This document shows, piece after piece, positions 1 through 64,000 of a DNA stretch of 64,000 bases. The DNA lies in contig NZ_JQSG02000003.1 in the NCBI RefSeq assembly GCF_000754095.2, positions 609,397 to 673,396 on the forward strand, written 5' to 3'. Numbering within the stretch: position 1 is the stretch's first letter; each line of letters begins with the position of its first letter. Below the pieces are notes generated by a model, which worked only from the letters and a program-made list of their open reading frames with translations, was not told where the DNA came from and searched no databases. The position numbers and the translations under genes were made by a program. The DNA comes from Acidihalobacter prosperus (GTDB lineage: Bacteria > Pseudomonadota > Gammaproteobacteria > DSM-5130 > Acidihalobacteraceae).

Positions 1-95
1 GCTCCGTCGCGGCCCGCGGCCACTACGGCGGCACCGCGCCCGACGCGGTGCGGGCGAGGATCAAGGAAGCGCGTACGACGCTGGAGAACGAATAA
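1..95 (+). CDS. argH: Argininosuccinate lyase, 3' end only
   Basis: Only the last 30 codons are inside the window, read from base 3 to the TAA at 93-95. The peptide has the motif SVAARGHYGGTAP followed by a basic amphipathic helix, which is the usual C-terminal end of argininosuccinate lyase (last step of arginine synthesis, fumarate release). The identification rests on this short tail alone. The integron integrase follows in the opposite orientation, so argH marks the chromosomal side of the integron. Confidence 0.65.
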   Translation, partial: SVAARGHYGGTAPDAVRARIKEARTTLENE

Positions 96-169
96 ACGCG
101 TCGCGGTCATTCACGCCGGTTCCGGCTGCTCGACGGCGGCGCATGCCGGCGCGACGCGTGAGGCCCGAA

Positions 170-1183
170 TCACATGTCCGAGGGGCTGACCACGCCGCGT
201 CCGCCCTTGTTCAGCACATGCGTATAGCGCATCGTGGTTTCGACATGCCGATGGCCCAGCAGCTCCTGCACCGTGCGAATATCGTAGCCCGACTGCAGCA
301 AATGGGTTGCGAACGAATGGCGTAGCGTGTGCGGCGTCGCCTGCTTGACGATGCCCGCATCGCGCACCGCCCGCTTCATCGCGCGCTGTATGCCCTTTTC
401 ATCCAGATGATGGCGGCGCTCGACCCCTGAGCGCGGGTCGATGGATCGCTTCACCGAAGGAAATACATACTGCCAACCCCACTCGCGTCCTGCGCCGGGA
501 TACTTCCGCGCCAGTGCGAACGGCAGATAAACCTCGCCGAAGCCCTGGGCAAGATCGTTCTCGTGCAGCGTCTTGACCTGGGCAAGATGCGCCCTCAACT
601 CATCGGCCAGCCGGGTCGGCAGCATCGTTATCCGATCCTTGTTGCCCTTGCCTTCCCGGACCACGATTTCGCCACGCTCGAAATCCACATCCTTGACGCG
701 CAGACGAATGCCTTCCATCAAGCGCATGCCCGTGCCGTACAACAGGCGCGCGAGCAGCGAGTGGATGCCTGACAAATGTCCCAACACCGCCTCGACTTCG
801 TTTTTGGTCATCACGACCGGCAGCCGCTCGCCGCGCTTTGCGCTCGTCACGCCATCCAGCCAGGGCAGCTTGATGCCCAACACTTCGCGGTAAAGGAAAA
901 GCAGCGCGCTTTTCGCCTGATTCTGCGTGGATGCGGAAACCCGCCCCTCGACGGCGAGGTGGCTCAGGAACGCTTCAATTTCGGCTGCGCCCAATTCCCG
1001 AGGATGGCGTTTGCCATGAAACAGAATGTAACGCCGGGCCCAGTCGACATAAACGGCTTCGGTGCGGATGCTGTAATGCAGCGTCCGCAAGCGTTCGCGG
1101 ACTTGATCGAGCAGTTTCGGCTTTGAATTCGTGTCCGAGGTGTGTTTGCGGGTGTTTATAGGGTGCGGTTGCTGACTTGACAT
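170..1183 (-). CDS. intI: Integron integrase (IntI-type tyrosine recombinase)
   Basis: This site-specific recombinase captures and shuffles gene cassettes by acting on attI and attC. The N-terminal SAM-like core-binding region ([12 protein letters not shown]...[12 protein letters not shown] type) is followed by the catalytic domain with [16 protein letters not shown] (Arg box), [12 protein letters not shown] (His-x-x-Arg) and [14 protein letters not shown] (His and the nucleophilic Tyr). The segment around [10 protein letters not shown]...RRHH is the extra patch that separates IntI from XerC/D. All catalytic residues are present and no frameshift is visible, so it looks active. The ATG at 1183 gives 337 residues, the length of IntI1; a GTG at 1228 would add 15 residues and cannot be excluded. 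It is transcribed away from the cassettes, as usual. Confidence 0.93.
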
Positions 1184-1206
1184 GGTTGATAAGCATTGGT
1201 AAACCG
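1177..1206 (+). promoter_or_regulatory. Candidate cassette promoter (Pc-like)
   Basis: A perfect TTGACA lies at 1177-1182 on the cassette-facing strand, over the 5' end of intI. With 17-18 bases of spacing the -10 would be TTAAAC or TAAACC, which is weak. Position and direction fit a Pc promoter, but the -10 is poor, so this is a candidate only. Confidence 0.35.
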
Positions 1207-1225
1207 AACATAAAGTCAGTTTAGA

Positions 1226-1280
1226 CACCTACTAGGTGTGATTCAACGCACCCGTTTAGGGTGTCTACTTTAAGTTAGCA
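1226..1280 (+). other. attI recombination region with core GTTAGCA
   Basis: The core site GTTAGCA is at 1274-1280 and marks where the first cassette joins (cut between G1274 and T1275). It is the exact reverse complement of the R'' box TGCTAAC at 2283-2289 of the first cassette's attC, as expected for a cassette inserted at attI. Just upstream lies a palindrome ACACCTACTAGGTGT (1226-1240) and a further arm GGTGTCT (1261-1267), so AGACACC/GGTGTCT form a wider inverted repeat that could be an integrase or regulator site. Confidence 0.75.
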
Positions 1281-1287
1281 CTGAAAA

Positions 1288-2295
1288 ATGCCCCTTCGCG
1301 CTGTACTCGATAACATCAACCTGTTTGCCTATGAGCAAACCGTTGAGTCGTGGAACAAGCTGAAAAACTCGCCAGAGCGCAAGAAGCTAGCTATGCCTTG
1401 CTGCGGCGAACGAGCTATAGCGAAAACGAGCCCCCTAGGCACATTTTTCTTTGCTCACTATCGGAAGGCTACCGATTGCTATGCCGCACCAGAAAGCCCG
1501 GAACATGTTTATTTGAAGGAAATTATCGCAACATCAGCGAAGGCTGCTCACTGGGCGGTTATCACTGAACATCCAGGGGCTTCCCCAAAGGGAGATAAAT
1601 GGGTAGCCGATGTATTTTGCGAGAAAAAATCAGCTAAAATTGCTTTTGAAATTCAACTCTCAAAACAAACGCTTAGTGAGTTTAAATACAGGCAGGCTAG
1701 GTACAAAGAATCGGGCATTCGTGCAGCATGGTTTGTGTCAGCTAATGTCGCAAACTCCATCAACTATCCTCAATCAAAAGAACTGCCGATCTTCGTTGTT
1801 GAAGATTATTCCATTGAGGGCTCAATTCCATTGGTATCCGGCTTCAACTTGCCTCTTCGAGATTTCGTGAGAGACCTGTTGTCTGGGCTCATATCCTGGA
1901 AAACCGATCCAGAAGAAATGAATATCCACTACATCAAAGATACGTGTTGGAGTTGTGGAAAGCCGGTTAAACAACCCTACGGATACAGCATCGACGTCTA
2001 TCACGATTTCGTTAAAACCGTACCAAACTGCTCTACGGTGCTTGAAAAAATACTCGGGTACGTGGGAAACGAAAACTTAGCGGCTCGCGGCATAAACAAA
2101 ATCTCGGCCTTCCCAACCTTTAAAGGCAATGCTCCTAGTTTCCCGTATTGTTCTGAATGCCTGCACTGTGGCCAACCGCAAGCCAACCATTACCTAATGC
2201 AAAAACTGAAAGCCGCTCGGGAGGAAGAAGCAGAATACGCGGAGTCATTTGTCACCGGTGAATGCAACGGTAGGTGGGAATGTGCTAACAAGTAG
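1288..2295 (+). CDS. Cassette 1: CoiA-like PD-(D/E)XK nuclease
   Basis: 335 residues. The N-terminal part has a CC/H zinc-binding look (MPCCGERA, then FFFAHYRK) and an ESPEHVYLK motif, followed by VADVF (Asp108) and AFEIQLS (Glu121, Gln123). This order is that of the competence CoiA-like family, whose core is a PD-(D/E)XK-type nuclease. The C-terminal half has further Cys pairs (CWSCGKP near residue 223 and CSECLHCG near 300), likely zinc ribbons. The start is only 13 bases from the attI core and lacks a clear ribosome binding site. The stop codon overlaps the attC. Family assignment is from motifs; the biological role (DNA processing or phage defence) is inference. Confidence 0.6.
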   Translation: MPLRAVLDNINLFAYEQTVESWNKLKNSPERKKLAMPCCGERAIAKTSPLGTFFFAHYRKATDCYAAPESPEHVYLKEIIATSAKAAHWAVITEHPGASPKGDKWVADVFCEKKSAKIAFEIQLSKQTLSEFKYRQARYKESGIRAAWFVSANVANSINYPQSKELPIFVVEDYSIEGSIPLVSGFNLPLRDFVRDLLSGLISWKTDPEEMNIHYIKDTCWSCGKPVKQPYGYSIDVYHDFVKTVPNCSTVLEKILGYVGNENLAARGINKISAFPTFKGNAPSFPYCSECLHCGQPQANHYLMQKLKAAREEEAEYAESFVTGECNGRWECANK

Positions 2296-2418
2296 GTCAA
2301 CTCGTTCGCCTGCGGCTCACTGGGACGTTCAACACTCCGCGCCAGCTCGCGCATGCCTTCGGCATTGTTGCGCGAGCAGTCGCTCCATGTTGAACGCCCG
2401 TTACCATGGGCGTTATGC
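2283..2418 (+). repeat. attC site of cassette 1
   Basis: R'' box TGCTAAC at 2283-2289, R' box GTTATGC at 2412-2418, total 136 bases with partly complementary inner arms (GTTCAACA... and ...TGTTGAAC). It is long but within the known attC range. The R'' box overlaps the last codons of the gene. Confidence 0.8.
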
Positions 2419-2448
2419 AATCGAGTCCCGTAGAGATGAGGAGTTAAG

Positions 2449-3441
2449 TTGAAATTACTGATTGAAAGCCAGCAGAACCCTGTCGGAAGTGAGGTGCTGG
2501 CCAGAATCGCTATTGTAAGACCGATTCTCACGGCACTGCTGACGGGAATAAAGCGAGAGGTCCTGAATGAGCTTGGCGGTATGGAGAATATTAAGCTCTT
2601 TATGTTGCCAAGAGCATATCGTGACGGCTCTGGTGATATAGGGTTCTGCTTTGAATGGGCAATCCATGATGCCATTCGCCGTCAAGACCCGATGGTAATG
2701 GAGCGTCTTGAGTCCGCATCTAAGCAATGCAAATTGCCTGGCAATGAATTTCAATCCATTCTATTTGGCATAGAAAAGTCCGGCAAAACCAGAATCATTG
2801 ACACAGCGAATGATCTCCTGACTAATGACTCACGCATTTTGACAGGGGTGCGGGCGCAGCCACCAAAGCTTAAGAGTTATATGAATATGCTAGCCGCAGC
2901 ATTCAATCGCCCAAGTACGCGCGCATCCCTACCGTCTTCTATTAATGGGCTATGGAAAGCTGATTTGTTCTTTGGCTCGACAGATGCGGATCGTTGGATT
3001 GGAACAACGCTAAAAATTAACGCAAAACAATTGGAAGGTGCTAACGGGCTACGTGTTGGGATAGTGCCTGCTACGCAAGGAGGGTCTGATAAAATCTATA
3101 AAGATTCAACCAAGAACCTGATCGTTTGCCCAATTCCCTACGATGCCTCATTCATGGAGCTTTTTTATACTGGATGGAGAATTGTCCAACAATTTATTCA
3201 CGCAGATGCAAAGGTTCCTGCGCCCGTCGCACTTCCTGCGCCCGCTGACCGCCAAGTCGCTAAAGAATTGGAAATGAGGCGGGACTTTCCTGTTGCGGAC
3301 GTAATTGCAGCTTTGGAAGCACAGTCGCAGACAGATCTTATTTCAGCTTCAGAAAAGGATGTGGATACAGAAGTAGAGCGAGAGGGTGAAAGCATCCTTA
3401 ATGAATTATTGATTTCACCAGTCGCAGACTTCGCTAAGTGA
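2449..3441 (+). CDS. Cassette 2: hypothetical protein, nuclease-like motifs
   Basis: 330 residues, starting at a TTG preceded by GAGGAG at a proper distance. I do not recognise the family. An acidic residue in a helix (FEWAIHDAI, Glu69), then WKADLFFG (Asp172) and TTLKIN (Lys189), are arranged like a PD-(D/E)XK nuclease core (E ... D ... x-K). The C-terminal 70 residues are rich in Ala, Pro and acidic residues and look disordered. Low GC and its place as the second gene of an integron array indicate horizontal acquisition. A nuclease role is only a suggestion. Confidence 0.5.
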   Translation: MKLLIESQQNPVGSEVLARIAIVRPILTALLTGIKREVLNELGGMENIKLFMLPRAYRDGSGDIGFCFEWAIHDAIRRQDPMVMERLESASKQCKLPGNEFQSILFGIEKSGKTRIIDTANDLLTNDSRILTGVRAQPPKLKSYMNMLAAAFNRPSTRASLPSSINGLWKADLFFGSTDADRWIGTTLKINAKQLEGANGLRVGIVPATQGGSDKIYKDSTKNLIVCPIPYDASFMELFYTGWRIVQQFIHADAKVPAPVALPAPADRQVAKELEMRRDFPVADVIAALEAQSQTDLISASEKDVDTEVEREGESILNELLISPVADFAK

Positions 3442-3443
3442 AT

Positions 3444-3524
3444 GCATAACAATGGCATCGTGTGGGACTGTCAACCGCGCCGCTTCGCTCTGCGGTTGCC
3501 AGCCCCACATGCCGGCCGTTGGGC
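3444..3524 (+). repeat. attC site of cassette 2
   Basis: R'' GCATAAC at 3444-3450 and R' GTTGGGC at 3518-3524, 81 bases. The inner arms GTGTGGGACTG and CAGCCCCACA pair imperfectly, and a central CCGCGCCGC...GCGG element forms a terminal stem. This is a standard foldable attC. Confidence 0.85.
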
Positions 3525-3530
3525 CTAAGA

Positions 3531-4112
3531 ATGACGACGTTAGAAACGATTAGCTCAATAGCGTCGCTCGCGACGCCCTTTCTCCTAGCGGGACTAGGCG
3601 GGCTTGCGTGGATCATCAAGAACCGAATCGAGTCATCTCAGGCGAAGCAAGATGCCCAGGCGTCACGGATTCGCGAGCTTGAGGACAAATTGCGGGAGGA
3701 CAGAATCGTAACTTACAACGCAATCCTGGATCCCTTCTTTCTCTTGTTCACAAGCGAAGCTGCTTTCTCACTGGATCCGAAGTTCAAGAACAAAAACAAA
3801 AACGACCTTGCCATCGCAAAAATGCTGTCAGTGGAGTACCGGCAAGTTGGCTTCAAACTGTCTCTGGTCGCAAACGATACGGTGGTGCGTGCATACAACG
3901 CATTGATGCAGTTCTTTTATCACACAGAACAAGATTTGAGACCCATTGATGAGAAGACACAGGATTGGCTCGCTTTGATGGGGACACTTCTGCTCGAGAT
4001 CAGAAAAAGCATGGGCAACGCCTCCAGCTCACTTGACCGCTGGGAAATGATTGAATGGTTTATGAGCGACGCACCGCAGATCAAGGAGAAGCATGAAAGT
4101 AGAAATCAGTAA
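3531..4112 (+). CDS. Cassette 3: membrane-anchored hypothetical protein
   Basis: 193 residues from the ATG at 3531, seven bases after the cassette core; a longer reading from 3462 would run back through the attC and is rejected. One transmembrane helix near residues 10-28 (ATPFLLAGLGGLAWII) is followed by a charged coiled coil (RIRELEDKLRED) and a helical C-terminal domain ending in a conserved-looking segment with LRKS-type and WEMIEWFM residues. No enzymatic motif is visible. Single-pass proteins of this kind are frequent in integron and defence islands, but the function here is unknown. Confidence 0.6.
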   Translation: MTTLETISSIASLATPFLLAGLGGLAWIIKNRIESSQAKQDAQASRIRELEDKLREDRIVTYNAILDPFFLLFTSEAAFSLDPKFKNKNKNDLAIAKMLSVEYRQVGFKLSLVANDTVVRAYNALMQFFYHTEQDLRPIDEKTQDWLALMGTLLLEIRKSMGNASSSLDRWEMIEWFMSDAPQIKEKHESRNQ

Positions 4113-4128
4113 TGTCGTGCCAGCTATG

Positions 4129-4206
4129 GCCCAACCATGCCTTCCAGCCGACGTATTTGTCGCCGCTTCGCGTCGCCAAATTCGCGGCTGAAGGCGGGCG
4201 TTCGGC
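4129..4206 (+). repeat. attC site of cassette 3
   Basis: R'' GCCCAAC at 4129-4135 and R' GTTCGGC at 4200-4206, 78 bases. Arms TTCAGCCG... and CGGCTGAA pair across a central CGCCGCTTCGCG region. The site opens the next, truncated cassette. Confidence 0.85.
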
Positions 4207-4243
4207 GTCATTTCAGCGCGCATGACCAACTGTGGGCTCCGAG

Positions 4244-4324
4244 ATGAATGAACCAATACCTACTCAGCGTCCTCTGGCCCCCCTCGGAAGTATCGAGCCG
4301 CACACGCCACTAACAGGCTGTTGA
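4244..4324 (+). pseudogene. Cassette 4 remnant cut by the insertion sequence
   Basis: After the attC of cassette 3 an open frame begins with ATG at 4244 (MNEPIPTQRP...), runs 23 codons to the IS edge at 4314 and stops three codons inside the IS terminal repeat. It is probably the 5' end of a fourth cassette gene whose remainder was lost. It is too short for any functional call. Confidence 0.35.
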
Positions 4325-5611
4325 AAATTCCCCCGATTTAGCGGTTATCATGTTGATCAGGGTCCATTGGCGACGTGCCCCTTCGGATCTGGGGCCTGAT
4401 TTTTCCCGAAAACAGCCCAAATCCCGATCTCTGGGCGCACCGATCCCTTGATGTGTGCCTTCAACATGCTGCCAGTCCCAGATTGCGCATCCGCACCAGG
4501 TTGTAGGCCGCCGCGCTGAGCACAAACTGGAAATCCAGTTTCTCGCGTCCGACAAACCGACTTTTGCGCAGACCCGCAATGGTCTTGAGCCAACCGAAGC
4601 ATTCTTCGATCCGCTTGCGGATCGTCAGGCTGGTTCGGTAACCGGGATGGCCGATGGTGCGCCCGTCGATGGCCGAGCGGCGCCCGGCCGTGTTCTGAGC
4701 CACATGCGGCGTGACGTTTCGTCCACGCATCGCCGCCACAAAGCCTTGCGTGTCATAGTTCTTGTCCGCGCCCAGCGTGATCCGGTGGCTCCCGCCGAGC
4801 GCGTCGACAAGCTCGACACCGGCCTCGCGCTCGGCCGTGCCGGTGGCCTGGCTCGTCTGCGACTCGACGATCAGGCCGTGGCGGTTTTCCATCAGCAGGT
4901 GTCCGAGGTAGCTGAGCTTGGCGGTCGTGCCTTCGCTCTTGCGATACAGCAAGGCATCCGGGTCGGTCCTGGAGACGTGCGTTTCCCGACACCGCTTCTG
5001 CCCGCGAAAGTCCACCGTGGGATTGCGCCCGCCACCGCTCGGCGGCGCGTCCTCGTCCCGGGGCCGGTAGCTCTTGTGCGAGGCCAGCGCTTCGATCAAC
5101 GTGCCATCGACGCTGAAGTGTTCGCTAGACAGCAGATCGGCCGCACGGGCCTGATCCAGCACCCGGGCGAAGAAGGTGCGGGCCACATCGCCTGCAAGCA
5201 GGCGGTCACGGTTCTTGGTAAACGTGGAGTGGTGCCAGACCGGATCGTCCATGGAAAAGCCCACAAACCAGCGAAACAGCAGGTTGTAGTCGATCTGTTC
5301 GACCAACAGGCGTTCGCTGCGGATGGTGTAGAACGCCATCAACAGTTGCGCGCGCAGCAGCTTCTCCGGCGGGATCGAGTCACGGCCCATATGGGCATAC
5401 AGCGCATCGAAGTCAGCGTCGAGTTCTTTGAGCGCTTGATCGACCATCCGCCGGATCGGGCGCAGAGGATGGTCCTTCGGCACCCGTTGCTCCGGGCTGA
5501 CCGTGCTGAACAGCCCATCCTGATGTATGTCGGCACCGCGCATCGGCCACAACCCTCACTCAACAATACAAAACCAATCTTCCGGGTTTACAGGACTTTT
5601 TCAACAGCCTG
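4314..5611 (-). mobile_element. IS5-type insertion sequence, about 1.3 kb
   Basis: The left end CAGGCTGTTGAAAA (4314-4327) and the right end TTTTCAACAGCCTG (5598-5611) are matching terminal inverted repeats, and a single transposase lies between them. The flanks are CTAA on the left and GTAG on the right, so there is no clear target duplication. The left flank belongs to the integron and the right flank to the amyloid locus, and the disrupted gene does not continue on the other side. Both points suggest an IS-associated deletion or recombination rather than a simple insertion. Confidence 0.88.
4461..5552 (-). CDS. IS5-family DDE transposase
   Basis: 363 residues. The N-terminal region (LFSTVSPEQRVPKDHPLRPIR, then LLRAQLLMAFYTIRSE and LFRWFVG) is the DUF772-type DNA-binding part of IS5/IS1182-like transposases. 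The DDE catalytic domain follows, with FSVDGTLIEA (first Asp), TLGADKNYDT (second Asp) and the Y-(2)-R-(3)-E-type signature near RKRIEECFGWLK (Glu). The gene appears intact and fills the element. Assignment to IS5 rather than IS1182 is by overall look. Confidence 0.88.
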   Translation of the reverse strand: MWPMRGADIHQDGLFSTVSPEQRVPKDHPLRPIRRMVDQALKELDADFDALYAHMGRDSIPPEKLLRAQLLMAFYTIRSERLLVEQIDYNLLFRWFVGFSMDDPVWHHSTFTKNRDRLLAGDVARTFFARVLDQARAADLLSSEHFSVDGTLIEALASHKSYRPRDEDAPPSGGGRNPTVDFRGQKRCRETHVSRTDPDALLYRKSEGTTAKLSYLGHLLMENRHGLIVESQTSQATGTAEREAGVELVDALGGSHRITLGADKNYDTQGFVAAMRGRNVTPHVAQNTAGRRSAIDGRTIGHPGYRTSLTIRKRIEECFGWLKTIAGLRKSRFVGREKLDFQFVLSAAAYNLVRMRNLGLAAC

Positions 5612-6091
5612 GTAGCCGTTGATATCGAGCAGAATCAATGTCGGTATCCTGACGTGTTCCAGCGCCGGCAATGGAATTCGGTATCCGCGTCCGCGGTAGC
5701 CCAGGCTGCCGACGTAACGCTTGATGTCGAGCAATGAAAAACCGCGCTGCCTGACCATGCTTTCATCCGAAACCGTGAAAAGCCCCTTGAGAACATCCGC
5801 TTCACTGACCGGCTGCCCATAGGCATATTTAAGGATGGTCGCAAGCGCGGCGGCCCCGCAGCTGAAATCCGTATGCTGGCGTATCAGGCCGTTGTACTTC
5901 GCTTCCTTGAGACTGACCACGGGCTTGTGATAAAGCCCGCTCCCGCCGGGCAGCACACCCGCAAAGCCGATATTGGCCGCCGGCGACGCAACCGGCATGG
6001 CTACCGTCACCGCACCCGCCATGACCAGCGGACACAAACTCGCGAACAGGCGTTTCCGGCTTTGTGGCGCTATGGGCATGTTCGATGTCAT
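5588..6091 (-). pseudogene. C39-like peptidase of the amyloid locus, 3'-truncated by the IS
   Basis: Secreted or membrane-anchored N-terminus (hydrophobic stretch near 17-40), then a C39 papain-like fold with the catalytic Cys78 in DFSCGAAAL. The native sequence ends at DINGY (residue 160); the last seven residues are read from the IS terminal repeat. In C39 and FapD-like proteins the catalytic His follows almost immediately after this point and the Asp a little later, so both are missing and the product should be inactive. FapD is the C39-like peptidase of the Pseudomonas functional-amyloid operon. It sits 18 bases downstream of the repeat protein gene at 6110-6727, as an operon partner. Confidence 0.75.
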
Positions 6092-6109
6092 CCGTCTGAT
6101 TCCGTCGGA

Positions 6110-6727
6110 TTATTGCGGGTTGCTGATATTCAGCGAGAACCCGTTCGCAGTCGCATTGCCGACACCGGCCGACTGGTTGAGCTGCACGACTCCGCGCGCG
6201 CCTCCGAATGCGCGTTCATCGACAATCGCGCTACGCGGCCCCTGCGTTGCCGCCGTCGCGACATTGCCCTGCCGCGCCACGGTGACTGTTTGCGCAAGCT
6301 CGTTTTCGGATAGTGACTCGACGCCGACGCCCACCGAAATGGCCACACCATTGGCTTGCGCGTTGCCCACGCCACTGGCCTGGTTGACGGAAATCACGCC
6401 ATGCGAATGGGTAAACGCACTCCCTTCTATCTTGCTGTCGCCTTCATAGGGCAGTGCTGGCATCTCGACATTCAATTCCTGTCGAATCTGATTTTTTGCG
6501 ATCCCCCTGCCGCGTTCGGCGCCCAAGGCAATCGACGTGGCATTGATCTGGGCATTGTCGACACCCGCCGCGACATTGACGCCCACCACGCCGCGAAAAT
6601 CGCTCATGGCCTCGCTTTGAATCAGGCTGCTGTTGCTCCAGGCTGCGGTTGCCGGGTCCGCTAGCGTGGGGGATGCCCATGCCGCCAACGGCACCATCAG
6701 CAACATCCACTTCATCTGCGCACGCAT
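6110..6727 (-). CDS. Secreted repeat protein, Fap-like amyloid component
   Basis: 205 residues from the ATG at 6727, which has AGGAGA a few bases upstream. A Sec signal peptide (residues 1-23, cleavage near ASPTLA) precedes three repeats at about 45-69, 109-133 and 177-201 with the pattern G-V-[hydrophobic]-x-[VL]-N-[VQ]-[AS]-[AS]-G-V-x-N-A-x-[AI]-N. This GVNVAAG...N-[QA]-x-N pattern is that of functional amyloid repeats of the FapB/FapC type. Close spacing to the C39-like peptidase gene supports a shared export or assembly role. Which Fap subunit it corresponds to cannot be decided. Confidence 0.6.
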   Translation of the reverse strand: MRAQMKWMLLMVPLAAWASPTLADPATAAWSNSSLIQSEAMSDFRGVVGVNVAAGVDNAQINATSIALGAERGRGIAKNQIRQELNVEMPALPYEGDSKIEGSAFTHSHGVISVNQASGVGNAQANGVAISVGVGVESLSENELAQTVTVARQGNVATAATQGPRSAIVDERAFGGARGVVQLNQSAGVGNATANGFSLNISNPQ

Positions 6728-6780
6728 GGGTTTTTCTCCTGCTCGATATTCCTTTCGCGATCGACGGCACATGGTCGTCG

Positions 6781-7122
6781 TTACTGTCGCGAAATCAGAA
6801 TGGAATTCACCTGATGATTGTTGCTGCCACGATCCTGCGTCAGCTGCCCGTTGTTGCCGCCGCGGGTACCCTGCTTGTTGAGCTCGTCCCAAAGCACCAC
6901 GGCCACCTGGTTGCCTACCTTGAGATCCGTCTCCGCGCCACGCCCGCGCACACCACTCAGCACGCCATCGCTGAGCGGGGCATTCAGGCCCATGCCGACC
7001 GGATCGGCCGGATTCAATGCATCGGCAGCTGCCGTTTGCATCCCTGCCGCAAGCGCAAAACTCAGTACGAGAACAGTGCGACAGAGAACTCCAGAGCTCA
7101 TGTTCCGTATTTTCAGCTTCAT
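6781..7122 (-). CDS. Small secreted protein with double-glycine-like motif
   Basis: 113 residues with a Sec-type signal (LCRTVLVLSFALAAGMQTAAA). Just after it comes APLSDGVLSGVRGRG, which resembles the (L)S-x-x-x-L-x-x-V-x-G-G/R leader motif cut by C39 peptidases. The rest is Gly/Asn/Gln-rich (GTRGGNNGQL, DRGSNNHQVN). It lies 53 bases upstream of the amyloid repeat gene, and the C39-like gene follows that. It may be a FapA-like accessory protein or a peptidase substrate; both are inference. Confidence 0.5.
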   Translation of the reverse strand: MKLKIRNMSSGVLCRTVLVLSFALAAGMQTAAADALNPADPVGMGLNAPLSDGVLSGVRGRGAETDLKVGNQVAVVLWDELNKQGTRGGNNGQLTQDRGSNNHQVNSILISRQ

Positions 7123-7489
7123 GGCGCATCCACCCGTCCATCTTCACACCCATATTATTTGCAAGTTGCGCGCCAAATCATAAGATATTGATTTAAATGA
7201 CAAACAAATCATTCCGGTGTCTGCGGAACGCTTTGACTGTAAAGCCGTCGATGGCAATAAATTCCTCAAGCGCGCCGAACCTGCATGGCGCCTGCGTCTC
7301 GGGGCGGCGCGAATATGTAAACCTTGCGATACACCTTTTACATTTCGTGGCTTTCGATGGCGTCCATTGCTGACGCGGCCAACACTCGCACCGATCGTCC
7401 CCCGGTCCAAAAAAAGACCCGGCTGCCTGCGCAGCCGGGTCAAATCGAGACTACCGCGTCCCGAAGACGTGACGGTCAAACCCTATCCG
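7123..7489. other. Intergenic region within the amyloid locus
   Basis: 367 bases without a convincing gene. It holds the terminator of the upstream large amyloid gene (7409-7441) and an AT-rich stretch around 7150-7210 with TAATAT- and TATGAT-like hexamers on the minus strand, which is probably the promoter region of the 7122 gene. The three downstream genes therefore look like a separate transcription unit. Confidence 0.4.
7409..7441 (-). terminator. Rho-independent terminator of the large amyloid gene
   Basis: An 11-base-pair stem GACCCGGCTGC/GCAGCCGGGTC (7416-7426 with 7431-7441) around a 4-base loop is followed, reading the minus strand, by a run of seven T (7409-7415). It lies about 50 bases past the stop of the gene at 7490. 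Confidence 0.9.
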
Positions 7490-8827
7490 TCATTCGCCCG
7501 GGCCAGGGCCCGGAACCGGCGTGGGTGCCGCACCCGGGTAGGTCGCGGCCAGCGCCATGCTGTTGTTCTGCAGGTTGCCGGTGCCCGCAGCCACGTTCAC
7601 CCCGATATTGCCGCTCGCGTTCTTGAGCGTGCCGCCAGCCAGCGTCGCGTTGTTCGCGGTAGGCGTGTACACCAGGCGCGTGGTGGTCACGTTGCCGGTG
7701 AAGGTGCCTTCGAGGCCGATGGCGCCCATCTCGATGCCACCCCACTGACCGCGCTCGCTGCCGGAATAGCTGCCGCGCTCGCTGCCGGACTCGGTGCCCG
7801 TCGAGGTGCTCTTGGTCTTGAATGCGAAAGCGCCGCCGTCGCCGTTCAGATCCTTGGCCCCCTGCGCACTGCTATCCACATCGATGTGACCGATCAGGCC
7901 GCCATCGGTGGGATGCTGGGTTGCCGGATTCGTGTTGGTCGAATCCTTGGCCCACACGTCGAGGTAGACATTGCCGTACTGATCGGCCGTGCCCGTGGAC
8001 GTGGAGGAGGTGGTGCCGTTGTAGGTGCCGCTGTAGCGACCGGATTCCGTGCCGCGATAGACGCCGCCCTGGATACCGGCATACCCACCGCCCATGCCGC
8101 CGTTGAGGGTGACGGAAGTCGTATCCTCGTACACGTCGAGACGACCGGCATTCATGGTCATGTTGCCGCCGCTACGCTGCACCGAGGCCACGTTGGCCTC
8201 CGAGACGCGCGCATTGGCCACCGAGATGGACATGTTGTTCTTCTGCAGGTTGCTGGTGCCGGCCGCGACGTTGGCCGCGATATTGCCCTTGGCATTCTGC
8301 AGCGCGGAACCGGACATGCTGGCGTTGTTCACGTTGCCGCTGTTGATGGTCTCGTTGCCCGAGTTCTTCTGCAACGCGACCGTGCGCGCATTGGCCGAAC
8401 CGAACACGAAGGACGCATCCAGGGCGGAAATCGCCGCGGCGTTGTCCTGCATGTTGTTGTCGCCGGCGGCATTGTTGATCGCGATGTTGCCGCTCACGTT
8501 CTTGGCGGCTTCGTCGCCGATGCGGGCGTTGTTCTGGTGATGGGTATTGGTCACCATGCTGCCGCTGTTGATCTGCTTGTCATCGACAACCGCCATCGCG
8601 GAACCGTCCAGACTCACCGAGCCGTAAGCGTCGAGATGGCTGTGCGTCATCGAGCTCGATTCAGCCTGCGAATTCACATCCGACGACGCGCTCACGCTGT
8701 TGTTCACGCTGACGTTGTAATGCTCGTGCAACGGGTCGCCCTTCGGTCCGCCGTTTTCCGCCAGCGCCAGAGGCGAGGCAACAAGGGCGGCGATCGCGAC
8801 TGCCAACTGAGTTTTCTTCATATCCAT
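7490..8827 (-). CDS. Large secreted repeat protein, FapC-like functional amyloid
   Basis: 445 residues; ATG at 8827 with AAGGGG seven bases upstream. The signal peptide (about 1-23, cleavage after LALA) is followed by a Ser/Asn-rich secreted protein. Three amyloid-type repeats are visible at about 110-134, 178-203 and 403-427, each with G-N-I-x-x-N-x-A-A-G-x-x-N-x-Q-x-N. Between the second and third lies a Gly/Ser/Thr-rich insert (about 243-365) with small repeats such as YRGTESGRYSGTY and SGSERGSYSGSERG. The end is a Pro/Gly tail (PVPGPGPGE). The spacing of unequal linkers between conserved repeats matches FapC-type fibre subunits. Alternative database names for such proteins (heme utilisation, adhesin) are possible. 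Confidence 0.65.
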   Translation of the reverse strand: MDMKKTQLAVAIAALVASPLALAENGGPKGDPLHEHYNVSVNNSVSASSDVNSQAESSSMTHSHLDAYGSVSLDGSAMAVVDDKQINSGSMVTNTHHQNNARIGDEAAKNVSGNIAINNAAGDNNMQDNAAAISALDASFVFGSANARTVALQKNSGNETINSGNVNNASMSGSALQNAKGNIAANVAAGTSNLQKNNMSISVANARVSEANVASVQRSGGNMTMNAGRLDVYEDTTSVTLNGGMGGGYAGIQGGVYRGTESGRYSGTYNGTTSSTSTGTADQYGNVYLDVWAKDSTNTNPATQHPTDGGLIGHIDVDSSAQGAKDLNGDGGAFAFKTKSTSTGTESGSERGSYSGSERGQWGGIEMGAIGLEGTFTGNVTTTRLVYTPTANNATLAGGTLKNASGNIGVNVAAGTGNLQNNSMALAATYPGAAPTPVPGPGPGE

Positions 8828-9533
8828 GATATATCCCCTTCAAGTCAATGACCGAGCCGCAACGGCCGGTGTGGGTGAACCCGATTGCCTGCAATTTTTT
8901 AAACTTCGGCCCGTATTGCCTGGACAATCGAAAGCAGTTCACCTGTACAAAAGCAACCACTGTGCCAACAATCTCAAGTCATTGTTTATATTTGTTTATT
9001 TGTATTTTTATCGCGTTTGAGCGCGCCTCGAAACTGTAACGCCATGCTAACACCCGGCACAGTCGCGCGACCCATGTCGCTTCCAAAACCTTGAATTAAC
9101 ACGGGCTGCACGCACGTTGTAACGCCTGCTTTACACGGTGTACGGTTTTTTGAAGCACATTCCGCCCTCGCCTGCCGACTTGCATTGGCTTCACAAAATT
9201 CGGCAGCGAATAACCGCGCATAAAATGACCGCCACGGATATCGTCATGACCCGCAGCGCCGCGCAGCGGCCAGAGGCCGCCCCCAACGGGAAGCGGTCTC
9301 GCCGAATCGGGCCAGCCAGCCTTGTCGCAGATCGTCGCCGGTCGAGGACTGTGCGTGATCAACGGCACCGACCCGTCAACCAATACCTGCCGCACGATTG
9401 TTGCCCCGTCGACGGTTCGATAATTCGTGGCAAGCTTCATCCAGAGCCTGACGATGGCGCTGCCGCCCGACGCCACAACATCTTTTCCCGCTGCCGATGA
9501 CGGGGCTATCATTGACGAACAACAGGAGGATCG
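8828..9533. other. Long intergenic region, mostly featureless
   Basis: About 700 bases with no convincing intact gene. The part nearest 8828 should hold the promoter of the amyloid gene. 8980-9020 is AT-rich (runs such as TTTATATTTGTTTATTTG). From about 9225 to 9537 there is a possible decayed coding region, listed separately. Open frames on the minus strand here have no recognisable family. Confidence 0.4.
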
Positions 9534-9537
9534 ATGA
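9225..9537 (+). pseudogene. Possible decayed secreted-protein gene
   Basis: One plus-strand frame reads a protein-like sequence (LAESGQPALSQIVAG, CVINGTDPSTNTC) but has a TAA at 9421, then continues (FVASFIQSLTMALPPD) to a TGA at 9535-9537 that overlaps the ATG of the next small gene by ATGA. An upstream ATG at 9225 is in a different frame. This could be a frameshifted or interrupted gene that was once coupled to its neighbour, or it may be chance. Confidence 0.25.
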
Positions 9538-9662
9538 ACGACGGCTACGGCTTTCTGATACTGCTTGGCATTGTCATCGTCGGGGCCGTCGTGCTGCTGT
9601 ATGTCGCGCCCAGGCTGCTTGCCCAGTCAGAGAATAGGCGGGATGAGTCTGACGAGGAGTGA
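9534..9662 (+). CDS. Small single-pass membrane protein (42 residues)
   Basis: ATG at 9534 is preceded by AGGAGG at an ideal distance. The product is a short N-terminal segment (MNDGYGF), one strongly hydrophobic helix (LILLGIVIVGAVVLLYVA) and a charged tail rich in Glu, Arg and Asp (ENRRDESDEE). No family recognised. The strong ribosome binding site and clean helix make it a credible gene despite its size. Confidence 0.55.
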   Translation: MNDGYGFLILLGIVIVGAVVLLYVAPRLLAQSENRRDESDEE

Positions 9663-10105
9663 GTGACGCGGTGCTTGTGCGTGTTTATTTGTTTGGCGCG
9701 TCGCTACACATCACACCTTCGGGGATTGCGTGCTAATCGCTACCAACGTTTTTAGACGGCTACTGGTCAGGCGATAGCAAAATGGCCGCATGGTTTCACA
9801 CGCCTGAGCATCGTATTTCTAAACTTGTTTTGGTGCGGGCGTGCGAACCCCGTTGCTCGGCGCATCCCTGAATCAGTTCAAAGCCAAGGAAGCTGATTCG
9901 CGCCCGAAACCGTGCGCAGATGTTTAATAACGGCGATTGAGGCGGTACGTTATGCCGGCAAGGGACATTATCGGATCGCAAGCCCCTGACATCCGCATCT
10001 CGTTGACACAATGTTTCAAAGCTAGACCTCACCCCGAATAACGATGTTCGGCGATCCTCCGCGATTGTCGGGCACGGAACGCGTGAACAACTGATAGGCG
10101 TAAAC
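9663..10105. other. Intergenic region upstream of the hydrolase gene
   Basis: About 440 bases without a recognisable gene. TTGACA at 10003-10008 has no matching -10 at normal spacing, so no promoter is called. Nothing else stands out. Confidence 0.3.
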
Positions 10106-10879
10106 ATGATCACCGTCGGCATCTGGCAGGACAACGGCATCACCGGCTCGGTCGAGCGGAATCTGGTCATCATCGGCACGGCGGCGGAACAGGCCCGCGA
10201 GAAGAACGTGGAAGTGCTGGTTTTCCCCGAATGCTTCCTGACCGGTTATTACCAGGCGCCGGAGAGGGTGCGCACGGTTGCCGGCGAGGTGACGGACGAC
10301 GTGTTGGGGGCCATCGCGGAGGTGGCGCGGCGGACGGGCGTCGCGCTCGTCGTCGGCTCGTATGAAAAGTCGCCCGAAGGCATCTTCAACGCGGCGCATT
10401 TTTTCGCGCCCGGTGCATCCCGTCCGATCACTTACCGCAAACGCGCCCTGTACGGCGACTGGGAGAAAAGCGTCTTCAAACGCGGGAATGGCCCCGTATT
10501 GTTCGACTACAAGGGCATTCGCTTTGGCATCCTGATCTGCTTCGATATCGAGTTCCCCGAGCTGCTCCGCGAAACCGCATTGCAACATGCCGAGATCGCG
10601 CTCGTGCCGACCGCGCTGATGGCGCCGCACGACAATGTTCCCAAGCTGATGATTCCCACCCGAGCCATCGAAAACGGCATCCATGTCGTCTATGCGAACA
10701 GGGTCGGAGAAGAGGGCGAGCTGAGTTTTGTCGGCTTGAGCTGCATCGCCGGCCCATTCGGGCCCATCGCGGCGGCCGGACAAGGGGCGGAACTCCTGGT
10801 TGAATCGATTGGCGGTGATTGTGGCCATGACGCGATCGATTATCTGCAGGCATTACCCGAGATACATACGCAAGGCTGA
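10106..10879 (+). CDS. Carbon-nitrogen hydrolase (nitrilase superfamily)
   Basis: 257 residues. The catalytic triad of the superfamily is visible: Glu in VFPECFLTG, Lys in TYRKRALYG and Cys in LICFDIEFPE. The enzyme should be a cytoplasmic amidase hydrolysing a non-peptide C-N bond. Full family length and no signal peptide. It stands alone among accessory genes with long non-coding flanks, so there is no context for its substrate; omega-amidase, N-carbamoyl amidase and aliphatic amidase are all possible. Confidence 0.8.
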   Translation: MITVGIWQDNGITGSVERNLVIIGTAAEQAREKNVEVLVFPECFLTGYYQAPERVRTVAGEVTDDVLGAIAEVARRTGVALVVGSYEKSPEGIFNAAHFFAPGASRPITYRKRALYGDWEKSVFKRGNGPVLFDYKGIRFGILICFDIEFPELLRETALQHAEIALVPTALMAPHDNVPKLMIPTRAIENGIHVVYANRVGEEGELSFVGLSCIAGPFGPIAAAGQGAELLVESIGGDCGHDAIDYLQALPEIHTQG

Positions 10880-11497
10880 TGCCCAAGCGTTGGAGAATCG
10901 AGAGTCTGCAATTACGCCTGATGAGGCCCGCCGGTTATCTCGACACATGGTTCGTGACTAACCACAAAGCCAGACAAGGTTTAATTGAAACACCCAACCC
11001 AAATGAACGTTCTGGTCATTTGCAAGAGCAAGCGGAATCGATTCACACGCCATGACCATCTGCGCGCTTTATTCGATTTGAGTGCGGGCGTGCGAGTGAC
11101 TTTCTTTGCACGAACAAAGAAAGTCACCAAAGAAATTCGCCCCGGATCGCCTTGACCCTACGGGCAACCTCGCGTGAATCCGTCTGGCCGGGGTCGCAGC
11201 CAAGCGCCGTCCGGGCGCAGGCTGCTCGGCCCGAGTCCTCCGGGCCGGCTCCGTCCAGAAGCTTCCCCGCGAGGCAAGGCGACAAAGGGAAAGATTAAGA
11301 CACAAGCAAAGCGTGTCACAGAGGTGTAGCGATTCGCATAGATATTGATTCCCTTTTTACGTCTTGCCTCACCCGAACACCCTGAACAAATCTGGCCGAG
11401 AAAATTACGAGTCAATATTGGAACCACATAGTTCAGATTCTCGAAATAATCTTCGCGAAGAGCAAGATAATAAGGGACACTTAATCCTACGTGAGCA
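10880..11497. other. Gene-free stretch with a dispersed-repeat-like segment
   Basis: About 620 bases with no supported gene. It contains the hairpin listed at 11098-11125 and a GC-rich segment (11130-11290) reading CCCGGATCGCC...GGCAAGGCGAC. After about 11300 the composition turns AT-rich and merges with the neighbouring low-GC gene, which suggests an island edge. Confidence 0.35.
11098..11125. repeat. Palindromic element GACTTTCTTTG
   Basis: A perfect 11-base inverted repeat GACTTTCTTTG/CAAAGAAAGTC with a 6-base loop, followed by ACCAAAGAAA. From general knowledge, sequences of this form occur as dispersed repeats between genes in various high-GC proteobacteria; copy number in this genome cannot be seen from the window. 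Confidence 0.5.
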
Positions 11498-12622
11498 CTA
11501 TTCTAGGAACCTCTGCAAACTGCGCGAAACATCACGAATGCAGTATTTAATCACGGAAAAAGAAACATCAGCATCTTCAACGCCTATTTGCCTATTATTT
11601 CTGTATTGTCTTCCGGGGTGAACAAGGTTTCTAAAACCCCCGACTACGCCCATGAGATCATGATGGTCATCTCTTAACAACCCAACATCTAATGCAAAAT
11701 CAACCAATCTCGATAGGCTCCACTCTTCCACATTTGCACTATATTTTATCTTATTGGTAGCAACAAAAGACTCCTTTAATTGCGCAAAACTTTTGCGCCG
11801 TAGGATATCTAGCAACACCCCTTCCAAGATGGAGCCACACAAAATCACGCAAGCCTTCCATGCATGGACTTGGCGAATACTTATCAACTCACCCCAGTCC
11901 GCCTCCAACTGGCGCCGCAATCCGACATCCTCTATAAATCCAAAATCAATCGCCAAATCAGTGTCGCCACCCCGACCACCTTGGTTTAACGGCAAATCTT
12001 CATCTTCTGGTGAAAAAACACCAAATCCCAAACCTCGCTTCGCCTCTTCAACTTCCAAAAAAATCGCAGATCGCTCATGTATGAACTCATAGAAGAAATC
12101 TTCGACATTTCCCCCATAAGCAACTTTCTCTATCTGGTCTGGAATTTGGGCACTCCAATTTGATGCCCCACGAACCCCTCCCGCCCACCAGCCGGCGAGA
12201 TCCAGCAACGCACATATGTCAACAAGTTCATCTTCGGATAAATTGCATTCACTACCAATATTTCCAGATGAAATTACCTCAATATCCGGATAATCATCAA
12301 AATTTTTTGCGGCAAAGGTAATGTATCTTTTCATCAACTCTTCCAGGCGACCTCCTTCTGAACATGCTAGCGCCCCCAGAAAGGTAGGCCGATATACCGA
12401 ACGACCATCCTCATACATTTGTATTAGAACACCTTTTCCAAATTCCTCTATATATACTCTCGCGTCTGGTCTTTTTAGAATGCTATACATTTTCTTATCA
12501 AGCGTTCCTTTCCCAGTCCTTCTGAATACTTTCCAAACACAATCTAATACTACTATCTGATCATCTACTAGCCGTCTTCTAGTCACATCTAAAACATTCA
12601 ACTCTTGATTGGTCATATTCAT
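11498..12622 (-). CDS. AT-rich hypothetical protein with HEPN-like C-terminal domain
   Basis: 374 residues, much lower GC than the genome. The C-terminal third (about 240-360) is helical, with GSILEGVLLDILRR, a hydrophobic helix (LVDFALDVGLLRDDHHDL) and the motif GGFRNLVHPGR, where Arg-Asn-x-x-His is typical of HEPN/DUF4145-like domains found in toxins and defence proteins. The N-terminal 200 residues are not recognised. The gene is monocistronic, next to a toxin-antitoxin pair and gene-poor DNA. Horizontal origin is likely; a defence role is inference. Confidence 0.5.
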   Translation of the reverse strand: MNMTNQELNVLDVTRRRLVDDQIVVLDCVWKVFRRTGKGTLDKKMYSILKRPDARVYIEEFGKGVLIQMYEDGRSVYRPTFLGALACSEGGRLEELMKRYITFAAKNFDDYPDIEVISSGNIGSECNLSEDELVDICALLDLAGWWAGGVRGASNWSAQIPDQIEKVAYGGNVEDFFYEFIHERSAIFLEVEEAKRGLGFGVFSPEDEDLPLNQGGRGGDTDLAIDFGFIEDVGLRRQLEADWGELISIRQVHAWKACVILCGSILEGVLLDILRRKSFAQLKESFVATNKIKYSANVEEWSLSRLVDFALDVGLLRDDHHDLMGVVGGFRNLVHPGRQYRNNRQIGVEDADVSFSVIKYCIRDVSRSLQRFLE

Positions 12623-12693
12623 TGAGCTTTTCTACTAGTTATTAACATACAGATAGATTGTATTTTTCATTGCTGGTGCAATCCAGATCAACC

Positions 12694-12984
12694 CTAACCA
12701 TGCAACGCCTTCATCGCCCCCTGCGGATCATTCTTCACAATCCTCAGCAACGACTCCGCCGGCCCTTGGGGTTGCCGCCTTCCCTGTTCCCAGTTCTGCA
12801 GCGTCCTGACGCTGACGCCCATGAGAAGCGCAAAGCGTCCCTGCGAAAGACCAGTGCGTTCGCGGATCGCTTTCACGTCCAATGCATCGAACGCAAATCT
12901 GCGTGACGGCGCCTGATCTCCGCGGTGGATTTTCCCAGCCTCCTTCAAACTCTCAGCCAGTTCGTCAAACAATGCCTTATCCAC
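12694..12984 (-). CDS. HigA-like antitoxin (XRE family helix-turn-helix)
   Basis: 96 residues. The C-terminal half has a helix-turn-helix of the XRE type (LSQGRFALLMGVSVRTLQNWEQGRRQP). It overlaps the upstream toxin gene by 8 bases, giving toxin-first order as in higBA loci. It should neutralise the toxin and repress the shared promoter through the palindrome at 13310-13326. Confidence 0.8.
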   Translation of the reverse strand: MDKALFDELAESLKEAGKIHRGDQAPSRRFAFDALDVKAIRERTGLSQGRFALLMGVSVRTLQNWEQGRRQPQGPAESLLRIVKNDPQGAMKALHG

Positions 12985-13300
12985 GTCCGAATTCCTCTTC
13001 TATCAGTTTGCGCAGCACCTTGATCTGATCCTGCATCAGGTTTTCCTGCTCGTTCTTGGCATAGGCCAGAAGCATATAAATCATGTGTTCGGGGTCATAC
13101 CAGTAATAAATCACCCGAATGCCACCGCGCTTGCCTCGACCGCGTTGAGCCCAGCGCACCTTGCGCAGCCCACCGCTGCCGGGAATCAGATCGCCGAGAT
13201 CGGGGCGTCGTATCAATGCGTGCTGTAGTTCAGCGTAACCCTCATCGTCGACCAAGGATGTGATCTGCCTGGTGAATACACTGGTTTCGACGATTTCCAT
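12977..13300 (-). CDS. HigB/RelE-like toxin
   Basis: 107 residues from the ATG at 13300 (MEIVETSVF); an in-frame ATG at 13330 is rejected because the promoter -10 lies between them. The sequence has the RelE/HigB layout: TRQITSLVDDEGY, LIPGSGGLRKVRW, then GGIRVIYYWYD and LLAYAKNEQENL. Such toxins cleave mRNA on the ribosome. The gene is paired with the overlapping antitoxin gene. Confidence 0.8.
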   Translation of the reverse strand: MEIVETSVFTRQITSLVDDEGYAELQHALIRRPDLGDLIPGSGGLRKVRWAQRGRGKRGGIRVIYYWYDPEHMIYMLLAYAKNEQENLMQDQIKVLRKLIEEEFGRG

Positions 13301-13306
13301 TGGTGG

Positions 13307-13326
13307 ATTATACGCCATTGGCGTAT
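13307..13326 (-). promoter_or_regulatory. Toxin-antitoxin promoter and operator
   Basis: A near-perfect palindrome ATACGCCATTGGCGTAT (13310-13326, 8-base arms around one central base) overlaps a consensus TATAAT on the minus strand (13312 to 13307). The -10 ends six bases before the toxin ATG, so the transcript should begin at or next to the start codon. Palindrome over the -10 is the usual design for autorepression by antitoxin. Confidence 0.65.
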
Positions 13327-13335
13327 GCATAGAGC

Positions 13336-13362
13336 GAAAAAGAAGGGGGCAATGCCCCCTTC
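13336..13362 (-). terminator. Terminator-like hairpin between the toxin gene and thiC
   Basis: Stem GAAGGGGGC/GCCCCCTTC (13342-13350 with 13354-13362) followed on the minus strand by TTTTTC (13336-13341). It lies just past the thiC stop and should end thiC transcription before the toxin-antitoxin promoter. Confidence 0.85.
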
Positions 13363-13387
13363 ATATTTCAAGCTCGGGACGGGCTGA

Positions 13388-15428
<2,041 letters not shown>

Positions 15429-15484
15429 CTTCGTGTAACGGTACGGAAACTATAGAAGAGCCGCGGGCAATGCAAGCGGCGCCG

Positions 15485-16975
15485 CTAGTCGTCCAGCGCG
15501 TCCTTGAGCCGCCGCGCGAAGGTCTTGAGCACGGTGACGCGGGCGAGGTGCTTGTCGTTGGCCGGGACGATCTCCCAGGGCGCGTATTCGGTGCTGGTGC
15601 GCACCACCATCTCGTTGACGGCGGCCTTGTAGTCGTCCCAGCGGTCGCGGTTGCGCCAGTCGTCGGGGGTGATCTTGTGCTGCTTGTAGGGCGTCTGCTC
15701 GCGCGCCTTGAAGCGCTGCAACTGCTCTTCCTTGTCGATGTGCAGCCAGAACTTGGTGATGACGACGCCATGCTCGGCGAGCTGGGCCTCGAAGTCGTTG
15801 ATTTCATGGTACGCACGCGCCCACTCGACCGGGGCGGCGAAGCCCTCGACCCGCTCGACCAGCACGCGGCCATACCAGCTGCGGTCGAACAGGGCGCAGT
15901 AGCCGTCGCGCGGGATATGGCGCCAGAAGCGCCACAGATAGTGATGCGCACGCTCCTCGTCGGTCGGCGCGGCGATGGGCACGACGGTGTACAGGCGCGC
16001 GTCCATGGACTGGATCAGCCGGCGGATGGCGCCGCCCTTGCCCGCCGCGTCCCAGCCCTCGAACAGGGCCACGCAGGGTCGGCGTGCGCGGAAGGCCTTC
16101 CAGGTCAGGCGGTTCACCTCGGCCTGCCAGTGGTCCATCTCCTGGCGGTAATCGTCGCGTTCGAGGCGCGAGTCGAGGTCCACGTGGTCGAGCACGGTGA
16201 CGCGCGCGCTCGGCGCATCCGGCAAGACCGGCGCATGCGAGGTCTGCAGGTGTTCGGGCGCCGGCGGGGCGTCGAGCCGCGCCTGCAGGGCCTTGAGCAG
16301 GGTCCGGCCGATGGTCAGGTCGCGGTAGCGGCGGTCGGTGGCCTCGATCAGGTACCAGGGCGCGTCACCGGTGTCGGTCTCGCGCAGCACCTGCGTGCCG
16401 ACGCGCACGAAATCCTTGTAATGATTGGCGTAACGCACGGTCTCGGGGGCCATGCGCCAGTGGCTCTCGGGGTCCTTGCGGCGCTCCTTGATGCGCTTGG
16501 CCTGCTCCTTCTCGGGCAGATGGCACCAGAACTTGAGCACCAGCACGCCGGCGCGCACCAACGTCCGTTCCGTGTCGACGATGCGCGTGATCTCGGCGGC
16601 CAGGGCTTGCGCGTCGGCGCGGCCGGCGATCTGGTCGAGCAGCACCGGCGTATACCAGGCGCCGAACAACACGCCGACGCTGCCGGCGGGCGGCAGGGTG
16701 CGCCAATAGCGCCACCAGCGCGGACGCTGCAGCTCCTCGTCGGTCTCGTCCCAGTAGGCCTGTACCTGCACGCCGCGCGAATCCAGCCATTCGAGCAGAC
16801 GGTTGACCACCTGCCCCTTGCCCGCACCGGACACGCCGGCAATCAGGATCACCACCGGCACGCCGGCCTCGCGCGCGCGCCGCTGCGCCTCCAGCAGGCC
16901 CAGCCGCAGCTCCGGCATGGCGGCGGCGAAGGCCGCCTTGTCGACCTTGCGGCCCAGTTCCGCTGCCTCGAACAT
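15485..16975 (-). CDS. pap: Polyphosphate:AMP phosphotransferase (tandem PPK2)
   Basis: 496 residues with two PPK2 kinase domains in tandem, each with its Walker A loop (GVSGAGKG near residue 47 and GWDAAGKG near 310) and a lid-type motif (KERRKDPESHWRM and WRNRDRWDDY). Two-domain PPK2 proteins transfer phosphate from polyphosphate to AMP, giving ADP. The longer open frame reaching 18055 is a shadow. Start at 16975 (MFEAAELGRKV). It is divergent from the Pcm-like gene. Confidence 0.88.
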   Translation of the reverse strand: MFEAAELGRKVDKAAFAAAMPELRLGLLEAQRRAREAGVPVVILIAGVSGAGKGQVVNRLLEWLDSRGVQVQAYWDETDEELQRPRWWRYWRTLPPAGSVGVLFGAWYTPVLLDQIAGRADAQALAAEITRIVDTERTLVRAGVLVLKFWCHLPEKEQAKRIKERRKDPESHWRMAPETVRYANHYKDFVRVGTQVLRETDTGDAPWYLIEATDRRYRDLTIGRTLLKALQARLDAPPAPEHLQTSHAPVLPDAPSARVTVLDHVDLDSRLERDDYRQEMDHWQAEVNRLTWKAFRARRPCVALFEGWDAAGKGGAIRRLIQSMDARLYTVVPIAAPTDEERAHHYLWRFWRHIPRDGYCALFDRSWYGRVLVERVEGFAAPVEWARAYHEINDFEAQLAEHGVVITKFWLHIDKEEQLQRFKAREQTPYKQHKITPDDWRNRDRWDDYKAAVNEMVVRTSTEYAPWEIVPANDKHLARVTVLKTFARRLKDALDD

Positions 16976-17086
16976 GCACGCCCTCCGCCGTTTCCGATTC
17001 CAGCCAAGCGTAGCACCCCGGGCTTGCCCGCACCGCCTTCTCCCCGTAATCTTCGGATTCTTTGTGGTTACCGCAGGCACCGAACG

Positions 17087-17785
17087 ATGACGATCGCCCT
17101 TTCCGCCGCCGAGGCTATGGATACCGTGGACTACGCACAACTCCGCTTCATCATGGTCGAACAGCAGATCCGCCCCTGGGACGTTCTGGATCAGCGCGTG
17201 CTGGAAGTGGTGGGCCGTCTGCCGCGCGAGCAGTTCGTCGGCGACGCCTACGCGGGCCTCGCCTACGCCGACCTCGATGTGCCGCTCGGTCACGGCGAGT
17301 TCATGCTGCAGCCCAAGATCGTTGCCCGCGCGCTGCAGGCGCTGGCGCCGCGCGACAACGAGGTGGCGCTGGAGATCGGCACCGGCAGCGGCTATCTCAC
17401 CGCCTGCCTCGCCTGCCTCGCCGCGCAGGTCGACAGCGTGGACATCGAGCCCGATTTCAAGCACGCCGCGCAGGCGCGGCTCAGGGCGCTCGAACTCAAC
17501 AACGCCACCCTGCGCGTGGGCGACGCCGCGCAGGGCTGGGGCCTGCGCGACCGCTACGACGCGATCGCCGTTACCGGCTCCCTGCCCGAGGCGGCGCAGC
17601 TGGCGCCCTTCGAGCAGCGTCTTGCGGTGGGCGGGCGGCTGTTCGCCATCGTCGGCGAGGCGCCGGTCATGCGCGCCATGCTGATCACGCGCATGGACGA
17701 AACCAGCTGCACGCGACACACGCTGTTCGAGACCGGGGTCAAGCCGCTTCGCGGCCTGAGCAAGCAGCAGGTCTTCATCCTCTAG
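17087..17785 (+). CDS. Protein-L-isoaspartate O-methyltransferase family protein
   Basis: 232 residues. The N-terminus has the family segment RFIMVEQQIRPWDVLD; the SAM site is EIGTGSGYLTACLA, followed by VDSVDIEPDF. Members of this Pcm-like group methylate isoaspartyl residues for protein repair, but the short form with QQIRPW is a separate branch whose substrate is less certain. Starts at 17087 or 17117 are both possible; neither has a strong ribosome binding site. Confidence 0.82.
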   Translation: MTIALSAAEAMDTVDYAQLRFIMVEQQIRPWDVLDQRVLEVVGRLPREQFVGDAYAGLAYADLDVPLGHGEFMLQPKIVARALQALAPRDNEVALEIGTGSGYLTACLACLAAQVDSVDIEPDFKHAAQARLRALELNNATLRVGDAAQGWGLRDRYDAIAVTGSLPEAAQLAPFEQRLAVGGRLFAIVGEAPVMRAMLITRMDETSCTRHTLFETGVKPLRGLSKQQVFIL

Positions 17786-17819
17786 GATTGTCGGCGCCGC
17801 GCAAGGGAAACGGCCGCGC

Positions 17820-18386
17820 ATGACCGAAACCACGCCCCTGTGCCGCGCCGGCAACAGCCGGCTGCTGCTGATCGACCTGCAGACGCGCCTGCTCGGCGCC
17901 ATGCCCGAAGGCGACCGCGCGCGCGTCCTGCGCAACACCGGCATCCTGCTGGAGGCGGCGACGCTGCTGGAAATCCCCGCCCTGCTCAGCGAGCAGTACC
18001 CGCGCGGGCTCGGCACGACCGACGCCAGCCTTTCCGAACGCCTGCCGGCACGCACGCCGGTGGTGGAGAAGACCCGTTTCTCCTGCTGCGGCGTGCCGGA
18101 CTACTGGTGGCAACTGCAGACCGAGGACCGCCGCCAGGCCGTGATCGCCGGCATCGAGGCCCATGTCTGCGTGCTGCAGACAGCGCTGGAACTGGCCGAA
18201 CTTGGACGCCAGGTGTTCGTGGTCGAGGACGCGGTGTGTTCGCGCGATCCGGCCAATGCGGCCAATGCGCTCGCGCGGCTGAGACAGGCGGGGGTGGTCG
18301 TGACCAACACCGAATCGGTGGTGTTCGAATGGCTGGGCGATGCCGCCCACCCGCAGTTCAAGGCCGTATCCGCCCTGATCCGCTAG
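17820..18386 (+). CDS. Isochorismatase-family cysteine hydrolase
   Basis: 188 residues. The fold's three catalytic positions are visible: Asp in LLLIDLQTRLL, Lys in VVEKTRFSC and Cys in GIEAHVCVLQTAL. Its short length and this YcaC/isochorismatase-domain-containing type do not tell the substrate. It follows the methyltransferase gene by 34 bases, so the two may be co-transcribed, and it converges on fabB. Confidence 0.85.
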   Translation: MTETTPLCRAGNSRLLLIDLQTRLLGAMPEGDRARVLRNTGILLEAATLLEIPALLSEQYPRGLGTTDASLSERLPARTPVVEKTRFSCCGVPDYWWQLQTEDRRQAVIAGIEAHVCVLQTALELAELGRQVFVVEDAVCSRDPANAANALARLRQAGVVVTNTESVVFEWLGDAAHPQFKAVSALIR

Positions 18387-18428
18387 CGTGCGCACCGCGC
18401 CGATGCGGCGGCGCGCACGCAGCCCGGT

Positions 18429-19652
18429 TCAACCCTCGTAGCGCTGGAACACCAGGGTGGCGTTGGTGCCGCCGAAGCCGAAGCTGTTCGACATCACGCG
18501 GTTCAGGCGCACGCCGTCGCGCCGTTCGCGCACGATCGGAATGCCCTCCGCCGCCGGGTCCAGCTCGTCGATATTGGCGGACGCGGCGATGAAATCGTGC
18601 TGCATCATCAACAGCGAATAGATCGCCTCGTTCACGCCGGCCGCACCCAGCGCATGGCCGGTGATCGACTTGGTGGAGCTGACCGCGGGTACCTCGCCCT
18701 TGAAGGCCTCGCTCATCGCGCGCAGCTCGGGCAGGTCGCCGGCCGGCGTGCTGGTGCCATGCGCGTTGATGTAGTCGATCGGGCCGTCGACGGTCGCCAT
18801 TGCCTGCTGCATGCAGCGCACCGCGCCCTCGCCCGAGGGCGCGACCATGTCGTAGCCGTCGGAGGTGGCGCCGTAGCCGACCAGTTCGGCGAGGATGTTC
18901 GCGCCGCGCGCCTTGGCGTGCTCCAGCTCCTCCATCACCAGCACGCCGCCGCCGCCGGAGATCACGAAGCCGTCGCGCGCGGCGTCGTAGGGCCGCGAGG
19001 CGACTTGCGGAGTGTCGTTGTACTTGCTGGAGAGCGCGCCCATGGCGTCGAACAGCAGGGTCATGGTCCAGTGCACTTCCTCGCCGCCGCCAGCGAAAAC
19101 GATGTCCTGCTTGCCCATCTGGATCAGCTCGGCGGCATTGCCGATGCAGTGCGCGCTGGTGGCGCAGGCGGAGCTGATCGAGTAGTTCACGCCCTTGATT
19201 TTGAACGGCGTGGCGAGACAGGCCGCATTGGTGTTCGACATGGTGCGCGTCACCATGTACGGACCCACCCGGCGCAGCCCCTTCTCGCGCAGGGTGTCGG
19301 TGGCGAGCAGCAGGTTGGCGGTCGAGGTGCCGCCCGAGCCCACGACCAGCCCGGTGCGCGGATGGGAGATGTCGCGCTCCTCCAGACCGGAACTGGCGAT
19401 GGCCTCGGCCATGGCGATGTAGTTGAAGGCGGCGCCGTCGCCCATGAAGCGGCGCTGCTTGCGGTCGATCAGTTCGTCGGGATCGAGCTTGATCGAGCCG
19501 TGGATATGGGAACGGAAGCCGAGATCCGCATACTCGGCGCAATGCTCGATGCCCGAGCGGCCCTCGCGCAGGGCGTCGAGCACCTCCGCGCAGTTGTTGC
19601 CGATGCTCGACACGACTCCCATGCCGGTGACTACGACACGACGTGTGGACAT
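18429..19652 (-). CDS. fabB: 3-oxoacyl-ACP synthase I FabB
   Basis: 407 residues of the condensing enzyme family. The active-site Cys is in [14 protein letters not shown], and the two His lie in [11 protein letters not shown] and [12 protein letters not shown]. The C-terminal [11 protein letters not shown] is typical. Together with fabA directly upstream (3 bases between) it makes the anaerobic unsaturated fatty-acid branch, elongating cis-3-decenoyl-ACP. Confidence 0.96.
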
Positions 19653-19655
19653 GAC

Positions 19656-20171
19656 CTAGAACCCCTCGGTCGACGTGAACAGCCCGACGCGCAGGTCGTG
19701 GGCTTCGTAGATGTCGCGCCCGTCCACGCGCATGACCGCATCGGCCACGCCCATGTAGAGCTTGCGCTTGACGAGACGCTTGATGTTGATTTCGTAGCTC
19801 ACGAGCCGGTGCGCCGGGGTGACCTGACCGGTGAACTTGACCTCGCCCGCGCCGAGGGCCCGGCCGCGGCCCGGACCGCCGCACCAGCCGAGGTAGAAGC
19901 CGACGAGCTGCCACATCGCGTCGAGCCCCAGACAGCCGGGCATCACCGGGTCGCCTTCGAAATGGCAGCCGAAGAACCACAGATCCGGGGTGATGTCGAG
20001 TTCGGCCAACACCTGACCCTTGCCGTGCGGCCCCCCGTTTTCGGTGATCTGGGTGATGCGGTCGAACATCAGCATCGGCGGCAACGGCAGCTGCGCGTTG
20101 CCGGGGCCGAACAGCTCGCCATGCCCGCACTTCAGCAGGTCCTCACGCGTGTAACTCGTTTGTCGCTCCAT
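19656..20171 (-). CDS. fabA: 3-hydroxydecanoyl-ACP dehydratase/isomerase FabA
   Basis: 171 residues from the ATG at 20171, almost the E. coli length; an upstream GTG at 20180 is less likely. Hot-dog fold with the catalytic His in [23 protein letters not shown] and the Asp on the same long helix. It dehydrates and isomerises C10 intermediates to start unsaturated fatty acids. First gene of the fabAB operon. Confidence 0.96.
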
Positions 20172-20349
20172 ACACTCCACCAGACGCCTGCGGCGCCGTT
20201 ATCATTGTCCCAGCGGCTCGGTCGGGTCCGAGCGTCCCCTCATGCTGCCAGAGGTCGGCGCCCGCGGTCATGTGCCACCTCGGATCTCGCCGACCACGTA
20301 TCGGCGGGACGGATCACGCCCCATCCACCCCACCGGGCGGAGTGCGGCA

Positions 20350-21651
20350 TCATACACTGCTCGTGGCGCGACGGCCCCCCCGCGCCGTCAGCTCGCCCAC
20401 CGCTTCCAGTGTGCGCGCCAGCGCGCCGCGGTTGCGCAGCACTACCGCATGCCCTGCCGAGCCTGCCTGCCGTCGCTGTGCCGGATCGCCCAGCAGGGCG
20501 GTCATGGCCGCGCCCAATGCGTCGGCATCCTCGACCACCTCGGCCGCGCCGGCCTCGATCAGCGCCTCGTAGATCGATTCGAAATTGCCGCGGTACGGAC
20601 CGGTGACCACCGGCAGCCCGAGTGACGCCGGCTCCAGCGGGTTGTGGCCACCGGTCGGCACCAGGCTGCCGCCGACGAAGGCCGCATCGGCTGCCGCATA
20701 CAGCATGAGCAACTCACCGAGGGTGTCGCCGAGCAGCACGTCGGTGTCGGCGCTGCCGCTTTCGCCGAGGCTGCGCCGGGCCACCCGGTATCCCGCCTGC
20801 GCGCACAGCGAAAAGGCCTCTCCAAAGCGTTCGGGGTGGCGCGGCACAAGGATCAGCAGCGCGTCGGCGAAGCGCTTGCGTACGTCCGCGAAAGCCGCCA
20901 GCACGGCCTCAGGTTCGCCCGGATGGGTGCTGGCGGCCACCCACACCGGACGCCCCCTGCCGAAACCCGTTCGCAGCGCGCGGCCGCGCGCCACCATTTC
21001 GGCGGGCACTTCGAGGTCGTATTTGAGATTGCCGAGCACGCGCACCGAACGCGCGCCGAGGGCCGTGAAGCGACGGGCGCTTTGCGTGTCCTGGGCGGCG
21101 ATCAGCGTCACCTGCCCCAGGGTTTCACGCGTCAGTCCGCGCAGGCGCGCATAGCCGGCGGCGGAGCGTTCGGACAGACGGGCGTTCGCCACCATCAGCG
21201 GGATGTCGCGCCCGGCACAGGCCGCGAACAGGTTGGGCCACAGCTCGGTCTCCATGATCAGCGCGAGATGCGGGCGGGTGCGGTCGAGAAAGCGCGCGAC
21301 CACGTGCGGCAGATCATAGGGCAGGTAGACGTGCTCGACCGTATCGCCGAACAGGCGCGCGATCTGCGCGGAGCCGGTGGGCGTGGTGCAGGTCAACAGC
21401 ACGGCATGTTCCGGGTAGGCCTGCCGCAACCGGCGCACCAGCGGCGCCGCCGCGATGACCTCGCCCACCGAGACCGCATGCACCCACAGCCGCGGCCGTG
21501 CGGGCAGCGGCGCGAAACGCGCGAAGCGCTCGCCGATGCGGCGGCGGTAGGCGGGATTGCGCCGCGAGCGCCAGAGCAGGCGCAACGGCACGAAGGGGGC
21601 AAACAAAACAAGAACGATTTTATAGATAAATGAAGACAACGCCCATTTCAC
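20350..21651 (-). CDS. waaA: Kdo transferase WaaA
   Basis: 433 residues with a membrane-anchoring N-terminus (FIYKIVLVLFAPFVPL). GT30 features: SVGEV, METELWPNL and the C-terminal GGSLVPTGGHNPLEPA. It adds Kdo to lipid A precursor at the inner membrane. The start is a GTG at 21651 sharing its G with the TAG stop of the upstream AT-rich gene, so translation is probably coupled. Confidence 0.95.
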   Translation of the reverse strand: MKWALSSFIYKIVLVLFAPFVPLRLLWRSRRNPAYRRRIGERFARFAPLPARPRLWVHAVSVGEVIAAAPLVRRLRQAYPEHAVLLTCTTPTGSAQIARLFGDTVEHVYLPYDLPHVVARFLDRTRPHLALIMETELWPNLFAACAGRDIPLMVANARLSERSAAGYARLRGLTRETLGQVTLIAAQDTQSARRFTALGARSVRVLGNLKYDLEVPAEMVARGRALRTGFGRGRPVWVAASTHPGEPEAVLAAFADVRKRFADALLILVPRHPERFGEAFSLCAQAGYRVARRSLGESGSADTDVLLGDTLGELLMLYAAADAAFVGGSLVPTGGHNPLEPASLGLPVVTGPYRGNFESIYEALIEAGAAEVVEDADALGAAMTALLGDPAQRRQAGSAGHAVVLRNRGALARTLEAVGELTARGGRRATSSV

Positions 21652-22490
21652 TATGGATCCAAGCCCAGCTTTCTCATATGCTCGGCCACTTCACGAGATG
21701 GCCTTATGTATTTCTTTTTCTTGATTATTATCGACTCCAAGTAGTAATAAAATCTAATCAATGCAGGTACACCACTACTCGTCTTACGCGTAAAAACTGG
21801 ATATTTATTGTCATTCATTGCTGAAAACATTGCCTGAGGAGCCAGCCTACTATAGTCAAACAAGGCCTCCACAGGGAGATCGGGCATCACCGCAGAATCA
21901 AATAGCGATTGCTGTATAAATATACAATTTGTCGTAGTACATGAGACCAATTTATATCCTTTCTCTCCCCCAAGCCTCTCAAGAGCTTTTGCGGAACATC
22001 TGAAGTAAACAGCCCCCTCAGGATCGAAATAATCAATATAGGGAGGAATCTCCTGATTGTGCTCAATCACAACAATAGATGGATTTATATAATCCAGATA
22101 CTTCCAAACATAATAATCAAATGAATCGATATCAATGGATATAATCCCAATATCAGGTTCCATACTCAATTCGTTAAAAATGGAGTCCAAACTATCTCTG
22201 CCCTTGGCGGTGATAAATCTATTCACACAAACAACACCCACTGCGTCTTTCGTATTTTCCTCCAATTGAAGAAATTTATCGGGCTGCCCTTCGATTAGCA
22301 CCGCCTTCCAACCCAGAGCTTTCCAAAGAGTGTAAGTATTGGAACCAAAAACACCATCCCAGGCACCGACTTCCACAAGCACCTTGGGAACAGACTCCCC
22401 CACCACCGATAGCAAATATTCCAGGATGCCATCTTCACCGTGTTCGGACGTAATGTTTTTCTTGTAAATATCCAATTTGCCATTCTTCAT
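21651..22490 (-). CDS. FkbM-like methyltransferase-type protein, AT-rich insert in the LPS operon
   Basis: 279 residues, clearly lower GC than every neighbour. The SAM-binding-like segment VEVGAWDGVFGSNT near residue 40 and DIGIISIDIDSFDYYVWKYL near 115 resemble FkbM-type methyltransferases. It sits between hldD (9-base gap) and waaA (1-base overlap), in the same operon. Its composition marks it as acquired. It may modify a surface sugar, but motif II and acceptor are not clear. Confidence 0.55.
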   Translation of the reverse strand: MKNGKLDIYKKNITSEHGEDGILEYLLSVVGESVPKVLVEVGAWDGVFGSNTYTLWKALGWKAVLIEGQPDKFLQLEENTKDAVGVVCVNRFITAKGRDSLDSIFNELSMEPDIGIISIDIDSFDYYVWKYLDYINPSIVVIEHNQEIPPYIDYFDPEGAVYFRCSAKALERLGGEKGYKLVSCTTTNCIFIQQSLFDSAVMPDLPVEALFDYSRLAPQAMFSAMNDNKYPVFTRKTSSGVPALIRFYYYLESIIIKKKKYIRPSREVAEHMRKLGLDP

Positions 22491-22499
22491 GATGATGCC

Positions 22500-23441
22500 T
22501 TAGTTATGATTCAACCACGCTAGGTATTCCTGCACACCTTCCTCGACGGTCTTGAAGGGCGCGTCGTAGCCGGCCTGCCGCAGGGCCGCGATGTCCGCCT
22601 GAGTATAGCTCTGGTAACGCCCCTTGAGGTGGTCAGGAAAGGGGATGTACTGCAGGTCGCCCTTGCCGTGCCAGGCGATCACCGCGCGCGCGACGTCGTT
22701 AAAGGTCTGCGCGCGGCCGGTGCCGAGGTTGAAGATACCGGACACGTCGGGGTGATCCAGGAACCAGAGATTGACGTCGGCGCAGTCGCCGACATAGACG
22801 AAATCGCGGCTCTGCTCGCCGTCGCCGTAGCCGTCCGTGCCCTCGAACAGCCGGCAACGGCCGCTTTCGAGCAGTTGGTTGTTGAGGTGGAAGGCGACGC
22901 TGGCCATGGACCCCTTGTGCTGTTCGCGTGGGCCGTAGACGTTGAAATAGCGGAAACCCGCGATCTGGCTGCGCGCCCCGGGCAGCAGCCGGCGCACATA
23001 CTGGTCGAACTGGAACTTGGAGTAGCCGTAGACGTTCAGCGGGCGCTCGCAGTCGAGGCGCTCGACGAAGTCGGGGCCGGCGCCGTAGACCGAGGCGGAG
23101 GAGGCGTAGAGAAACGCCACGCCGCGATCCAGGCAGTAGTGCAACAGCGTCTTGGAGTAGGCGTAGTTGTTTTCCATCATGAAGCGCCCGTCCCACTCGG
23201 TGGTGGCCGAGCAGGCGCCCTCGTGGAAGATCGCGCGGGCGCCGAAGTCCTCGCCGGCACGGACGCGGACGATGAAGTCGTCCTTGTCCAGATAGTCCGC
23301 GATCTGCAGGTCGGCGAGATTGACGAACTTGGTGCCGTCCGTCAGATCGTCGACGACCAGGATGTCGGTTTCGCCGCGCGCGTTGAGCCGCTGCACGATG
23401 TTGCTGCCGATGAAACCGGCGCCGCCGGTGACGATGATCAT
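22500..23441 (-). CDS. hldD: ADP-L-glycero-D-manno-heptose 6-epimerase HldD
   Basis: 313 residues, short-chain dehydrogenase fold with the NAD(P) loop [10 protein letters not shown] at the very N-terminus, SSASVYG and the catalytic Tyr-Lys in [11 protein letters not shown]. It makes the L,D-heptose donor for the LPS inner core. Start at 23441 overlaps the hldE stop by ATGA. Confidence 0.95.
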
Positions 23442-24895
23442 TCGCTGGAACCCCTCGATGCGTCTTCGCCGCGGCCACGCAGGATGGCGTCGATGATGCG
23501 GCTGGTGGAACAATCGTAACGGAAGTCGATGGTGCGCACCTCCCCTCCGGCAGCGGTGACGCAGCCATAGCCGGCCACGTCCTCGGGGCGGTAGTCGCCG
23601 CCCTTGACCAGCACGTCCGGCAGCACGCCGCAGATCAGGCGCTCGGGGGTGTCCTCGTCGAAGGGCACGACCCAGTCCACCGCGGCCAGACCCGCGAGCA
23701 CCGCCATGCGGTGCTCCAGCGCGTTGACCGGGCGCGCCGGCCCCTTGAGTCGCTGCACCGAATCGTCGGTGTTCACGGCGACGATGAGACGGTCGCCCAA
23801 GCGCCGGGCCTGGGCGAGATAGTCGACATGGCCGGCGTGCAGGATGTCGAAACAGCCGTTGGTCATCACGATGCGCTCGCCGTGGGCGCGCGCCTCGGCG
23901 ACCGCCTCCAGCAGGCGCGCCTCGCCGACCACGCCGAAGGCCGACTCCTCGTGCGCGAACAGGGCGCGGCGCAGCTCGGCGACGCTGACCGTGGCGGTGC
24001 CGAGCTTGCCGACCACAAGACCGGCGGCCAGGTTGGCAAGCGCTGTGGCCTGCGGCCAGTCCTGGCCGCAGGCCAGGGCGCCCGCCAGTACCGCGACCAC
24101 GGTATCGCCCGCACCGGTGACGTCGAACACCTCGCGGGCGAGCGTGGGCAGGTTGAGCGGGGGTTCGCCGTCGCGCAGCAGGGTCATGCCTTCCTCGCTG
24201 CGCGTGATCAGCAGGGTATCGAGCAGCTCGCGTTCGATCAGGGCGTGGCCGCGCTCGAAGAGCTGCGCATCGTCGACGCAACGGCCAACCACGGCCTCGA
24301 ATTCCTTGCGGTTGGGGGTGATCACCGAAGCGCCGCGGTAGCGCCCGAAATCGCTGCCCTTGGGATCGACCACCACCGGCTTGCCCTGCGCGCGCGCCAG
24401 CGCGATGAGTTCGCGGCTCGCCGCCAGGGTGCCCTTGCCGTAGTCGGAAAGCACCACCACGTCGATCTCGTCCAGGCAGTCGACCATGTCCTGGGCGATG
24501 CGCGCGGCGTCGGCCGGCGCGAAGCCCTGCTCGAAGTCGAGGCGGATGAGCTGCTGGTGACGGCTGAGTACGCGCAGCTTGGTCACCGTCGGATGGGTCG
24601 GCAGACGCGCGAAGCGGCACGACACCCCAGCAGGCACCAGCAGCCCCTCCAGGGTGTCGGCGGCCTCGTCGTCGCCGGTCAGGCCGAGCAGCAGCGGCCT
24701 GGCGCCGAGGGCGGCCAGATTCAGGGCTACGTTGGCCGCGCCGCCTGGGCGCTCCTCGCTCGGGCCGACGTGCACCACCGGCACCGGCGCCTCGGGCGAG
24801 ATGCGCGAGGTTTCGCCGTGCCAGTAGCGGTCCAACATCAGGTCGCCGACGACCAGGACGCGGGCGCTCTCGAAGGCGGGAATGGCCGGCATCAT
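23438..24895 (-). CDS. hldE: Bifunctional heptose kinase/adenylyltransferase HldE
   Basis: 485 residues. The N-terminal ribokinase-like domain has [12 protein letters not shown] and the [11 protein letters not shown] anion hole; the C-terminal nucleotidyltransferase domain has [15 protein letters not shown] and an RLKGPARPV segment. It phosphorylates D-glycero-D-manno-heptose 7-phosphate and later adds AMP, feeding hldD. First gene of the hldE-hldD-FkbM-waaA unit and divergent from the LpxL-like gene. Confidence 0.95.
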
Positions 24896-25022
24896 GCCGG
24901 ATGCCCCGCAGGGCGGAGCGCGCGGAAGGCGGCGAATCGGGTCACGGCAAACGGGTCCAGTCCGGAAAGCGGCGTATATTACCATGCTCTCCGCTTGTGA
25001 CGGTCGCCTCCGGCCCCGTAGA

Positions 25023-25967
25023 ATGGCGCATTTAGCGCGCTTATCGAACGTGTCCGACGCCCCGCCTGCCGAACCCTTGCTGCTCGCCCCCCGCCACTGG
25101 CCCACCTGGGTCGCGCTGGGATTGCTGCGCGCGGTCACCTGGCTGCCGTTTCCGGTGGCGCTGGCCGTGGGCCGCACACTGGGACGCGTGGCCTACGCAT
25201 TCGCCCCGCGTCGGCGGCGCATCGCGCGCATCAACATCGACCTGTGCTTTCCCGAACGCAGCGAGGCCGAGCGGGCGCAGCTGGTACGCCGCCACTTCAC
25301 CTCGCTCGGCATGGGCGTGATCGAGACCGCGATGAGCTGGTGGGCGCCAACGGAGAAGATCCAGCGTCAGGTCGAATGGGCCGGGCTGGAGCACTTCGAG
25401 GCGGCGCGCGCGCAGGGCCACGGCGTGATGCTGGTCGGCGCGCATTTCACCGACCTCGAGATCGCCGGGCAACCTCTGGCCGCGCGCATGGACCTGCATG
25501 TGATGTACCGCCCGCACGAGAATCCGGTGATCGAGCGTGCGATGTCGGCCAGCCGCTCGCGCCGCTACGGCAAGGCCATCCCGCGCCACGACTCCCGCGG
25601 CCTGCTGCGCAGCCTGCGCGAGGGGCACGTCGTGTGGTACGCCTCGGACCAGAACTACGGACACAAGGGCAGCGTGTTCGCGCCCTTCTTTGGCATACCG
25701 GCGGCGACCAACACCGGCACCTCGCGCATCGCCCGCCTGACCGGCGCGCCGGTGGTGCCCTTCTTCAGCGCCCGCCTGCCGGGCAGCGCGCGCTACCTGC
25801 TCGAATTCCTGCCGGTGCTTGAGGACTTCCCCAGCGGCGACGACGCCGCCGACGCCACCCGCATCAACCGCCTGATCGAGGATTTCGCGCGCCGCTTCCC
25901 GGAGCAGTACCTGTGGGTCAACCGGCGCTTCAAGGACCGGCCCGGCGACGAGCCGCGCTTCTACTGA
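25023..25967 (+). CDS. Lipid A acyltransferase (LpxL/HtrB-like)
   Basis: 314 residues from the ATG at 25023; a GTG at 25050 is an alternative. The HX4E motif sits in [12 protein letters not shown], with [28 protein letters not shown] and the C-terminal [11 protein letters not shown], all typical of LpxL-type late acyltransferases. It transfers an acyl chain to Kdo-lipid A. The stop TGA overlaps the next ATG by one base. Confidence 0.9.
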
Positions 25968-27070
25968 TGAACGTCCTGGTGATCAAGTTCCGCAACATCG
26001 GCGACGTGCTGCTCACCGCGCCGCTGGTTTCGGCCCTGCGCGCCGGCGGCCACCGCGTCAGCGCACTGGTCAAGGCCGGCACCGAATCCATGCTCGCCGG
26101 CCATCCCGATCTCGAAGAACTGTTCGTCTATCCGTCACGCCAACCCGGCGAATCGCGCCGCGCGCTGCTGCGCCGCGAGCTGGCCTTCTTCCGCAGCCTG
26201 CGCGCGCGCCGCTTCGATCTGGCGATCAGCACCACCGAGGGCGACCGCGGCGCCATCGCCGCCCGCCTGTCCGGCGCACGACGCCGGCGCGCGCCCTTCG
26301 CCGCGGGCAGGGACAAGCGCTGGCGCCGCTGGCTGATCGACGAGCCGGTCGCGCCGCTGCCCGGCCCTCGCCATACCGTGCTGCGCAACCTCGATCTCGG
26401 CGGCGCCGAGGCGGCGATCGGCGCGGTCGGCGTGATCCTCGCGGTGGACGATGTCGACCGCGAGGCCGTGCGCGCCCTGCTCGACGAGAGCGGCTACCGC
26501 GCCGACCGGCCGCTGGTGCACATCCACCCCACCTCGCGCTGGTTTTTCAAGTGCTGGACCGACGCCGGCATGGCCGCGGTCATCGATCGCCTGATCGGCC
26601 GGTTGGGCCTGCAGGTGGCCGTTTCCTGCGCCCCGGACGCGCGCGAGCGCGAACGGCTCGACGCCATCCTCGGGCGCTGCGCGCACCGCCCGCTCGACCT
26701 CGGCGGTCGCCTCACCCTCAAGCAGACCGCGGCGCTCAGCGAACGGGCCGACCTCTTCTTCGGCGTCGACACCGCGCCCATGCACATGGCCGCCGCCATG
26801 GGCACGCCCGTCGTCGCGATCTTCGGCCCTTCCGGCGCCTTCGATTGGGGCCCCTGGCCGAACGGCCACGCCGCGACCAACCCCTATCCGGCGCGTTCCG
26901 GCCTGCAACGCAGCGGCCCGCACCGGGTCATCCAGCAGGCCTGGACCTGCGTGCCCTGCGGCCAAGACGGCTGCGACGGCAGCAAGCGCAGCGACTGCCT
27001 GGAACGCCTGCCCGCCTCGCTGGTAATGGCGGAGCTGGAATCCGCGCTGGCGCGCTCGGGAGCGGCCTGA
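25967..27070 (+). CDS. GT9 heptosyltransferase (WaaQ/RfaQ-like)
   Basis: 367 residues. GT9 features: VLVIKFRNIGDVLLTAPLV, HIHPTSRWFFKCW and FFGVDTAPMHMAAAMGTPVVAIFGPSG. The SRWFFKCW segment and Cys-rich C-terminus (CVPCGQDGCDG) are typical of the heptosyltransferase III/RfaQ branch. Overlaps both neighbours by ATGA/TGATG. Confidence 0.85.
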   Translation: MNVLVIKFRNIGDVLLTAPLVSALRAGGHRVSALVKAGTESMLAGHPDLEELFVYPSRQPGESRRALLRRELAFFRSLRARRFDLAISTTEGDRGAIAARLSGARRRRAPFAAGRDKRWRRWLIDEPVAPLPGPRHTVLRNLDLGGAEAAIGAVGVILAVDDVDREAVRALLDESGYRADRPLVHIHPTSRWFFKCWTDAGMAAVIDRLIGRLGLQVAVSCAPDARERERLDAILGRCAHRPLDLGGRLTLKQTAALSERADLFFGVDTAPMHMAAAMGTPVVAIFGPSGAFDWGPWPNGHAATNPYPARSGLQRSGPHRVIQQAWTCVPCGQDGCDGSKRSDCLERLPASLVMAELESALARSGAA

Positions 27071-28176
27071 TGCGTATCCTGCACACGGAATGGTCCGACG
27101 GCTTCGGCGGCCAGGAGCGGCGCATCCTCGCCGAGATGGCCGGCATGCGCGCACGCGGCCACGACATCTGGCTGGCCACCCGAGAGAGCGCGCAACTGCG
27201 CGTCGCCGCCGAAACCGCCGGCATACCCACCCTGATCCTGCCGCTGCGCGGTGCCGCCGATCTCGCCAGCGCGGCGCGCCTCGCACGCGAGCTGCGCCGG
27301 CTGCGCATCGACGTGGTCAACACCCACAGCGGCGTCGACAGCTGGGTCGGCGGCATCGCCGCACGCTGGGCGCGCAGCCCGGTGCTGCTGCGCACGCGCC
27401 ATCTCAACAATCCGCTGCGCCGCGGCTGGACCAACTTCGTGCATTACCTGCCCGATCGCATCGTCGCCTGCGGCGAGGCGGTGCGCGCGCGCCTGGTGGA
27501 GGAGTGCGGCTTCCCCGCCGCACAGGTGGTGAGCATCCCCACCGGCATCGACTTCGCCGGTTTCCGCCCGACCCGCGACCGCGCCACGGTGCGTGCTGCT
27601 CTCGGGCTCGGCGAGGACGACGAACTGCTGCTCATGGTCGGCGTGCTGCGCGGGGTCAAGCGCCACCTGCTGGCGCTCGATGCGCTGCAGCGACTGGCCG
27701 ACGCGCGGCCGCGGCTGCAGCTGATCCTCGCCGGCGACGGACCGATGCGCGACGAACTGGGCGCGCGCGCCGACGCGCTGGGACTCAGCGGCCGCGTGCA
27801 CTTCCTCGGACATCGCGACGACGTCCCCGACCTCTTGGGCGCCGCCGATGCCCTGCTGCTCAGCTCGCGCTCCGAGGGCGTGCCGCAAGCCGTGACCCAG
27901 GCGCTGGGACTCGGCCTGCCGGTGGTCGCCACCCGCGTCGGCGGCGTGCCCGAACTGATCCGCGACGAGGACACCGGTCTGCTGGTCCCGCCAGAGGACG
28001 CCGAGGCCATGGCTGCCGCCCTGGAGCGCGTGTTCGCCGACCCCGACTGGGCACGCAGCCTCGGCGAGCGTGGACGCGCGCACGTGCACGCCCACTTCAG
28101 CCTCGACGCCATGCTCGATGCCACCGAGCGACTGTGCGACGATCTGCTGCACCACTCCGCGAGAACCGCCCGATGA
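27070..28176 (+). CDS. GT4 glycosyltransferase of LPS core
   Basis: 368 residues. N-terminal acceptor-side GGQE and C-terminal donor motif SSRSEGVPQAVTQALGLGLPVVATRVGGVPELI (EX7E type) place it in GT4. Overlaps the upstream and downstream genes by 1-4 bases, so it belongs to the same plus-strand operon. Donor sugar unknown. Confidence 0.85.
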   Translation: MRILHTEWSDGFGGQERRILAEMAGMRARGHDIWLATRESAQLRVAAETAGIPTLILPLRGAADLASAARLARELRRLRIDVVNTHSGVDSWVGGIAARWARSPVLLRTRHLNNPLRRGWTNFVHYLPDRIVACGEAVRARLVEECGFPAAQVVSIPTGIDFAGFRPTRDRATVRAALGLGEDDELLLMVGVLRGVKRHLLALDALQRLADARPRLQLILAGDGPMRDELGARADALGLSGRVHFLGHRDDVPDLLGAADALLLSSRSEGVPQAVTQALGLGLPVVATRVGGVPELIRDEDTGLLVPPEDAEAMAAALERVFADPDWARSLGERGRAHVHAHFSLDAMLDATERLCDDLLHHSARTAR

Positions 28177-28991
28177 CCGCCCGCGCCGTACCCGTGCTCA
28201 TGTACCACCATGTCACGCCCCGCCCCGGACTGGTCACCGTATCGCCGGCGACCTTCGAGGCGCACATGACGCAGCTCGCGCGCAGCGGCTACCGGACGAT
28301 CACCGCCGACGAACTGCTCGCCTTCATGCAGGGCCGCGCCACACTCCCGAAACGCAGCGTGGCGATCACCTTCGACGACGGCTACCTCGACAACTACGTG
28401 CACGCCTACCCGGTGCTCAAGCGCCTTGGGCTGCACGCGATCATCTTCGCCGTCACCGGCTGGATCGGCGACGGACAGCCGCGTCCGCACGCGGGCGGCT
28501 GGGAAGACCTGCCCGACTGCCCGGACCACCGCACCTGCAAGCGCCTGATCGAGGCCGGCGAAGCCGACCGCGCGATGCTGCGCTGGTCCGAGATCGAGGC
28601 GATGAGCGCCGACGGCACGGTGGAATTTCACTCCCACAGCCACGGCCACGTGCGCTGGGACCAGCTGCACCCCGACCCCGCCGCGCGCAACGCCGCGCTG
28701 CGCGAGGACCTGGAACGCTCGCGCGCGACCTTGGCCGAACGACTCGGTCTCAACGATCGCCATCTGTGCTGGCCCTGGGGCCATATCGAAGCGGAATATC
28801 CGACGCTCGCCGCCGGCCTCGGCTTCCAGGCCCAGTACAGCGTGATCCGCGGCACCAATCTGCCCTTCGACAACATCGCCGCCATCCGCCGCATCGACAC
28901 CAAGGAACGTCCGGGCAGCTGGCTCGCCCGCCAGCTCTTCATCTACCGCTCGCCGCGGCGGGCCAGACTCTACCTGGCGCTGCGGCGCTGA
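28173..28991 (+). CDS. Polysaccharide deacetylase family protein
   Basis: 272 residues. NodB-type motifs: PVLMYHHV at the start, VAITFDDGYLDN (catalytic Asp and metal Asp) and EFHSHSHGHV (His pair). It should remove N-acetyl groups from a sugar. Being within the LPS glycosyltransferase operon suggests the core or an attached sugar as substrate (inference). No signal peptide is visible. Confidence 0.85.
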   Translation: MTARAVPVLMYHHVTPRPGLVTVSPATFEAHMTQLARSGYRTITADELLAFMQGRATLPKRSVAITFDDGYLDNYVHAYPVLKRLGLHAIIFAVTGWIGDGQPRPHAGGWEDLPDCPDHRTCKRLIEAGEADRAMLRWSEIEAMSADGTVEFHSHSHGHVRWDQLHPDPAARNAALREDLERSRATLAERLGLNDRHLCWPWGHIEAEYPTLAAGLGFQAQYSVIRGTNLPFDNIAAIRRIDTKERPGSWLARQLFIYRSPRRARLYLALRR

Positions 28992-28996
28992 GGCGG

Positions 28997-30115
28997 ATGC
29001 GCGTCCAGCCCCTCACCGACCTGCTCTACCTCGGCCTGCGCGCCGCCCACGCGCTCGGCCGCCACCCGCGTCCCGCGGCGGACTTCGCGCCCGCGGCGGT
29101 GAACACCCTGCTCGCCGTCTCCACCACCGCGCTCGGCGATACCGCGATGAGCACCGCCGGCATCCACGCCCTGCGCGCGCGCTACCCCGAGGCCCGTCTC
29201 GTCGCCCTGCTGCACCCAGCCACCGGTCGTCTGCTGGACGGTCACCCGGACATCGACGAACGGATCTTCTACAGCGGACGCTACGGCGATTTCGCGCGTA
29301 CCCTGGGCGCACTGCGCAGGCTGCGCCCCGACGCCGCGGCGGTGTTTCACGGCAACGAACCGCAGATGACGCCACTGCTGTCCCTCGCCGGCATTCCCTT
29401 CATCTTCAAGCTGCCCAACACCAGCCGTAATCGCTTCCTGCTCAGCAATGCCGAGCCGCGATTGACCTGGCAGGACCTCGGCCATGGCCTGCGCCAGCGC
29501 CTCGCGGTAGCGCATCTGGCCGGCGCGGACAGCGACGATCCGCGCATGCACCTGCCGGTGCACGGTGCGGCGCGAGAAGCGGCCCGGACCGTTCTCGCCG
29601 CACACGGCTTGGTCGCGGACACGCCGCTGGTCGGGCTGCAGACCGGCGCCTCCGAACCCCATCGCGCCTGGCCGGAACGACACTATGTCGCGCTCGGGCG
29701 TACCCTCGCCGCACGCCGACCCGGTCTGCGCCTGGTGCTCACCGGCTCGCCGGCCGAGGCCGCGCGTTGCCGCCGCATCACCGAAGGCATCGGCGAGGCG
29801 GCGGTCGATCTTGCCGGGACGCTGGGGCTGGACCGCCTGCCCGCGCTGATCGAGCGCCTCGACGTGCTGGTGACCGGCGACACCGGCCCGATGCATGTCG
29901 CCATCGCGGTCGGCACGCCCACCGTCTGCCTGTTCGGCGCCTCGGACCCCGCCGGGGCCGGCCCGCTCTACGACCTCGACCGCCACACCGTGCTGACCGC
30001 TCCCTGGGACGCGACGGCACGCACCCTGCCCGAACCCATGTCGCGCATCGGCGTCGATGCGGTGGCCGCCGCGGTCCTGGCCCGGCTGGACCGGCGCGCC
30101 GCGACCGGCACCTGA
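28997..30115 (+). CDS. GT9 heptosyltransferase-family protein
   Basis: 372 residues. GT9 marks: LLAVSTTALGDTAMSTA, GLQTGASEPHRAWPERHY and VTGDTGPMHVAIAVGTPTVCLFGASDP. A third GT9 gene in this locus; exact position of the heptose it adds cannot be read from sequence. Starts six bases after the deacetylase stop. Confidence 0.82.
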   Translation: MRVQPLTDLLYLGLRAAHALGRHPRPAADFAPAAVNTLLAVSTTALGDTAMSTAGIHALRARYPEARLVALLHPATGRLLDGHPDIDERIFYSGRYGDFARTLGALRRLRPDAAAVFHGNEPQMTPLLSLAGIPFIFKLPNTSRNRFLLSNAEPRLTWQDLGHGLRQRLAVAHLAGADSDDPRMHLPVHGAAREAARTVLAAHGLVADTPLVGLQTGASEPHRAWPERHYVALGRTLAARRPGLRLVLTGSPAEAARCRRITEGIGEAAVDLAGTLGLDRLPALIERLDVLVTGDTGPMHVAIAVGTPTVCLFGASDPAGAGPLYDLDRHTVLTAPWDATARTLPEPMSRIGVDAVAAAVLARLDRRAATGT

Positions 30116-30121
30116 ACCGCC

Positions 30122-31222
30122 GTGCGCATCCTGCTCGTCACCGACCTCTACCGCGGCAGCGACCACTCCGCCGTGGAAGCGATCTTCGGACGCCGTCTGG
30201 CCGGTCTCGCCCAGGTCGAGCGGGTCTATTTCGACCGCGAGGCGACGCGCGCCCTGCGCGAGGACGGGACGATCACCCTGCCCCACGCCTGCCGGCGCCG
30301 TGGGCTGGCCGATGCGCTGGGCGGTCTCGTCGACCTCGGGGATTATGACTGGATCGTGGTGCGCAACCTCTTTCCCGCGCTCGCAGCGATGCTGCGCGCG
30401 CGCAGCGGGCACGGCCCGCGCATCGCCTTCTGGGACTCCTTCCCGCATGCCTACCGGCGCTATCACGAATCCCGCGTAACCGGCCGCGCCAGGCTGCGCA
30501 AGGCGCTGGAATACCGCTGGCGCGCGCGCGCGGAGGCGCGGCTGATTGCCCGCTGCGATGCCTATCTGCCGATCACAGACACCCACCGCCGCCTGTTCCA
30601 CCCGGCGCTTAACGTGCCCAGCCACCCACTGCCGCTCGGCTTCGACTTCGCCGGCCTCGGCCTGCCCGCACGCCCGCCGCGCAGCGGTCCGATCCGCTTC
30701 GTCTACGCCGGCACCATCGACCGGCTGCGGCGCATGGATACGGTGCTGGCGGGCTTCGCCGCCGCCCGCGGCGACTATGAGCTGCACCTCTACACGCCGC
30801 TGGACGAGGCCGGGCGGAAACGCCTCGGCCTGCCGAACGATCCGCGCTTCGTCTATCACCCGCCGGTACCGCGCGACGCGCTGCTGCGCCGCCTCGCCGA
30901 GGCAGACGTGGGCCTCGGCCTGATCCCGCCGCTGCGCCTTTACCTCGGTTCGTCGCCGACCAAGACCTTCGAATACTACGCCGCAGGCATCCCCGCCCTG
31001 CTCTCGGAGCTGCCGGACTACCGCGCGGTGTTCGACGAGGAGGCTGCCCTGTACTGCCCCTTCGACGAGGCGGGCATCGCCGCAGGCGTGGAACGCGTGC
31101 TGACCCTCGGTCGCGATCCGTTGGACGCGATGGGCGAACGCGGGCGGGAAGCGGTACGCGCGCAGCGCGACTATGCGCACCTCGGCGAGGCCCTGCTTCA
31201 GTTCCTCGCCGAACTGGGTTGA
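30122..31222 (+). CDS. Glycosyltransferase (GT4-like)
   Basis: 366 residues starting at GTG 30122. GT-B fold signs: MRILLVTDLYRGSDHS at the N-terminus, IRFVYAGTIDRLRRMDT and, at the donor side, PPLRLYLGSSPTKTFEYYAAGIPALLSELP. Last gene of the plus-strand run; its 3' end overlaps the convergent gene by 25 bases. Confidence 0.78.
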   Translation: MRILLVTDLYRGSDHSAVEAIFGRRLAGLAQVERVYFDREATRALREDGTITLPHACRRRGLADALGGLVDLGDYDWIVVRNLFPALAAMLRARSGHGPRIAFWDSFPHAYRRYHESRVTGRARLRKALEYRWRARAEARLIARCDAYLPITDTHRRLFHPALNVPSHPLPLGFDFAGLGLPARPPRSGPIRFVYAGTIDRLRRMDTVLAGFAAARGDYELHLYTPLDEAGRKRLGLPNDPRFVYHPPVPRDALLRRLAEADVGLGLIPPLRLYLGSSPTKTFEYYAAGIPALLSELPDYRAVFDEEAALYCPFDEAGIAAGVERVLTLGRDPLDAMGERGREAVRAQRDYAHLGEALLQFLAELG

Positions 31223-32307
31223 TCGGCCTCACTCGCCGTCCCGCTGACCGGCAAAATGCGTGCCTCGAAGGCTTCGATCACCCGTCCCCAGGTATAGCCG
31301 CGGGCATGCTGCAGCGACGCCTCGAACATACGCTGTGTGGCACCGTCGTCGTTGAGGATGCGGCGCATGCAGCGATAGACCGATTCGGGATCGTGAGGCT
31401 TGCACAACAGGCCATTCACGCCATCGACGATGATTTCCTCGTTGGCCGTGCCGAGCGAGCCGATGGAGGGAATACCGCAGGCGTTGGCTTCGAGATGCAC
31501 CAGGCCGTAGCCCTCGAAGGCGTCGTGGGTGTTGACCGAGGGCAATACATGACAGAGACAGCGGGCGTAATAGCCAAGCAGTTGTTCGTGCGTCACGACG
31601 CCGGTCTTGATCACCTGCGCGTCGATGCCCAGTTCGGCAATCCGCCGCGTATAACGCTCGCTCGGGCTGCCGACCAGGTACAACCGCGCCTCGGGGTACT
31701 CGGTGACCAGTCGCGCGAAACCGTCGAGCAGATCGTCGACACCCTTGCGCGGTTTCTGCGCGCCCACGAAAAGGAAAGCCGACTCCTTTTCGACCTCTGG
31801 CAGCGGACGGTAGGTCTCGGTGTTGACACCCCAGGGCACGATCTCCAGCGGCCCGCGGTACCAGGCCCGCGCCTTGGCTGCGGTGAAGCCGCTGGGCACG
31901 ACCAGCATGTCGACCGCGCGCGCGGCCCAGCGATTCGGCCAGCGCCATCGACCACGGATGAAGGGGTAGTAGATATAGGTCCCCTGTCCGATCAGCACCA
32001 GACGCGGGATGCCGAGACGGCGCTTGAGCCGCGCGGCAAGCGGGAGATGCGGCTCGATCGCGCACACGATCACGTCGAAGCGTTCGCCTGACAGGCATCG
32101 CACGATGCTGTCGGCATCGCGGCGCAGCGCGCGCGGCGTCCTGTAACCATTGGAGGTGATCAGGTCAAGCCCGGAGTTCTGCGCATCGCCCTGCTCGGAC
32201 AGCACCGTCACGCGGTGGCGCTCGCGCAAACGCACGACCAGCTCCAGGGCGACGGTCGCCCAACCGTTGCGAGTGCTGAATTCGTTGGTGATCAGCAGGA
32301 TATTCAT
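31198..32307 (-). CDS. GT4 glycosyltransferase
   Basis: 369 residues. N-terminal MNILLITNEFSTRNGWATVALELV, then SAFLFVGAQKPRKGVDDLLDGF and the EX7E-type donor segment AFEGYGLVHLEANACGIPSIGS. Convergent with the plus-strand operon and first-transcribed genes lie upstream (32332 onward), so it is the last gene of the minus-strand LPS-core run. Confidence 0.85.
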   Translation of the reverse strand: MNILLITNEFSTRNGWATVALELVVRLRERHRVTVLSEQGDAQNSGLDLITSNGYRTPRALRRDADSIVRCLSGERFDVIVCAIEPHLPLAARLKRRLGIPRLVLIGQGTYIYYPFIRGRWRWPNRWAARAVDMLVVPSGFTAAKARAWYRGPLEIVPWGVNTETYRPLPEVEKESAFLFVGAQKPRKGVDDLLDGFARLVTEYPEARLYLVGSPSERYTRRIAELGIDAQVIKTGVVTHEQLLGYYARCLCHVLPSVNTHDAFEGYGLVHLEANACGIPSIGSLGTANEEIIVDGVNGLLCKPHDPESVYRCMRRILNDDGATQRMFEASLQHARGYTWGRVIEAFEARILPVSGTASEADQPSSARN

Positions 32308-32331
32308 GTCGATCTGCGGTCAGCCCGCCGT

Positions 32332-33396
32332 TTAGCGGGACATCAGTTCCGAGAAAGCCACAAGCACCGCATCGACATCGACATCGCTGACGTCGCGGGC
32401 CGGCGTCTGCAGCAGGCGGTAATCCGTGGCCCAGGGATGCCAGCGCACCGGATCGGTGGCGCCGAACAGGCAGACGATGGGCCGCTCCAGCGCCGCGGCG
32501 ATGTGCATCGCGCCGCCGTCGCTGCAGATCACCCGGTCGCACAGCGAAAGCCCCGCGATCAGCTCGGCGAGTCGCTCGGTGCGGCAGGGGGTGAGCAGAT
32601 CCGGGCCCAGCACGGCGGCGAGATGATCCGCCTTGTCGTCGTCGCCGGGATGGAAACGGTCGTCCGGCGCACCCGGCGACCAGAACAGCAGGAAGTGCGC
32701 GCCGTGTGCCTCGTGCAGGCGCCGCGCGAGTTCGACGAAGCGCTCCACCGGCCAGCGGTTGGAGGGCTTGCGTGCGCTGACGTGCAGCCCGACCAGCGGC
32801 CTGCCGGCTGCCGCGGCGGGCAGGCCCGTACGGATCGCGTCGGCAAGCACCGCATCGGGCGCGAGCCGGGCGGCCGGCGGCGGCCCCTCGATGCCGAAGG
32901 GCGCGAGCAGGCGGAAGATGTCCTCGACCTCGTGCATACCCGCGCCGCTGCCGTAGGGTACCGGCGTGTCGATGGCGCCCGCACCGCGCCGCCCAGGCTC
33001 GGTGAAACCGACGATGTGGCGCGCCCCCAGCGGACGCGCCAGACGCAGCGCCCGCGGCAGGAAGTGCGCGCCGCCGAGAACGGCGTAATCGAAGCGCTCG
33101 CGACGCAGGTGCAGGGTGAGCTTGATGCGCCGCCAGTACACCCCCGCGACGCTCTCGCCGTCCTCGCGATGCTTGGCCTTGGTGTAGGCGTAGACCGCAT
33201 CGAGGTCGGGGTGACCTGCCAGCACGTCGCGGTTGTAGCTGTTGACCAGCGCGGCGATGTGCGCCTCCGGGTAGCGGCGCCGCAAGGCGGTAATCATCGG
33301 CAGGGTGCAGACCAGATCGCCGATGTTGTCGCGGCGGATGACCAGGATGCGCGGGCGGGTCGGCACGTCGAGGGTGGGCATAGCTATATCTGACAT
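32332..33396 (-). CDS. GT9 heptosyltransferase-family protein
   Basis: 354 residues from the ATG at 33396. RILVIRRDNIGDLVCTLPMI, GLHVSARKPSNRWPVERF and CSDGGAMHIAAALERPIVCLFGATDP are GT9 signatures. A fourth GT9 gene; it lies nine bases downstream of the WaaE-like gene. Confidence 0.82.
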   Translation of the reverse strand: MSDIAMPTLDVPTRPRILVIRRDNIGDLVCTLPMITALRRRYPEAHIAALVNSYNRDVLAGHPDLDAVYAYTKAKHREDGESVAGVYWRRIKLTLHLRRERFDYAVLGGAHFLPRALRLARPLGARHIVGFTEPGRRGAGAIDTPVPYGSGAGMHEVEDIFRLLAPFGIEGPPPAARLAPDAVLADAIRTGLPAAAAGRPLVGLHVSARKPSNRWPVERFVELARRLHEAHGAHFLLFWSPGAPDDRFHPGDDDKADHLAAVLGPDLLTPCRTERLAELIAGLSLCDRVICSDGGAMHIAAALERPIVCLFGATDPVRWHPWATDYRLLQTPARDVSDVDVDAVLVAFSELMSR

Positions 33397-33404
33397 GACG
33401 ATTC

Positions 33405-34163
33405 CTAGTCGGTGCCGCGCCGCCGGCCGGCCACCAGATCGAGGTGCTTGAGAAACGAGGCGAAGCAGCCTAGCAGAATGTGCGCGAGACCGGGGAGGCC
33501 GTCGAGGAAGCCTAGCCTGATCACGTAGAACTTGACGAAGCGCAGCCCCGGACTGACGACCGCGCGCACCCAGGAGGAGCCGCCGCCCGCGGCGCGCACC
33601 CTTTCGGCCTGCAGGTGGGCGTAGCGTGCCTGCTTGGCCGCGTATTCGGCGACCCCGTACTCGGATTCGTGCAGCAGATCGCCCGCGAGGGTGATGACGG
33701 GATCGTCGGTGAGCACGGTTTCGTGCACCGCATCCTCGCTCCACTCGGCGTGATCGCGGTGAAACAGGCGGATGACGTAGTCCGGATAGCCTTCGCCGTG
33801 GCGCAGCCAGCGCCCCATGAAGCGGTTGCGCCGGGCGATGCGGCAAACCATCGCCTTGGGTTCGGTCAGCGCCCCCTCGATGCTCGCACGCAGAGCCTCG
33901 GAAACGCGTTCGTCGGCATCCACGCACAACACCCAGTCGTGCAGGGCCTGATCCACGGCAAAACGCTTCTGAGGGCCGAAGCCGGCCCAGTCGTGATGTA
34001 CCACGCGGATGCCGCGGCCCTCGGCGATGGCCAGGGTGCCGTCGGTGCTGCCGGAATCGACGATCAGGATTTCGTCGGCGAAGTCGAGGCAGTCGAGGCA
34101 GGCACCGATACGCGCGGCCTCGTTGTGGGTGATGATGACGGCCGAAAAAGGTTCACGCGCCAC
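33405..34163 (-). CDS. GT2 glycosyltransferase, WaaE/KdtX-like
   Basis: 252 residues, GT-A fold: SAVIITHNEAARI, EILIVDSGSTDGT and VLCVDADERVS (DXD). The RRNRFMGRWLRHG segment and HESEYGVAEYAAKQARYA are those of the WaaE family, which adds glucose to the first heptose of the core. It overlaps the 3' end of waaC by 11 bases. Confidence 0.85.
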   Translation of the reverse strand: MAREPFSAVIITHNEAARIGACLDCLDFADEILIVDSGSTDGTLAIAEGRGIRVVHHDWAGFGPQKRFAVDQALHDWVLCVDADERVSEALRASIEGALTEPKAMVCRIARRNRFMGRWLRHGEGYPDYVIRLFHRDHAEWSEDAVHETVLTDDPVITLAGDLLHESEYGVAEYAAKQARYAHLQAERVRAAGGGSSWVRAVVSPGLRFVKFYVIRLGFLDGLPGLAHILLGCFASFLKHLDLVAGRRRGTD

Positions 34164-35199
34164 CTGCCACCCCCCGTGGTCCGGCTGCCAGCAATGCGTC
34201 CAGTTCGCGCCAAACGCGCTCGGGGCCGAGCGTCGCGTAGCAGGCCGGCTGCACCGCGGCCTCGCCGCGATAACGGCACTCCCGCGCGAGGCAGGGCGAA
34301 CAGGGGAAATCCGCGGCCAGATGCACCTGCCGCTCGCCGAAGGTGCCGGTGCGGTCGGCGCGGGTCGCGCCGTACAGGGTCACCGAGGGCGTACCCAACG
34401 CCGCGGCCAGGTGCGCCAGCCCGGTATCGACCCCTACGACCGCGCGCGAAGCGCCGATCAGCGCGGCCAGCTCGCCCAGACCGCAACGCGGGAGTACCGT
34501 GGCCGCATCGCCGCCCGCCGCGGCCATGGACTCGGCACGCGCGCGCTCGGCCTCGCTGCCCCAGGGCAGCAAAATGCGATGCCCCGCGGCTGCGGCCATG
34601 GCCGTCAGTTCGCGCCAGTAGGTCTCCGGCCAGTGCTTGCTCGGCCAGGTGGTGCCGTGCAGAAACAGCAGGTCGCCTGCCGGCACGGGTGGCGCCGGCA
34701 GGCGGTCGCGCTGCAGGCCGTAGGACGCGGGGCTGTCCGGGGGCGGGTAACCCAGCGCAGCGGCCAGCAGCAGACGCGTGCGCACGACGGCATGCTGGTC
34801 GCGGGACACGCGCACCCGATGCGCGTAGGCCCAGGCGGCCAGCGGTTCGCGCGCCGAGGCGCGATCCAGCCCCCAGCGCGGGCCGCGGGCGAGCCGCGCC
34901 ACCCAGGCGCTCTTGATCAGGCCCTGGGCGTCGATCACGCGGTCGTATTCGCGCTCGCCCAGCCAGGCGCGAAATGCCCGGCGCTCGACTCGGGTGCCAC
35001 GCCAGTTGCGCCGCCAGCGGCGCAGGCCAGCGGGTATGACGCGGTCGACCGCAGGGTGCCAGGCGGGAATCTCGGCAAAACCCTCCTCCACCACCCAGTC
35101 GAAGCGGATGCCGGGCAAGGCGCGGAAGGCGTCGCTGAGCGCCGGCAGGGTATGGATCACGTCGCCCAGCGAGGACAGCTTGACCAGCAACACGCGCAT
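34153..35199 (-). CDS. waaC: LPS heptosyltransferase I WaaC
   Basis: 348 residues. Starts MRVLLVKLSSLGDVIHTLPALSDA, then FDWVVEEGFAEIPAWHPAVDRVIP, FLHGTTWPSKHWPE and VGVDTGLAHLAAALGTPSVTLYGAT, all diagnostic of WaaC, which adds the first heptose to Kdo2-lipid A. The ATG overlaps the waaF stop by ATGA. Confidence 0.94.
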   Translation of the reverse strand: MRVLLVKLSSLGDVIHTLPALSDAFRALPGIRFDWVVEEGFAEIPAWHPAVDRVIPAGLRRWRRNWRGTRVERRAFRAWLGEREYDRVIDAQGLIKSAWVARLARGPRWGLDRASAREPLAAWAYAHRVRVSRDQHAVVRTRLLLAAALGYPPPDSPASYGLQRDRLPAPPVPAGDLLFLHGTTWPSKHWPETYWRELTAMAAAAGHRILLPWGSEAERARAESMAAAGGDAATVLPRCGLGELAALIGASRAVVGVDTGLAHLAAALGTPSVTLYGATRADRTGTFGERQVHLAADFPCSPCLARECRYRGEAAVQPACYATLGPERVWRELDALLAAGPRGVAGGA

Positions 35200-36239
35200 C
35201 AGACGACCAGTGCGTCCAGCGCGCGCACCACGCGTTCGGGGTGCAGACCGCGCAGGCATTCGAGATGACCGAGCGGGCATTCGCGCTTGAAGCAGGGGCT
35301 GCATTCGAGACCGAGGCGCTCGATGCGCGCCCTGCCCGGCATGGCCAGCGGCGGGGTGAAGTCCGGATCGGACGAGCCGTAGACCGCCACCAGCGGACGT
35401 TCCAGCGCCGCCGCCAGATGCATCAGGCCGGAATCGTTGCTGACCACGGCGCGCGTCAGGGCCATCAGGTCGACGGCTTCGGTCAGCGTGGTCCGGCCCG
35501 CCAGGTTGACGCAGTCGGGGCCGGCGTCGCGGCAGACGACCTCGGCCATGGCCTTGTCGCGCTCCGAGCCGAACACCCACGACTGCCAACCCTGTGTGCG
35601 GTAGTGCCGGGCGACGGCGGCGAAATACTCGGGCGGCCAGCGCTTGGCCGGGCCATACTCGGCTCCCGGGCACAACGCCAGCACCGGCCGCGAGGCATCT
35701 AGCCCGAGCCGTGCCGCCGTCTCGATGGCGATGTCCCGGTCGACGTGCAGCGCGGGAAACGGCAGCGACTCGAACGCGGCCGACGCCCCCGGCGGCAGGC
35801 CCAGCGCGGCAAAACGCTGTATCGTGCGCGGCAATGCGCGCTTGTCCAGCCGGCGTCGGTCGTTGAGCAGTCCATAGCGATACTCGCCCAGAAAGCCGGT
35901 GCGGCGCGGGATCCCGGCAAACCACGGCACCAGCGCGGACTTGAGGCTGCTGGGCAGGATCACGGCCCAGTCGTAGGCCTCGGCACGCAGGCGGCGTCCA
36001 AGCCGGTAGCGCTCGCTCAGCCCCAGGCGCCCATGGCCCACAGGCTGCGGGATCGCCTGCCGCACTTCCGGCATGCGCGCCAGCAGCGGCGCGGTCCAGC
36101 CCGGTGCGAGCACGTCCATCACGAGCTCGGGGAAACGCGCGCGCAACAACTTGAAAAGGCTCTGGGCCATGATCATGTCGCCGACCCAGGACGGGCCGAC
36201 GATCAGGCATCGTTGGGGTTCGGCGGCCACCGCCCCCAT
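35199..36239 (-). CDS. waaF: LPS heptosyltransferase II WaaF
   Basis: 346 residues from the ATG at 36239. CLIVGPSWVGDMIMAQSLFKLL, ALCPGAEYGPAKRWP and VVSNDSGLMHLAAALERPLVAVYGSSDPDFTPPL are the WaaF signature. It adds the second inner-core heptose. First LPS gene of the minus-strand unit, after the zf-CHCC gene. Confidence 0.95.
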   Translation of the reverse strand: MGAVAAEPQRCLIVGPSWVGDMIMAQSLFKLLRARFPELVMDVLAPGWTAPLLARMPEVRQAIPQPVGHGRLGLSERYRLGRRLRAEAYDWAVILPSSLKSALVPWFAGIPRRTGFLGEYRYGLLNDRRRLDKRALPRTIQRFAALGLPPGASAAFESLPFPALHVDRDIAIETAARLGLDASRPVLALCPGAEYGPAKRWPPEYFAAVARHYRTQGWQSWVFGSERDKAMAEVVCRDAGPDCVNLAGRTTLTEAVDLMALTRAVVSNDSGLMHLAAALERPLVAVYGSSDPDFTPPLAMPGRARIERLGLECSPCFKRECPLGHLECLRGLHPERVVRALDALVV

Positions 36240-36255
36240 GCCGGCGCCCAGGACC

Positions 36256-36492
36256 TCAGCCCGCCTTGTAGGCGTATTCGGTCCCGCAGTACGGGCAACT
36301 GGCATGCCGCACGCCATCCGGCCCCGGCGCCATCTCGTCGATGGGCAGATAGACGCGTGGGTGCGAGCTCCATAAGGCACTACCCGGCATGGGGCAGTGC
36401 AGTGGCAGGTCGGTGTCGCTGACGGCCACGACGCGCGCGGCATTCGGCGTGCGGTATTCGCCCTGGTGGTCGGCGGTATGCGGGTTCGGCAT
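36256..36492 (-). CDS. zf-CHCC zinc-finger domain protein
   Basis: 78 residues. Ligand candidates are Cys33 (LHCPMPG), His44 (SSHPRVYLP) and Cys67/Cys70 (ASCPYCGTEY), the spacing of the zf-CHCC family (NDUFS6-like). Such small proteins often sit between ilvE and waaF in gammaproteobacteria; their role is not established. Start at ATG 36492. Confidence 0.85.
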   Translation of the reverse strand: MPNPHTADHQGEYRTPNAARVVAVSDTDLPLHCPMPGSALWSSHPRVYLPIDEMAPGPDGVRHASCPYCGTEYAYKAG

Positions 36493-36521
36493 CTTTATTA
36501 TCCCTGTTGGCTTCGTTCGCT

Positions 36522-37442
36522 TCAGACGTAGCTCAGCCAGTGATCGTAACCCGCATCGCGCCCCTGCACCACATCGAAGTACTGCTGCTGCAGGCGCTCG
36601 GTGATCGGCCCGCGCGAGCCGCTGCCGATGGCGCGGCCGTCCACCTCGCGGATCGGGGTGACCTCGGCGGCGGTGCCGGTGAAGAAGGCCTCGTCCGCGA
36701 TGTAGACCTCGTCGCGGGTGATGCGCTTCTCGCGCACCGGGATGCCGAAGGATTCCGCGAAGGCGAAGATGGTGCGGCGGGTGATGCCGTCCAGCGCGGA
36801 GGTGAGGTCCGGGGTGTAGAGGGCGCCGTCGTGCACGATGAACACGTTCTCGCCGCTGCCCTCGGCCACGTAGCCCTCGGTGTCGAGCAGCAGGGCCTCG
36901 TCGTAGCCGCAGGCGGTGGCGTCCTTCACCGCCAGCATGGAATTCATGTAGCTGCCGTTGGACTTGGCGCGGCACATGGTGACATTGATGTGGTGACGGC
37001 TGAACGAGGAGACCTTCACGCGGATACCGCGCTCGAGGCCTTCCTGCCCGAGATAGCTGCCCCAGGGCCAGGCCGCGACCATGCAGTGCACCTTCAGGTT
37101 CTGTGCGTGCAACCCCATGCTCTCCGAGCCGTAGAAGCACATCGGCCGGATATAGGCGCTGTCGAGCTTGTTCTGGCGCACGACCTCGATCTGGGCCTGC
37201 GAGATCAGCTCGGGGTCGAAGGGAATCTCCATGCCGAGGATCTTGGCCGAGTTGAACAACCGACGGGTGTGATCCTCGAGACGGAAGATCGCCGGCCCGC
37301 GGGGGGTGCGGTAGGCGCGTACGCCCTCGAACACGCCCATGCCGTAATGCAGGGTATGGGTGAGCACGTGCACCTTGGCCTCGCGCCAGGGGACCATCTC
37401 GCCGTCGAGCCAGATCAGACCGTCGCGGTCGGCCATCGTCAT
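36522..37442 (-). CDS. ilvE: Branched-chain amino acid aminotransferase IlvE
   Basis: 306 residues; AGGAGA precedes the ATG at 37442. Fold-type IV PLP enzyme with the Schiff-base Lys in CRAKSNGSYMNSM and the typical GLIWLDGEMVPWREAKVHVL and GSGENVFIVHDG segments. Last step in Ile, Val and Leu synthesis. Confidence 0.96.
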   Translation of the reverse strand: MTMADRDGLIWLDGEMVPWREAKVHVLTHTLHYGMGVFEGVRAYRTPRGPAIFRLEDHTRRLFNSAKILGMEIPFDPELISQAQIEVVRQNKLDSAYIRPMCFYGSESMGLHAQNLKVHCMVAAWPWGSYLGQEGLERGIRVKVSSFSRHHINVTMCRAKSNGSYMNSMLAVKDATACGYDEALLLDTEGYVAEGSGENVFIVHDGALYTPDLTSALDGITRRTIFAFAESFGIPVREKRITRDEVYIADEAFFTGTAAEVTPIREVDGRAIGSGSRGPITERLQQQYFDVVQGRDAGYDHWLSYV

Positions 37443-37493
37443 CGTTTTTCTCCTGTCATGTGCATCGTCGTTCGTGTTTGTGAATCGACGCCC

Positions 37494-40382
37494 TCAGGGC
37501 GCCGCACCCTCTTCGCCCAGCTGCGCCTCCCACAGGCGGCCCACCGCGGCCCGCAGGCCGGCGACCTCGTCCGACGGCACCACGGCGGGCATCGCCTGGA
37601 GCGTCAGGGCATGCGTGCGGTCTCGATAGGCCTTGTAGGCATCCGTCAGCAACGCGGCGTCGGCCGGGTCCATGACGCCCGCCTCGGCCAACGCTTGCAG
37701 TAGACGGATATTGTCCGTGTAGCGGACCAGCGCCGGATGGGCGCGCGCGTGCAAGAGCACGTTATATTGCACCAGAAATTCGATATCCGCGATACCGCCC
37801 GGGTCCTTTTTCAGATCGAATTGCACAGGATCGCGGCTGCCCAGCGTCCGCCACATGCGTTCGCGCATCTCGCGCACCTCGCGGCGCAGCGCCGCAGGCG
37901 CCCGTTCCCGACACAAGGTGCGCTCGCGAATGGCGGCAAAGCCCGATGCCACCGACGGTGCGCCGGCGATGAAACGCGCGCGCACCAGGGCCTGATGCTC
38001 CCACACCCAGGCCTGATCCTGCTGGTAAAGCGAGAAGGCATCCAGCGAACTGACCAGCAGGCCGGAGGCGCCGCTGGGGCGCAGCCTGATATCGATCTCG
38101 TAGAGCGTGCCCGCCGACGTATAAGTGCCGAGCAGGTGTATCACCCGCTGCGCGAGGCGCGCGAAATAGACCGCGTTGTCGATCGGGCGCTCGCCGCGCG
38201 TGAGCTGCTCGCCGGTACCGGATTCGTAGAGGAACACCACGTCCAGATCGGAACCATAACCCAGCTCGATGCCACCGAGCTTGCCGTAGGCCACGATCCC
38301 AAAACCCGCCTCGCGGTCCTCGCCGGCCAGCCAGGGCGGGCCGTGCCGGGCGGCAAGCTGGTGACCAGCCACGGCCAGCACCCTATCGAGTATCACCTCG
38401 GCGATCCAGGTCAGCTGGTCGCTTACCCGCATCAGCGGCAACGCGCCGGTCACGTCCGCGGCCGCGACCTTGAGCACCTGAGCCGCCTTGAACTGACGCA
38501 GGCGATCCATCAGCTGTTCCACGTCGTCGTCCGGCACCTCGGCCAGCGCCGCCGACAGCTCGCGGGCCAGCCCTTCGCGCTCCGGCGGCGCGTACAGGCT
38601 ACGCGGGTCCAGCAGTTCGTCTAGCAGCAGCGGCATGCGCGCCAGCTGCTCGGCGATCCAGGGGCTGGCCGCGCACAGGCGTACCAGCTGCGATAGCGCC
38701 AGCGGGCTCTCCACCAGCAGCGCGAGGTAGACCGAACGGCCCGCCATGGCCTGGATCAGGGTCAACGCCCGCGCCAGCGTCCGCGCCGGCGCAGGCAGCG
38801 TGACCGCCGCCCGCACCAGCAGGGGCACGAGCTGGGCCAGTCGCTGGCGGGCGGTTTCGGTCAAGGTACGGGTGGCCGGTGCGTTGGCCAGTGCGGCGAG
38901 ATGTTCGGCGGCCGCCCCGGCTTCGGTCTCCTCATAACCGTCGGCGGCAAGAAGCGTGCGCAGCGCCGCTTCATCCCCTTCGCGCCAGGCGCGGGCGAGT
39001 CCGTCATCGCCCGCGCCGCCCGCCTCGAGCTGAGGCGAGGCGAACATGCGCTCGAAATGCTCGTGCACACCGCGCATCTGCTCGTCGAGCACGGCGCGGA
39101 AGGACGGCCAATCCTCGCAGCCCATGGACCAGGCCAGCCGCAATCGCCCCAACGCATCCTCGGGCAGACGATGCGTCTGCTGATCGGCCTGCATCTGCAG
39201 GCGGTTCTCGGCCTGGCGCAAATAGACGTAGGCCGACTGCAATTCCCGTTCCGCCCATCGCGGCAGCAGATCCCGGTCGGCCAGCCGCGCGAGGGTCTCG
39301 CGAATGCCGCGGTGCTGCAGCCCGCGGTCGCGGCCCGCACGAATCAGCTGGAAGCCCTGGCCGATGAACTCGATCTCTCGAATACCGCCGGGCGAGCGCT
39401 TGAGATCGACATGCTCGCCGCGCTTTTCCGACTCGCGGTTGATCATCGCCTTCATCTCGCGCAGCGATTCGAACACGCCATAGTCGAGGTAGCGCCGATA
39501 GACGAAAGGCCGTAACGTCGCCAGCAGGCGCTCGCCGGCCGCATGGTCGCCAGCCGCCACGCGCGCCTTGATCCAGGCATAGCGCTCCCACTCCCGGCCG
39601 TGCGCCGCGTAGTAATGCTCCATCGACGCGGCATGCGTGACCAGCGGACCATCGTCGCCGAAGGGACGCAGGCGCATATCCACTCGCCAGACCTGACCGT
39701 CCGCCGTCGCCTCCGCCAGGTAGCGGATCAGGCGCTGGGCCAGGCGCGTGAAATACGCCTGATGATCCAGCGACTGGCGGCCGTCGGTCTGTCCGGGTGA
39801 CGCATAGGCGAAGATGAGGTCGACGTCGGAGGAGAAATTCAGCTCGCCGCCGCCCAGCTTGCCCAAGGCCAGCACGATCAGGCGCTGACCGTCGGCGGGA
39901 CGGCCGAAGCGCGGCGCGAGCGCGTCCTCGGCAAAAGCCAGCGCCGCCTCGATCAGCCAATCGGCCAGTTCGGACAGATCCGCCAGGGTTTCGGCCAGAT
40001 CGGCCGCACCCGCCAGATCACGCCAGGCGATGCGGACCATTTCGCGGCGGCGACACTCGCGGATCGCGCGCATGAACGCGGCTTCTTCTTCCACGCCCCC
40101 CAAGGCGTCATGGACGCGCGCCTTGAGTTTGCCGGCCCTGTCTGCGGCGACCAGCGCGTCGTCCGCGATCAGCATGCGCATCAGCGCGGACGACTGAATG
40201 CAGCTTTCGGCCACGAAGTCACTCAGCGCCCAAACGCGCGGCAGGCTGTCGGGCAGGTCGGGAGACAGCACCGCATCGCCATCGTGACGTTCCAGATAGC
40301 GCGCCCACTGATGCGCGAAGCGCGCTTGCAGCGGCGGCGGCAGCAAGGCCGTGGCATCCGGATGAGGCAGCTTGATCGACAT
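37494..40382 (-). CDS. glnE: Bifunctional glutamine synthetase adenylyltransferase/deadenylase GlnE
   Basis: 962 residues from the ATG at 40382. Two nucleotidyltransferase halves are visible, with GGGELNFSSDVDLIFAY (adenylyl-removing side) and GGIELGYGSDLDVVFLYE (adenylylating side). It sets glutamine synthetase activity according to nitrogen status. A longer frame to 40445 lacks support. Confidence 0.96.
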   Translation of the reverse strand: MSIKLPHPDATALLPPPLQARFAHQWARYLERHDGDAVLSPDLPDSLPRVWALSDFVAESCIQSSALMRMLIADDALVAADRAGKLKARVHDALGGVEEEAAFMRAIRECRRREMVRIAWRDLAGAADLAETLADLSELADWLIEAALAFAEDALAPRFGRPADGQRLIVLALGKLGGGELNFSSDVDLIFAYASPGQTDGRQSLDHQAYFTRLAQRLIRYLAEATADGQVWRVDMRLRPFGDDGPLVTHAASMEHYYAAHGREWERYAWIKARVAAGDHAAGERLLATLRPFVYRRYLDYGVFESLREMKAMINRESEKRGEHVDLKRSPGGIREIEFIGQGFQLIRAGRDRGLQHRGIRETLARLADRDLLPRWAERELQSAYVYLRQAENRLQMQADQQTHRLPEDALGRLRLAWSMGCEDWPSFRAVLDEQMRGVHEHFERMFASPQLEAGGAGDDGLARAWREGDEAALRTLLAADGYEETEAGAAAEHLAALANAPATRTLTETARQRLAQLVPLLVRAAVTLPAPARTLARALTLIQAMAGRSVYLALLVESPLALSQLVRLCAASPWIAEQLARMPLLLDELLDPRSLYAPPEREGLARELSAALAEVPDDDVEQLMDRLRQFKAAQVLKVAAADVTGALPLMRVSDQLTWIAEVILDRVLAVAGHQLAARHGPPWLAGEDREAGFGIVAYGKLGGIELGYGSDLDVVFLYESGTGEQLTRGERPIDNAVYFARLAQRVIHLLGTYTSAGTLYEIDIRLRPSGASGLLVSSLDAFSLYQQDQAWVWEHQALVRARFIAGAPSVASGFAAIRERTLCRERAPAALRREVREMRERMWRTLGSRDPVQFDLKKDPGGIADIEFLVQYNVLLHARAHPALVRYTDNIRLLQALAEAGVMDPADAALLTDAYKAYRDRTHALTLQAMPAVVPSDEVAGLRAAVGRLWEAQLGEEGAAP

Positions 40383-40448
40383 CTGCCGGAGACTACTGGG
40401 CGCCCGCCGGCGAGACAAGGGCGGGTCCGTGCCACTCGTTCGCAAGCG

Positions 40449-40480
40449 CGAAAAAAGAAGCCCCGGCGCAAGGCCGGGGC
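40449..40480 (-). terminator. Terminator of the porin gene
   Basis: Stem GCCCCGGC/GCCGGGGC (40460-40467 with 40473-40480) followed on the minus strand by a T-rich run with a break (TTCTTTTTTCG). It lies about 50 bases past the porin stop and upstream of glnE. Confidence 0.85.
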
Positions 40481-40532
40481 AACGGCGGTTATTACCGCAC
40501 CGGAGAAAAATCGGTAAAGACTGCCCGCGCGA

Positions 40533-41969
40533 TCAGAACACCGCGGTCAGCTCCAGATCGATTCGGTTGCCCATCGAATTGGCGATCTGCTGCGCGTTGT
40601 TGCGCTGCACCGGATTGGTGATCGCATCCGGGTGCGGCACGTCCAGCTTCTGGATTGCGTAGTTCAGGGTCAGGCGCGTGCTCTTGGTGAGGAAGTACTG
40701 CGCTCCCAGCGTCCAGGTCTTGAAGTCGCGTTCCAGCGCCGCGTTGTTGGTCAGGCGGTTGTACTGGTCGTAGCGCAGCTGCAGCTGGACGTTGTGGGTG
40801 ACGTAGTAACCGCCCTGGATGTACGCACCCCAGGCCTTGTTGTCGCTGCCGGGATAGATGGTCCACTGGGTCAGGTTGTTGTATCCACCCAGAGCCTGGC
40901 CGGAGTACTGGCTGGCTACGGACGCGTCGTACTGGAACGGCGCGGGCGCGAGGATCCATCCACTTGCCTGCATGTAGCCGGCGTGCATGATGTAACCGCC
41001 GGCCTGACGCTGGTGCCGCCCGTATTCGCCGCCCACACCCCAGCGGTTGAGCTTGTAGGTGCCGATCTGATCGATCTTGCGCTGGCCGTTGTGGAACCAC
41101 ACCCAAGCGCCAGCGTCGTTGCGATAGGCGCCCTTGCCGCCGAACACGTAGGACATGCGCAGCATGCCGTAGGTGTCCATGCCGTTGTTGTTGTTGGTGG
41201 CGGTGATCGGCCCACCGTTGCCCACCATGAAGGCGTAGGCATATTCCCAGGGGCCGCGGTCGAACCAGTTGAATACCTTGAGGCCGATATCGCGATACGA
41301 GCCATAACCCGTCACATTGCTACTCGAAGGAATGAACTGGTATCCGCCATTGCCCGCCGATGTCACCTGCGTCTTGGGATCGATGAAGCGTTCCAGCGTA
41401 TTCTGCAGCGAAGCCGTACTGTAGTTGACGAACGGCAGCACCGGGATGCCCACGCGCGACTCCCAGCTGCCCGGCACCTTCTGCAGGCCCAGCGAGAAAC
41501 GCACCAGCTTGGGATCGGCATTCCAGGTCACGAAGGCATCCGAAACCACCGGGTGCTGGCCGGCGAAGTAGGTCATGCCATTGTTGCCGAACTCGGTCAG
41601 GAAGAAGTAGTCGACCTTGTTGTCCAGCGGCGACAGCGTGCCGCGCACGCCGATACGGCCGCGCAGCAGGTTGAAGCTGTTGGTGGAACTCAGATTCGGA
41701 CCGATCAGGTTGAAGTTCGGCACCGCGCCGTTGAAGGCCCGGACCGAAGGTGGTCCCTGCAGGCCGCTGACGGTATTGCCGCTGGTGGTCGCATAGTCGG
41801 GCTGGATGAAGCCCCAGACATTGACCGGCTTCGACACGCCCGGGGGCGAGGTATTGTAGAGCTGCAGCCAGTTGGCCGCCTCGGCGGATTGCGCCGCAAG
41901 GCCCATGGACGCGGCGACGGCCGCGGCCAGCATGCTCTTGGCGAAGACGGTCTTCGAAGGATTTTTCAT
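40533..41969 (-). CDS. Outer-membrane porin, phosphate-selective-porin-like
   Basis: 478 residues from the ATG at 41969 with GGGGAG five bases upstream. Signal peptide about 1-30 (ends near AQSAEA), then alternating aromatic beta-strands (WGFIQPDY, LRGRIGVRGT, YFFLTEFG, YIQGGYYVTHNVQLQLRYDQYNRL) ending in a C-terminal Phe (LELTAVF), as in outer-membrane barrels. It should form a channel for small solutes. The DsrE gene is 62 bases upstream, so the two are probably one operon. Confidence 0.82.
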   Translation of the reverse strand: MKNPSKTVFAKSMLAAAVAASMGLAAQSAEAANWLQLYNTSPPGVSKPVNVWGFIQPDYATTSGNTVSGLQGPPSVRAFNGAVPNFNLIGPNLSSTNSFNLLRGRIGVRGTLSPLDNKVDYFFLTEFGNNGMTYFAGQHPVVSDAFVTWNADPKLVRFSLGLQKVPGSWESRVGIPVLPFVNYSTASLQNTLERFIDPKTQVTSAGNGGYQFIPSSSNVTGYGSYRDIGLKVFNWFDRGPWEYAYAFMVGNGGPITATNNNNGMDTYGMLRMSYVFGGKGAYRNDAGAWVWFHNGQRKIDQIGTYKLNRWGVGGEYGRHQRQAGGYIMHAGYMQASGWILAPAPFQYDASVASQYSGQALGGYNNLTQWTIYPGSDNKAWGAYIQGGYYVTHNVQLQLRYDQYNRLTNNAALERDFKTWTLGAQYFLTKSTRLTLNYAIQKLDVPHPDAITNPVQRNNAQQIANSMGNRIDLELTAVF

Positions 41970-42031
41970 AGACACTCCCCTGATCTCGAATTGTTATGAA
42001 CGAAATGAAACCCGGAACGACGCGCCGTCGA

Positions 42032-42502
42032 TCAGGGCTTGATCAGAATGTAGCCATGCTGCACGAGATCCACGATGCGCGCGGCGCCCGCCGGGACCAC
42101 CTCGGCCTCGGGATTCAGCTTCGGGGTGTAGCCGAGCTGTTTGGAGAAATTCATCAGCGTGTTGTGGCAGGCGTCGAACTTGATGCCGTAGTTCTTGGCC
42201 ATCTCGATGACACGCTTGCGGTTCACGTTGTTGTCGAGCAGCAGGCGCAGGCCGGGCCCGAAGGCCACAATTTCAAGATCGACCTTGTCCGGGCCGTAGT
42301 AGCGGGCCAGATTGGCCGCCACATTGAGAACCAAGGTCTGCTTCATCGGGTTGGGGTCGCTGATCTGCAGCACGATATGGTGGGTGGCGAAAGGCTTCTG
42401 TTCGATGGGCGGCATCTTCACTTCGGCGGAAGCCGGGCCGGCCGCCAGCAGGCCCAGTGACACCAGCGCCAGCAGCGCCCTGAAAACAAATCGACTCATC
42501 AT
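42032..42502 (-). CDS. Periplasmic DsrE-family protein
   Basis: 156 residues; GGGAG upstream of the ATG at 42502. A signal peptide (1-26, ends near GPASA) is followed by a DsrE/DsrF-like domain: HHIVLQISDPNPMKQTLVLNVAANLARYYG, LEIVAFGPGLRLLL and a single Cys112 in FDACHNTL, the position of the sulfur-carrier Cys in DsrE relatives. It resembles the periplasmic half of the anti-sigma factor on the other side of the divergent promoter region. Role (sulfur or oxidant sensing or carriage) is inferred. Confidence 0.8.
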   Translation of the reverse strand: MMSRFVFRALLALVSLGLLAAGPASAEVKMPPIEQKPFATHHIVLQISDPNPMKQTLVLNVAANLARYYGPDKVDLEIVAFGPGLRLLLDNNVNRKRVIEMAKNYGIKFDACHNTLMNFSKQLGYTPKLNPEAEVVPAGAARIVDLVQHGYILIKP

Positions 42503-42896
42503 GGTGATCTCCCTCTGGATAGCGATACTTATCGTCTTTTCTTACAACCGCACGCCATCGCACGCGGTGTGAGGCAATCCTCAATGAACCAAGATGCGCC
42601 CCGTTTAACACTTATTCCACAAATTCTTCACAAAAACTCACAAATATTATTATCTCAATATAATCAATGTGTTGTGATTTCAAAAAAACAACAAGAGCGA
42701 ACTACAAATGCACTATTTAATTAAATAATTAAATATAAATTCATAATATTAATAACTGTTGATTTACTCACGCACGCCATCCCCATCGACTGCCCGCGCG
42801 CCGCCGCGACAATGCGCCGCCCCCCGGCGGGCGCCGCCCGTGGGAATAACTTCGGTATACTGGACGTCTTAATGTCTGGAAACGAGCCCGAAACCC
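42503..42896. other. Divergent regulatory region with an AT-rich island
   Basis: 394 bases between the DsrE/porin operon and the ECF sigma gene. 42600-42780 is very AT-rich (TTTAATTAAATAATTAAAT and TTCATAATATTAATAACTG) inside an otherwise GC-rich genome, as expected for bent or easily melted promoter DNA or a nucleoid-protein site. The right end holds the ECF promoter candidate. Confidence 0.55.
42843..42872 (+). promoter_or_regulatory. Candidate ECF-type promoter of the sigma-factor gene
   Basis: GGAATAAC at 42843-42850 resembles the ECF -35 (GGAAC-type), and GTCTTAA at 42866-42872 the -10, with usual spacing; the sigma gene starts 24 bases further on. A sigma70-like TATACT at 42856-42861 also occurs. 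Autoregulation would be typical but is not proven. Confidence 0.4.
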
Positions 42897-43466
42897 ATGG
42901 ACACGCCAGGTATGTTTGACCTCGTCAGCCTATCCAGCCAGATCAAGAAGCGTATCGCCGAAGAGCGGCCGCGCCTCTACCGCATGGCCTATGCCTGGTG
43001 TTGCGACCCCACGCTTGCCGACGATCTGGCACAGGAGGCCATCTCCAAGGGCCTGCAGAAGGCCGGGCAACTGCGCGAGGCCGAACGACTGCAAAGCTGG
43101 CTCTACGCGATACTCCACAACTGCTGGCGCACGCATCTGCGTCGGCAGCGCCCGGATCAGCCTCTCGACGAGGAAGCCTTTCCCTGCGACGACTGCCCGG
43201 AAACGGTCAATCAGCGGCAGCAGGTCGTGGACCGCGTGCGCGCGGCCATCAAGGCGCTGCCCCTCGGTCAGCGCGAGGTGATTACCCTGGTCGACCTCAA
43301 CGGTTTCGCCTATGCGGAAGTGGCACGTATCTTGGATATACCCATTGGCACCGTCATGAGCCGTCTCAGCAGAGCGCGTCAGGCCCTGCTGGTCGCCCTG
43401 GCGGACGTACAACAGCAATCTCCGCAGACGTCATCTCCACGCGCCTCACTCAGAAGGGTCAAGTGA
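42897..43466 (+). CDS. ECF-type RNA polymerase sigma factor
   Basis: 189 residues. Region 2 (RPRLYRMAYAWCCDPTLADDLAQEAISKGLQ and LYAILHNCWRTHLRR) and region 4 (ALPLGQREVITLVDLNGFAYAEVARILDIPIGTVMSRLSRARQAL) are complete. It overlaps the anti-sigma gene by ATGA, so the two are translated together, a standard sigma/anti-sigma arrangement. Confidence 0.93.
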   Translation: MDTPGMFDLVSLSSQIKKRIAEERPRLYRMAYAWCCDPTLADDLAQEAISKGLQKAGQLREAERLQSWLYAILHNCWRTHLRRQRPDQPLDEEAFPCDDCPETVNQRQQVVDRVRAAIKALPLGQREVITLVDLNGFAYAEVARILDIPIGTVMSRLSRARQALLVALADVQQQSPQTSSPRASLRRVK

Positions 43467-44206
43467 TGAACACGGGATTTCGTGACGATCCTCGACTGCA
43501 CGCCTACATCGACAACGAACTCGATGTGGACGATCGTGCCGAGCTGCTCGAAACGATGTATGAGGATACGGACCTGCGCAATCAGGTCTGCGAACTGCGC
43601 CGCATCAAGGATCTGGTCCAGCAGGCTTACTTCGTCCCACCTCCACCGCCGCAGGCACACGCAAGCCGGCGCGGCTTCGGCCAACGTCGGTCCATCGCGG
43701 CCTGCTGCGCGGTACTCGCGCTGATGCTGCTGAGTTTTGCCGGCGGCTGGCTGGTCCACTCGCGCGAGGACGCGGCCTCGCTGACCGACCACCTCGCCGG
43801 ACTCGGCGCCATCCGTCTCGACACAGGTCTGGGCACGGAGGCGGCACCGCCGCGGGTGCTGCTGCATGTGGCCACGGACAATCCGGTCAAGTTCGCGGGT
43901 ACCCTGCAGCAGGCCAGCTATCTGCTGAACAAGGGTGGCCGAGATGGCATCGAGGTCGAAGTCGTCGCCAATGCCGGCGGGCTCAAGCTGCTGGAGGCCA
44001 ACGACAACTCCGATTATGCGACCCGCATCCGCGAAATGATGCGCAAGTATCCGAACCTGCATTTCGTCGCCTGCGGCATCACGCTGCACCATCTTGAGGC
44101 AGCAGGCGTGCCGGTCGACCTGATACGGCACGTACGGGTTGCGCCTTCAGCCGTGGAAGAGGTGGTCAAACGCCTGCGCCAGGGCTGGATGTACGTCAAC
44201 ATCTAA
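43466..44206 (+). CDS. Anti-sigma factor fused to a periplasmic DsrE-like domain
   Basis: 246 residues. A short cytoplasmic part (DPRLHAYIDNELD, like zinc-less anti-sigma N-termini) binds sigma; one transmembrane helix is at about 75-97; the periplasmic part (about 128-246) is DsrE-like: VLLHVATDNPVKFAGTLQQASYLL, VEVVANAGGLKLL and a Cys203 in FVACGITL at the same place as Cys112 of the neighbouring secreted DsrE protein. This domain combination is unusual and suggests that sulfur or redox state in the periplasm controls the sigma factor. That is inference. Confidence 0.82.
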   Translation: MNTGFRDDPRLHAYIDNELDVDDRAELLETMYEDTDLRNQVCELRRIKDLVQQAYFVPPPPPQAHASRRGFGQRRSIAACCAVLALMLLSFAGGWLVHSREDAASLTDHLAGLGAIRLDTGLGTEAAPPRVLLHVATDNPVKFAGTLQQASYLLNKGGRDGIEVEVVANAGGLKLLEANDNSDYATRIREMMRKYPNLHFVACGITLHHLEAAGVPVDLIRHVRVAPSAVEEVVKRLRQGWMYVNI

Positions 44207-44235
44207 CGGCGTCGCGCGCACGGGGCTTCAAGCCG

Positions 44236-45291
44236 CTAGGCCAGGTAGGCACGGAAGGCCTCTTTGTGCGTGCTGTGGGTGTAGGCTTCGTGCCCCTCGA
44301 TGACGCCGGCGTCGACCAGCCGGCGGAGATCGCCGTCCATGGTCTGCATGCCCACCAACGCGCCGCTCTGCATCGCAGTTTCCAGCTGTCCGACCTTGCC
44401 GTCCCTAATCAGGCTCGACACGGCTGCGGTATTGACCAGCACCTCTGTGGCAGCAACCCGTCCAGAACCCTCGGCACGGCGCACGAGCTGCTGCGACACC
44501 ACGCCGCGCAGGGACGTCGAAAGCATGATCCGGACCTGCGACTGCTTACCGGCGGGAAATACGTTGATCAACCGGTCCACGGTGAGATCCGCCCGCCGCG
44601 TATGCAGGGTGCCGAGCACCAGGATACCGGTCTCCGCGGCGGTGACCGCCAGCGCAATGGTTTCGTGATCGCGCAGTTCGCCCACCAGAATCACGTCGGG
44701 GTCCTCGCGCAGCGCCGAGCGCAGTGCGGCCGCGAAGCTCGGCGTGTGCTCGCCGACCTCGCGCTGGCTGATCAGACTACGCTTGCGCGAATGCACGAAC
44801 TCGATGGGGTCCTCGATGGTGAGGATGTGGCCACGCCGCTTGGAATTGATAAAATCGACCATCGCCGCCAAGGTGGTCGACTTGCCCGAGCCGGTCTTGC
44901 CGGTCACCAGCACCAGCCCCTGCTTGTGCTGACAGAGGCTGCCCAGCACCGGCGGCAGGTCTAGCGCCTCCAGCGATCTCGGCACATGAGGGATCGCCCG
45001 CATGACCAGGCCAAGGCCGCCGAGATGGCGGAAGAGATTGACCCGGAAACGCGCCTGATCGGCCATTTGATACGCGAAATCGACTCCGTCCTCGCGCTCG
45101 AACCGCGCCCGGGCATGCTCGCCCAGCAGCTCGCCCGCCATGGTTTCGATTTCCTCGGCGGGTAGCGGGCTGTCGGATACGGCCTGAAGTTCGCCGTCCA
45201 GTCGCATCCGGGGACGCTGCCCCGCAATCAGGTGCATGTCGGAACCGCCGCGCTGCAGCAAATCCTCCAGCCAGCGATCCACGCGGCTCAC
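44236..45291 (-). CDS. PilT/PilU-type twitching ATPase
   Basis: 351 residues. Walker A GKTGSGKSTTL, Asp box TIEDPIEFVH, Walker B-like VILVGELRDHETI and His box GTLHTRRAD of type II/IV secretion ATPases. It is likely PilU-like, pairing with the PilT-like protein two bases upstream. It would power pilus retraction on the inner membrane face. Confidence 0.88.
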   Translation of the reverse strand: MSRVDRWLEDLLQRGGSDMHLIAGQRPRMRLDGELQAVSDSPLPAEEIETMAGELLGEHARARFEREDGVDFAYQMADQARFRVNLFRHLGGLGLVMRAIPHVPRSLEALDLPPVLGSLCQHKQGLVLVTGKTGSGKSTTLAAMVDFINSKRRGHILTIEDPIEFVHSRKRSLISQREVGEHTPSFAAALRSALREDPDVILVGELRDHETIALAVTAAETGILVLGTLHTRRADLTVDRLINVFPAGKQSQVRIMLSTSLRGVVSQQLVRRAEGSGRVAATEVLVNTAAVSSLIRDGKVGQLETAMQSGALVGMQTMDGDLRRLVDAGVIEGHEAYTHSTHKEAFRAYLA

Positions 45292-45293
45292 GC

Positions 45294-46388
45294 TCAGCCC
45301 CCGGCCAGGCCGACGCGCGGCAGCAACGATGCGTCGGTCACGAAGCGCTGGAATGCCTTTTTATCCTGCGCGTAGAGATAGGCGTCGTCCGGATCGATCA
45401 ATTTGCGCTGGATCCCGTCGAGCAGACCCTGGTCAAGCAACTGCATGCCCGCCTCGCGTCCGGTCTGCATGACCGAGGGGATTTGATGCGTCTTGTCGCT
45501 GAGCAGCATCTGCGCGACCGCGGGCGTCATGGCCAGGGATTCCACCACCACGCGACGTCCGCCCCCCTCGGCCGAACGCACCAGCACCTGGGAGATGACC
45601 CCTCGCAGATTGTTCGCCAGGAAACTTTTGCCCTGCTCGCGCTGCTCGGCGGGCAAGGCGTCGATGATCCGGTCGATGGTCTTGACCGCCGTGGTGGTAT
45701 GCAGCGTGGCCAGCACGAGATGGCCGGTTTCGGCGGCGACCATGGCCATCATGATGGAGTCGGGATCACGCAGCTCGCCGACCAGGATCACGTCGGGGTC
45801 CTCGCGCAGCGCCGAACGCAGACCTTCGCTGAACCCGGGCACATGGGTACCGATCTCGCGCTGGACGATCTGCGCCTTGCGGCTCTCATGGATGAATTCG
45901 ATCGGGTCTTCGAGCGTGATCACGTTCAGTGCATCCTGCCCGTTGATGAGATCGAGCATGGCCGCCAGGGTGGTGGATTTACCCGTGCCGGTCGAGCCGG
46001 TCACCAGCACCATGCCCTGACGATGCTCGGCCAGACGATGAACCACGGGCGGCAGGCCCAGATCACCAAGGCTCGGCACGAGCGAAGGGATGTGTCTGAA
46101 CGAGGCGCCGATACCGGTCGCCTTGCGAAACACATTGGCGCGAAAGCGGCCGACGCCCTCGGCCATGTAGGAAAAATCGAGATCCTCGCCCAAGCGGTAG
46201 CGCTGCTTGAGATTCTCGCTGAGGATTTCGAAGACGTAACCCAGCAGCTCGCGATCGCCAAGTTCCCTGAAACGAATCGGCATGATTTCGCCGTTCATGC
46301 GCAGCAACGGCGGCGAACCCACCGCCAGATGCACGTCGGAACACCCCTGTTCGCGACCGAGTTTCAAGAAGGCATCAATACGCGCCAC
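45294..46388 (-). CDS. PilT-type twitching ATPase
   Basis: 364 residues. GSTGTGKSTTL (Walker A), LEDPIEFIHES (Asp box), ILVGELRDPDSIM (Walker B) and ATLHTTTAVKTIDR (His box) are intact, and the N-terminus begins IDAFLKLGREQGCSDVHLAVGSPP. It is a second retraction-type ATPase adjacent to the PilU-like one, downstream of the HEAT-kinase gene. Confidence 0.88.
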   Translation of the reverse strand: MARIDAFLKLGREQGCSDVHLAVGSPPLLRMNGEIMPIRFRELGDRELLGYVFEILSENLKQRYRLGEDLDFSYMAEGVGRFRANVFRKATGIGASFRHIPSLVPSLGDLGLPPVVHRLAEHRQGMVLVTGSTGTGKSTTLAAMLDLINGQDALNVITLEDPIEFIHESRKAQIVQREIGTHVPGFSEGLRSALREDPDVILVGELRDPDSIMMAMVAAETGHLVLATLHTTTAVKTIDRIIDALPAEQREQGKSFLANNLRGVISQVLVRSAEGGGRRVVVESLAMTPAVAQMLLSDKTHQIPSVMQTGREAGMQLLDQGLLDGIQRKLIDPDDAYLYAQDKKAFQRFVTDASLLPRVGLAGG

Positions 46389-46406
46389 GATGCCGCCTCC
46401 CCAGCC

Positions 46407-48791
46407 TCACAGCCGGTGATCGTGCATAAAGGGCTCCAGCGTACGCCGCACCTCGGACATGTTGCGGAAACGTTTGTCCGGGTCGACGGCCATCATGCGG
46501 GCGACGAAAGCACTCAACGTGCGTGAGATTTCGGGGTTGCGCTCGTGCAGTGGCGCGGCGCCACCCTGCACATGCTGATACATCACCGCTACGTTGTCCT
46601 CACCGCTGTAGGGCGAGCTGCCGGCGAGCATTTCATACAGAATCACGCCGAGGCTGTAGATGTCCGTGCGCGCGTCGATGGTCTTGCCGAGCACCTGCTC
46701 GGGCGCCATGTAGCGGGGCGTGCCGACCAGCAGGCCGGTTCGCGTCAAACGCGTATCGGTGCTGTCGACCGCAGCGGCGACACCGAAATCCACGATCTTC
46801 ACCAGATTGTGTTCGTTGGTGAGGATGTTGCCGGGCTTGAGATCGCGATGCACGATGCCGATCGCATGCGCCGCGGTCATGCCCGCGGCGACTTCATGCG
46901 CGATGTGCAACGCCCGCTCCAGGCTGAGTGGCACCTGCGCCTTGACCTCGGCGGACAGGGCCGTTGAAGGGAAGTATTCCATGCTGATCACGTACAAGCC
47001 GCCCAGCATGAAAAAATCGTAGATCCGAATGACGTTGCGGTGCTCGATGCGCTTGGCGAAATGATGTTCGCGCTGGAAGCGCCGCACCATGTTGTCGTCC
47101 ACGGCCATCTGCGGATGCAGAAACTTGAGGATAACCTGCTCGCCGCGCACCAAATCCTCGGCCAGCGTCACCGTGCCGAAGGCACCGCGCCCGATACGCC
47201 GGATATGGCGGTATCGCTCGCCCAACAGCTCGCCTGCGCGCAGCAGCTTGAGCTTGATCGGCGGCCCCTCGATGACCGGCACCTCCGCTTCCGCGCTCCC
47301 GGCTTCCGAGGCATCCCCGGTCATCGGCGTGGCATAGGTTGCGGCGGCCGCACCCGGTGCGGCGTAGCGTTCACCTAGGCGGATCGCACAGTCGCGCGCC
47401 AGTTCGCGCACTTCGTCTTCCGGCGCGCTCTGGGCCGCTTTCTCCAGGCGCCCGCGGATTGTCGGAGCATGCGCCGCATCGGCCAGTTCCACGAGCACCA
47501 GCATCGCTTCGCTGCGCACCGCCGGCTCCGGCCGGTTGAGCTGCGCCGATACGGCCTCGATCTGCTCCACGCCACCCAGACGCATCAGTGCCCGCAGCAC
47601 TGCGACCGCGGTCGAATCGTCACGCTCAAGCAGCGGCATCAGCGCCGGCACGGCGGCCTTGTTGCCCAGCTTGGCGAGCGCATCGACGGCTCTTTCGCGC
47701 ACCCACCAGTCCGAATCCGCCAACGCATCGATCAAATGCCGGAACGAGGCCTCGTCCTTGATCGAGTTCATGATCTCCACCGCGGCACGACGGATGAATT
47801 CATCGTCGTCACGCAGCAGGGAAACGACCGCCTGAATCACTCGGCTGCCGCCGATTCGAGCCAGGGCGTCCGCAGCACGCGCGCGCACCCACCAGTCGTC
47901 GTCACGAATGGCCCGGAGCAGCGTCTTGATCGCCGTGGTATCCCCGATTTCGTTGAGGATCTCGACGCCGGCACGCCTGACATACTCCGACTCGTCGCGC
48001 AGGATGTCGATCAGGTGGGTGAGTGTCTCGGGGTCCTGCATCCGGATGATGGTTTCCACCGCGCGCCCCTGTATCGACATGTCGCTGTCGCGCAGCAGGC
48101 GAAAGGCGGTTTCGATATCCAGTGCACCGGGATGGGCCGCGAGACCTTCGAGGGCGAGCTGGCGCACCGTCTTGCCCGGGTCGTCGAGCAACTGGCGCAG
48201 AGCCTCATGCGCCTGCGGATGATCGAATCGCCCCAATACACGCGCCACGCCCTGTCGAATCTGCAGATCACGGGCGTTGGCGCGGCTCGCCAGCTCGGGA
48301 ATCAACGACGGCTCCGCAATCTCCGCGAGCAGACGGAAGGCGATATTGCGTTCGCTGGGGTCCAGGTGGCTGATCTGACGCAACACGCCGGCGGCATCGA
48401 GCGCCTTGCCCTGCGCCGACAGGATATCCAGCAACGCCGCCTTGGGGACCGCCGGGTCCGCCAGAAACTCCAACAGATGATTGGGGTTATAACCCCGTCC
48501 ACCACGCAGGATCTCGACCGCTGCCTGGGCCAGGCGCGGCTCGCCGGCGGCCAGCACACGGTGGAAATGCGGTAGGCTGTCGTCGTCCAGCAGCCGCGTC
48601 AGAATCTGGACGAGCCGGCCGCGATTGGCGCTTTCGCCGGACGCCAGCAGGCGAATCAGCCGAGGTATGGACTCGCCCGCGCACTCGCGCAACTTCTGCA
48701 GGGCCTCCACACCCTCCACCGAGCTGATCTGCTTGATAGCCAGCATCTGCGCGATGCGTCGTTCGGTGCGGAAATCTCGGAACAGACTCAT
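46407..48791 (-). CDS. HEAT-repeat protein with C-terminal Ser/Thr protein kinase
   Basis: 794 residues. About residues 30-470 are tandem HEAT-like repeats (for example DDDWWVRARAADALARIG, DSDWWVRERAVDALAKLG, DDEFIRRAAVEIMNSI). A kinase domain follows (about 520-785) with IGRGAFGTVTLAED (Gly loop), VILKF (Lys), HRDLKPGNIL, VDFGV and APEQVLG. HEAT arrays bind partners, so the kinase is probably recruited to a target. Being upstream of two PilT-type genes suggests regulation of pili or motility. No extracellular part or transmembrane helix is visible. Confidence 0.85.
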   Translation of the reverse strand: MSLFRDFRTERRIAQMLAIKQISSVEGVEALQKLRECAGESIPRLIRLLASGESANRGRLVQILTRLLDDDSLPHFHRVLAAGEPRLAQAAVEILRGGRGYNPNHLLEFLADPAVPKAALLDILSAQGKALDAAGVLRQISHLDPSERNIAFRLLAEIAEPSLIPELASRANARDLQIRQGVARVLGRFDHPQAHEALRQLLDDPGKTVRQLALEGLAAHPGALDIETAFRLLRDSDMSIQGRAVETIIRMQDPETLTHLIDILRDESEYVRRAGVEILNEIGDTTAIKTLLRAIRDDDWWVRARAADALARIGGSRVIQAVVSLLRDDDEFIRRAAVEIMNSIKDEASFRHLIDALADSDWWVRERAVDALAKLGNKAAVPALMPLLERDDSTAVAVLRALMRLGGVEQIEAVSAQLNRPEPAVRSEAMLVLVELADAAHAPTIRGRLEKAAQSAPEDEVRELARDCAIRLGERYAAPGAAAATYATPMTGDASEAGSAEAEVPVIEGPPIKLKLLRAGELLGERYRHIRRIGRGAFGTVTLAEDLVRGEQVILKFLHPQMAVDDNMVRRFQREHHFAKRIEHRNVIRIYDFFMLGGLYVISMEYFPSTALSAEVKAQVPLSLERALHIAHEVAAGMTAAHAIGIVHRDLKPGNILTNEHNLVKIVDFGVAAAVDSTDTRLTRTGLLVGTPRYMAPEQVLGKTIDARTDIYSLGVILYEMLAGSSPYSGEDNVAVMYQHVQGGAAPLHERNPEISRTLSAFVARMMAVDPDKRFRNMSEVRRTLEPFMHDHRL

Positions 48792-48806
48792 AGCTCGAAC
48801 GCCGGT

Positions 48807-49274
48807 TCAGTCTCGGGGGATGGCCCGAACGATATAGGCCTTGTTGATCAAGGCCACGCGTGCCTCCTCTTCCAGGAAGACACGGATGAAGCGTTCGACA
48901 TTCACATTGAGATAATCCAGCAGACGACGGCGTTCGGGCGGCAGATTCTCGCGAATGGCGCCCACGAAAACCGAACCGTCCATCAAACCGAACTCGCCGC
49001 GCAATACCACATCGGCCGCGCGCAGGCTTTCGTCTTCGGATTCGTACTCCATGCGAACCAGCGCATTTTTGTTATAGAAACGCAACTCCCCGCCATGGCA
49101 TTGACACGCCAGGAAGGGGGCGGGTTGATTGAGCAGGTCGATCGGCAGCTCGGCAGGCAGCTCGCCAGGATGATCCGAAACGAGATAGATGCCTGCCAGC
49201 ACCTGCCCTTCGGGATGAATCCACATCCGCACTTGCTTCAGCGCCTTGGGCACCACCCAGGCATGCTCGACCAT
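48807..49274 (-). CDS. Conserved-looking hypothetical protein
   Basis: 155 residues, ATG at 49274 with AGGGAG upstream. No recognised domain. Mixed alpha/beta look: MWIHPEGQVLAGIYLVSDHPGE, a Cys-x-Cys (FLACQCHGGEL) and a long charged helix (NLPPERRRLLDYLNVNVERFIRVFLEE). First gene of the HEAT-kinase/PilT unit, 15 bases ahead of the kinase, so a linked role is probable. Confidence 0.6.
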   Translation of the reverse strand: MVEHAWVVPKALKQVRMWIHPEGQVLAGIYLVSDHPGELPAELPIDLLNQPAPFLACQCHGGELRFYNKNALVRMEYESEDESLRAADVVLRGEFGLMDGSVFVGAIRENLPPERRRLLDYLNVNVERFIRVFLEEEARVALINKAYIVRAIPRD

Positions 49275-49479
49275 GTCCGCTCCCTACGCATTTATTGAGT
49301 TTATCGGGGTCGCTGAACCCCTGCCCCTGGCGATTAAAGCTAACACGGCGGGCATGTTCATTACCATACAATCACTTAAGCCATTTTCCTGACAAAACGC
49401 ATATCGCGCCGCCGCGGCCTTCGACGACGCCCCGTTCGCGCGATCGGCACGAAACGCTCGCGGCCTCCGCCATGCGGGC

Positions 49480-49511
49480 AAAAAAAGAGCCCCGCACAAG
49501 GCGGGGCTCTC
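49480..49511 (-). terminator. Terminator of groESL
   Basis: Stem GAGCCCCGC/GCGGGGCTC (49487-49495 with 49501-49509) followed on the minus strand by seven T (49486-49480). It lies about 25 bases past the groEL stop. Confidence 0.92.
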
Positions 49512-49535
49512 TTGGATCGGCTTGTACGCCGGGCG

Positions 49536-51209
<1,674 letters not shown>

Positions 51210-51237
51210 TCAGATGTTGGATTCGCAGAAAGACCGA

Positions 51238-51528
51238 TCAGCCTTCGACGACCGCGACGATATCTTCCTCGCGCATAACGAGCAGCTCCTCGCCGTCGAT
51301 CTTGATCTCGGTGCCGGCATACTTGCCGAACAGCACCTTGTCGCCGACCTTGACGTCCAGCGGGCGGACGTCGCCGTTCTCGAGAATCTTGCCCTTGCCC
51401 GCAGCCAGCACTTCGCCGCGAACGGGTTTCTCGGTCGCCGAGTCGGGGATCACGATGCCACCGGGGCTGGTGCGCTCTTCTTCCATGCGCTTGATGACCA
51501 CGCGATCATGCAAGGGGCGAATGTTCAT
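51238..51528 (-). CDS. groES: Co-chaperonin GroES
   Basis: 96 residues: [14 protein letters not shown], the mobile loop [15 protein letters not shown] and [27 protein letters not shown]. It caps GroEL. First gene after the CIRCE operator. Confidence 0.98.
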
Positions 51529-51582
51529 GTGCTACGACTCCTTATTTCAGATTAAAACCACGATGAAGTTTGGCGGTGGTAT

Positions 51583-51609
51583 TTAGCACTCCGCGTAGGA
51601 GAGTGCTAA
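51583..51609. promoter_or_regulatory. CIRCE operator (HrcA binding site)
   Basis: TTAGCACTC, nine bases, GAGTGCTAA: a perfect CIRCE inverted repeat, 55 bases upstream of groES. It predicts that an HrcA repressor exists in the genome and controls groESL, unlike enteric bacteria that use sigma-32 alone. Confidence 0.95.
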
Positions 51610-51656
51610 TAATAGTGGCGGACTTGGCAAAATCAAGGCCTCGTATCGCACGTCAT

Positions 51657-52109
51657 TCAACGGTCATCGTCGGACGGCAGATGGCGGTACTCCGCATCAT
51701 AGACCCGACCGCCGTGCGTACCGCGAACACGCGACGACACTTGCATCTCGACTACCGTCCGGCGCAACCAGAACGCCACGATCACCCGCCTCAGCGGCGG
51801 CAGCAGGCACAGCAGGCCAAGCACATCGGTAATCACGCCGGGCACGAGCAACAGCACGGCACCCAGCAGGATCACCACCCCCTCCAGCATCTCCTGCGCC
51901 GGCACCTCGCCGCGAGCCATGCTCTGCTGCATGCGGCGATAGTTGCTCAGACCCTGACGGCGCAGCAGGAAGGCGCCGAGCAGCGCGGTGCCGACGACCA
52001 GCGCGACCGTCGGGAACGCGCCGATGACCGTCCCCAGCTTGATCAGGATATACAGTTCGAGCAGGGGAAAACCGATCAGAAGCAATGCGAAGAGCGGAAA
52101 AACACGCAT
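51657..52109 (-). CDS. fxsA: FxsA family membrane protein
   Basis: 150 residues from the ATG at 52109 (MRVFPLFALLLIGFPLLELYILIKLG). Three to four hydrophobic helices, with VVGTALLGAFLLRRQGL and a long central segment (VVILLGAVLLLVPGVITDVLGLL) characteristic of FxsA, a membrane protein often beside groES. A longer start at 52181 is less likely. The C-terminal tail is soluble. Confidence 0.88.
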   Translation of the reverse strand: MRVFPLFALLLIGFPLLELYILIKLGTVIGAFPTVALVVGTALLGAFLLRRQGLSNYRRMQQSMARGEVPAQEMLEGVVILLGAVLLLVPGVITDVLGLLCLLPPLRRVIVAFWLRRTVVEMQVSSRVRGTHGGRVYDAEYRHLPSDDDR

Positions 52110-52299
52110 AGGCTCGGACGAATCCGGCGCCGGGGCGCCTTTGGCGGGTGGACCAAGAGCATTGGGGCGAATCACCGCCATTTCAATGCCGCATCGTTGA
52201 AATATTCAGGCCACTCCCAACGTCTATATAGATAGGAGCGACCCGACCGGCACCAGGGCTGACTCGATAATGAAGCCGGTCACACCAGGGAGATCGATC

Positions 52300-52845
52300 A
52301 TGAAATCGTTGCGCACGCTCGGCCAGGCATTACTTGCCGGCCTGCTGTTCGCCGCCGCCGCTCACGCCGCGGAACCCCGCGATCCGGGAAAATTCTTCTT
52401 CCAGGAAAGCTTCGGCAACTTCCAGGAGGAACTGACCACCGCCCGTCAGGCCGGCAAGCAAGGCATACTGATCTTCTTCGAGCAGGCGGATTGCCCCTTC
52501 TGCCATCGCATGAAGACCACCGTACTCAACCGTCCGGAGATACAGGACTACTACCGCAAGCATTTCCTGATTTTTTCGATGGACATCCAGGGCAGCCTGC
52601 CAATCACGGACTTCCAGGGGCACGAAACCACCCAGAAGGATTTTTCCTTCAAACAGTTCCAGGTCCGCGCCACACCGGTATTCGCCTTCTTTGATCTGAA
52701 CGGCCGACTGATCACCCGATACACGGGCGCGACCTCCGGCGCACGCGAGTTCATGTGGCTGGGACATTACGTCGCGGAAGGCCGCTACAAGGACACCTCA
52801 TTCATCCGCTACAAGCGGGAGATGCGCGGCAAGGAGACCAGCTGA
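52300..52845 (+). CDS. Periplasmic thioredoxin-fold protein (SoxW-like)
   Basis: 181 residues; GGGAG upstream of the ATG at 52300. Signal peptide (ends near AHA), then thioredoxin fold with CXXC in EQADCPFCHRM and a cis-Pro in RATPVFAFF. It is probably reduced by DsbD, which is the last gene of the same operon. Substrate unknown; SoxW-like or other thiol-disulfide partner. Confidence 0.82.
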   Translation: MKSLRTLGQALLAGLLFAAAAHAAEPRDPGKFFFQESFGNFQEELTTARQAGKQGILIFFEQADCPFCHRMKTTVLNRPEIQDYYRKHFLIFSMDIQGSLPITDFQGHETTQKDFSFKQFQVRATPVFAFFDLNGRLITRYTGATSGAREFMWLGHYVAEGRYKDTSFIRYKREMRGKETS

Positions 52846-52851
52846 GCTCCG

Positions 52852-54183
52852 ATGCGCAGCCATCTCCCACTCCCAGCCTCGGCGGCCTCGCAAGCCGCGC
52901 TCATACTCGCCCTCGCCCTGCTGACCGCCCCCGTGGCCCAGGCCGATACGGCGCTGCCGACACCGCTCAGCCTGGAAAGCGCGCTGTCGCTCGCCTCCGC
53001 CGCGCATCCCGAGCGCGCGCTCGCGCGGTCCGCGCTGGCGCGCGCACAGGCCGAGACCCGCCGAGCGCATGCGGCAGACGGGGCACGGCTGGACGCGCGG
53101 CTGGATGCGCGCTACATCAACCCACCGCCCGCCAGCCCCTACCCTGAACACAACGATTCCAGCGCCGCCCTGGTGCTGAACCAGCCGCTGTACGACTTCG
53201 GCCGCAGCCGCGCTCGGGACCGCGCGGCCGAGGCGGGGCTGGAAGCCGCACGCCACGCACAGAAAGAAACCCTTGCGCGCCAGCGACTGGAAATCATGCG
53301 CCGTTTCTTCGACGTGCTGCTCGCGGACCAGCGCTTCGCCGAGGCCAATGAAGCCATGGCCGTAGCCTACGTGGATTTCGACCGCGCCCGCGACCGCAAC
53401 AAGCTTGGGCAGATATCGGATATCGAACTGCTCGCCCGCGAGGATGCCTACCAGGCCGCCCGCAGCCGACGCTACGCCGACGAAGCCGCGCAGCGCACCA
53501 GCCGCGCCCTGCTGGCAGCAGCCATGGGCAGACCGGACACGCTGCCGGAGCAGCTGATTCCTCCCCATCTTGCCGGCATCGACCGCCAGCCTCCAGACTA
53601 TGAAGCGCTGCTGGCGAGAGCACTGCGGGACAACCCAGCCCTTGCGGCCCTGCGGGCACGGCTGGCACGCGCGCAATCCAGGCTTGCCGAACGCCAGGCC
53701 GAAGGCAACCCGCGGCTCGGCCTGGAACTGCGCGCAACGCGGTATGCGCGCGACTTCGGCACCCGCGACCCCTTCAGCGCCGGGCTGGTGCTGGAGGTGC
53801 CGCTATACAGCGGAGGCCGCGTCGACGCCGACAGCGACCTGGCCCGCGCCGAGGTATCCCGCGCCAGGGCAGAGGCCTCGCGCTACGAGTATCGCCTGCG
53901 GCAGGCGATACTCGAAACCTGGCAGCGCCTGCTGACCCTGAAGGCGCGCGCCGAGGCGCTGGCGGTGCAGACGGACTACCGCGACCTGTATCTCGACCGC
54001 AGCCGGGCGCTTTACGACCTGCAACTCAAGACCGATCTGGGCGACGCCATGGTGCAGCAGAGCGCGACCCGATCGCGCCTGATGGCCAACCGGTTCGAGC
54101 GCGCGCTGGCCTGGGAAACCCTTGCCACCCTGACCGGCGATACCCACCTGGAGCCGATCGGGCAGCCGGAGCACAAGCCATGA
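52852..54183 (+). CDS. TolC-family outer-membrane efflux protein
   Basis: 443 residues with a signal peptide (ends near PVAQA). Two long helical hairpins with ALARSALARAQAETRRAHA and repeats SAALVLNQPLYDFGRSRARDRAAEAG and GLVLEVPLYSGGRVDADSDLARAEV, typical of TolC/OEP. It forms the outer-membrane duct for an exporter; the adaptor gene overlaps its 3' end by ATGA. No inner-membrane pump gene is in the window. Confidence 0.85.
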   Translation: MRSHLPLPASAASQAALILALALLTAPVAQADTALPTPLSLESALSLASAAHPERALARSALARAQAETRRAHAADGARLDARLDARYINPPPASPYPEHNDSSAALVLNQPLYDFGRSRARDRAAEAGLEAARHAQKETLARQRLEIMRRFFDVLLADQRFAEANEAMAVAYVDFDRARDRNKLGQISDIELLAREDAYQAARSRRYADEAAQRTSRALLAAAMGRPDTLPEQLIPPHLAGIDRQPPDYEALLARALRDNPALAALRARLARAQSRLAERQAEGNPRLGLELRATRYARDFGTRDPFSAGLVLEVPLYSGGRVDADSDLARAEVSRARAEASRYEYRLRQAILETWQRLLTLKARAEALAVQTDYRDLYLDRSRALYDLQLKTDLGDAMVQQSATRSRLMANRFERALAWETLATLTGDTHLEPIGQPEHKP

Positions 54184-54974
54184 CCTCACGCAGACACTGC
54201 GCCGCCGCGCTGGCGACGGCCATCGCACTGGGCTCCCTCGGCATGCCTGCCGCCAACGGCGCGGAAGTCGCCGCCGTGCTGGATTACGCCGAACCGCTGA
54301 CATTGAGCACACCGGCATCCGGCATCGTCACGCGGGTGGACGTCAACGCGGGGCAGACGGTCAAGCGGGGACAGATACTGGTGCGCCTCGACGACCGCGC
54401 CCAGCGCGCGCGCGTCGGCGGCCTCGAAGCCCAGGCGCGCAAATTCGCGCTGGCGCGCGACGAGGCCCGACGAGAATACGAACGCGCGCGCGCGCTGCAC
54501 GAGAAAACCGTCATTTCGGATCATGACCTGCGTCTGGCCGAGATCGCCGCCGCAACGGCCGACGCCGATTATGCCGAAGCCCGCAGCCAACTGACCGCCG
54601 CCCGCATCGCGCTCGAACACGCCAGCGTGCGCAGCCCCATCGACGGCCGCGTGCTACGCGTGGCCGTGGCCGCCGGCGAGACCGTGCAGAATGCGCTGCG
54701 CGCAACGCCCATGGTCATCGTGGCCGACCCGCGGCAATGGGTCGCGCGGACGCGGCTGAGTCCCGCTCAGGTCGCCGGCCTGCGCCCCGGCCAGGCGCTG
54801 GCGGTGCGGGTGGGCGACGCGCGTTACGAGGGCCGGCTCGCCGTGCCCGTACCGTCGCCGGACGCAGGCACGGGCAGCGAAGTGATGGTACGCTTCGCGC
54901 CGAACCCGAGCGCGCCGCTGCAACCGGGCGGCGCCGCGCGCATCGACCTCCCCGGAGACGCCCGCCATGAATGA
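54180..54974 (+). CDS. Membrane-fusion (periplasmic adaptor) protein
   Basis: 264 residues, short for the family. Signal peptide, then a lipoyl half (LSTPASGIVTRVDVNAGQTVKRGQILVRLDD), coiled-coil hairpin (LARDEARREYERARALHEK), second lipoyl half (ASVRSPIDGRVLRVAVAAGETV) and a beta-barrel-like part. It should connect an inner-membrane transporter to the TolC-like protein. Confidence 0.85.
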   Translation: MTSRRHCAAALATAIALGSLGMPAANGAEVAAVLDYAEPLTLSTPASGIVTRVDVNAGQTVKRGQILVRLDDRAQRARVGGLEAQARKFALARDEARREYERARALHEKTVISDHDLRLAEIAAATADADYAEARSQLTAARIALEHASVRSPIDGRVLRVAVAAGETVQNALRATPMVIVADPRQWVARTRLSPAQVAGLRPGQALAVRVGDARYEGRLAVPVPSPDAGTGSEVMVRFAPNPSAPLQPGGAARIDLPGDARHE

Positions 54975-55284
54975 CCCCCTGCTGGTGCTGACCACCTACC
55001 CCGATCAGGAGGGTGCCGAACGCCTCGCCGCCGAATTGGTCCGCGCGCGGCTCGCGGCCTGCGTCAATGTGCTGCCGGCCGTGCGCTCGTTCTATCTGTG
55101 GGAAGGCCGGGAAAACAGCGGCACCGAACATCAGCTGTTCATCAAGACCCGGGATGCGCTGTATCCGCAGGTGGAATCCGCCATCCTCGACGCCCATCCC
55201 TACGAATTGCCCGAAATCATCGCCACCACCATCAGCCGCGGCCTGCCCGGCTACCTCAACTGGATCGAATCAAGCACATCATGA
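54967..55284 (+). CDS. cutA: Divalent-cation tolerance protein CutA
   Basis: 105 residues. LTTYPDQEGAERLAAELVRARLAACVNVLP, SFYLWEGRENSGTEHQLFIKTR and HPYELPEIIA are the family landmarks; CutA forms trimers and was linked to copper tolerance. It overlaps the adaptor gene by 8 bases and dsbD by 4, all in one operon. Confidence 0.94.
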   Translation: MNDPLLVLTTYPDQEGAERLAAELVRARLAACVNVLPAVRSFYLWEGRENSGTEHQLFIKTRDALYPQVESAILDAHPYELPEIIATTISRGLPGYLNWIESSTS

Positions 55285-57566
55285 TGAAACGTCTCCTGCC
55301 GATTCTGCTCGCCCTCTTCCTGCTGCCGGTCGCCGCACTGGCCGAACAGGATGCCGCCGGCAACGTGCTGCCGCCGGAACAGGCCTTCCCCGCCAGCGCC
55401 ACCGCGCTGTCCGCGAACAGCGTCGCAATACGCTGGGAGACCGTCCCCGGACACTATCTGTACCGCGACAAGTTCAGCTTCAAGAGCGAGACTCCCGGCA
55501 TCACCCTCGGCACGCCGCGCATACCCGCCGGCAAGACGAAGCACGACGAAACCTTCGGCACGGTCGAGGTCTTCACCCATCCGGTCACGGTGCGCCTGCC
55601 CATCACCCGCGCCGCCGGCGCGCCCGACACCCTGACGCTGGAGGCGACCGCGCAGGGCTGCGCCGAGCAGAGCGTGTGCTACCCACCGTTCGCCCAGACT
55701 CTCAAAATCGCCCTGCCTGCGACTCAGGCGAACGCCGGTAGCAACGGCAAGAACGGGCTCGCGGCGCTTACCGCCAACCTCAACAACGAAGCCCAGGGTC
55801 AATTCCTGCAGCCCGAGCAAGCCTTCAAGTTCTCGCTGCAGACCGACGCCGACGGCGACCTCGTCGCGCACTGGGACGTCGCGCCCGGCTACCACCTCTA
55901 CCGCGACCAGATCAAATTCGCTCTCGAACAGGGCAAGGGCCTGAGTCTTGGCCAGTTCAAGCTGCCGCCCGGCAAAACGGTCGACGACCCGATTCTCGGC
56001 AAGCAGGTGGTCTACGAGCATCCCTTCGACGTCCGCCTGCCGATCACCCGCGCGCAGGGCGCGGCTGACAAGGGCGTGCTCAAGGTTCACTATCAGGGCT
56101 GCGCCGACAAGGGCATATGCTACGCGCCGATCACCAAGACCGTCGATTTCAGCCTCAAGCCCGGCGGCGGCGGTGCCGCAGCGGGTTCGACGAGCGCCGG
56201 CGCAGCAACCGCGCAGTCGGGAACGGCCACCAACGGCAGCAGCAGCGAGCAGGACCGGCTTGCCGCCTTTCTGCTGCACAAGCCTCTGTGGATGAGCCTT
56301 GGGCTGTTCTTCCTGCTCGGCCTGGGCCTTGCCTTCACGCCCTGCATCTTCCCGCTGTTTCCGATCCTGTCGGGCATCATCGTCGGCCAGCGCGAAACCC
56401 CCAGCCCGAGCCGCACCTTCATGCTGTCGCTGGTGTACGTGCTCGCGATGGCGCTGACCTACACGGTCGCCGGCGTCGTCGTGGGACTGACCGGCGCCGG
56501 CATCCAGGCCTGGTTCCAGAACCCCTGGGTACTCTCGGCCTTCGCCGCCATTTTCGTCCTGCTGTCGCTGTCGATGTTCGGTTTCTACGACCTGCAGATG
56601 CCGAATTTCATCCAGAGCCGCGTGACCGAGATCAGCAACCGCCAGCAGGGCGGATCGCTGATCGGCGTGGGCGTGATGGGCTTTCTCTCCGCACTCATCG
56701 TCGGCCCTTGCGTGACCGCCCCCCTGGTCGCCACCCTGATCGTGATTGCCAATACCGGCGACGCACTGCTTGGCGGCCTGAGCCTGTTCGCGCTCAGCAT
56801 GGGCATGGGACTGCCGCTGCTGATCGTGTGCACGGCCTGCGGGCGCTTCCTGCCCAAGGCCGGCCCCTGGATGGACGGCATCAAGGGCGCCTTTGGCGTG
56901 CTGATGCTCGGCGTCGCCATCTGGATGCTCTCGCGCTTCCTGCCGGGATGGTCGATCGCCCTTTTGACCGGCCTGCTGCTGGTCGCCTCCAGCGTCTATC
57001 TCGGCGCCTTCGACCCCGTGCGCACCGGCGTGTCCGGATGGCACAAGCTGTGGAAGGGCCTGGGCATCGTGCTCGCCCTCTGGGGCGTGCTGATTCTGGT
57101 CGGCGTCGCCGCCGGCGGCGGCAGCGTATTCACGCCTCTGCAGGGATTGTCCGTCGGCAGCGCGAGCGTTGGCGGCGGCGGACAGTCCGCGGCCGAAAAC
57201 CACGGGCTCGCCTTCAAGCGCGTCAAGAGCGTCGCCGACCTCGATCAGGCTCTGGCGGCGGCCAAGGGCAAACCCGTGATGCTCGACTTCTACGCCGACT
57301 GGTGCGTCTCCTGCAAGGAACTCGAGGCCTACACCTTCTCCAACCCCAAGGTGCAGCAGGCGTTATCGGGATTCGTGCTGCTACAGGCCGACGTCACCGC
57401 CAATAACGCCGCCGACAAGGCCCTGCTCAAACGCTTCGGCCTGTTCGGCCCCCCCGGCATCATCTTCTTCAACGCCCAAGGCCGGGAACAGCGCGCATTG
57501 CAGGTCGTCGGCTATATGCCGCCCGGGGATTTCGTCAAGCACGTGCGCAAGGCCGCCGACAGTTGA
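55281..57566 (+). CDS. dsbD: Thiol:disulfide interchange protein DsbD with duplicated alpha domain
   Basis: 761 residues, longer than E. coli DsbD (about 565). After a signal peptide come two tandem N-terminal alpha-type domains, each with YLYRD/YHLYRD and a Cys pair (GCAEQSVCYPP, Cys127/133; GCADKGICYAP, Cys274/280). A Ser/Gly linker leads to the eight-helix membrane part with FTPCIFPLFP and VGPCVTAPL (redox Cys) and then a periplasmic thioredoxin domain with WCVSCK near residue 675. It brings electrons from the cytoplasm to periplasmic thiol proteins. Confidence 0.93.
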   Translation: MMKRLLPILLALFLLPVAALAEQDAAGNVLPPEQAFPASATALSANSVAIRWETVPGHYLYRDKFSFKSETPGITLGTPRIPAGKTKHDETFGTVEVFTHPVTVRLPITRAAGAPDTLTLEATAQGCAEQSVCYPPFAQTLKIALPATQANAGSNGKNGLAALTANLNNEAQGQFLQPEQAFKFSLQTDADGDLVAHWDVAPGYHLYRDQIKFALEQGKGLSLGQFKLPPGKTVDDPILGKQVVYEHPFDVRLPITRAQGAADKGVLKVHYQGCADKGICYAPITKTVDFSLKPGGGGAAAGSTSAGAATAQSGTATNGSSSEQDRLAAFLLHKPLWMSLGLFFLLGLGLAFTPCIFPLFPILSGIIVGQRETPSPSRTFMLSLVYVLAMALTYTVAGVVVGLTGAGIQAWFQNPWVLSAFAAIFVLLSLSMFGFYDLQMPNFIQSRVTEISNRQQGGSLIGVGVMGFLSALIVGPCVTAPLVATLIVIANTGDALLGGLSLFALSMGMGLPLLIVCTACGRFLPKAGPWMDGIKGAFGVLMLGVAIWMLSRFLPGWSIALLTGLLLVASSVYLGAFDPVRTGVSGWHKLWKGLGIVLALWGVLILVGVAAGGGSVFTPLQGLSVGSASVGGGGQSAAENHGLAFKRVKSVADLDQALAAAKGKPVMLDFYADWCVSCKELEAYTFSNPKVQQALSGFVLLQADVTANNAADKALLKRFGLFGPPGIIFFNAQGREQRALQVVGYMPPGDFVKHVRKAADS

Positions 57567-57707
57567 GCCTGCCGGCAAGGGTGCGCCCCGCCCACCCGAC
57601 GGGAAAACGCGCGCGAACGTCGGTTATTTTGCAGCGAACTGGACAGTTCATGCCGAATTCGGCACAATCCGGCGCTATTCAAGCTGTACGTGCCAGCATC
57701 GCCGCAC

Positions 57708-58160
57708 ATGTCGCGACTCCTACTTATCAACGGCCCCAACCTGAACCTGCTCGGCAAGCGCGAGCCCGGCGTGTACGGACATACCGGGCTCGATGCCATC
57801 GTCGATGACGCCACCAGGCAGGCGCAATCGCTGGGCCACGAACTGCTCCATTTCCAGTCCAATCACGAAGGCGCGCTGGTCGACCGCATCCAGCAGGCGG
57901 CCACCGAATCGGTTGACTACATCCTGATCAACCCCGCAGCCTACACGCACACCAGCGTGGCCTTGCGCGACGCGCTGCTCGCCACTGGCATCCCCTTCAT
58001 CGAGATTCATCTGTCCAATGTCCATGCGCGCGAGCCCTTCCGTGCCCACTCCTACCTCTCGGACGTCGCACGAGGCGTGATCAGCGGTTTCGGCCCGCTC
58101 GGCTATCGGCTGGCCGTCGCGGCCGCGGCCGACGCGCTCGGACAACCACTCAAACAATAA
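57708..58160 (+). CDS. aroQ: 3-dehydroquinate dehydratase, type II
   Basis: 150 residues from the ATG at 57708. [51 protein letters not shown] and [17 protein letters not shown] are the complete type II signature (shikimate pathway). A GTG at 57690 would add six residues. It leads the aroQ-accB-accC unit. Confidence 0.96.
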
Positions 58161-58169
58161 GGCTTCAGT

Positions 58170-58628
58170 ATGGATATCCGCAAAGTCAAAAAGCTCATCG
58201 AACTGCTCGAATCCTCCGGCATCGCCGAAATCGAGATCAAGGAGGGCGAGGAATCCGTGCGCATCAGCCGCCAGGCCACCCAAGGCGCAGCGCCGATCGC
58301 CTATGCGCCCGCGCCGGCGGCGGCCGCTCCCGCCACCGGCGCCACTGCGCTCCTGCATGCCGAAGCATCCGAAAACTCATCGGCGATACCGGACGGTCAG
58401 CGTGTCGTTTCGCCCATGGTGGGCACGTTCTACCGGGCGTCCTCGCCGGGCGCCCCGCCCTTCGTCGAGATCGGCCAAAACGTTGCCGTCGGCGATACGC
58501 TGTGCATCATCGAGGCGATGAAGATGCTCAATCAGATCGAGGCCGAACAGGCCGGCGTCGTCAAGGCGATCCTGGTGGAAAACGGCCAGCCGGTGGAATA
58601 CGGCGAACCCCTTTTCGTCATCGGCTAA
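58170..58628 (+). CDS. accB: Biotin carboxyl carrier protein of acetyl-CoA carboxylase
   Basis: 152 residues. N-terminal [32 protein letters not shown], an Ala/Pro linker and the biotinyl domain with the biotin Lys in [11 protein letters not shown]. Carries CO2 between AccC and the transferase. Confidence 0.97.
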
Positions 58629-58645
58629 GGGATACGCACCCGATC

Positions 58646-59986
58646 ATGCTCAAGAAAGTCGTCATCGCCAACCGCGGCGAAATCGCGCTGCGCATCCTGC
58701 GCGCCTGCCGCGAACTCGGCATCAAGACCGTCGCCGTCCACTCCGAAGCCGACCGCGATCTCAAGCACGTTCGTCTGGCCGACGAATCCGTCTGCATCGG
58801 CCCCGCCTCGTCCACCGAGAGCTATCTCAACATCCCGGCCCTCATCAGCGCGGCCGAGGTGACCGACGCGGTCGCCATCCATCCCGGCTATGGCTTCCTC
58901 GCGGAAAACGCCGATTTTGCCGAGCGCGTGGAATCGAGCGGCTTCATCTTCATCGGCCCCAAGGCGGAAACCATCCGCCTGATGGGCGACAAGGTCTCCG
59001 CCAAACATGCCATGAAGGCCGCCGGGGTCCCCTGCGTACCCGGTTCCGACGGTCCGCTCGACGATGACGCCGACACCAATCTTCGCCTTGCCCGCGAGAT
59101 CGGTTTCCCGGTCATCATCAAGGCTGCGGGCGGCGGCGGCGGGCGCGGCATGCGTGTGGTGCACTCCGAGGCCAGCCTGCTCAACGCCATCGCCATGACC
59201 CGAGCCGAGGCGCAGGGCGCCTTCGGCAATCCCACCGTCTACATGGAGAAGTTCCTCGAGGCTCCCCGCCACGTGGAATTCCAGATGCTCGCCGACCACC
59301 ACGGCAATGCCGTTCACCTGGGCGAGCGCGACTGCTCGATGCAGCGGCGCCACCAAAAGGTCGTGGAGGAAGCACCGGCCCCCGGCATCGGCGAGCGCGA
59401 ACGCAGCAAGCTCGGCGAGCGCCTGGCCGAAGCCTGTCGCAAGATCGGTTACCGCGGCGCCGGCACCTTCGAGTTCCTGTACGAGAACGGCGAGTTCTAT
59501 TTCATCGAAATGAATACCCGCGTACAGGTCGAGCACCCGGTGACGGAAATGATCACCGGCATCGACATCGTGCGCATGCAGCTGCTGATCGCCGGCGGCG
59601 AGCCGCTGCCGTTCCGGCAAAAGGACATCCAATTCCGGGGGCACGCGATCGAATGCCGGATCAATGCGGAGGATCCGCAGAATTTCCTCCCCTCGCCCGG
59701 CACGATCACCCAGTATCACGCGCCAGGCGGACCGGGCATCCGCGTCGACTCGCATATTTACAACGGCTATCGCGTGCCGCCGAACTACGATTCGCTGATC
59801 GGCAAGCTGATCGCCTATGGCGAGACCCGCGAGACCGCCATCGCCCGCATGCGCGGCGCCCTGCAGGAAATCGTGGTCGACGGCATCAAGACCAACATCC
59901 CCCTGCATCAGGACATCATTTCTGACGCCGCCTTCGTCAAGGGCGGCACCAACATCCACTATCTGGAAAAAAAGCTGGGCCTGTAA
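58646..59986 (+). CDS. accC: Acetyl-CoA carboxylase, biotin carboxylase subunit
   Basis: 446 residues. Start ATG 58646 ([26 protein letters not shown]), ATP-grasp glycine loop [32 protein letters not shown] and [14 protein letters not shown]. It carboxylates biotin on AccB using bicarbonate and ATP; 17 bases after accB. Confidence 0.97.
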
Positions 59987-60051
59987 GACAGGGCCACCCG
60001 CCGCCGGCGAATACGCTCGGCGGCAGACCATCTCCGACCCCGTACACGCCC

Positions 60052-60936
60052 ATGCCTTGGCAGAACCTGATCATTACCGTCCCCGAACACCTCGCCGAGA
60101 CGATCGAGGCCCGCCTCGAAAGCGCGGGCGCGCTGTCGATGACCCTCGGCGATGCGGGCGACACACCGGTGCTCGAGCCCGGCCCCGGCGAAACCCCTCT
60201 GTGGCCGGAACTGAGCCTGACCGCGCTGTTTGCCGACGATATCGATCTCGCCCCCCTGGCCGCTGCGCTGCAAGCGGAATACGGGCTGGCCGCAAGCCCG
60301 CACGTGGCGGCCGTGCCGGATCAGGACTGGACCCGCGCATGGATGGACGATTTCAAACCCATGCAATTCGGCGCGCGCGTCTGGGTCTGTCCAAGTTGGT
60401 GCGAGCCGCCCGATCCGCACGCCGTCAACCTGAGGCTCGATCCCGGGCTGGCCTTCGGCACCGGCACCCACCCCACGACGGCGCTCTGCCTTAAGTGGCT
60501 CGACGTCCACACGCATGACGGCGACCGCGTGCTCGACTTCGGCTGCGGCTCCGGCGTGCTCGCCATCGCCGCCCTGATGCTCGGCGCCGGCGAGGCCTGG
60601 GCGGTGGATATCGATCCGCAGGCGTTGACCGCCACCCGCGACAACGCGCGGCGCAACGACATCGCCGACGAGCGCCTGCACATCGGCCAGCCCGACGCGC
60701 CTGGCACCTGGCGGGCCGATCTCGTCGTCGCGAACATCCTGTCGGGCCCGCTGATCGCACTGGCCGACACGCTCTGCGCCCACGTCAGGCCAGGGGGCAG
60801 GCTGCTGCTCTCCGGCATACTCGAGACCCAGGCCGAGGCCACTGCGGCCGCCTACGCGGACCGCATCGACTGGGACGCCCCCGTCACGCAGGAGGGCTGG
60901 GTACGCCTGTCGGGTCGGCGAATCGACGATGCTTGA
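60052..60936 (+). CDS. prmA: Ribosomal protein L11 methyltransferase PrmA
   Basis: 294 residues. DLRLDPGLAFGTGTHPTTALCL, DFGCGSGVLAIAALMLGA (SAM loop) and VVANILSGPL are diagnostic. It trimethylates several Lys/N-terminal groups of L11. Placed after accC as in many gammaproteobacteria. Confidence 0.96.
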   Translation: MPWQNLIITVPEHLAETIEARLESAGALSMTLGDAGDTPVLEPGPGETPLWPELSLTALFADDIDLAPLAAALQAEYGLAASPHVAAVPDQDWTRAWMDDFKPMQFGARVWVCPSWCEPPDPHAVNLRLDPGLAFGTGTHPTTALCLKWLDVHTHDGDRVLDFGCGSGVLAIAALMLGAGEAWAVDIDPQALTATRDNARRNDIADERLHIGQPDAPGTWRADLVVANILSGPLIALADTLCAHVRPGGRLLLSGILETQAEATAAAYADRIDWDAPVTQEGWVRLSGRRIDDA

Positions 60937-60980
60937 CGGGCTTTGCCGCCCGCGCGGCAGGCCGTATCCTTGAGGACACC

Positions 60981-61712
60981 ATGTACGTCGAATGTCCGCA
61001 GTGCCACGCCCTCTACCGCATCAGCCGCCACCAACTCACGGCCGCCGACGGCTGGGTGCGCTGCGGCGAATGCCAGCATGTATTCGAGGCCCGGGAAACG
61101 CTCTCGGACGAAGACGAACATCACCCGCAATTACCGCTAGGCTACCCGGACCCGCCCGCCGCCGAGTCTGGCGCACCCGTCGCGACGGCACCGCTGGACA
61201 CCGGCGACGACGCCGTAGCGGCATCGAAACGGCCACGCGGCTGGCTTGCCACCCTGGCGTGGAGCCTCGGCATCCTCGCCCTGCTTGCCCTGCTCGCCGG
61301 CCAGTACCTGCTCAGCGTCCGCGACCAGCTGGCGCAGACGCCGGCGCTGCGCCCCTGGCTCGCGCAGCTCTGCGAACTGCGCGGCTGCACCCTGCCGCCC
61401 CTACGGGCTCTGAACCGCATCGAACTGATCAGCCGCAACGTGTTCACGCACCCCAATATCGCGCATGCACTGATGCTCACGGCCACCATCGACAATACCG
61501 CCCCCTTCCCGCAACCGTATCCCGTGCTGCAGATCAGCTTCTCCAATCTGCAGGGCAAGACCGTTGCCATCGGCCGCTTCAAACCCGCCCAATATCTGCC
61601 GCCGGACATCAATCCGCGGCAATCCATGCCCCCCGACACGCCGATTGCGATCAGCGTTTCCTTCAAGGATCCGGGGCCGCAGGCGGTCAGCTACGAATTC
61701 AGCTTTCATTGA
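60981..61712 (+). CDS. Zinc-ribbon membrane protein with DUF3426
   Basis: 243 residues from the ATG at 60981. N-terminal zinc ribbon (CPQCHALYRI ... VRCGECQHVFEA), a Pro/acidic linker, one transmembrane helix (about 90-112, LATLAWSLGILALLALLAG) and a C-terminal DUF3426 domain (LELISRNVFTHPN, YPVLQISFSN, YLPPDINP). Commonly found between prmA and dusB; role unknown. Confidence 0.85.
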   Translation: MYVECPQCHALYRISRHQLTAADGWVRCGECQHVFEARETLSDEDEHHPQLPLGYPDPPAAESGAPVATAPLDTGDDAVAASKRPRGWLATLAWSLGILALLALLAGQYLLSVRDQLAQTPALRPWLAQLCELRGCTLPPLRALNRIELISRNVFTHPNIAHALMLTATIDNTAPFPQPYPVLQISFSNLQGKTVAIGRFKPAQYLPPDINPRQSMPPDTPIAISVSFKDPGPQAVSYEFSFH

Positions 61713-61795
61713 GGCGGCGCAAGGCGTCCACCTGCTTTACAATCCCCACCCGCTCAACTATGTTTTTTCGATTCCCCGTGACGACCCCGACGCAC

Positions 61796-62797
61796 ATGCA
61801 GATCGGCGCCCATGCCATTTCCAACCGGTTGATCCTCGCGCCCATGGCCGGGGTCACCGATCAGCCGTTCCGCAATCTGTGCCGAAGGCTGGGCGCCGGC
61901 ATGGCGGTCTCCGAAATGGTCACCGTGCGCCCCGAACTCCGCGCCAGCGACAAGACCCGGCACCGACTCGATCACGCCGGCGAAACCGGCATTCGCAGCG
62001 TCCAGATCGCCGGCGCCGACCCGTCGATGATGGCCGAGGCCGCGCGCGTGAACGCCGCCGAAGGCGCCCAGATCATCGACATCAACATGGGCTGTCCCGC
62101 CAAGAAGGTGTGCAGCAAGGCGGCCGGCTCCGCGTTGATGCGCGACGAGGCGCTGGTGAAGCGCATTCTCGAAGCCGTGGTCGACGCCGTCGACATCCCG
62201 GTCACGCTCAAAATCCGCACCGGCTGGTCGCCCGAACACCGCAACGCGGTGGTCGTCGCCCGCATCGCCGAAGCCGCCGGCATTCGCGCGCTCGCGGTGC
62301 ACGGTCGCACCCGTGCCTGCCGCTTCGAGGGACACGCGGAATACGGTACCATCCGCGCCGTCAAGCGGGCGGTCGGTATCCCGGTCATCGCCAATGGCGA
62401 TATCGACAGCCCGCAACGGGCCCTTTCGGTGCTTGAGGCAAGCGAAGCCGACGCCCTCATGATCGGCCGGGCCGCTCAGGGCAACCCCTGGATATTCCGT
62501 GAGATCGATCATTTCCTGCGGACCGGCGAGACCGGGGGAGCCGCCGACGCGGACGAAACCCGCGAAACGCTGCTGGAACACGTGCAGGCCCTGTACCGGT
62601 TCTACGGCGAAGCGCGCGGTTACAGGGTCGCACGCAAGCACATCGACTGGTATCTTAAGACGATCACAATCAATACAGCACGTCACGGCATTGCCGATTG
62701 GCGCGCACGCATACTGAGCGCCGAGGGCAGCGCCGCGCAGTACCGCCTGCTCGAGTCCTTTTTCCGGAACAGCCATTCAAGGGGGCTTGCCGCATGA
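61796..62797 (+). CDS. dusB: tRNA-dihydrouridine synthase DusB
   Basis: 333 residues from the ATG at 61796 (MQIGAHAISNRLILAPMAGVTDQPFR); an ATG at 61760 is less typical. FMN-binding barrel with MGCPAKKVCSKAAGSALM (active-site Cys) and HGRTRACRFEG. It reduces specific uridines in tRNA; its stop overlaps the fis ATG. Confidence 0.95.
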   Translation: MQIGAHAISNRLILAPMAGVTDQPFRNLCRRLGAGMAVSEMVTVRPELRASDKTRHRLDHAGETGIRSVQIAGADPSMMAEAARVNAAEGAQIIDINMGCPAKKVCSKAAGSALMRDEALVKRILEAVVDAVDIPVTLKIRTGWSPEHRNAVVVARIAEAAGIRALAVHGRTRACRFEGHAEYGTIRAVKRAVGIPVIANGDIDSPQRALSVLEASEADALMIGRAAQGNPWIFREIDHFLRTGETGGAADADETRETLLEHVQALYRFYGEARGYRVARKHIDWYLKTITINTARHGIADWRARILSAEGSAAQYRLLESFFRNSHSRGLAA

Positions 62798-63084
62798 ACG
62801 CACCACCGTCGCAGAAACTGACCCGGTCTCTTGCGGATACGGCTGCTGCACATGCTCCCCCGCCGCTATCCGACGCGGTCAGAACCTCGCTCGAGCACTA
62901 TTTCCAGACCCTGGACGGCCACGAGCCCAGCGACCTCTACCGCCTGGTTCTGGCCGAGGTCGAACGCCCGCTGCTGGAGGCCGTGCTGATCCAATGTCGC
63001 GGCAACCAATGCCGGGCGGCCGCCTATCTCGGCATCAGCCGCGGCACGCTGCGCAAGAAGCTGCTCGACCACGGGCTCAACTGA
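62794..63084 (+). CDS. fis: Nucleoid-associated protein Fis
   Basis: 96 residues. SDAVRTSLEHYFQTLDGHEPSDLYRLVLAEVERPLL and the C-terminal helix-turn-helix NQCRAAAYLGISRGTLRKKL are typical of Fis. The dusB-fis operon is a gammaproteobacterial hallmark; it overlaps dusB by ATGA. Confidence 0.95.
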   Translation: MNAPPSQKLTRSLADTAAAHAPPPLSDAVRTSLEHYFQTLDGHEPSDLYRLVLAEVERPLLEAVLIQCRGNQCRAAAYLGISRGTLRKKLLDHGLN

Positions 63085-63114
63085 GCGACACTCACCCCAC
63101 CCGTCCCGACGGGC

Positions 63115-63143
63115 AAGACCGTAACCGGACGTCCCGGTATACT
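63115..63143 (+). promoter_or_regulatory. Candidate purH promoter
   Basis: TATACT (63138-63143) with AAGACC 17 bases upstream (63115-63120, half-matching TTGACA). It lies 34 bases before the purH ATG. The weak -35 makes this tentative. No PurR-like palindrome was seen. Confidence 0.35.
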
Positions 63144-63176
63144 GCGCGCTTTTCCTGAAGTGGCGGGGGTTCCTCC

Positions 63177-64000
63177 ATGCAAGACAAGCGATCCATTGGC
63201 CGTGCGCTGATCAGCGTTTCCGACAAGACCGGCATCGAAACACTCGCACAGGCGCTCGTCGAACTGGGCGTCGAACTCCTCTCCACCGGCGGTACCGCAC
63301 GCAACCTGAAGGCGGCCGGCCTGCCCGTACTCGACGTATCCGAGCACACCCGCTTTCCGGAAATGATGGACGGCCGCGTCAAGACCCTGCACCCCAAGAT
63401 CCACGGCGGCATTCTCGGTCGCCGCGGCATCGACGACGAGATCATGGCCGAGCACGACATCGGCGCCATCGACCTCGTGGTGGTCAATCTCTACCCCTTC
63501 GAGGCGACCATCGCCAACCCCGACTGCCCACTGGCCGAGGCGATCGAGCAGATCGACATCGGTGGCCCGGCCATGGTCCGTGCCGCAGCCAAGAACCACG
63601 CCGACGTCGCCGTGGTCGTCGACCCGGCGGACTATGCGGGACTCGTCGAGGAATTGCGCCAGGCCGGCGGCACGTGCCTGCAGACCCGCTTCGCGCTGGC
63701 CGCCAAGGCCTTCGCCCACACCGCCCGTTACGACGGCATGGTCGCGAACTACCTAGGCGCAATCGCCGCCGACGGCAGCCGCGCGCCCTTTCCGGACACG
63801 CTCAGCCTGCAGTTCGACAAGGCCGAGGACCTGCGCTACGGCGAAAACCCCCATCAGCGCGCGGCCTTCTACCGCGAACGCAACCTGGCCGAGGCCAGCG
63901 TCGCCAGCGCACGTCAGCTACAGGGCAAGGCGCTGTCCTTCAACAACATCGCCGATACCGATGCGGCATTGGAATGCGTCAAGCAGTTCGACGCCCCGGC
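63177..64000 (+). CDS. purH: Bifunctional AICAR formyltransferase/IMP cyclohydrolase PurH, 5' part
   Basis: The first 274 codons are in the window; the gene runs off the end. [50 protein letters not shown] and [15 protein letters not shown] are the IMP cyclohydrolase part and the start of the transformylase. Last two steps of purine synthesis. ATG at 63177 ([13 protein letters not shown]). Confidence 0.96.

Follow-up and report, generated by a model that had tools for sequence, protein, structure and literature searches.

A periplasmic DsrE domain on an anti-sigma factor and its predicted link to the Sox regulon of gammaproteobacterial sulfur oxidizers

Organization of the Acidihalobacter prosperus locus

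The 64 kb stretch of the Acidihalobacter prosperus genome analysed here (the window) contains two divergent operons, one encoding a sigma factor and an anti-sigma factor and the other a secreted DsrE-family protein and a porin (Table 1). The sigma protein matches Sigma70_r2 (6e-12) and Sigma70_r4_2 (2e-16) in Pfam and lies above the NCBIfam cut-off for sigma70-ECF; it has regions 2 and 4 only, without regions 1.1 and 3, as expected of an ECF factor. The start codon of the anti-sigma gene overlaps the sigma stop codon by one base (TGATG), and its position directly 3' of the sigma gene, together with a single membrane helix in the product, is as expected of a class I membrane anti-sigma factor. 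The protein is composed of cytoplasmic helices (residues ~9-54), a membrane helix (73-93 in the structural model) and a DsrE domain (128-246), with a hydrophobic stretch at the place of the membrane helix also present in its aligned relatives (24 fusions). Because basic residues precede the helix, the DsrE domain is predicted to lie outside the cytoplasm. Its C203, within the sequence VACG, is the sole periplasmic cysteine, while C42, C80 and C81 fall in the cytoplasmic or membrane part. The initial annotation of this DNA had described the pair in the same terms, and the Pfam matches, the coordinates, the model and a direct reading of the protein bear it out.

Table 1. Genes and predicted promoters of the divergent locus (positions in the window)
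Feature	Position	Strand	Basis
ECF sigma factor, 189 aa	42897-43466	+	Pfam Sigma70_r2/r4_2, NCBIfam sigma70-ECF
Anti-sigma factor with periplasmic DsrE domain, 246 aa	43466-44206	+	Sequence, alignment, model
Secreted DsrE-family protein, 156 aa, invariant Cys112	42032-42502	-	Sec signal peptide, profile, BLASTP
Outer-membrane porin, Porin_O_P/Porin_4-like (anion-porin-like)	40533-41975	-	Pfam, family matches
Predicted promoter of sigma/anti-sigma operon, GGAATAA-N15-CGTCTT	42843-42870	+	Motif
Predicted promoter of DsrE/porin operon, GGAATAA-N15-CATCTT	42591-42618	-	Motif

The two halves of the anti-sigma factor are assigned with unequal strength. Both Pfam and NCBIfam fall below their cut-offs on the window protein alone (residues 128-246 against Pfam DsrE, E 0.06), and profile and fold searches were therefore used. 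A BLASTP comparison of the domain with the divergent secreted DsrE gives 8e-11 with the cysteines aligned, and profile-profile comparison of the two gives 99.8%. The anti-sigma family profile matches MTH1491 (PDB 1L1S) along the entire length of the domain (9e-22), and the AlphaFold model, with a pLDDT of ~90 in this part, is closest in fold to 1L1S (Z 16.7), followed by DsrE (2HY5_A, Z 12.1) and TusD (2D1P_A, Z 11.9). The DsrE fold of residues 128-246 (DsrE/DsrF-like, PF02635) is thus secure, as is the likeness to the secreted protein that had been proposed from the letters alone; the possibility that the C-terminal part folds as something else was checked and discarded. In the family-profile alignment, Cys203 aligns with the cysteine of MTH1491 and ST0148; an hhalign alignment to the TusD sequence was not significant, and a residue-level match of Cys203 to the active cysteine of TusD or DsrE is tentative at most. 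The N-terminal anti-sigma assignment is weaker than that of the DsrE domain, resting on consistent low-scoring matches, the operon position and helix 73-93: zf-HC2 is matched at E<=0.01 in 8/24 relatives (best 0.0012) and RseA_N in 1/24, the NCBIfam anti-sigma match to the window protein is weak (0.005, below cut-off) and the family profile matches MucA at E 0.71. The HxxxCxxC motif of zinc-binding anti-sigma factors (ZAS) is absent from the window protein, the cytoplasmic part of which has C42 alone.

The divergent DsrE-family protein has a typical Sec signal peptide, a single cysteine (C112) and a match just under the Pfam cut-off for DsrE; the porin gene follows ~57 bases downstream. Taken alone, the window porin matches Porin_4 weakly, and Porin_O_P is matched by seven of ten members of its family (best 7e-12), making an anion channel plausible; a search by sequence for a solved relative of the porin found none. 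No DsrF/DsrH-like (TusC/TusB) partner was seen among the open reading frames at the window locus. These results uphold the initial reading of a secreted DsrE and a porin divergent from the sigma gene, with aligned cysteines in the two DsrE domains. Across the 26 neighbourhoods examined, the sigma gene is flanked by a divergent DsrE gene, mostly then by a porin, in 12, and a second type of secreted DsrE lies 3' of the anti-sigma gene on the same strand in three others. The neighbours co-occur in many genera, as the initial model required. A second and clearly different subfamily of secreted DsrE is encoded 3' of the anti-sigma gene, on its strand, at loci that lack the divergent DsrE (L042:6516-6962, L049:5960-6460, L052:6768-7211). 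The genome from which the window derives (3.4 Mb) has eleven DsrE-family (PF02635) matches in all. Beyond the locus, the window encodes, to judge by eye, two PilT/PilU-like ATPases (44236-46388) adjoining the gene for a 794-residue protein with apparent HEAT-like repeats and a Ser/Thr protein kinase domain (46407-48791, minus strand).

A candidate promoter motif, GGAATAA-N15-CRTCTT, occurs exactly twice in the window, at the two divergent promoters, compared with 0.00 sites expected from shuffles. In related loci, allowing up to two mismatches, it is found upstream of the sigma gene in 19/24 (the window genome included; the other 5/24 are without a good match), upstream of the secreted DsrE gene in 13/16 and before both porin genes that lack a DsrE gene, compared with a median of ~4 mismatches in shuffled upstream regions. 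The sigma factor is thus predicted to be autoregulated from an ECF-type promoter, given that the motif precedes its own gene in most relatives; the suggestion that it drives the DsrE/porin operon or itself is matched by a predicted promoter before each operon. The divergent intergenic region (42501-42896) has 45% G+C, compared with 64% in the window, with a long A+T-rich middle between the promoters.

Distribution of the fusion and its linkage to sox genes

Other anti-sigma/DsrE fusions were sought, as the initial annotation had recommended. Full-length fusions were recovered in ~20 of 95 relatives searched, and an even draw of 274 genomes from the Gammaproteobacteria contained 55 with at least one full-length fusion; a phylum-wide search found the fusion in 3/299 genomes at E <= 1e-40, all from the same class. 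Among the hosts with names are Thiogranum, a Thiotrichaceae bacterium, an Acidihalobacter MAG and MAGs of betaproteobacteria. Cys203 is invariant in 24/24 fusions from ~20 genera, where it is one of merely five invariant alignment columns, and also in 14 fusion sequences that include named sulfur oxidizers such as Thiogranum (loci found with a four-sequence alignment and overlapping in part with the 24). In a phylogenetic tree, the anti-sigma DsrE domains and the secreted DsrE proteins fall on opposite sides of a branch with support 100/98, a split that fits a single ancient fusion. Two genomes carry two full-length fusions in tandem within 2.5 kb (G114:C22:8062-10394 and G230:C26:83571-85971), and a further genome (G084) has three separate fusions.

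Within the whole window genome, the exact motif occurs at four sites: the two divergent promoters, a third site 205 bases upstream of soxXYZ and a fourth ~145 bases upstream of soxB. The downstream products are SoxX, SoxY, SoxZ and SoxB, all above NCBIfam cut-offs. A fifth site, with one mismatch, lies upstream of a YeeE/TsuA-like (YeeE/SoxT-like) gene that resembles the described SoxT importers (PMC11582611). The soxXYZ, soxB and YeeE-like placements are all repeated in two congeners with diverged spacers, some of the sites having one mismatch. A DsbG-like gene follows soxB. The fusion locus in the window is itself not adjacent to sox genes. In G000-G003 a further site, GGAATAG...CCCGTCAT, is conserved along with its spacer and was set aside as probably coding sequence.

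The same association was found across the surveyed genomes, which were scanned one by one with the reversed pattern as control. The 55 fusion genomes contain 72 exact sites and 15 reversed-pattern sites (p 4e-10), and by this control chance would account for ~1/5 of all sites; 57 genomes with soxB and without the fusion are at background (13 exact and 17 reversed-pattern sites). When a site is counted with a gene that it precedes by <=450 bases on the same strand, about half of the sites in fusion genomes lie before genes for the sigma factor (14), the secreted DsrE (9-10), the porin (2), SoxB (5), SoxX (3) or a SoxT-like protein (1), two further sites precede SoxB-like nucleotidases, and the remaining half are without a recognised sulfur gene downstream. 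By comparison, 0/13 of the sites in soxB genomes without the fusion precede a sigma, DsrE, porin, soxB, soxX or SoxT-like gene. soxB itself is present in 53/55 fusion genomes and 58/219 of those without the fusion (p 8e-23, ignoring genome kinship; because the genomes are related, the p-values overstate their independence); one fusion genome without a soxB match, G059, is 93% complete.

Gene order points in the same direction. Two genomes of another family (G159 and G269) encode the sigma factor, anti-sigma factor, soxX, soxY, soxZ and soxB as a single same-strand run with the motif at its head and a DsrE gene divergent from it, followed in G159 by a porin gene, and in G170 the soxXYZ-soxB-DsrE genes adjoin the sigma/anti-sigma pair. 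Elsewhere, in two genera (G087, G098), the gene for a large secreted SoxB-like protein of the 5'-nucleotidase family (~710-725 aa) runs divergently from the sigma gene and is preceded by the motif (L039:3286-5460, minus strand; L207, plus-strand site at 2565). Exact sites (L190 2552, L188 2555, L210 2504) also precede a gene for a DsbD-like thiol:disulfide protein and, in two genomes, genes for CutA-like proteins, both names having been read by eye from sequence.

Proposed mechanism and competing explanations

Architecture, fold, invariant cysteine, conserved partners, promoter motif and sox linkage are all read from sequence, and on that footing a Sox regulon of the sigma/anti-sigma pair is well supported: across dozens of relatives, both the promoter sites and the order of the genes point to the pair as the switch of the Sox genes. 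The initial annotation had noted neither the promoters nor the sox link and had left the signal as sulfur or an oxidant; it can be narrowed to thiosulfate-derived sulfur because the motif precedes soxXYZ, soxB and the YeeE/SoxT-like gene and the pair heads a sox run. It is accordingly considered likely that the pair switches the Sox thiosulfate-oxidation regulon from across the membrane, sensing sulfane sulfur through Cys203. Thiosulfate or its sulfane-sulfur products would enter the periplasm and modify Cys203, possibly as a persulfide, an S-sulfonate or thiosulfonate, or a mixed disulfide formed with a sulfur carrier. Since the window protein has no other periplasmic cysteine, a disulfide within its periplasmic part is excluded. 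Modification would lead to release or degradation of the anti-sigma factor, and the freed sigma factor would transcribe from GGAATAA-N14/15-CRTCTT promoters. Predicted targets comprise its own operon, the secreted DsrE and anion porin, soxXYZ, soxB and the YeeE/SoxT-like sulfur importer. For the secreted DsrE, the probable role is that of a soluble sulfur carrier, loading the sensor or unloading it.

The nearest competing explanation gives the DsrE domain a docking role in place of sensing through its cysteine, with the secreted DsrE forming a hetero-oligomer on it and the sulfur load of that partner setting the stability of the anti-sigma factor, in the way that RseB acts on RseA. It shares ground with the switch just described, which does not fix the role of the secreted DsrE, and is a possible though distinctly less probable reading. 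DsrE proteins do form oligomers, as in the DsrEFH and TusBCD assemblies, and no neighbour is more constant than the secreted DsrE, itself a predicted target of the pair; yet a domain used only for docking would hardly account for the invariance of C203, and several fusion loci (L034, L038, L044, L045) are without a DsrE neighbour. Alternatively, the same pair may control the sox regulon while its DsrE domain senses a metal or the periplasmic thiol oxidation or disulfide stress that sulfur oxidation causes. A single invariant cysteine would suit oxidant or metal sensing equally, and such a role fits the DsbG-like gene after soxB and, in other genomes, the sites before DsbD-like and CutA-like genes, but this explanation is unlikely: the regulon core is substrate oxidation rather than repair, DsrE (of DsrEFH) and TusD (of TusBCD) are known cytoplasmic sulfur carriers, and one periplasmic cysteine allows no internal disulfide switch. 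The fusion may also have another signal, such as acid, metal or general envelope thiol stress. A different ECF factor of sulfur oxidizers might instead use the GGAATAA-N15-CRTCTT promoters, with the pair merely nearby; this is very improbable despite the several ECF factors and several fusions of many genomes (three fusions in G084), since the motif does not rise above background where soxB occurs without the fusion, and in most relatives it is found immediately upstream of the sigma gene, as is usual for autoregulation.

If the preferred explanation, sulfane-sulfur sensing through Cys203, is correct, it would explain how sulfur oxidizers sense sulfur compounds outside the cytoplasm, and would represent the recruitment of a sulfur-carrier fold as a transmembrane sensor. 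External sulfur sensing by the regulators of sulfur-oxidizing bacteria has been termed poorly understood (PMC11582611). The analysis names a testable candidate for a periplasmic receptor, its sigma factor, a promoter sequence and predicted targets in many gammaproteobacterial sulfur oxidizers, with relatives of biomining acidophiles among the hosts. The novelty would reside in the sensor domain and the predicted Sox regulon, the ECF/anti-sigma logic being ordinary. A literature search found no published anti-sigma factor with a DsrE sensor; the main ECF reclassification paper lay outside its coverage, and a prior listing there is possible. The prospects appear evenly balanced that these proteins constitute a family of sulfur receptors spanning the membrane that has not been described before, with DsrE as the anti-sigma sensor, a cysteine that reads sulfane sulfur outside the cytoplasm, an ECF factor through which thiosulfate oxidation is turned on and a secreted DsrE as messenger or reset.

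Comparison with known systems

A comparable architecture is that of the RseA/RseB-RpoE system, in which a single-pass anti-sigma factor receives periplasmic signal input and has a secreted partner protein. The window pair shares the single-pass anti-sigma factor and the secreted partner; it differs in that the periplasmic part of RseA is not a DsrE domain, its signal is unfolded porins and LPS, and its regulon serves envelope repair. DsrE, TusD and MTH1491 (1L1S) resemble the sensor domain in fold and length, and MTH1491 also has a cysteine after a central strand, but these are soluble proteins, whereas here the domain is the membrane-anchored periplasmic part of a regulator.

ECF factors have been linked to sulfur oxidation in other lineages. 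Sinorhizobium meliloti RpoE1 and RpoE4 (ECF26), with their anti-sigma factors, mediate a sulfite/thiosulfate response controlling sorT; they resemble the window pair in combining an ECF factor with an adjacent anti-sigma factor and, as predicted for that pair, in responding to the metabolism of compounds that include thiosulfate (there, compounds generating sulfite) and in targeting a sulfur-oxidizing enzyme (PMC3511301). They differ in being alphaproteobacterial, in having anti-sigma factors that are mostly COG5662, with no DsrE domain mentioned, and in controlling a sulfite dehydrogenase rather than the Sox core (PMC3511301). In Arcobacter butzleri, an ECF factor, sigma2, was shown experimentally to activate soxC, D, X, Y, Z, A and B, but as part of a multi-target energy regulon and, by the paper's description, with no DsrE anti-sigma factor reported (PMC3445524). 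The ArsR-type repressors SoxR and sHdrR likewise place thiosulfate oxidation under the control of sulfane sulfur and are encoded with YeeE-like SoxT genes; as described, they are cytoplasmic DNA-binding repressors for which SoxT imports the signal, in contrast to the periplasmic sensor and sigma factor predicted here (PMC10451225, PMC12423496, PMC11582611).
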